This document shows, one piece after another, positions 1-26,347 of a stretch of DNA of 26,347 nucleotides. The stretch covers positions 1 to 26,347 of IMG/VR virus record IMGVR_UViG_3300009093_000115; one strand, given 5' to 3'. This DNA is from a virus. Both the position numbers and the translations under genes were made by a program. The notes below the pieces were generated by a model that saw nothing but the letters and a program-made list of their open reading frames with translations, was not told where the DNA came from and ran no database searches. The stretch's first letter is position 1. Each line of letters begins with the position of its first letter.

Positions 1-2
1 CC

Positions 3-62
3 TTTCTAATAAGCACAGCACAGGCAGAAAAGCACCGTGTAGGTGTGCCCTGGTTAAAATAA
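3..62 (+). CDS. C-terminal end of an upstream gene (partial)
   Basis: An open frame enters from the left edge and ends at a TAA, giving about 19 residues ending in HRVGVPWLK. The next gene starts 6 bases downstream on the same strand, so this is most simply the tail of the preceding late gene. In Mu-like gene orders a portal or minor head protein would precede the virion morphogenesis protein, but that is inference from position only. Too little is visible to name a family, and the other two frames cannot be strictly excluded. Confidence 0.45.
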   Translation, partial: FLISTAQAEKHRVGVPWLK

Positions 63-68
63 CTGATT

Positions 69-185
69 ATGAAAAAGAAATACGATGAAGACAATCGCCC
101 GATTACCTGGATAGATGTATTGGTATCAGCCATTCTTATAGGTGCGCTGATTGCTTTTATCATTTCGGCAGTTAGCAGCATATGA
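69..185 (+). CDS. 38-aa single-helix membrane peptide
   Basis: This small ORF has a charged N-terminus (MKKKYDEDNRP) followed by one hydrophobic segment at about residues 16-36 (VLVSAILIGALIAFIISAVS), which suggests a single-pass inner-membrane peptide. Its stop overlaps the start of the next gene as ATGA (182-185), typical of translational coupling, and its ATG lies 6 bases after the upstream stop. I recognise no family. Small membrane peptides are common in phage late operons, but the function is unknown. Confidence 0.6.
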   Translation: MKKKYDEDNRPITWIDVLVSAILIGALIAFIISAVSSI

Positions 186-778
186 GCAAGCAGCGAGGCA
201 TATCAAAGGCACTTCGCGATTTGGCAGAGGCCAAGGAAAAGCTGGGTCGTCTTGAACAGCGGGCACCTAATATTGTCGGCGTGGAATCGGTGGAGTGGGT
301 TCATGAGAATTTTCAAAAGGAATCATATGAGGGAAAAAAATGGAAGCCGCGCGCTCCATCTACCAACGCTGGGTATGATCGTCGTAACGGAGTTAAAGGA
401 AGCGTGTTCAATTCTGGTAGTCCTATCTTATACCAAACTGGGAATCTTTACGATGCTATCCGAAAGGTCGTTACCGGAACCAAAGTCTTTATTGGATTCA
501 ATACAGATAAAGTACCCTACGGAATTGTCCACAACGAGGGTGGAGTTATCGAGAAGAGACAGAGAAAGATATCGATATATTTTAAGGGCGGAAGATTCTC
601 AAAAAAGCAGAAAGGAACTAGGAAAAAGAATGTTACGATTTATGCACATGCGTACAAGATGCCACGGCGGCAATTTATGCCAACGCCGGGGGAACCGGAG
701 AACCCAAGACTAAGGGCGAGGATTGTCAGAAAAATACTTTTTGAACGGGACAAAATATTGTCTAAATTTAAACGCTAA
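182..778 (+). CDS. Phage virion morphogenesis protein (Mu gpG-like / tail completion)
   Basis: The 198-aa protein has the pattern of the phage virion morphogenesis / tail completion family: an N-terminal helical segment, then an F-x-x-E......W-K-P region (about residues 44-57), an L-Y-Q-T-G-N-L segment (about 83-89), a V-x-I-G-F strand, a Y-G-x-x-H-N-E-G-G motif (about 113-121) and P-R-R-Q-F-M-P near residue 160. Family members act at the head-tail junction or in tail completion. The ATG overlaps the upstream stop as ATGA. A Lys/Arg-rich insertion at about 123-150 separates the H-N-E-G-G and P-R-R-Q-F motifs. The placement next to head genes agrees with the call; its exact step in assembly is not shown by the sequence. 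Confidence 0.8.
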   Translation: MSKQRGISKALRDLAEAKEKLGRLEQRAPNIVGVESVEWVHENFQKESYEGKKWKPRAPSTNAGYDRRNGVKGSVFNSGSPILYQTGNLYDAIRKVVTGTKVFIGFNTDKVPYGIVHNEGGVIEKRQRKISIYFKGGRFSKKQKGTRKKNVTIYAHAYKMPRRQFMPTPGEPENPRLRARIVRKILFERDKILSKFKR

Positions 779-793
779 AACCATACAACAATT

Positions 794-1120
794 ATGCATG
801 CTACACACCTTAACTCTGTCGAAGTAGAAAAAGAAGGCAAAGTCCCATCTCGCGAAGTGATGAATAAGTGGTACGACAACTTACAACGTCACATGCAGGC
901 TATTCGAAAGGCCCTGAGTCTTGTGGAAGAGCGCATACTCACGTCCACCGATTCTAATGTCAATATCCTGGCCAACTACCACAAAGAGGCCGAACGACTG
1001 TCTCACACTTACGTCTATCTTCAACAGATAGAGCACAATCGGTTCAAGCTTCCCGCCATGGAGGCCGCCAAAAAGCTCCAGGAAGAGCAAGACAAACAAA
1101 GTAAAATTGTGACACCGTGA
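794..1120 (+). CDS. Hypothetical helical protein
   Basis: The 108-aa product is hydrophilic and looks mostly alpha-helical, with long runs compatible with coiled coil at about residues 20-50 and 62-103 (for example KEAERLSHTYVYLQQIEHNR). It has no signal peptide or membrane segment. It starts 15 bases after the morphogenesis gene, and its TGA (1118-1120) overlaps the ATG of the next gene as TGATG, so the two are probably translated in a coupled way. I do not recognise a family. Its position between head-completion and protease-like genes suggests a structural or chaperone role, but that is inference. Confidence 0.65.
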   Translation: MHATHLNSVEVEKEGKVPSREVMNKWYDNLQRHMQAIRKALSLVEERILTSTDSNVNILANYHKEAERLSHTYVYLQQIEHNRFKLPAMEAAKKLQEEQDKQSKIVTP

Positions 1121-1497
1121 TGGGCATACGTACACGTCGAATAGAGATACTTTTTCCGCAATATGTCAATGTGGCGCAGGTGGACTTTACGAGATTCGAG
1201 AAAAACGCTATGATCTTCTTGGATCATGATGCACGCGAACCGATAGGGCGTATGACCGATATAAGGTATGTACCATATAAGCAGAAATATACCGGTTGTC
1301 CTAATTTTCCCGTACAGCGTAGCGCCCGTTCCGACGAAGCGATTTCTATGCATCGCAAACACATGCTTATTTGCGGCGTTGGCGGTCGATGGGTTGGTAA
1401 GACTTTTGAAGTCCTGGAAGTGTCACTTATACCAAAACCACTTATGTACTATGAGACCCCATCCAATAAGCAAGAAGAGAAGACTGAGGGATCGTAG
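1120..1497 (+). CDS. Prohead-protease-like protein, apparently catalytically dead
   Basis: The 125-aa product resembles the N-terminal protease domain of the capsid gene at 3122-5689. Residues 21-49 (VDFTRFEKN...HD..EPIGRMTDIR) align with VIDFTRYNKN...EH...DPLGRMTDIR there. Near residues 99-106 it has LEVSLIPKP where the larger protein has YEISLVALPSNP. The histidine equivalent to the protease His is present (H36). At the catalytic serine position, the ASIGG motif of the active-looking copy is CGVGG here, so Ser is replaced by Gly86. It is therefore probably non-proteolytic. The start is ATG 1120; an in-frame GTG at 1117 is possible. Its role (assembly factor, decoy or relic) is unknown. Confidence 0.6.
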   Translation: MGIRTRRIEILFPQYVNVAQVDFTRFEKNAMIFLDHDAREPIGRMTDIRYVPYKQKYTGCPNFPVQRSARSDEAISMHRKHMLICGVGGRWVGKTFEVLEVSLIPKPLMYYETPSNKQEEKTEGS

Positions 1498-1564
1498 CCG
1501 CGTCTGTGTGGCGAACTTCCCGATAAGAATACAAGTCATTACGGCTAAAACGCCCTTCGCATGA
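1451..1564 (+). CDS. Possible 37-aa basic peptide
   Basis: A short ORF begins inside the end of the protease-like gene and stops at TGA 1562-1564, overlapping the next ATG (1561) as ATGA. Its product is very basic at the N-terminus (RPHPISKKRRLRDRSR) and ends VITAKTPFA. The only support is that it fills the 63-base gap before the next ORF and shows the coupled overlap used throughout this operon. It may simply be a chance ORF. Confidence 0.3.
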   Translation: MRPHPISKKRRLRDRSRVCVANFPIRIQVITAKTPFA

Positions 1565-1722
1565 AGCTCTACGATAGGAAAGGGCGGGACCTTACTATAA
1601 AATTCTACGTTTTGTCTTACGATATGGCATCCGGACGTATGGGATACATGCCCAAAGAGTCCAATTTAGAGAAGGTATCGTACAAAACTGTTCACGGTGC
1701 GCAGATAAAACTAATGCCATGA
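1561..1722 (+). CDS. 53-aa hypothetical protein
   Basis: The ORF fills the gap upstream of the tail-terminator-like gene and ends in an ATGA overlap with it (1719-1722). The product (MKLYDRKGRD...IKLMP) is soluble with a mixed beta-like pattern (LTIKFYVLSYDM) and has no recognisable family. The size, lack of spacer and coupled stop/start support it as a real small gene of the late operon. Confidence 0.5.
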   Translation: MKLYDRKGRDLTIKFYVLSYDMASGRMGYMPKESNLEKVSYKTVHGAQIKLMP

Positions 1723-2255
1723 TCGGAGAGATACTATACGCAGTACAGCAGGAAGTACTTGCCTTCCTGGCCGGAGGGCCGGGCACTGTCATACATCGTA
1801 CTATGTTCAATGTGGACAATTGGCCGTCCTACTCTATGCCTTTAATCACGATCAAGGAGCTGCCGGGAGAGGATTTTGATGAGAAGATAGGCGGCTGGAC
1901 ACTATGCGACTGGACGTTTGAACTGAGTGCGTACAACGTCACCCCGGACATGGCAGGCATAGACCCCACCAACTACAGCGCGACGCGCATTAACGTCATA
2001 GATGAATTGCGCCAGCACTTCAAGACGTATAGAAAATGGCTATCAGTGGAGATGCCCGCCGCAGAAAGTACATACGGTCTTAAATGGACCTTATCTCGTG
2101 TTGAGGCTGCTGATCCTCTTGAGCACCCGAGCGGTCAGGTAGACGGATACAAGTTGTCGTTTTCAACGCTATCGTGGGACGTATCAACGCGCGGCACTGA
2201 TGAGATATCGCCGCTGCAAACGATCCAGCAGCTCAACCCGCCGCCTGCCCATTAG
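1719..2255 (+). CDS. Probable tail terminator / minor tail protein
   Basis: The 178-aa soluble alpha/beta protein starts with an amphipathic helix (MIGEILYAVQQEVLAFLAG), continues with beta segments (SMPLITIKEL, WTFELSAYNV) and has a long helix near INVIDELRQHF. This is the helix-strand arrangement seen in tail terminator proteins, and the position between virion morphogenesis and capsid genes fits a head-tail joining role. The sequence match to any family is not strong, so the call is partly positional. It is translationally coupled to the 53-aa gene, and its last 23 bases overlap tail-to-tail with the minus-strand gene at 2233-2505. Confidence 0.5.
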   Translation: MIGEILYAVQQEVLAFLAGGPGTVIHRTMFNVDNWPSYSMPLITIKELPGEDFDEKIGGWTLCDWTFELSAYNVTPDMAGIDPTNYSATRINVIDELRQHFKTYRKWLSVEMPAAESTYGLKWTLSRVEAADPLEHPSGQVDGYKLSFSTLSWDVSTRGTDEISPLQTIQQLNPPPAH

Positions 2256-2505
2256 CGGGCTTATCTACAAACTTCACCTTGTCAAATCGTAGTCCTTCAC
2301 TCATTTTTTCTGATAACGCGCTGTAGGTGTCTTTCACACCTTCCCGGTACATGTTCTCTCCGTGTTTCTTAAGAGCGGATTTGAAGTTAGCCTGCTGCTG
2401 GTCCATGATCCGCTGTGTCTTTCTGTAGTACAGGCGCACATAGCAGAAGCCTACGATCAGTCCACTGAGTACACCCATAGATAAATCAGTTAGTATCTGT
2501 ATCAT
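2233..2505 (-). CDS. Small membrane-anchored coiled-coil protein
   Basis: The 90-aa protein has one hydrophobic segment at about residues 9-25 (SMGVLSGLIVGFCYVRL) followed by a charged helical tail with coiled-coil character to about residue 75. The likely topology is a membrane anchor with the helix in the cytoplasm, given the YYRKTQR positive charge just after the segment. It is the last gene of a three-gene minus-strand unit, starts within the last 20 bases of the preceding gene, and converges on the plus-strand gene ending at 2255. Function unknown. Its orientation suggests expression separate from the late operon. Confidence 0.6.
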   Translation of the reverse strand: MIQILTDLSMGVLSGLIVGFCYVRLYYRKTQRIMDQQQANFKSALKKHGENMYREGVKDTYSALSEKMSEGLRFDKVKFVDKPANGQAAG

Positions 2506-2749
2506 CTCTGTGATTTTTCTTTATCAAATCTTCCTTGTCCAGGGTCAGCACGGTAAGTCTGTCCGTACGCATGGCCCATATTCTCCCGGTAAAGAGTAAA
2601 CGAATACGTTCCCATAGCGATAGCCGCCATGATGTGATAGACCATTGATGCAATGTCTTATCATCTACATAGGACTCGACAAGTGAATGAACAGGCTGAC
2701 CGTTCCAAAGGTCTGTCGCATTGGATTCGTCAAAAGGCGCAGGTGTCAT
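2486..2749 (-). CDS. Small hypothetical phage protein with W-R-L...F-T-G-R-I-W motif
   Basis: The 87-aa protein has an acidic N-terminal half and a conserved-looking core at about residues 41-58 (WRLSLWERIRLLFTGRIW). It resembles the small 'W-R..L..R.R.LF.G.iW' proteins often found in phage genomes, whose function is unknown; this resemblance is from memory and not verified. It overlaps the regulator upstream as ATGA (2746-2749) and the 90-aa gene downstream by 20 bases, so the three minus-strand genes form one coupled unit. No membrane segment or signal peptide is apparent. Confidence 0.55.
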   Translation of the reverse strand: MTPAPFDESNATDLWNGQPVHSLVESYVDDKTLHQWSITSWRLSLWERIRLLFTGRIWAMRTDRLTVLTLDKEDLIKKNHRDDTDTN

Positions 2750-3036
2750 AGTGATTTTTTTAGAAGTGCTAAGATAGGCGGTTTGGGAGGATGCAGCAGT
2801 ACAAGCTTCGGATTTATCTCGTGACTTTCATCGATTAGTCGGTCAATGGTGAGAAGATACGACATCTCGCTGTCCACTGTCCAGGTTTTTGATCCGGATT
2901 CAATGCGGTAGATGGTTTCTACCGATAAGCCTGATCTAACAGAAACAGCCGTGAGTGTTATACCATACAAGGCCCGTAAACGCTTTAGCTGCTGGGCCTT
3001 GTGGACCCGAGCTTTTTCAATATCGGAATTTAGCAT
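2746..3036 (-). CDS. XRE-family helix-turn-helix regulator
   Basis: The 96-aa protein carries a Cro/C1-type HTH at about residues 15-62: a helix (QQLKRLRALYGIT), a turn-helix unit (LTAVSVRSGLSVETIYRIESGS) and C-terminal helices (SEMSYLLTIDRLI). Such proteins bind DNA as dimers. The ATG at 3036 (MLNSDIEKARV) is preferred over the upstream in-frame ATG at 3096, because the longer form would add Cys/Ser-rich residues unlike the family and would cover the promoter region. The gene diverges from the capsid gene, and the 15-bp palindrome at 3081-3095 lies between them and is a candidate operator. The C-terminal PPKPPILALLKK tail is unusual. It is the first gene of a minus-strand unit inside an otherwise plus-strand late region. 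Confidence 0.75.
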   Translation of the reverse strand: MLNSDIEKARVHKAQQLKRLRALYGITLTAVSVRSGLSVETIYRIESGSKTWTVDSEMSYLLTIDRLIDESHEINPKLVLLHPPKPPILALLKKSL

Positions 3037-3074
3037 ACAACAATAGTACGATAAGTCACTAACTGACGTGTCAC

Positions 3075-3082
3075 TATTTTTG
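3075..3082 (+). promoter_or_regulatory. Candidate Bacteroidota -7 box for the capsid gene
   Basis: TATTTTTG matches the TAnnTTTG -7 consensus of Bacteroidota promoters and lies 39 bases before the chosen capsid start at 3122. A good TTTG/TTG -33 element at the expected distance is not visible, so the promoter is tentative. It abuts and slightly overlaps the palindrome at 3081-3095. Confidence 0.4.
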
Positions 3083-3095
3083 CACATCCTGTGCA
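3081..3095. promoter_or_regulatory. Candidate operator: palindrome TGCACA-TCC-TGTGCA
   Basis: Perfect 6-bp inverted arms separated by 3 bases sit in the divergent intergenic region between the HTH regulator (start 3036) and the capsid gene (start 3122). The size and symmetry fit a site for a dimeric XRE repressor. The site overlaps the end of the candidate -7 box, so binding would be expected to repress the capsid promoter. No second copy is seen in this intergenic region. Confidence 0.5.
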
Positions 3096-3121
3096 TTTCT
3101 CTAAATACTTACACGGGCACA

Positions 3122-5689
3122 ATGGCAAAAAGGCTCATCTTTTCTACGGCTGCGCCAAATGATCAGGGCGGAATTATACCCAACGATGTCATAGACTTCA
3201 CGCGGTACAACAAAAATCCCGTCCTATTAAAGGAACACTGTTGGGGCTGGGACCCCTTGGGCCGCATGACAGACATTCGGCTGGAAAATGGTCAATGGTC
3301 CGGAGTGCCAGTCTTCCATATGGAGACGCAGGCAAGCCGGGAAGCAGCAGGGATGTATGAAAAGGATTCTCTGAATGCCGCATCTATCGGGGGCTTTGCT
3401 GTTTGGAAAACCAACAAAGTAACCGGCGACTACGAACGCGATGAGAAAGGGTTAAAGCTTTGCGAAAAGTACTACCTCTACGAAATTTCCCTGGTCGCGT
3501 TGCCGAGCAATCCCGAAGCGGTAGGTACAACACTCTGCGCCAGATTCTACGAAGAGACCGACTATGCCAACATGGACAACGTACTTTCAAATCTTTCTTC
3601 AAAATTCAACTACAACTCGATGAAAAAGAAACCCGGCGAATCTGGATACGACCCTAAGGTGGATGGTCCCGATGCACCCGAGCATAACACCCACACGGCG
3701 CAAACAGGAGTTACGAACACAAACGCCGCCGGAGCTTCCACGGATGTAAATGAGCTGCCTCCTATTATCTCGCAAGCTATCAAAGCCGGTCTTGCGGTGA
3801 CCTTTCATTCAGCAGGACAACCGAACACAAACGGTGTAACGGTCCCTACGGCAGTGCCCGGTGTTACTTCTGAAACCCCTCCCAAGGACGGCGGAACAAC
3901 ACAGCCGGAGCCTATCGGTATGACAGCCAAACAAAAGTTGGCGGCCGAGAAACAAAAAGCCATGCAACGCGCTCGTAAAGACGCAGAAGCCGCTGTGACC
4001 TATGCCACGGAGTGTAAGGCCGACGCTGAAAAAGATGACGCTGATGAAATGGCTGCAACTAAGTACAACAGTGCCAAAGCCAAGGCCGAACGCATGATCA
4101 AGCTGGCATCCGAGGCAGAGGACGACTATAAAAAAGCCAAAGCTGAGGCTGACGAAGAGGAAGACATGAACCGTTCCGGTGTCAATACCAACGGTGCCGG
4201 GCAGGGTCTTCAGCCTCATCGCAATACTCCCCATCAGGGCCAGGGCAACAGTCAGACAGCCGCACCGCAGTTCTTCAGTTCCGATGAGCTGAACCAGCGG
4301 CTCACGCTTGCGGTCGCTCCGACCTTTAAGGCAAAGGTCAAAGCAATGGCCAGCGGCATAACTTTTACAGCGCTCAACAGCTCTAAAGCCGATGAGAACG
4401 CTAAGAAGATCATGAAGAGGGTATTTCATACGAACCGCAAGTCCACGGATCAGGTTGATCTGGCAGACCACGCAGTCGTGTTGAATTCGATTCTCAACGA
4501 TCCTCGTCTGGCCGCTGTCGCGCAGAAAACGCGCATGGTACAGGCGAAGGCAGGCGAAGTGCCACAGATGCGGAACAACTATCGCGGCGAACGCGGTATG
4601 TCTCTGCAAACCCTGTCCGCTGATCTCGCAGCTGGTAACTTACAGTATTGGGATCGTCAAAGCAACGCGATGAAGAACCTGACGCTGTTGACTTCTACGG
4701 ACAACGCCCTGGCAGCTCCGGCGCTCAATACAATCGAATGGCTTTCCCTGGCGATCTTCGAGCTGTTCCCGACCACCAGCTGGAAGGCTATGATCCCTGT
4801 CTTTGCTGCTGAAATGACCAGCCGAAACACGGGTACGATCTGGGCGAACATCGTTGCTGATCCGGCCATCTACAAAGGCAATCAACCAGCTCCCGCCAAC
4901 GACTATTCGTACACTGATCAGGCCGTAAGCTTGGCCCTGACTCCGTACTACCTTCAGCCTATGATCTGGAATCCGCTGTACATGCATCAGCTTCGCTATG
5001 ATCAGCAGGCAACCGGATGGGCACAGGCATTTGCCAAGTGGAATTCCGTTATGGACGATAATTTGATCTACACGCTTGCATCTACGGTGCCTGCCAGTGC
5101 GATCATTCCGTCCAGCGGCCTGAGTGGTTACGAAGTGAATGCACAGAGCTTCAACATACCCAACAGCGGCGCACAGAATAAATTCTTCTGGTCGCCCAAC
5201 TATGCGGGCCAGCTGCTCACGCCTACGCTCAACGACATCATTGCTATCGAGCAGATTTACCGTAACCAGAACTTTGAATTAGATCGTGAGAAAGCATGCC
5301 TTGTTATTGATCCGATCATGGAACGGTACTTCAGCCAGGACCCTGAGACAAAATCTCTGCTGACAAGCTGGGTGAGCCGTGATGCTGAAGAGTTCCTTGG
5401 GTTCAAGCACACGGTCCTCGATGTCCGCAGCCGCGTAGCAGTCTACGATCCGACCACCGGTCAGGTGAAGGACATAAACGGCGCTATTCCTGCGACCGCT
5501 CAGTCTGCCGCGCTTGGTTTCATCCCAAGTCAGGTAGCAATTGGTCTGGGTATGCTGGACGTGTTCATGGTACAGGACCCAAGCATATATGGATACAGGA
5601 TGTCCGCCGACATTCGTATCGGTGCTGCGCCGCTCAGGTATAATTTTCTGGGCACATCGCTGTACTACTACGGTCTGGCCAACGTATAA
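3122..5689 (+). CDS. Prohead protease - scaffold - major capsid protein fusion
   Basis: The 855-aa product has three parts. Residues 1-140 form a HK97-type prohead protease domain with IDFTRYNKNPVLLKEH (His39), DPLGRMTDIR, AASIGG (Ser88) and YEISLVALPSNPEA (about 120-133). Residues about 150-420 are low-complexity, with a charged Ala/Lys/Glu coiled-coil stretch at 266-350 that looks like scaffold. Residues from about 490 to 855 look like a HK97-fold major capsid protein (LYMHQLRYDQQATGWAQAF region; the C-terminus runs through YRMSADIRIGAAPLRYNFLG). The protease presumably cuts scaffold from capsid during prohead maturation. ATG 3122 is chosen because the upstream start (3068) would add a hydrophobic extension over the promoter. 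A strong terminator follows. Confidence 0.88.
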   Translation: MAKRLIFSTAAPNDQGGIIPNDVIDFTRYNKNPVLLKEHCWGWDPLGRMTDIRLENGQWSGVPVFHMETQASREAAGMYEKDSLNAASIGGFAVWKTNKVTGDYERDEKGLKLCEKYYLYEISLVALPSNPEAVGTTLCARFYEETDYANMDNVLSNLSSKFNYNSMKKKPGESGYDPKVDGPDAPEHNTHTAQTGVTNTNAAGASTDVNELPPIISQAIKAGLAVTFHSAGQPNTNGVTVPTAVPGVTSETPPKDGGTTQPEPIGMTAKQKLAAEKQKAMQRARKDAEAAVTYATECKADAEKDDADEMAATKYNSAKAKAERMIKLASEAEDDYKKAKAEADEEEDMNRSGVNTNGAGQGLQPHRNTPHQGQGNSQTAAPQFFSSDELNQRLTLAVAPTFKAKVKAMASGITFTALNSSKADENAKKIMKRVFHTNRKSTDQVDLADHAVVLNSILNDPRLAAVAQKTRMVQAKAGEVPQMRNNYRGERGMSLQTLSADLAAGNLQYWDRQSNAMKNLTLLTSTDNALAAPALNTIEWLSLAIFELFPTTSWKAMIPVFAAEMTSRNTGTIWANIVADPAIYKGNQPAPANDYSYTDQAVSLALTPYYLQPMIWNPLYMHQLRYDQQATGWAQAFAKWNSVMDDNLIYTLASTVPASAIIPSSGLSGYEVNAQSFNIPNSGAQNKFFWSPNYAGQLLTPTLNDIIAIEQIYRNQNFELDREKACLVIDPIMERYFSQDPETKSLLTSWVSRDAEEFLGFKHTVLDVRSRVAVYDPTTGQVKDINGAIPATAQSAALGFIPSQVAIGLGMLDVFMVQDPSIYGYRMSADIRIGAAPLRYNFLGTSLYYYGLANV

Positions 5690-5724
5690 AAAATCCTATA
5701 AAGCTGCATATTTCACGGACCCCC

Positions 5725-5758
5725 GCCCCCGACGACCTTAGTTAGTCGGGGGCTATTT
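5725..5758 (+). terminator. Rho-independent terminator after the capsid gene
   Basis: A 9-bp perfect stem, GCCCCCGAC (5725-5733) with GTCGGGGGC (5745-5753), encloses an 11-base loop and is followed by a short T-rich stretch (TATTT). It lies 36 bases past the capsid stop. It would limit capsid read-through and separate capsid expression from the downstream tail genes; the T tract is short, so termination may be partial. Confidence 0.8.
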
Positions 5759-5781
5759 AAAACAGATTCAAATTTCAGGTA

Positions 5782-6300
5782 ATGAAAAACATAAAAGTAA
5801 CTTTCTTGATCGGGTTTCTTGTAGCGATGGCACTGTCTTCCACGGCCCAGCTGCGCACTACGACCCGTTCCACCATACAGCAAGGTCAGTTCCTGGACTA
5901 TCCCGGCTCCTGGCTTACGGCAGTACCGGCAGCTGCGCAGATGGATACCCTTCAGGTATCTGACACGGTAGCCTACATTATACCGGTCATGCATAGCAAT
6001 GACGTGGACCTTACCCATGAGTTCTATTGGACGAAATACGGATCAGGCACCGCTACCGTTACGCTGACTTTCTACCAGGGCAATACACCGTGGTACTTCA
6101 CCCAATGTACATCCGGAGTGGCAAAGACGGCCTATTCCAAATCGTATACCATCTCTGCGTCCGGTGACCAGGGATTTCTGTCCTTCAAGACCGATTCAGT
6201 GAATTTCACCGGCAGATATCTGAAGGTGCAATACATGACCAGTTCGACGGCCAGCGTGGGAGGCAAGATCATAAGTCGAACAAAGGCTACTATTAAGTAG
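5782..6300 (+). CDS. Secreted beta-rich protein of unknown function
   Basis: The 172-aa protein begins with a Sec-type signal peptide (MKNIKVTFLIGFLVAMALSS, cleavage probably after ...STA or STAQ near residues 22-23). The mature part is Thr/Ser/aromatic-rich and looks like a beta-sandwich (ATVTLTFYQGNTPWYF, LSFKTDSVNFTGRYLKVQY). It stands just after the capsid terminator and before tail genes, a slot where decoration or head-fibre proteins are often found. An export signal is odd for a particle assembled in the cytoplasm. It could be a decoration protein, or a surface protein of the infected or lysogenic cell. I recognise no family. Confidence 0.65.
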   Translation: MKNIKVTFLIGFLVAMALSSTAQLRTTTRSTIQQGQFLDYPGSWLTAVPAAAQMDTLQVSDTVAYIIPVMHSNDVDLTHEFYWTKYGSGTATVTLTFYQGNTPWYFTQCTSGVAKTAYSKSYTISASGDQGFLSFKTDSVNFTGRYLKVQYMTSSTASVGGKIISRTKATIK

Positions 6301-6355
6301 CCATCTACACAAATTCCCACAAAACACCATTACACAACTTTTCAAAAACACGGTT

Positions 6356-6880
6356 ATGAAAAACAACGACATCACTGATCTTTTTCCATATCTCCACGAA
6401 AATAATTTACGGGAACTTAAGACCGCACAGAAGCAAGTTCGCAAGGGACTGAAGGTAGACGGCAAAGTAGTAGACGGTTTCTATTTTCACGGAGATGGGA
6501 ATATCTATTTCAGAAAGTCGGACAGTGACGATCGGATACAGTACCGTAATACAGAGGCTGAACATGCAGCTACGCAAGGAGCGGCCTACAGGGCCTATTT
6601 CGATGATGAGACCCCAATCCCCGCTGATCTGAAGGACCTGGAGAACTTGCTTGTGAGGGCACAGCAAGCAGAGAAAAGAGAGAAAGACGCGGCACAGCTG
6701 CGCGGTGTCACCAATCCAAACGCCTTGCCTGCCTATGAGGAGGATGAAGATACGCTTGAAGAGGGAACAGGCGAACCGGGCGAAACGAGCGTGTCGGCTG
6801 AAGACCTTGCCAAAAAACTGGCTGACGTAGACGGCAAGATGAAAAGGAGAGGCGGTAAGCCTGCCGAGGGCAACGCCTAA
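6356..6880 (+). CDS. Hypothetical acidic protein in the head-tail region
   Basis: The 174-aa soluble protein has a compact N-terminal part (residues 1-70, including VDGFYFHGDGNIYFRKSDSD), a middle with a helix rich in Gln/Lys/Glu (LENLLVRAQQAEKREKDAAQ), and an acidic Glu-rich linker (EEDEDTLEEGTGEPGE). It ends with a basic helix, KKLADVDGKMKRRGG. Between capsid and sheath, head-completion or neck proteins are expected, but I see no diagnostic motif. The order does not rule out a scaffold or chaperone. It starts 55 bases after the secreted protein, with no terminator in between. Confidence 0.6.
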   Translation: MKNNDITDLFPYLHENNLRELKTAQKQVRKGLKVDGKVVDGFYFHGDGNIYFRKSDSDDRIQYRNTEAEHAATQGAAYRAYFDDETPIPADLKDLENLLVRAQQAEKREKDAAQLRGVTNPNALPAYEEDEDTLEEGTGEPGETSVSAEDLAKKLADVDGKMKRRGGKPAEGNA

Positions 6881-6911
6881 TACAATCATTACAAAAAAGT
6901 AACGTTCAAAT

Positions 6912-8309
6912 ATGGCCAGTCACAAAATACGCATAACCCTTGCCACGAGTGGCGCGGGTCTCCCGGTCAACCGTACGGGGGTTATGGGAATGGTGATCCA
7001 GGGAGTCGCGGTTGCGGGTAAATTGGTACTCGATCAGACCTACAGCCTGACAAAGCGTTCAGACATGGCTACGTACGGTATAGACGCTGCGTACGATGTG
7101 GCCAACGGTACATGCGTCTTTCAGCAGATATCTGAATTCTACGATCAGGCGCAAGACGGGGCGCAGTTGTGGATACAGGTTTGTGCAAAGAACACGGCAT
7201 TCGCTGCATACGTACAATCTGCGGCATTTACGAACTTCTTGACGAATACCAAGAACGCCGATCCGAGCCGACAGGCAAAGATCATCGGTCTATGCTATGC
7301 GCCGCCGACCCTGGCCAATACTGGCGCGACTGATTTTCCACAGGACGTAATTGATACGTTAATGGACGCACAGATTGTTCAAAAGAACCATTTCGAGATC
7401 GGTCTTACCTACGGTGTGATCGTGGACGGATACAACATGAAACAGGGCATCGATGCCGGTACGATAAGCACACAGGCCAATAACAGCGCATATGCCATAT
7501 CGCTATGTATTACCGGCTCGCAAGCCAATGGCGTATCCGCCGTCGGTGCGGCACTTGGTAAGTTCGCCCGTATCTCCACCGGTCGCGGTATTGGTGCGGT
7601 AGCGGATGGTGCCCTGGCTATTACACAGGCTTTTCTCACCAACGGCATTGCGTACTACGCGGGTGGTACAGCTCTTACTGTTGGTGATGACTATCTGGTA
7701 GTGGGCGGCGCAGTCACCTATAACGGTGCGAACTACAACCCTGGCGACGTGATCACCTGTGTTCTTGGACACACTGACTTTACACTTCCTGCGGGATCAG
7801 CTGGATATTTATCCTTTGGCGCTATACCGATAAAGACAATCGGAGTTACGGAAGGATTGTCCCAAGATGACATTGACACGCTGGGCGATAAGCAGTATTT
7901 TTTCATTACGCCGGTGGAAGGTATCCAAGGACTTTACTGGAACGACGGTGCAACTTGTACCGGCACGGATCAATTTTTCTGCTCGATGGAATACATGCGG
8001 GTTGCCTGTGATCTTGCATACGACGCCAGGGCCTTTTTCACGGCGCTACGCGGCCTGAACTTACCACAGGATGTACAGACAGGGGCACTTGATCCGGTGT
8101 TCTGTAGGACCAAGGAAAGCACCTTTACGACGAAGTACATTACTCCGTTGACTTCCGCCGCTGGCTCCGGAGATATTACGGACGCTTCTATCACAGTGAG
8201 CGGTCCTACCTACGGCCAGGATGGTCAGCTCGATTTCGATCTTGAATTTATCCGGTCTACCATTCTGGGTGATGTGATTGGTACGATCGGTCAAACTTTA
8301 ACACTGTAA
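6912..8309 (+). CDS. Contractile tail sheath protein (DUF2586-like)
   Basis: The 465-aa protein precedes the tube gene, the standard sheath-tube order of contractile tails. It begins MASHKIRITLATSGAGLPVN with a Gly-rich N-terminal domain. Its C-terminal part contains FFITPVEGIQGLYWNDGATC and EYMRVACDLAYDARAFFTAL, where sheath proteins cite a 'this event' strand followed by helices. It ends in YGQDGQLDFDLEFIRSTIL-GDVIGTIG, matching the extended C-terminal arm through which sheath subunits interlock. The length and pattern fit the Bacteroidota sheath family annotated DUF2586 (family recalled, not searched). Contraction of this sheath around the tube would drive injection. Confidence 0.8.
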   Translation: MASHKIRITLATSGAGLPVNRTGVMGMVIQGVAVAGKLVLDQTYSLTKRSDMATYGIDAAYDVANGTCVFQQISEFYDQAQDGAQLWIQVCAKNTAFAAYVQSAAFTNFLTNTKNADPSRQAKIIGLCYAPPTLANTGATDFPQDVIDTLMDAQIVQKNHFEIGLTYGVIVDGYNMKQGIDAGTISTQANNSAYAISLCITGSQANGVSAVGAALGKFARISTGRGIGAVADGALAITQAFLTNGIAYYAGGTALTVGDDYLVVGGAVTYNGANYNPGDVITCVLGHTDFTLPAGSAGYLSFGAIPIKTIGVTEGLSQDDIDTLGDKQYFFITPVEGIQGLYWNDGATCTGTDQFFCSMEYMRVACDLAYDARAFFTALRGLNLPQDVQTGALDPVFCRTKESTFTTKYITPLTSAAGSGDITDASITVSGPTYGQDGQLDFDLEFIRSTILGDVIGTIGQTLTL

Positions 8310-8313
8310 GACC

Positions 8314-8748
8314 ATGCCTGATTTAAGTCCATTGGTACAAACGGCTGCCGATTATAAACTAATGATCGACGTTCCGATAGCGGGCGGGGCCTTTGCTGCA
8401 TTCGTTATTAAAACGGCGGATGCGCTATCGTACGACATCCAGGTGGAGGACGAAACGATCAACGCCATCAGTACCCCTTTTCCTATTGCTGAAAAAAGCA
8501 ATGGTAAGACCTACCGGGGGTCCCTGGCGATCCAGATGGGTGAGCTTAACGCCATACTGCTTTCTACCGGATACAATGACGCGTCTCAGCTACAGGGCTG
8601 TACGCTTGCCCTGACGGCCATTCAAGGAGGATTCGCCCGCATATTCCGGGGCGTGAATTTCAACACCGAGCGGTTGAGCATTCGAGCCAAAGATAAGCAG
8701 TCCATTGCTACTATGGAGTGGAAGGCGGTAGGTGTGAACGCAGCATAA
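8314..8748 (+). CDS. Tail tube protein
   Basis: The 144-aa protein directly after the sheath has the size and beta-rich pattern of contractile tail tube proteins: alternating strands (YKLMIDVPIAGGAFAAFVIK, YRGSLAIQMGELNAILL) and a central Phe-Asn-Thr-Glu strand near the end (IFRGVNFNTERLSIRAKDK). The start is 4 bases after the sheath stop. It should polymerise into the hollow tube on the tape measure. The call rests on the order sheath-tube-chaperone-tape measure more than on a single motif. Confidence 0.78.
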   Translation: MPDLSPLVQTAADYKLMIDVPIAGGAFAAFVIKTADALSYDIQVEDETINAISTPFPIAEKSNGKTYRGSLAIQMGELNAILLSTGYNDASQLQGCTLALTAIQGGFARIFRGVNFNTERLSIRAKDKQSIATMEWKAVGVNAA

Positions 8749-8757
8749 TTTTCGTAA

Positions 8758-8919
8758 CCATACATCACCAAGCAAGGTACATTTAAACACGAGATTTCTT
8801 TTCTTCGTCAGACCATAGACCCGCGTAACCGGGAGACGCTGACAACGATTCCCGCAAAGGTAAAGGCGCACTTTAAAGAGCTGAACCGGCTCGACAAGAG
8901 CCAGCACAAGCTACACACC
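8758..8919 (+). other. Coding-like in-frame stretch upstream of the chaperone ATG, with no normal start codon
   Basis: The reading frame of the chaperone gene stays open from the TAA at 8755-8757 to the ATG at 8920, giving YITKQGTFKHEISFLRQTID...PRNRETLTTIPAKVKAHFKELNRLDKSQHKLHT, which looks like real protein. No ATG, GTG or TTG occurs in it. The best non-standard candidates are ATC at 8764 and ATT at 8794. The true N-terminus may therefore use a rare start, or an ATG may have been lost. Confidence 0.5.
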
Positions 8920-9240
8920 ATGATCACACAGACCTTTCGCAAGTTCACCTTTACGAAGGTGGAGAGAAAGGAAAACGATCCGCTGCCGCAGCCCCTTGAC
9001 GGGGAGCCTATCACTGAAGAACAGCTGAGGTATAAGATAAAGATGGAGCTGGACGATGAGGCGATATATGATCTGACATGTGCCTTTATCAAAACCATGT
9101 CCATACTGGAAGATCGGGGGGACTTCGATCAGCAAACACAAAGCGAAATACTGGCCGACAGCGGCGCTCTGTACAAGTTCGGCATGTGGGTGCTGGGCGA
9201 GAAAATAGCCCCTTTTTTTCTGAGTTTGCACGAGACCTGA
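8920..9240 (+). CDS. Tail assembly chaperone, short (frame-0) product
   Basis: From the first ATG the product has 106 aa; the frame probably starts further upstream (see 8758-8919), giving up to 158 aa from 8764. Residues such as YKIKMELDDEAIYDLTCAFIKTM and the position between the tube and the tape measure fit the gpG-type tail assembly chaperone, which binds the tape measure during tail assembly. Just before its stop the frame contains a CCT TTT TTT CTG run, the expected place for a -1 slip into the longer gpGT-type product. No membrane segment or signal is present. The family identification is positional plus the frameshift signature. Confidence 0.65.
   Translation: MITQTFRKFTFTKVERKENDPLPQPLDGEPITEEQLRYKIKMELDDEAIYDLTCAFIKTMSILEDRGDFDQQTQSEILADSGALYKFGMWVLGEKIAPFFLSLHET
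9213..9219 (+). promoter_or_regulatory. Candidate -1 ribosomal frameshift site (T TTT TTT)
   Basis: A run of seven T is read in frame as T TTT TTT, where both P- and A-site tRNAs can re-pair after a -1 shift. The downstream -1 frame immediately gives SEFARDLNRANKDEER and stays open to 9476. Frame 0 ends 21 bases downstream at TGA 9238-9240. No stimulatory hairpin or pseudoknot was identified by eye. Confidence 0.65.
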
Positions 9241-9476
9241 ACCGCGCAAACAAGGACGAAGAAAGAGCTGTCACGGAGCTACTGGCTCGAAACCCGATGT
9301 TCTATCAGACATCTATGTTTCGAGCTTTTCTGCATTATGGAGATGAAAAGATAGACAACCTGGGATACGATGAATTCATAGACAGTTCCATTATGCTTAA
9401 GGAAGTATTGAAAGTGTTTCATGCTCCTTATATCAAGAAGGAAGACGTAAACATACAAACAGACCCTAATGGCTAA
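9219..9476 (+). CDS. Tail assembly chaperone, -1 frame extension (gpGT-like T part)
   Basis: This frame has no suitable start of its own near the overlap but encodes a convincing protein after the slippery run: about 85 aa with ERAVTELLARNPMFYQTSMF, YGDEKIDNLGYDEFIDSSI and VFHAPYIKKEDVNIQTD. Joined to frame 0 it gives about 185 aa from ATG 8920, or about 237 aa if translation begins at 8764. It ends 8 bases inside the tape measure start (9469), the usual tight junction in tailed phages. An ORF reading from 9078 in this frame would begin with Cys/Arg-rich residues that are out of frame with the real protein. Confidence 0.65.
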   Translation, partial: SEFARDLNRANKDEERAVTELLARNPMFYQTSMFRAFLHYGDEKIDNLGYDEFIDSSIMLKEVLKVFHAPYIKKEDVNIQTDPNG

Positions 9477-11280
9477 TTACGGCATTACATTCGAAGTTAC
9501 TGGAAAGTCCGTCCAGGAGATGGCCAAAATCGAAGAGGCTCTTAAAAAGCTTGGCGTGACCGCACAGCGCGAAACGACAAAGGTAGAGGATGCTGTTAAA
9601 CACGCCGATGATACTTTCGCCAAATTGCAACGTCGGATAGTAGAAGTTTTTGCAATTGAAAAAGTGAGGGAGTTCGCCAAAGAGGTACTGCATGTAACGG
9701 CTGAATTTGAAGGATTCGATAATAGGATCAAGTACGCGTCTGAGAATACGACTGATGCGATCAATAACATGCAGTTCCTGCGCCGGGAAGTGGACGCGCT
9801 ACATCTTCCCATGCGGCAGGTATACGAGGGCTTTAGTGAGATGGAAGCGGGTCTGAAAGGAACGGGTATAGAGGGACAACGACTGCGCAATTTGTTTGAA
9901 GGTATCAGTACTGCTTCTGCTACGCTTCACTTGCCCGAGTACCAACTACAGCGGACGCTGTACGATCTAAAGGAGATTGGGGAGATCGGTCTAAACATGC
10001 GTATTGAGCGCTCTCTTGGTACGGCTCTCCCTGGTATAGGTAAGATCGTCAAAGATACTTTTGGTAAATCCATGCACGAGCTTCAGCTGGAAGGCATGAG
10101 CGGAGCCGCTTTCCTGGACAAGCTGGGACCTGCCTTGAAGAAACAATTTGAAAGCGGCCTTGCGGCTTATGGTGAGAGCTTGCAGGCAAAAATGGCTGAC
10201 ACGGGGAACAGGTTCCTACAGATGCAAATAGATATGGGCGAAAAACTGAAGCCGGTGTACATCGCACTGATGGATACGCTTATCGCCTTGATGGATAAGG
10301 TAGGCGGTTTTGTCGGATTCTTGAACAATCATTCCGGGGCATTAGAGAAGCTTTGGCACATGGTAGAGATAGGAGCTATCGCATGGGGTGTCTATAAAGC
10401 GGGGCTTATAGCCGTAACAGTTGCCGAACGAGTACATACAGCAGCTTTATCGGCAATGACAGTGGCATCCTACTCAGCAGAATTCGGAACAGCGGGACTA
10501 TCATTCGCATTAGGTGAATTGGGCATATCGCTGTCTACCATAGGTTGGGGTGCCATAGCCGTTGCCGTGGGGGCCATTGTGTACGCGTTCATGCAATGGA
10601 ACGATGAAATGGATAAGACGGTCGAAAAGATAAGCGGTCTAAAGAACATAGGCAGAGATTTCGACCAGACGAACGATACGTATCAGAAGCTAATAGGGAG
10701 GTTCGAAGCATATCAGAAAGACCCCACTAGTTTTACATCTGGTGAAGTGGAGTCCCTGGCGGTTGGTCTGAAGAACCTGCAAGATCAGCAGCACGCTAAC
10801 TTAGTAGGTGACATAAGCCCTCATGCGGCCAAGATACAACAGGCAGTAGATAGTATCGACATGGCAAAGCCGCTACAAGTAGCTACTCCGTTGGGATACG
10901 CAGATGTCGCCAAGGAAGACAATCCCCTATATCAGCGAATGACTGCTGCTGCCGATTCGCTGAATCACATAGAAGTAATATCCAGGGATCAGCAGGATAA
11001 AATTACGAAAGCACTTGCAACGCCCGCACTTTCTAAGGCACTGAAAAACTCAAGTAAAATAAGCTACGATCCTATTAACGAAGCAGCCAATAAGTCATCG
11101 CACTTATCGGGAGTAGAAGGAGGTCTTGGACAGGCAAAGGTCATAAATATAAGAATAGACACTGTTCAAAAGAACGTTGTCACCAATAGCAAAGACCTAG
11201 TGAGACATGCAGAGGAAGCGGTAGACTTTATAGTACGTGCAGCAAACAATTTTGCAGAATCACAACAGGGGACATACTGA
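9469..11280 (+). CDS. Tape measure protein
   Basis: The 603-aa protein has a long helical N-terminal part (VTGKSVQEMAKIEEALKKLG; coiled coil to about residue 200), two adjacent hydrophobic segments at about 300-318 (MVEIGAIAWGVYKAGLIAV) and 345-377 (GELGISLSTIGWGAIAVAVG), and a helical C-terminal tail. It follows the chaperone and precedes the baseplate genes. This matches tape measure proteins, which set tail length and help DNA pass the inner membrane. It is relatively short, which by the usual proportionality suggests a tail of roughly 90 nm; that figure is an inference. It overlaps the chaperone by 8 bases and the next gene by 1. Confidence 0.85.
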   Translation: MANYGITFEVTGKSVQEMAKIEEALKKLGVTAQRETTKVEDAVKHADDTFAKLQRRIVEVFAIEKVREFAKEVLHVTAEFEGFDNRIKYASENTTDAINNMQFLRREVDALHLPMRQVYEGFSEMEAGLKGTGIEGQRLRNLFEGISTASATLHLPEYQLQRTLYDLKEIGEIGLNMRIERSLGTALPGIGKIVKDTFGKSMHELQLEGMSGAAFLDKLGPALKKQFESGLAAYGESLQAKMADTGNRFLQMQIDMGEKLKPVYIALMDTLIALMDKVGGFVGFLNNHSGALEKLWHMVEIGAIAWGVYKAGLIAVTVAERVHTAALSAMTVASYSAEFGTAGLSFALGELGISLSTIGWGAIAVAVGAIVYAFMQWNDEMDKTVEKISGLKNIGRDFDQTNDTYQKLIGRFEAYQKDPTSFTSGEVESLAVGLKNLQDQQHANLVGDISPHAAKIQQAVDSIDMAKPLQVATPLGYADVAKEDNPLYQRMTAAADSLNHIEVISRDQQDKITKALATPALSKALKNSSKISYDPINEAANKSSHLSGVEGGLGQAKVINIRIDTVQKNVVTNSKDLVRHAEEAVDFIVRAANNFAESQQGTY

Positions 11281-11930
11281 TGCCAATATTTATTCAAAAA
11301 GCGAACCCAGACGTTAACTATGAAGGTAAAACGTTGCCGAGGGATAAAGCACCCTACTTTGGCGGTGAACCGCCGAGTGCAGAAGTGCCGTACAACGGTC
11401 TCGTACTACCTGAGCAAGGAATACAGGCGAAAAGCCCTACAGTAGATTTTACCAATCTGCCTCAGTTCGTATTTCTGGGCACGCTTGGCGCTGTTGCTAA
11501 TCCCTACGAAGGCTTTGAAGTAGGACCGCCTCCCGTAACCGGCGCATCTCTTCAAAACGGAGGCATAGTACTACCGGCTGATGTGCAGATAAGGATAAAC
11601 AGCAGGAAGGTAGTCAGTGAAGTAGGCATATTGGATGGAGTGGAAGTGACGCAGCACGTAAGACGACGGGGAGCCGTTATACGATTTGAATTTACGGCCA
11701 GGGCCTACAATGCTAATCAGTGGTCGTTTGCGCAGGATTTTATAACGGACTTGTATAACAAGATATACTTGCAACCGTATGTTATCTATGTGCAAAACAC
11801 TATGCTGAATAAGAGAGGCATTACGCAGCTCGTGTGCCTGGATCAGGACGAAGACACGGTAAGGGGAAGCATAAACATACCAATAACCATGACATTCAGG
11901 GAAAATATTCCAGGTAAAAGTTTAGACTAA
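11280..11930 (+). CDS. DUF6046-like baseplate/tail protein
   Basis: The 216-aa protein has a Pro-rich N-terminal third (YEGKTLPRDKAPYFGGEPP) and a beta-rich C-terminal part (VQIRINSRKVVSEVGILDGV, HVRRRGAVIRFEFTARAYN, ITDLYNKIYLQPYVIYV). It looks like the Bacteroidota phage family annotated DUF6046, recalled rather than searched. Between tape measure and hub sits the LysM/gp53-like or tail-completion slot of other contractile tails, so a role at the tape measure-hub junction is likely. Its TAA abuts the following ATG (11931) with no spacer. Confidence 0.6.
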   Translation: MPIFIQKANPDVNYEGKTLPRDKAPYFGGEPPSAEVPYNGLVLPEQGIQAKSPTVDFTNLPQFVFLGTLGAVANPYEGFEVGPPPVTGASLQNGGIVLPADVQIRINSRKVVSEVGILDGVEVTQHVRRRGAVIRFEFTARAYNANQWSFAQDFITDLYNKIYLQPYVIYVQNTMLNKRGITQLVCLDQDEDTVRGSINIPITMTFRENIPGKSLD

Positions 11931-12944
11931 ATGCACTTTGTAAGCGATCAACGGGTAACAATAGGTGATAAAGTCATTAACACGGTGATAAGCATACGTG
12001 ATAAGTTCGACTCTACGCACGTAGGCGCTACCTGTGAAATAGTAGTACCGTTGAACTGTGTCATAGAGTACGTTAATTCTGGATCGGGATACTTAACAGC
12101 TTACGCTTTGGACCTTTTCAAAACAGGTGATCCGGTTACTGTCGAAATGTGGATGATAGATGAATCCGGAGTCAATAAAGGGATAGTGCAAACGTTCAAA
12201 GGATACGTGTTCGATTTTAAAATGGGCATGCCCCTTACCATAAAGTGTATAGACTATTTGCCTTTGCTAGGTCACAATAAGACGATCAGTAATTATACCG
12301 GATCGTTGAAAAATCTAATAGAAACCATACTAAAAGGCACAGGCATAAGTCTTTTGCTCCCTACTCTCGATCTTCAATTGGTAAAGTGGTCATGTAAAAC
12401 AGTATCACCTTGGGGCATATTAGAGTACTTTAAAAAGGCATTGGGCATAAACATAACCCTTTTTGGAGATAAGCTATACATGAACGTTGCGTCCAATACA
12501 CTTAAAGTAGTCAACTTCGATAGTAGGACAAATGTTCATAGGAACGAGCTACAAATACCTGATGCGGTTTGGCAAGGATACAAAGTGAAAGCATGGTTCA
12601 TAAACAATAACGGTACACGCAATAGCTTAGAAGTAGGTGATCCAGATGGCCATTGTACAGATGTGTATTTTTATAAAGTCGCAGGCGGAGAACCAGTATA
12701 CAAAAGGCTGGCAGATGAAGCGCTGGGTAAATTAAAACAGCGAAAATACTCCGGGGAGGTAGGAGGGCTTCTGTATCCAGTGATAGGTCTATACGATAAG
12801 GTCGTATATAATGACTTTAGATATCCCGAGAAAAACGGTAACTATGTAATTACTTCTTATTCTCACACGTTCAATGATAGCGGAATATTAGTATCTATGC
12901 GATGGGCCTTCTTAACCGATTTTCTAAACTCTGTAAGTAACTAA
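11931..12944 (+). CDS. Tail hub protein (gp27 / late control D-like)
   Basis: The 337-aa protein follows the tape measure block and precedes the gpV-like spike, the normal position of the hub. Its pattern is an N-terminal beta domain (RVTIGDKVINTVISIRDKF), a G-x-V-F-D-F...L-T-I-K-C-I-D segment (about residues 91-108) and the downstream LVKWSCKTVSPWGILEYFKK helix. These resemble the gpD/gp27 hub fold, in which the tail tube docks on a trimeric ring. The C-terminal part ends in VITSYSHTFNDSGILVSMRW. The gene is visibly richer in ATA and A-rich codons than the capsid gene. No lysozyme domain is fused. Confidence 0.7.
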   Translation: MHFVSDQRVTIGDKVINTVISIRDKFDSTHVGATCEIVVPLNCVIEYVNSGSGYLTAYALDLFKTGDPVTVEMWMIDESGVNKGIVQTFKGYVFDFKMGMPLTIKCIDYLPLLGHNKTISNYTGSLKNLIETILKGTGISLLLPTLDLQLVKWSCKTVSPWGILEYFKKALGINITLFGDKLYMNVASNTLKVVNFDSRTNVHRNELQIPDAVWQGYKVKAWFINNNGTRNSLEVGDPDGHCTDVYFYKVAGGEPVYKRLADEALGKLKQRKYSGEVGGLLYPVIGLYDKVVYNDFRYPEKNGNYVITSYSHTFNDSGILVSMRWAFLTDFLNSVSN

Positions 12945-12948
12945 GCAC

Positions 12949-13509
12949 ATGGATGCAGGAAACAAAGAACAGGAACTAACGGAAGCACTTTTGAACATGA
13001 TCAGAGTAGCCAGCCGGAACCATACCGTTATCGAAGGAAAAATTGTCTCGGTGGATGAGACGGCCTGGACATGTGATGTGGAAGTCAATGACGGAGTAAC
13101 TTCTATGACAGTAGGTGATGTACCACTAGAAACGCTCACTAATAACAAGGCAACCTTTATATTTACCCCTAATAAAGGGAGCGACTGTTTGCTGGTGTTC
13201 AGAGATGGCAATCAGGACCGTCCGCAGCTCTTAAAGATTCAGTCTGCGAGGGTTATATCTGCTGCTCCCACGGAAAAATGGGTGTTCGGAAAAGGCGATC
13301 AGGGAGGAATTGTACTTGTAAATCCGTTGACTGAACATATTAATACCGTGGAAGAGGATTTGAATGAGCTGAAGACCCTTATTAGCTCATGGGTGCCCGC
13401 CCCTGGCGATGGGGGAGCTTCTTTGAAAGCATTGCTGTCAGAATGGTTTGCCTCTAAAATAACGCCTACAACGGCCGAAGACCTTGCCTCTAAAACCATA
13501 TTCCAATGA
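12949..13509 (+). CDS. Baseplate spike protein (gpV/gp45-like)
   Basis: The 186-aa product has an N-terminal helix (TEALLNMIRVASRNHTVIEG), then an OB-fold-like beta region (GKIVSVDETAWTCDVEV, DVPLETLTNNKATFIFTPNK), and a second part with a coiled coil (VEEDLNELKTLISSW). OB-fold plus trimeric needle is typical of gpV-type baseplate central spikes, and the position right after the hub supports this. It ends in an ATGA overlap with the wedge gene (13506-13509). A metal-binding HxH tip motif is not obvious, so the needle tip may be another protein. Confidence 0.65.
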   Translation: MDAGNKEQELTEALLNMIRVASRNHTVIEGKIVSVDETAWTCDVEVNDGVTSMTVGDVPLETLTNNKATFIFTPNKGSDCLLVFRDGNQDRPQLLKIQSARVISAAPTEKWVFGKGDQGGIVLVNPLTEHINTVEEDLNELKTLISSWVPAPGDGGASLKALLSEWFASKITPTTAEDLASKTIFQ

Positions 13510-13808
13510 AAGATTTCGTATACAATATCGAGACGCAGGATTGGGATATACAAGACGGTGAGTTTGTGTTTGCTGACGAAGTGAGTGACCAGAATGGAGG
13601 GATAATTTTACTTGCACGGGCCTTTAATTCCAGCAATCCGATCCTTGGGATAGGCATCAACCAGGTTCGCGGGGGATCGGTTCTGCAAGCTAATTTCGAG
13701 ATGAACAGATGGGTACAGCAAGTGCGGGACGATGGGGGTAAAGCTGCCGTATCCACAAAGACAGATGCACAGCTGAACACAATATTCACCTGGACGGTAG
13801 ACTACTGA
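13506..13808 (+). CDS. Baseplate wedge protein (gp25/W-like)
   Basis: The 100-aa protein (MKDFVYNIETQDWDIQDGEF...) has the size and gene position of the gp25/W wedge component between spike and gpJ. Its beta-strands (GEFVFADEVSDQNGGIILLA) and the central GIGINQVRGGSVLQANFEMNR stretch fit a small baseplate protein, but the classic gp25 E-P-R motif is not seen, so the family is uncertain. It is coupled to the spike by ATGA and followed after 2 bases by the LysM gene. Confidence 0.5.
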   Translation: MKDFVYNIETQDWDIQDGEFVFADEVSDQNGGIILLARAFNSSNPILGIGINQVRGGSVLQANFEMNRWVQQVRDDGGKAAVSTKTDAQLNTIFTWTVDY

Positions 13809-13810
13809 CA

Positions 13811-14161
13811 ATGGCAAGTACCTATATAGTGAAAGTGGGGGATACGATCCGGGACGTGTGCATTAACGGCACGGGTTCTATGTCCAATTGGGACGCTATC
13901 CTTTCTGCAAATGGATTCGATACATGGACACCTTTGCTAACGGCTGGACAGGAAATAGTAGTACCGGACGGGGTTTTTATCGACACAAATAGTTTTGCAG
14001 ATAAGAAAGTATATCCATCGTGTAACAACGGACCGGCAAATATATTGGACGTGTTGCAGCAGGTGTTTGATATACTGGCCGACAGGTGGCTATTGAAGGA
14101 TGGATTCTGGGATGACACCGGCATATGGCTGGATACGGCAACGTGGATAGATAACCCATAA
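13811..14161 (+). CDS. LysM domain baseplate protein
   Basis: The 116-aa protein opens with a clear LysM domain at about residues 5-53: YIVKVGDTIRDVCINGTG, then a W-D-A-I-L-S-A-N-G-F segment and L-T-A-G-Q-E-I-V-V-P. LysM domains bind N-acetylglucosamine-containing chains or, in many contractile tails, hold baseplate parts together. The rest (about 65-116) is acidic and Trp-rich (DRWLLKDGFWDDTGIWLDTA). No catalytic motif is present, so it is structural rather than a lysin. Its position among wedge genes fits a gp53-like or peptidoglycan-docking role. Confidence 0.7.
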   Translation: MASTYIVKVGDTIRDVCINGTGSMSNWDAILSANGFDTWTPLLTAGQEIVVPDGVFIDTNSFADKKVYPSCNNGPANILDVLQQVFDILADRWLLKDGFWDDTGIWLDTATWIDNP

Positions 14162-14166
14162 CGACA

Positions 14167-14553
14167 ATGGCGCAGCAAATTATAAATAATCTAGAACAAG
14201 CCCCCGCGGTCCGTGCGGCTCTCAATGGCAACTTTACAGAGTTGTACGGAGCTATTCCGTTGCCTGTGAAGCTTCCAAATCAAGCAGCCAATACAAATTA
14301 CCCTATACCCCCTAATAACTTAATTCAATTTATACTGATCCAATGGGCTGAAGGCGACCCTGTTTTACGCATAGGCACGACTGCGGGCGGCAATGAGATC
14401 ATGGACGACACGCCTATAACGGTGGACATGGCGCAAGACCCGCTACCGGTAAACATCATGCGCCCAATAGGAGTAGATGGCATTCAGCTCTATTTCACAA
14501 TAGCGGGAGGCAATGTAAACCTGTCCCTTTTTATGTTGAAAAACATTTTCTAA
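14167..14553 (+). CDS. Hypothetical baseplate protein
   Basis: The 128-aa protein has a short helical start (QIINNLEQAPAVRAALNGNF) and a beta-sandwich-like remainder (NNLIQFILIQWAEGDPVLRI, VDGIQLYFTIAGGNVNLSLF). I recognise no family. It lies between the LysM protein and the gpJ-like wedge, with a 5-base gap before it and a 3-base gap after it, so it is almost surely part of the baseplate operon. A role as a wedge-to-fibre adapter or small beta-domain is possible but unsupported. Confidence 0.55.
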   Translation: MAQQIINNLEQAPAVRAALNGNFTELYGAIPLPVKLPNQAANTNYPIPPNNLIQFILIQWAEGDPVLRIGTTAGGNEIMDDTPITVDMAQDPLPVNIMRPIGVDGIQLYFTIAGGNVNLSLFMLKNIF

Positions 14554-14556
14554 TAA

Positions 14557-15330
14557 ATGGCCGGCAAAGATCAAATACTCTCTAATCTTGGTGCTCTTGA
14601 ATTTGATAATTCGAGTCAGGCGGCCATTAATAAATTGTTGGCACAAGGTATTGGAGACTTTACCGACAATATAGAAACGGAAATGACCAATACAAAGAAT
14701 TCGATTACCGAAGTCGTTGCGACGTTACGATTTGGAAAAGCGAATTACTATGTAACCAAGGCGAAAGCTTTTCAGCTGGGAGATGACCTTATACCTACAG
14801 GAGATGATCTCGATCCGGGATACGCCGTTATCGATCCTTCGAAACAAATTGTATCGCAAGCTGCATTCGAAGATAACGACGGGGAGCTGTCGATAAAAGT
14901 AGCAAAGACCAATAGCCTTACCGGACTGCTTGAGCCGTTGACAGCAGATGAAAAAGCTGCGTTCGATGCTTATTTTGTTATCATGGAAGCGCCTGGACTA
15001 CCTGTATCGAAAGTAAGTCTGCCGGGAAACGTACTGCTGTTCTCGGCCATATGTACGTTTAACGCCGGGTACAACAGAGCAAACATAGTGATAAATGTAA
15101 ATGCGGCCTTGATACTGTTCGCACAGACATTTGGTTTCAATGGTACTTTCTATACGGATCAGTTAAGCGCCTATGTACAGCAACAGGTTCCCGGAGTCAA
15201 AGATTTTTTTATAAACAACACGCAGATAGACGGCGTACCCTTTATCGGATTTACGACATTGACATCTGGGTTTTTTAATTATGCTGCTTCGGTCATACCG
15301 GGCATTCAATACAATTCCATAAATGGCTAA
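14557..15330 (+). CDS. Baseplate wedge protein J-like (gp6-like)
   Basis: The 257-aa protein matches the gpJ/gp6 wedge pattern: an N-terminal helical segment (LAQGIGDFTDNIETEMTNTK), the F-G-K-A-N-Y-Y-V-T-K-A-K-A-F-Q-L-G-D stretch at about residues 59-76, then beta segments (YAVIDPSKQIVSQAAFEDND, GELSIKVAK). The C-terminal half continues through LSAYVQQQVPGVKDFFINN and a domain of repeated Ile/Asn strands. Two copies of this protein normally link wedges into the baseplate ring. It overlaps the next gene by 8 bases. Confidence 0.65.
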   Translation: MAGKDQILSNLGALEFDNSSQAAINKLLAQGIGDFTDNIETEMTNTKNSITEVVATLRFGKANYYVTKAKAFQLGDDLIPTGDDLDPGYAVIDPSKQIVSQAAFEDNDGELSIKVAKTNSLTGLLEPLTADEKAAFDAYFVIMEAPGLPVSKVSLPGNVLLFSAICTFNAGYNRANIVINVNAALILFAQTFGFNGTFYTDQLSAYVQQQVPGVKDFFINNTQIDGVPFIGFTTLTSGFFNYAASVIPGIQYNSING

Positions 15331-15823
15331 CCTGTCAAACTTTAGAAAGATAGATTTTTCTGCGATGCTTCGCGAGACACTGACATCTTTCTTTTCGATA
15401 AACAAGGCAGGCGCGGCCACATGGGGGTATAAGTTCTGTGCTGCCTGTTTGGCCGTGCTAATCCAGCCGTTTAAGGATTTTGATGCTTATAGGCAAAAAA
15501 TGTGGCTCATAGCAAATTGTAAATGGCAGATTGGACAGCTTACCTATGTATTGAATAGGCTGTATGATCCGGCGCTTAACAGGATCATTATAGCGCAGGC
15601 AGTAACGACGCCGCAGTTTTTAAACGCATTCCCTTACGACGGGACCATGTGGGCGGGAAGCTTCGACGATGCACCGATTGTGTTCTTACAGACTTTCGGA
15701 TCGCAGGCAGCGAAAACGGTAGTCACATTTGTTGTGCCCGCCGAACTTGATTTGGACGATCTGACGGCAACAGTGGCGCTAGTCGCAATGGACGGTATCC
15801 CATATAAAATTGTAACCGTATGA
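15323..15823 (+). CDS. Tail protein I-like baseplate component
   Basis: The 166-aa protein follows the gpJ-like gene as gpI does in P2-type and Mu-type tails. It begins with a conserved-looking helix (FSAMLRETLTSFFSINKAGA) and an amphipathic block (VLIQPFKDFDAYRQKMWLIA), then a beta-rich C-terminal part (TVVTFVVPAELDLDDLTATV). GpI proteins attach fibres to the wedge. The family match is weak and the assignment is mainly by order. Its stop overlaps the next start as ATGA (15820-15823). Confidence 0.55.
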   Translation: MANLSNFRKIDFSAMLRETLTSFFSINKAGAATWGYKFCAACLAVLIQPFKDFDAYRQKMWLIANCKWQIGQLTYVLNRLYDPALNRIIIAQAVTTPQFLNAFPYDGTMWAGSFDDAPIVFLQTFGSQAAKTVVTFVVPAELDLDDLTATVALVAMDGIPYKIVTV

Positions 15824-16770
15824 CAAGCTTTGCACAGATATTTTTTCCTACAGTGCGTATCACAGTGCCGGGCCTTGGGAATCCGGCGTACATCGATGAT
15901 GTGAAGGCCGCCAATCAGCTCATGGTAGACGGCCTTGCGGCGCTGTTAGGGCTCTACAATACGGACGGCTTCTGTATCGTATCGGGATTTACCTATGATC
16001 CGAATGCAAAGACCTACGGCCCTGGTGTGTTTTATTTTAATCAACAATTCTACTACCAGCAAGTTGTTTTCCCGGAAGGATCGTACTTAAAACCAAACCC
16101 CTCGGCGGTGATGCCGAAGAACTTTAGCGATACGAACGCGCGGCCCATATACATGAACTACGTATCTATTGAGACAAACGATCCGGCGGGCGCTACGCCC
16201 ATTTTTCAAGGCGACATGAACGCTTCACGGATGGGTATTTTTCAAAACGTAGGTATCATACACAGCCTGCAAGATGTCGTAAACACATTGGGTACTGCTG
16301 CCTTTGCTAAAATAGGTACGACTCCCGGAACGGTTGCCGCCGGCAATGACACTCGTTTGGTTGGCGACTCTGACTATTTCGATGGTCGATACGCAAAGAA
16401 AACAGATGTCATTTTAAAGAATCTGGCCAATGATCCAGGCGAATACGATCCTGTTCAACCGTGGGACCCTGTAAATAAGAGATATGCCGATGCGACAAGC
16501 GGAAGACGGGCTGCTTCTGGAACACTTCATGTAGGCGACGCAGACACGCAGGGCGGCACTTTGTATGTGGTGGATATGGGGACTGTAGTCCAGGGAGCTG
16601 CGTACTTGATCACCTTCAGCACCGGATCATTAAGTGCGAATCATAACGTGGATATTTTCTATCAAACCTGCTGGGTCAACAAGGCACAAAGCTCGTTCGG
16701 TCTTTGGTTTCGGGAAGCTCAGGCAGGTGTCCAGAACATTCAGCTTGATTGGATCGCATGGCTTTTATAA
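15820..16770 (+). CDS. Tail fibre / fibre-base protein
   Basis: The 316-aa protein has an N-terminal baseplate-binding-like domain (ITVPGLGNPAYIDDVKAANQ) and a central segment with the fibre-type motif FAKIGTTPGTVAAGNDTRL followed by YFDGRYAKKTD (about residues 163-195), a trimeric-fibre hallmark. It ends with a globular C-terminal tip (GTLHVGDADTQGGTLYVVD ... IQLDWIAWLL). It lacks a signal peptide, unlike the four host-recognition genes after it. It is a probable anchor for the larger fibre encoded next; the two genes are separated by only 11 bases. Confidence 0.7.
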   Translation: MTSFAQIFFPTVRITVPGLGNPAYIDDVKAANQLMVDGLAALLGLYNTDGFCIVSGFTYDPNAKTYGPGVFYFNQQFYYQQVVFPEGSYLKPNPSAVMPKNFSDTNARPIYMNYVSIETNDPAGATPIFQGDMNASRMGIFQNVGIIHSLQDVVNTLGTAAFAKIGTTPGTVAAGNDTRLVGDSDYFDGRYAKKTDVILKNLANDPGEYDPVQPWDPVNKRYADATSGRRAASGTLHVGDADTQGGTLYVVDMGTVVQGAAYLITFSTGSLSANHNVDIFYQTCWVNKAQSSFGLWFREAQAGVQNIQLDWIAWLL

Positions 16771-16781
16771 ACAATACTGAT

Positions 16782-19700
16782 ATGAAAAAATTACTATACA
16801 CCCTGTTGGCCGTGATCTCTGTAAGTGCTGCAAAGGCGCAGCAGCCTATAAAGATTTCGTCTCCTACCGAATTTTTGAAATACATCCGCGTGGATGGGTA
16901 CGTGGTAGCGCCTATCTATTACCAGGGCACAAACGGCAATACTACACAGGATACGCTTGCTACCCGCGCGTATGCGCGTCAGTTTGGCGGTACTGGCTTT
17001 CCATTCATTCAGGGATATGCGATTAAAATAAGTGGCGACACGATCTCTATAGACTCCCTCAACTATCGCAAACTGGATTCTATGTACGTGTTGAACGACA
17101 CCACCATTATAACCAAAAATAACGGTGCTATTCAGACGTATACGATACGAGGCGCAGTCTTTTCATTCAACGGCAGGAGGGGTGCCGTCGTGCCCATGAA
17201 CGGAGACTACAGACAGTACTACGTACAGCTGGACAGTTCATACAATGACCCTTCCTGGCTCAATAGCTTTAACTTCTCTAAACTCACGGCTCGGCCTAAC
17301 TCTGTAGCCGGATACGGCATTCTCGACGCACTGCTGAATACGGGCAACGCATATGGATGGGGTTCAGGTCCGTATTCCTCCCGTCCCGCACAGGGGCACC
17401 TTGGGAGTTTCTATTACTCTACCGACTCCCTGGCGATCTACTACGATAACGGTACGGCCTGGGTTAAGGTAGTTACTACAGGGGCGACAGGCACACTTTT
17501 CGGCCCCTTGACAGCCGGTACGATACCCTACGCGCAGACATCTACAAAGCTCGGCGCAGCTCCCATTATCAACGATACGACGAACAGCAGGATACAGCTA
17601 AACGTCTCCATGCTTGTCAATAGCACCGGCGCATCGATCTTAGACAAAGGCAACACGGCACAGCGGCCGTCCTCTCCGGCAACAGGTATGATACGTTTCA
17701 ATACGGATTCCGCCAGCTATGAACAGTATACCGGGTCCTCCTGGCAAAAAATGATAGGAGGCACCGGGGGCGGCGGTTCTTCTGGAACAGTCACATCAAT
17801 TGTTTTCGGTCGGGGGCTTAACGGCGGCACTATCACCAGCTCCGGCAACGTCAGTGTAGACACTACCATCATACCCCGCTTTGCCGATACGTTGACGACA
17901 CTTGTTACTAAGACTTTTCTATCAACCCGAAACTATCTGACGGCTGAGACGGACCCGATAGCCAATGCCCGATTGATAACACTGAATCAGGTGACGGGAG
18001 GAGGTGTCACCGTAGTGGGCACTTCGGCACAGGGACTTGGTACAAGTCCGGTCTGGACGGTAAAGGCTGATACGGGTATCCTGGCCACTAAAAACGACCT
18101 ACGGACCGGCAGCCTATTGGTGGGCGGTACAAAAGGCAATCTCACGTATTTGACAGCTAATAACACACTGTACACAGCTCCCATTACGTACGATTCTACA
18201 GGCGGATTTATCACGTTAAGCAAGACGCTGAAATTCGATGGTACGGTGCTGAACCCTTTCCTGTACAACATAACCAATGCGACGACGAACATGTTAATTG
18301 TCTCCGGAACGAAGACAAATGCAGCGCTGGCTTCCTGGCAAGAATCGGTTACTTCTCCCCTTGGACTCTATCATATAAATCAAAACGGGTCTACCACATC
18401 CGGGGCGTGGTTGTCGGACCAATGGTTAACCGGAGGTAGGAACGACATAACCCATTTCGACACCTGGACAAATAGTTCCACCGCCTATGTACATGGTCTT
18501 CGTAACGTAGGCGGTTTAGGCCGATACGATTTTGCCGTATCCGCCCTCCCTTCATCTGTGCCGTTTGATTTCAGCAAAGCGACCATTGACATCATGCAGT
18601 TCGACAGCTTAGGCCGCATATACATCATGAATCCGCCGCGCACAGGCAGCAGTGGAGATTCTTTGCTGGTCAGGTCCTCGGGCGGAGAACTGAAGTACAT
18701 TGCACAGACAGTCATAACGGGAACGCTTAATCGCATAGGACTGCTCGATTCGTTATCCAGGGTATCCAACGGCGCACAGATCAGCGGCACGGGCATCTAC
18801 TTACAGACTGCCGACAATCTGACATCTGGCGGGACAAATGCAGGCTTGATCTCGGCCTCTTTTAATAAGACGGTTGACTCTATACAAAAACGTCTGCCTC
18901 TTACGACATGGCATCTCTCGCATCCAGGTGCGGGCGTATGGTCTATATATAGCTCTCCGGACGGCCTTACTCTCTTCGGCAAGAATCTACAAGGGTCGAA
19001 CGGCATTACAGTTGCAACGCAAACCGATAGCTCCGTCAAATGGGCGCCTGACTATACCTATCTGGTGGGCGTTACCAATACGCAGACATTGACCAATAAG
19101 ACGCTCACTACCCCCGTGCTCGGCGGCATATCCAGCAGCAACGATACGACGACATACAAACCGTTGTCCATAGATGCCTCTGGAAATTTGCGTCGGAATA
19201 CAAGCTGGCCTGGATCGGGGGGAGTCGGCGCACAAAATCTGTCTCTTGTTCAAACGGCAGCCGGTGACACAGTTAAAATATCAGGCGGCACATCTGCTTT
19301 TTTGCCATCGGCTACCCACAGCTTGGCAGGGGCCATGAGCGCCGCCATCTCTGCCAGGGTGGATTCGATATTGAACCTTACGTGGTATGGACATGGGCAT
19401 CAGCTACCCATCGTGAACTATACAGTAGACTCTCTTATCTTTCCTGGTCTTGACGTAACAGTGTCTGCTACTGGCGGCTTGGGCGTGACGTATGTCGGCA
19501 ATCGTGACTCGCTTGCGTGGAGGATAGGCATAACGGCCATGACTGCTAATGGTGATCTGCTGTGGTACAATAACGGTGTTACACGGCTGGCAGCCGGAGC
19601 CGTGAATCAAGTACTTACTGTCACTTCGGCGGGTACATTAGGGTGGGTAACGCCCGCTGCCTCTTCAGGAGGTACCGTGACCAGTGTAGGCCCGGCCAGC

Positions 19701-20870
19701 GCGTCGAACAATATGTTCACGACGACCATTACTAACCAGACTACTACGCCCAATATAACTTTTGCGCTACAGAATGCCCCGGCTAATACCGTCTTCGGCT
19801 CCCTGGCAGGCGGCGCACCTGGATACTTTAACCTGAACCTTACGTCGTCCATGTTCGCTAACGAAGGATCGACTACGACCGTCTACCACGGTAATACATC
19901 AGGAAACGGTTCTTTCGGCCCGGTGAATATGGCGACCGATGTAACCGGGACCATGTTAGCGAATCAATTTCCAGCCCTTACAGGAGCTATCACAACGGTT
20001 GCCGGATCACTTAACACGGCACTTTCAAATAACGCCGTAACCACGGCTGCCATCGCAGCTAATGCCGTAGACCTTGCAACGAAAGTGATGGGGATAGGAT
20101 CGCCAGCTAATGGATTTACGGGTGTGAACAACGGCACAAAGACAATAACGCTGGGTGGTAACTTTGCCACATCCGGCGCATTCGCCACTACTCTCACGGT
20201 CACGGGGGCTACCAATGTAACACTACCGACATCCGGTACGCTTCTGGCTACAAATGGAAGCGGGGCGGCTCTTACCGGGGTGGTTCGATCTTTAACGGGT
20301 ACAGCCAATCAAATACTTGTAAACGGAACTACCGGATCAGCTCAAACGCTGGCGCTGACACTCACGACCGCGCAGGATATTGGTACGACCAGCTCTCCTA
20401 TATTCACCGATGTATCTATAACGGGTCCGCCAGCTGGATCGACTACGGACAATATCGTGGTGCAAAACCCTTCAGGGGGAGCGTTACGGGTAATACCACA
20501 GGCAGCATTTCTAAACGCCGCCCCTCTCGCAGACATGACCGCCACGCCAACCACAAATGCGGTGAGTCCCACTGCCAAGGTTCGATATACCATAGTCGAT
20601 TCTGTCGTCACATTGTCCGCAAGTGGAAATTGGGACTGTACGACAGCGAACAGTTTTAGTCAGTTAACAGTAACGCTTCCGGTCAATGGCGCTTATAGTG
20701 GATTAGAAGGGGCAAGTTACATAGGAACGGGTACGTGGTACAGTGCAGGCACACAGGACTTTGTTCCGATTCAAGTGAGACTCGCATCCGCTAACACAAT
20801 GGTGCTATACTGCAAGCCTACACAAACTATATCTACGCAATACTCTGTTTTCGTTCAATACCACATGTAA
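16782..20870 (+). CDS. Large tail fibre protein with Sec signal peptide
   Basis: The 1362-aa product begins with a signal peptide (MKKLLYTLLAVISVSAAKAQ). Fibre motifs follow: FNGRRGAVVPMNGDY...YNDPSWLNSFNFSKLTARP...GYGI at about residues 128-180; TQTLTNKTLTTPVLGG near 765; and SGAFATTLTVTGATNVTLPT near 1130, with GTANQILVNGTTG after it. The GAF...TLTVTGATNVTLP and TLTNKTL motifs are well known from large phage fibres. Low-complexity Gly/Thr/Ser-rich stretches suggest a long, flexible trimeric shaft. The protein probably carries host recognition at its C-terminal tip, which is unassigned. ATG 16782 is preferred over an upstream TTG (16749) because it gives the signal peptide. Confidence 0.8.
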   Translation: MKKLLYTLLAVISVSAAKAQQPIKISSPTEFLKYIRVDGYVVAPIYYQGTNGNTTQDTLATRAYARQFGGTGFPFIQGYAIKISGDTISIDSLNYRKLDSMYVLNDTTIITKNNGAIQTYTIRGAVFSFNGRRGAVVPMNGDYRQYYVQLDSSYNDPSWLNSFNFSKLTARPNSVAGYGILDALLNTGNAYGWGSGPYSSRPAQGHLGSFYYSTDSLAIYYDNGTAWVKVVTTGATGTLFGPLTAGTIPYAQTSTKLGAAPIINDTTNSRIQLNVSMLVNSTGASILDKGNTAQRPSSPATGMIRFNTDSASYEQYTGSSWQKMIGGTGGGGSSGTVTSIVFGRGLNGGTITSSGNVSVDTTIIPRFADTLTTLVTKTFLSTRNYLTAETDPIANARLITLNQVTGGGVTVVGTSAQGLGTSPVWTVKADTGILATKNDLRTGSLLVGGTKGNLTYLTANNTLYTAPITYDSTGGFITLSKTLKFDGTVLNPFLYNITNATTNMLIVSGTKTNAALASWQESVTSPLGLYHINQNGSTTSGAWLSDQWLTGGRNDITHFDTWTNSSTAYVHGLRNVGGLGRYDFAVSALPSSVPFDFSKATIDIMQFDSLGRIYIMNPPRTGSSGDSLLVRSSGGELKYIAQTVITGTLNRIGLLDSLSRVSNGAQISGTGIYLQTADNLTSGGTNAGLISASFNKTVDSIQKRLPLTTWHLSHPGAGVWSIYSSPDGLTLFGKNLQGSNGITVATQTDSSVKWAPDYTYLVGVTNTQTLTNKTLTTPVLGGISSSNDTTTYKPLSIDASGNLRRNTSWPGSGGVGAQNLSLVQTAAGDTVKISGGTSAFLPSATHSLAGAMSAAISARVDSILNLTWYGHGHQLPIVNYTVDSLIFPGLDVTVSATGGLGVTYVGNRDSLAWRIGITAMTANGDLLWYNNGVTRLAAGAVNQVLTVTSAGTLGWVTPAASSGGTVTSVGPASASNNMFTTTITNQTTTPNITFALQNAPANTVFGSLAGGAPGYFNLNLTSSMFANEGSTTTVYHGNTSGNGSFGPVNMATDVTGTMLANQFPALTGAITTVAGSLNTALSNNAVTTAAIAANAVDLATKVMGIGSPANGFTGVNNGTKTITLGGNFATSGAFATTLTVTGATNVTLPTSGTLLATNGSGAALTGVVRSLTGTANQILVNGTTGSAQTLALTLTTAQDIGTTSSPIFTDVSITGPPAGSTTDNIVVQNPSGGALRVIPQAAFLNAAPLADMTATPTTNAVSPTAKVRYTIVDSVVTLSASGNWDCTTANSFSQLTVTLPVNGAYSGLEGASYIGTGTWYSAGTQDFVPIQVRLASANTMVLYCKPTQTISTQYSVFVQYHM

Positions 20871-22195
20871 TGAAAAAGATACTATTCATACTATGCCTTT
20901 TGCCTGTGCTGGGATACAGCCAGATCATTCGCCCTACGCCCAATATCATAGAGGCTAATCCTGGTCCGTTTATTCACTTTCTGACCTTCCTGAATGCGTT
21001 TACTACCAACGCGGGCACCGCTTCCGCTTCTCAATCCTTCAGCTATACCACCGGCCAGCTCTCGACAGACGTAGTGTGGACAGCCGGTTCTGGGATGGAA
21101 ATATGCCTGACACAGAACGGTACGTACGTGACATCATTGACGGCGACAGGGTCGGCTACAGCTGGTACGTATACGTTATGGGTCCGGGTAGCGCAAGCCA
21201 CGACCGCCGGATCATATAGCGGTAATATATCGGGGGTAAGTTCCCCGGCTCCCACGGCTAATATGCCCTACTCAGCTACCGTAAATGCCGTGCCTACGCT
21301 CAATGTAAGCCCTAACACGCTTTCCGGATTCACGTCTACGGCGGGCAATCTGGGCGGATCACAGAGCTATAGTCTGACCGGATCAGCCCTCACAGGCACC
21401 ATCACGGTCACACCGCCAAGTGGGTATAAGGTCTCGAAAGACAATAGCACGTTTACGACATCTACGACAGTTACCCCTTCATCCGGAGCGATCAACCAAA
21501 CCATATACGCAGCGTTGTCAGATGCCAATACGGCAGGCTCTTATTCAGGCAACATAACGAACAGCGGGGGCGGTGCAACCGCCCAAAATGTAGCCGTAAG
21601 CGGTACTACAACTGCACCCGCTACGACTCCGGATTCGGCCCGGTTTCAATTCGATACTACTACTGCAAACGATGTAGCCGGATGGACAATTGTAAGGGGC
21701 GATCCGTCGAAGCATGTCATAAGTGGAACGGTGGGCAGCACGACAATAACCTATACAACTGTTTCTACCTCTACCTCAAATTGGGCACCGTTTTGTTCAC
21801 CGTGCGCTTCGACAGGTATAAATAACGGTGTAACAAATGCCACTATCCCATATACGGGTAGCACAGGCGTTATGAGAGAAGCGGCATTCACGACAACCCC
21901 ATACCAAACAACAAATGCGCAGTTTATATCCGGAGGATGGAAGACGGACGGTACTCTATACGACGTTATAATATCGGGAACAACGCAGTTCGGTTTTGCC
22001 GCTGTAGGCTCCTATACCGTAAGAGGTGCCACGTTAAGCTCCAATCAGCCCATTAACGGAGCGTCCAATACTTCAACTCAATCCACATGGACAAGTATGG
22101 CTCCGGACGCTTCAGGTAATTTTTCTTTTTATTTCGGACCACAGTCGGGGAATCAAATAGCGCTTGTATCGTTCATCATCATACGCAAACACTAA
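20870..22195 (+). CDS. Secreted adhesin-like tail protein with tandem beta-sandwich domains
   Basis: The 441-aa protein has a signal peptide (MKKILFILCLLPVLGYSQ). At least two copies of a Bacteroidota-type extracellular beta-sandwich follow. The first is at about residues 30-140 (LTFLNAFTTNAGTASASQSF ... AGSYSGNISG); the second is at about 140-250 (NTLSGFTSTAGNLGGSQSYS ... GSYSGNITNSGGGATAQNVAVSG). Both share the G-S-Y-S-G-N-I ending. A different C-terminal beta domain with DSARFQFDTTTANDVAGWTIVRG begins near residue 255. These domains are familiar from secreted host proteins and suggest a surface-binding or fibre-tip role. It overlaps the fibre stop by 1 base (TAATG), so the two are coupled. 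Confidence 0.7.
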   Translation: MKKILFILCLLPVLGYSQIIRPTPNIIEANPGPFIHFLTFLNAFTTNAGTASASQSFSYTTGQLSTDVVWTAGSGMEICLTQNGTYVTSLTATGSATAGTYTLWVRVAQATTAGSYSGNISGVSSPAPTANMPYSATVNAVPTLNVSPNTLSGFTSTAGNLGGSQSYSLTGSALTGTITVTPPSGYKVSKDNSTFTTSTTVTPSSGAINQTIYAALSDANTAGSYSGNITNSGGGATAQNVAVSGTTTAPATTPDSARFQFDTTTANDVAGWTIVRGDPSKHVISGTVGSTTITYTTVSTSTSNWAPFCSPCASTGINNGVTNATIPYTGSTGVMREAAFTTTPYQTTNAQFISGGWKTDGTLYDVIISGTTQFGFAAVGSYTVRGATLSSNQPINGASNTSTQSTWTSMAPDASGNFSFYFGPQSGNQIALVSFIIIRKH

Positions 22196-22201
22196 TACAC
22201 C

Positions 22202-22642
22202 ATGAGACTATGCATCTTACTGCTGTGCCTTACTGCTACGTTATCCATCGCAGCGCAAACGAAAATAGACCGAGCAGACTGGACGTATGTATCTACAAGG
22301 AAGTCCGATACATCCCGGTTTAAGTTTCACGGCTCCGGATTTTTACACGACACTATCACAAATATCACTCACTGCGACACTTTGCACCGCGTCATATCCA
22401 TTGCTGAGATAGATAGGATCGACGGCAAGATCAATAGTACGGCAACGCAATTTCCGTACGACCGTGTAGAGACATACGACCCTAAAGACCCTGACCCGTC
22501 CATGAAACCAGGAGTGTACTACTACAGGACAATTGATCAGGGCACCTTCGAGTATTGGCCGGGTGAAATGGTGGTGCGTAACTGGCCCGGTGTGTTTTAC
22601 ATAGAATACAATCGCATCGTAAGACAGGCAAAGAAGAAATGA
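22202..22642 (+). CDS. Small secreted protein of unknown function
   Basis: The 146-aa protein starts with a signal peptide (MRLCILLLCLTATLSIAAQ). The mature part is rich in charged and aromatic residues (DRADWTYVSTRKSDTSRFKF, GVYYYRTIDQGTFEYWPGE) and ends RQAKKK. No family is recognised. It overlaps the spike gene as ATGA (22639-22642), so it could be a folding partner or a baseplate-to-spike adapter; that is inferred only from position. Two cysteines lie in the signal region and one more in the mature chain, so disulfide stabilisation is not suggested. Confidence 0.55.
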   Translation: MRLCILLLCLTATLSIAAQTKIDRADWTYVSTRKSDTSRFKFHGSGFLHDTITNITHCDTLHRVISIAEIDRIDGKINSTATQFPYDRVETYDPKDPDPSMKPGVYYYRTIDQGTFEYWPGEMVVRNWPGVFYIEYNRIVRQAKKK

Positions 22643-25350
22643 AAAAGCTATTTGTCATATTATTGATTCTGCCGTTCTGGGCCGCAGCGCAGACGGAGAC
22701 GCATGATTTTAGGAGATTTGATACTACTGTAAGTTTTCCTAACATAGCCAATCCGTTCGGAGCACCATACCAATGGATCATTGAGGGAGAGATACCGACC
22801 AATTATTTTACTCCAAATCATCCTGATACGGCTTCTCGTATCATGATTCTAACTATGCCCGGTCAAGGCCAACAAGGCTCAACTAACTATGCAAACTTGT
22901 ATGCATACGGCGCAGGGTTTTGGAGGCGTAACGGATGGGATGGAGGCGTAACTATTAGCAACGGTAAACACTATCCGCTTCTATTCACTGTATCATTTGT
23001 GAACAACGTAACCCCGCAAGCTGATCAGTATAACAGGTTAGTTGACTCTCTTATAAAATGGTATCATCCCAGAACAGGTAAAGTGTCAGTGACAGGGTTT
23101 TCTCAGGGAGCATTTACGAATGGCGCTCTGATTAAGTTTGAACAGAACGCCAATGCTGAAACCGGCATGAAAAAGGTTGCATGCGCTGCCCTTTTCGAAG
23201 GTACGCCCGATCCTTTACCATCTCCGTATAATCAGTGGGATAGGGACACGGTTGCCTATCAGGTGTGGGCTACTAAATATGGAGGTCATTATTTTTATTT
23301 GGAAGGCAGCGGTTCGGACAACTTCAGAAACGGATGGGTCTACTCAGGGGCCATGAACCGGGCGGTTGCAAACTGTGCGTACTTTTCATACGAGAGTTTG
23401 GGGGGAGGCGCGCATTGCTGTTGGAACAGCATGTGGGACCCTGGCGCTACGAACTGGAATTCAGTAACGCCCCCGGCGCTGGGTCCTAATAACTCACCTT
23501 CTCAGGCAGGGACCAACACAATGGGTAATTATAAGATCGGTGATAACGTTTATACGTGGATGTTTCGCAACAGCGGAGATACTACCTTAGTCGGTTCCGG
23601 TGGGGGCGGCGGGGGTACTATTACAGTGTTTGCTGGCCTCGATACTACGCTGGTTTTACCGACCAATAGTTTGACACTCCGGGGACAAGTAACACCGCCT
23701 ACAGGTGCCACGGCGACCGGCTATCTGTGGTCGCAAGTATCGGGTCCTAATTCGGCTACGCTCACGGGTCCTACGAACATAAATGTATCAGTCTCGGCAC
23801 TTATAGCCGGTGTGTACACGTTCCAACTGCGAGGAATAGATAATCAGGCCGACACGGCCTATGACTCGGTAAACGTGACTGTGCTATCCAATGCCTGCCG
23901 TACGTTTACGTGGGATTCGACGCAAAGCAACATAGTGCTAACCGATGCCAACTTGCATGCTACCCCCGGCTTGCATAGGTGCGATACTGTGGATATATGG
24001 GACAGGATAACAGGCGGCGGATACAGGTCACTGTCAGTGCAAAATGAAGGCGTGCAAAATGATCCTAATCCCGGATGGATTCACATTCGAGGGCGTGGAC
24101 ATCATGGAACGAAAGGAGCAAGAATTGCGCCTAGCTCATCGAACCTATTCGCCAATATATGGGACAATAATAACTGGATACACCTGGACAGCTTCTACAT
24201 GTATGATCACATTGACCCTTTTATTTTCGACTACGTAACAAACGGATATTCGCACCATATGTGGTTTACCAACATTGGTGAGAAGCGACAAAACGCTTTT
24301 TTCCCATCGAATACGCTGTCAAACACGCTGCCTAATTGGGGTGGTCCCGGCGACACGGTGAACTGTCAATATGATTGGACGTGGGAGAACGGAAGCACGG
24401 ACAGCCTGCTGGGAGGTACAAACGGCTTGACGTGGCTATGGCTTGGAGGACCTAATAAAAACAATGTTTGGTTAAAAGCGACTGTGAAGAATTATAAAAT
24501 GGACCACTATTCCAGCAGCAGCAATCCGGCCTGTTATATTCGAGTTCAAAACGTATTTGGGTTCTACGCCAACAATGACAGCGTTAGCAATCTCGGCAAC
24601 GGCGGTCCCAGCTACTCCGGTCATGCGGCATCTATATTTTCGGAAGGATCGTATTACGATATTCACAATATGCATTTTGGTCCCGGTAACTTCGGCAACG
24701 ATGTGCGCGATGTCGGCGTATGGGATATTCCGGGGATGGAGTCGTTTTTTACGGCTATCGATACCGGTTATAATGGAGTGTCTAAGTTCTACAACATACT
24801 CAGCGAACACAAGGTAAAGTATCCTATTATAGAGACGCGCAATACGAAAAGTGATACTACGCAAAATCCATATATGCGCATGCGACAGGTGCGATATCTA
24901 GATCAAATAACCGGATATTCATTGGCCGTGGGCATAGGTCACTCTCCTTACAATGTGAGTGTGTTGGACGCGTATACAGGTGCAGGTGATACACTGTATC
25001 TTCATAACTCTACGTATAGTGTTATTTCAGATTCGCCAAGCGTTTGGGGTCAGCCGTGGGTAAAAATACTTACGATAGCGTCCGGAGCACCAAGCTATAT
25101 AGATACAGCCAAACTATGGTCTCAGCCGACATTTGCACTCTCAGGCTTGGCCGATACGATAAAGTACATACCTGCTGCTAACGGGCCTTTGTATAGAGCC
25201 GGGACGGCTTCCAGGCCGTGGCCATCCTTTGACATATACAACGTGCCTCGTGCAACCGTGGGACCGGTGGACATAGGAGCCGTCACACTGCCATTCATAT
25301 ACTGTGATTGCATCGTGCTGCCTATACCCGGTAAAATATCTGATCCATAA
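22639..25350 (+). CDS. Tail spike: signal peptide, alpha/beta-hydrolase, PKD-like, probable beta-helix
   Basis: The 903-aa protein starts with a signal peptide (MKKLFVILLILPFWAAAQ). Residues about 30-310 look like an alpha/beta-hydrolase: GFSQG nucleophile elbow (Ser155), an aspartate candidate in YLEGSGSDNF (D227) and a histidine in GGGAHCCW (His259), consistent with an esterase or deacetylase. A poly-Gly linker (about 319-326) leads to a PKD-like Ig domain at about 328-417 (SQVSGPNSATLTG...VSALIAGVYTFQLRGIDNQAD). The C-terminal half, from about 420, has repeated short strands (WIHLDSFYMYDHID, SHHMWFTNIGEK) compatible with a right-handed beta-helix. This is the architecture of a polysaccharide-degrading spike; substrate unknown. 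Confidence 0.72.
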   Translation: MKKLFVILLILPFWAAAQTETHDFRRFDTTVSFPNIANPFGAPYQWIIEGEIPTNYFTPNHPDTASRIMILTMPGQGQQGSTNYANLYAYGAGFWRRNGWDGGVTISNGKHYPLLFTVSFVNNVTPQADQYNRLVDSLIKWYHPRTGKVSVTGFSQGAFTNGALIKFEQNANAETGMKKVACAALFEGTPDPLPSPYNQWDRDTVAYQVWATKYGGHYFYLEGSGSDNFRNGWVYSGAMNRAVANCAYFSYESLGGGAHCCWNSMWDPGATNWNSVTPPALGPNNSPSQAGTNTMGNYKIGDNVYTWMFRNSGDTTLVGSGGGGGGTITVFAGLDTTLVLPTNSLTLRGQVTPPTGATATGYLWSQVSGPNSATLTGPTNINVSVSALIAGVYTFQLRGIDNQADTAYDSVNVTVLSNACRTFTWDSTQSNIVLTDANLHATPGLHRCDTVDIWDRITGGGYRSLSVQNEGVQNDPNPGWIHIRGRGHHGTKGARIAPSSSNLFANIWDNNNWIHLDSFYMYDHIDPFIFDYVTNGYSHHMWFTNIGEKRQNAFFPSNTLSNTLPNWGGPGDTVNCQYDWTWENGSTDSLLGGTNGLTWLWLGGPNKNNVWLKATVKNYKMDHYSSSSNPACYIRVQNVFGFYANNDSVSNLGNGGPSYSGHAASIFSEGSYYDIHNMHFGPGNFGNDVRDVGVWDIPGMESFFTAIDTGYNGVSKFYNILSEHKVKYPIIETRNTKSDTTQNPYMRMRQVRYLDQITGYSLAVGIGHSPYNVSVLDAYTGAGDTLYLHNSTYSVISDSPSVWGQPWVKILTIASGAPSYIDTAKLWSQPTFALSGLADTIKYIPAANGPLYRAGTASRPWPSFDIYNVPRATVGPVDIGAVTLPFIYCDCIVLPIPGKISDP

Positions 25351-25378
25351 GCATTTTTAAACACAAACCATACACACA

Positions 25379-25699
25379 ATGAAAAGTATCATCACCGTCA
25401 TCGCTCTCGTTGTTTGCTCCATCGCTACGAATGCACAAACAACGAATGCGCAGAGACCTACCGGACACACAAAGACCGATACCATTACTTTACCAGCTCC
25501 GGCACCACAAGCGCCAAAGCTGTACTACGTTGTAATGACCGGCCCGGATTGGGATAACCTTGTCACCATGCTTATGGAGTCTAGCTATCCATCCACGGAT
25601 GTGAACAAGTATCGGAAATATATTGCGCAAAATATTCATGAACTTGTCCTGCCGCAAAACAGTGCAAACGGAAAGGATTCAACCGCCAAAAAGAAATGA
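25379..25699 (+). CDS. Small exported protein in the probable lysis cassette
   Basis: The 106-aa protein has a signal peptide (MKSIITVIALVVCSIATNAQ), a Pro/Thr-rich linker (TLPAPAPQAPK) and a short globular part (YYVVMTGPDWDNLVTMLMES) ending with a Lys-rich tail. A small tandem duplication TNAQTTNAQ sits around the predicted cleavage site. It overlaps the holin-like gene as ATGA (25696-25699). A periplasmic lysis accessory such as an Rz1-like spanin is conceivable, but there is no lipobox cysteine, so function is unknown. Confidence 0.6.
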   Translation: MKSIITVIALVVCSIATNAQTTNAQRPTGHTKTDTITLPAPAPQAPKLYYVVMTGPDWDNLVTMLMESSYPSTDVNKYRKYIAQNIHELVLPQNSANGKDSTAKKK

Positions 25700-25923
25700 A
25701 ACATAAGATTGAAACGCTTGTCTCGTTCATGTGCGGGACAAGTGGGTACGGTATCGCTATGACAACTATTCACATATCCCCTGAAGTATTGAAATTCACC
25801 ATCGCCATGCTGACCGCCGTCTGTGCAGGCGCATGCGGTTGGATCGGGCAGCAGGGGATCAAAGCCCTTTGGAAATTCATTGTCAAAATTAAAACGAGAT
25901 ATGGAAACAAAAAAAACAAGTGA
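25696..25923 (+). CDS. Holin-like small membrane protein
   Basis: The 75-aa protein has two hydrophobic segments, about residues 8-26 (LVSFMCGTSGYGIAMTTI) and 31-50 (VLKFTIAMLTAVCAGACGWI), and ends in a strongly basic tail (KIKTRYGNKKNK). Two short helices with a basic C-terminus are typical of phage holins, which open the inner membrane at lysis. It overlaps both neighbours, the previous gene by ATGA and the next by 23 bases. Holins have little sequence conservation, so the call is based on topology and place. No endolysin is visible in this window. Confidence 0.55.
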   Translation: MKHKIETLVSFMCGTSGYGIAMTTIHISPEVLKFTIAMLTAVCAGACGWIGQQGIKALWKFIVKIKTRYGNKKNK

Positions 25924-26347
25924 CTTTCTTCGGCTCAACGCAGCCGATTTTTTGAAAGGTCTGGTAATGGCTGTCGGTGCTGCGGTGCTGACGGTCCTCA
26001 GCGAATCTATCAACGCCGGTAATTTTCAATTTAACTGGCCGGACATATGGCATATCGCTTTGGCCACAAGCGTAACCTATTTAATGAAGAACCTCTTTAC
26101 CGGTGCGCAGACGATTATTAAGATACTATTCCTGGTAGTGTGCCTCTCTACCCTGTTTGTCTCTCGGGGATCGGCGCAAAGCATGTTTAAGCCGTTGCCG
26201 AAAGCGAAGGCGCAAAAAGCAGGTGTCTACTCTATGACCCTGACACCGCAACCTAACGGCGATAGCTTGTACCAGGGCTTTCGATTTGATGGACCGTCTG
26301 TCTTGTATGCCTTTCCGGATAACAACATATTCACCGGAATCGGGATA
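25901..26347 (+). CDS. Membrane protein running off the window edge (holin-like start, exported C-terminal part; partial)
   Basis: From ATG 25901 the frame is open to the last base, at least 149 aa. Residues 1-70 have two membrane segments (FLKGLVMAVGAAVLTVLSES, and IALATSVTYLMKNLF), resembling small holin-like proteins of Bacteroidota phages. Right after these comes a third hydrophobic run, TIIKILFLVVCLSTLFVSRG, ending SAQ, which looks like a signal peptide in its own right. The exported-looking region then begins SMFKPLPKAKAQ. In-frame ATG 26084 (MKNLFTGAQ) could be the start of a separate secreted protein that reuses the end of the first. Function of the C-terminal part is unknown. Confidence 0.6.
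   Translation, partial: METKKTSDFLRLNAADFLKGLVMAVGAAVLTVLSESINAGNFQFNWPDIWHIALATSVTYLMKNLFTGAQTIIKILFLVVCLSTLFVSRGSAQSMFKPLPKAKAQKAGVYSMTLTPQPNGDSLYQGFRFDGPSVLYAFPDNNIFTGIGI

Follow-up and report, generated by a model that had tools for sequence, protein, structure and literature searches.

Tail fibres are held to fold and attach in the cytoplasm, and this locus raises the question of why viral tail genes should begin with signals for export. The window, by which we mean the whole analysed stretch of 26,347 nucleotides, holds six genes to which the original prediction had assigned Sec signal peptides, absent from the tube, sheath and baseplate genes. The features that bear on the question are as follows.

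5782 to 6300, plus strand: predicted exported protein of 172 aa, directly 3′ of the capsid gene; leader MKNIKVTFLIGFLVAMALSSTA, then Q
14167 to 14553, plus strand: stand-alone leaderless adaptor of 128 aa with an N-terminal NFTELY-type domain and a C-terminal domain, D1 (14299 to 14550)
14557 to 15330, plus strand: baseplate J-like protein
15820 to 16770, plus strand: leaderless fibre/collar-like protein of 316 aa, lying after the baseplate genes and before the first fibre with a leader
16782 to 20870, plus strand: tail fibre of 1362 aa with a Sec/SPI-Q leader, MKKLLYTLLAVISVSAAKA, then Q; leader codons 16782 to 16838
20870 to 22195, plus strand: predicted exported protein of 441 aa; leader MKKILFILCLLPVLGYS, then Q
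22202 to 22642, plus strand: predicted exported protein of 146 aa; leader MRLCILLLCLTATLSIAA, then Q
22639 to 25350, plus strand: predicted exported protein of 903 aa; leader MKKLFVILLILPFWAAA, then Q
25379 to 25699, plus strand: predicted exported protein of 106 aa, adjoining a holin-like gene; leader MKSIITVIALVVCSIATNA, then Q
26084 to 26347, plus strand: seventh leader-like stretch from ATG 26084, missing from the original prediction; MKNLFTGAQTIIKILFLVVCLSTLFVSRGSA, then Q; the reading frame is open from 25898 up to the end of the contig

Signal peptides were predicted with a rule-based caller, in which Q at +1 raises the score and nulls are scored identically. The results showed that all six named genes, whose starts are real ATG open reading frames, carry a Sec/SPI leader with the predicted cleavage site before Gln. 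Each leader has a basic n-region and a hydrophobic core free of charges, with small residues at −3/−1. No further leader was called among the 27 genes of the window, and the tube, sheath and baseplate genes were negative. The caller was falsely positive for 8/1073 shadow ORFs and 13/6040 shuffled N-termini; about 0.2 leaders are expected by chance in the window, versus 6 observed. Taking the shadow-ORF rate, at least six in 27 genes would arise with a probability of 4e-8; taking the rate that relatives show upstream of their baseplate gene, the value is 2e-6. This bears out the predicted distribution of signal peptides. Gln occupies +1 in 6/6 leaders, in agreement with the Bacteroidota Q-rule; in Bacteroidetes hosts, Q at +1 averages 71% (Bochtler et al., 2018, PMC5837995). 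Two other identities were rejected: exported lipoproteins of the Llp type, as the lipobox Cys is absent from +1, and cargo of type IX secretion, because no C-terminal sorting domain was matched in NCBIfam in the leader-bearing proteins of the window or four relatives. Cysteine content gave no sign of periplasmic disulphides.

The genes had also been described as a run of tail proteins, which holds in part. The product of 16782 is firmly assigned as a tail fibre by position and homology, the sole firm fibre among the six: it lies in the tail operon after the baseplate genes, and its PHROG matches, weak or of unknown function, include the virion structural protein phrog_20787 (E 7e-7). Its predicted mature N-terminus, QQPIKISSPTEFLKYIRV, carries the motif Q..IIxQPYxFxKYI, which is conserved in relatives. 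The products of 20870 and 22639 are plausibly tail fibre or tailspike proteins. The start of 20870 overlaps the stop of 16782, and its product looks Ig-like by eye, with no confident match in family searches. That of 22639 has a GFSQG nucleophile-elbow-like motif (esterase-like by eye), a K319L-type PKD domain (332-415) with matches among Bacteroidota plasmid proteins, and a C-terminal half that to the eye looks like a beta-helix; the AlphaFold model of its first part was unusable (pLDDT 31). The remaining three are, as judged from their leaders, exported proteins, and virion membership is claimed for none of them: 22202 and 25379 encode small proteins, the former without a family in family searches, and 5782 adjoins the capsid gene and is conserved in relatives, leader included (AlphaFold pLDDT 49, unusable).

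Relatives were found via the baseplate J-like protein 14557. Single window proteins used as queries found none in the viral contigs scanned, scans of genome contigs likewise found none, and tblastn of the window fibres against phage records gave short matches or none (none for 22639). In the related contractile-tail phages, leader-bearing genes make up 36/301 (12%) downstream of J versus 11/750 (1.5%) upstream (Fisher 4e-12); the comparison with fibre genes of other phages thus shows leaders recurring at the fibre position. Among leader-bearing proteins there are matches to families of tail fibres, tail spikes and capsule-lyase/S74 proteins, with phrog_2631 (L063), phrog_4636 (L078) and K1-lyase_C (L066) among relatives of 16782, and phrog_5481 and S74 (L116) in a second fibre family. 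Homologues of the leaderless 15820 occur in L007, L058 and L054. Polysaccharide- or ester-cleaving domains occur in several leader-bearing proteins, K1-lyase_C, a weak GDSL and pectate lyase being examples of enzymatic domains. Capture of host secreted proteins, with leaders merely retained without selection in the phage, would agree with the plasmid matches of the PKD domain of 22639 and the Ig-like look of 20870, but the bodies match phage tail families, and leaders persist at one syntenic position across deep divergence with several independent switches; we consider this origin highly improbable.

Leaders are found precisely at those loci in which the N-terminal adaptor, normally part of the fibre, is a short separate gene. 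A free short adaptor accompanied a leader-bearing fibre in 11/11 split loci, whereas a fused adaptor was combined with a leader in 0/28 fused loci (Fisher 6e-10; 7e-8 once near-copies are merged). On the J tree the leader state has changed 4 times or more, and the split accompanies the leader in 4/4 independent pairs, a test that alone gives p 0.125, since four pairs cannot reach significance. Ordinary long fibres (L075, L088, L089 and others) occupy the same position after the baseplate genes, and their adaptor is homologous to the free stubs; however, they are single leaderless polypeptides with the adaptor fused. A scan with the NFTELY adaptor, which served as negative control, returned mostly other phages without leaders, L165 being the only new positive. 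Within the contractile loci, no body was common to leader-bearing and fused fibres except in a small paralogue pair in L084; body swaps between leader-bearing and leaderless proteins were found in Cellulophaga phages.

Free adaptors whose baseplate-side domains are unrelated, of two N-terminal types, also share the C-terminal domain D1. This domain was confined to the free adaptors of phages with leaders, and every fused locus lacked it. The window gene 14167 carries it (D1 profile E 4e-5; profile-profile 97.2%, E 3e-11). From this association, we propose that D1 may be a docking or cap domain for the fibre. No clear D1 is present in the Cellulophaga stubs or in adaptors with a second type of C-terminus (L082, L102), and the latter gave no significant match to phi10:1 gp090 (E about 1).

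The leader might instead be an uncleaved assembly tag or membrane anchor on a fibre assembled on the cytoplasmic side, which would reconcile it with cytoplasmic tail assembly. However, a tag would give no reason for a cleavage site of A/S/G before Q to be kept, and one body is preceded by different leader modules. Moreover, in the window fibre family the leaders have a similarity of 0.34, against 0.29 for shuffled leaders, whereas the first 25 mature residues reach 0.53. This drift argument is limited to one family, because leader (0.26) and mature part (0.28) are about equally diverged in the second. We regard retention as a tag as quite improbable.

Records of three Cellulophaga phages carry MS/MS virion notes for ten leader-bearing proteins.

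phi10:1 gp091-094: four adjacent leader-bearing proteins
phi19:1 gp101-104: four leader-bearing proteins
phi39:1 gp25-26: leader-bearing proteins

These statements are database notes by others, and virion preparations could contain exported proteins through co-purification. One pectate-lyase spike body stands behind three different leader modules and, in phi4:1 (gp051/gp052), behind a leaderless N-terminus, a form also MS-detected in virions. The leader-bearing fibre run is absent in crAss001, 6H, FCL-2, RAP44, phi46:1 and phi18:1. Carry-over is what would be expected if the proteins acted in the host envelope or outside, by receptor masking, superinfection exclusion or capsule digestion for release, in the manner of lambda Lom or T5 Llp. 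The export signals are clear, the K1-lyase_C, weak GDSL and pectate lyase domains would work free, the exported outer-membrane protein Lom of lambda has its gene between those for the tail spike and the tail fibre (PMC12309495), and a report on P. gingivalis phages suggests that their Q-rule proteins modify the outer membrane (PMC10367356). Against this, the proteins recorded in virions include four adjacent ones in phi10:1 and four in phi19:1, the phi4:1 virion has the same spike body leaderless, and the leaders stand at the very place from which the virion adaptor has been removed, so that action in the envelope appears unlikely.

The original prediction had left a choice between an assembly tag and export with later joining to the particle. 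We favour the latter, because the leaders obey the host cleavage rule, drift in the window's fibre family while the mature N-terminus is conserved, and replace a cytoplasmic adaptor, and because leader-bearing fibres are MS/MS-recorded in Cellulophaga virions. With moderate confidence, we infer that the product of 16782, and probably those of 20870 and 22639, would be exported via Sec/SPI, lose the leader and dock late on adaptor stubs. The virion would be built in the cytoplasm carrying short leaderless stubs (14167 with D1 in the window), while the fibre would be exported in parallel and its leader cleaved. In the periplasm the fibre would fold and its exposed Gln would become pyroglutamate by cyclisation, and docking would occur only at inner-membrane failure during lysis, or after release. 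This timing follows from logic rather than observation, because export should separate the fibre from the particle. More tentatively, there may be a second, extracytoplasmic assembly route for tailed phages, in which receptor-binding fibres matured by Sec, SPI and glutaminyl cyclase attach to a D1 stub during or after lysis, and which arose repeatedly by fibre-gene splitting.

If fibres do pass the periplasm, a tailed phage would be completed outside the cytoplasm. Its receptor-binding proteins would be capped with pyroglutamate and, ahead of lysis, could have a further action at the cell surface. Together, a split fibre, a leader and a D1 stub form a clear genetic signature, and the cultured Cellulophaga phages make the late-docking question directly testable. 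For annotation, genes of Bacteroidota phages that carry leaders, and that could be taken for secreted effectors or morons, may code for receptor-binding proteins.

Like the window, phi10:1, phi19:1 and phi39:1 have a short leaderless adaptor-like gene near leader-bearing fibres and lyases, but their tail module is different, with little or no sequence similarity, and it is for them, rather than for the window's phage, that MS/MS virion records exist. Lambda Lom and T5 Llp are phage-encoded exported proteins like those predicted for the window, Lom in the tail gene region (PMC12309495). Llp, however, is a lipoprotein, and Lom forms a beta-barrel in the outer membrane; unlike 16782, they are not tail fibres. 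Porphyromonas gingivalis phages have Q-rule leader genes for which the host secretion route was proposed, as here; in the available part of that report, the five genes are of unknown function, with no tie to tail fibres, split adaptors or virions (PMC10367356). In the open-licence literature we found Q-rule phage genes reported and no paper on leaders of Bacteroidota tail fibres. The six window genes share with Bacteroidetes Q-rule substrates of signal peptidase I the Sec leader, the small −1 residue and Gln at +1; that rule was described for host proteins (PMC5837995), whereas the window has it on phage tail fibres.

In the window, the signal peptides were called with a rule-based caller, which demands a basic n-region, an uncharged hydrophobic core and small residues at −3/−1. 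The results showed that the caller picked exactly the six genes named in the original prediction (starting at 5782, 16782, 20870, 22202, 22639 and 25379), and none of the remaining window genes; Gln followed the cut (+1; Q-type leader) in 6/6, and none of the six carried a lipobox. With the identical caller, Q-type calls were made in 8/1073 shadow ORFs and 13/6040 shuffled N-termini, and the chance of finding at least six leaders in 27 genes was 4e-8, or 2e-6 using the rate upstream of the baseplate in relatives. The run genes sit within the tail operon, separated by overlaps or short gaps. One more feature had been overlooked:
From ATG 26084: seventh leader-like stretch, Q-type, its frame cut by the contig end
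At 25898-26347, the frame of a small holin-like membrane protein continues stop-free into this leader, for which a fusion is one reading and a start inside the frame the other; the contig ends within this frame.

The source of this 26,347-base fragment is a contractile-tailed phage, whose sheath matches DUF2586, whose hub matches a baseplate-hub family, and whose capsid gene is a protease-capsid fusion. A Bacteroidota host is indicated by the Gln that follows the cleavage site: Q-values exceeded 48% in 332/334 species (PMC5837995). The label "tail proteins" fits 16782 well and 20870 and 22639 plausibly, but was not established for 22202, 25379 and 5782. The predicted exported protein at 22639-25350 is possibly a polysaccharide esterase or spike: it combines a GFSQG motif resembling that of esterases with a K319L-type PKD domain, and its C-terminal half resembles a beta-helix. 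Leader-bearing proteins matched tail fibre families (phrog_2631, 5481 and 14572), a tail spike family (phrog_4636), K1-lyase_C and Peptidase_S74; a type IX sorting domain was not found in ten of them.

IMG/VR relatives were found by capsid alignment. The predicted Q-rule exported protein at 5782-6300, immediately 3′ of the capsid gene, is kept in relatives, and its homologues in loci L006 and L007 retain a Q-type leader of different sequence. Locus L003 likewise has a Q-type leader gene (24788-25489) adjoining capsid-region genes. Three minus-strand genes (2233-3096) lie right before the window capsid gene, and minus-strand genes occupy that place in relatives too; between its neck genes and its tail genes, the L007 group carries a gene for a small predicted lipoprotein (L007 7566-7934), which the window lacks.

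Alignment of the J-like baseplate protein (J) yielded 68 loci. In 65 of them, leader genes made up 36/301 same-strand genes downstream of J vs 11/750 upstream (Fisher 4e-12). The gene at the 16782 position was leader-bearing in every member of the window's own family (L062, L063, L066, L068, L070 and L078), with a conserved mature start, e.g. QTIISQPYLFQKYI, directly after the leader. Likeness within this family was 0.34 for leaders vs 0.29 for shuffled ones, and 0.53 for the first 25 mature residues; a second leader-bearing fibre family lacked this contrast (0.26 and 0.28). An alternative, that the leader is kept as an uncleaved tag, is considered less likely. Tandem leader-bearing fibre paralogues occur within one phage in L102 (12511-18900), L103 and L127; adaptors are duplicated in L102 and L103, and L124 instead has fused fibres in tandem. 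Downstream of J in L084 (offsets +3328 and +3954), adjacent paralogues are 42% identical, with a Q-type leader on one only.

The leader was found to accompany a split adaptor. In many loci an adaptor (IKNWF..GLKPTQEQFWAWIDSF) forms the N-terminus of a long leaderless fibre, and in others the same adaptor has a gene to itself (131-153 residues). A leader-bearing fibre directly followed the short adaptor in 11/11 loci (in 3 seen as a frame that runs off the contig) vs 0/28 loci with the long fused adaptor (Fisher 6e-10; 7e-8 once near-copies were merged). On the J tree, at least four switches of leader state fall on well-supported branches; the adaptor changes along with it in 4/4 independent pairs, a number which alone cannot reach significance. 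Close sisters stand in opposite states: L082/L084 (leader) vs L088 (fused), and L102/L103 (leader) vs L089 (fused). The window's family has a different free adaptor, of NFTELY type (gene 14167), which in L064 is fused to a leaderless fibre of 888 residues. Among some seventy further NFTELY loci from mixed phages, only L165 combines a free adaptor with leader-bearing fibres; the others have no leader-bearing gene at the fibre position.

The last 70 residues (D1) of second-family free adaptors (L095, L105, L116, L119, L122 and L127) were built into a profile, which was searched against every ORF of all loci. It matched the C-terminus of the window's free adaptor (14299-14550; E 4e-5) and those of L148, L070, L066, L062, L068, L165, L063 and L078, below which noise began at E 0.24. 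Profile-profile comparison of the two adaptors' C-termini gave 97.2% (E 3e-11), and their N-terminal halves had no evident similarity. No fused locus contained D1, no Pfam family matched the window-family members, and D1 loci had a leader-bearing fibre wherever the fibre position was readable; adaptors of L082, L102 and L103 end in a different C-terminus. Judged from sequence, D1 is apparently an undescribed domain common to two unrelated short adaptors and confined to phages with leader-bearing fibres. By association, not demonstration, it may be a docking site, or merely a cap.

The leaders, the module swaps and D1 are seen in the sequences themselves. For the mechanism, we propose that the fibre would be exported and its leader cleaved, that the new N-terminus would be capped as pyroglutamate, and that the fibre would dock late on an adaptor stub, at or after lysis. 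Previous work on P. gingivalis phages pointed out genes that follow the Q-rule and whose function was unknown (PMC10367356). Signal peptide counts have been given for Bacteroides phages Brb01 and Brb02 (PMC5723332) and, out of two Polaribacter phages, for one (PMC4615864), and one survey described phage DGR target proteins as without signal peptides (PMC6199706). The portions of these papers covered, an incomplete sample of the literature, tied leaders neither to fibres nor to split adaptors or virions.

Virion presence of leader-bearing proteins has been recorded by others in Cellulophaga phages. In phi10:1, Q-type leaders stand on five consecutive genes (gp091-gp095) right after the short leaderless gp090, and the records of gp090-gp094 are annotated from experimental MS/MS proteomics. 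MS/MS notes also accompany phi19:1 gp101-gp104, all with leaders (three Q-type, one not), and phi39:1 gp25 and gp26, both with Q-type leaders and preceded by gp24, a free 107-residue NFxE-type adaptor detected likewise. No leader-bearing run was found in phi46:1, phi18:1, FCL-2, 6H, RAP44 or crAss001. The MS/MS statements are notes in public records rather than spectra, and carry-over is possible. The main rival to export followed by docking is that the leader-bearing proteins act in the envelope or outside the cell and are carried over when virions are prepared. The pectate-lyase body of phi10:1 gp093 stands behind another leader in phi46:3 gp081 (body 93.5% identical) and behind a third one in phage Ingeline. 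In phi4:1, gp051 and gp052 have this body behind leaderless N-termini, and both are likewise MS/MS-detected; the leader thus takes the place of a virion-attachment module.
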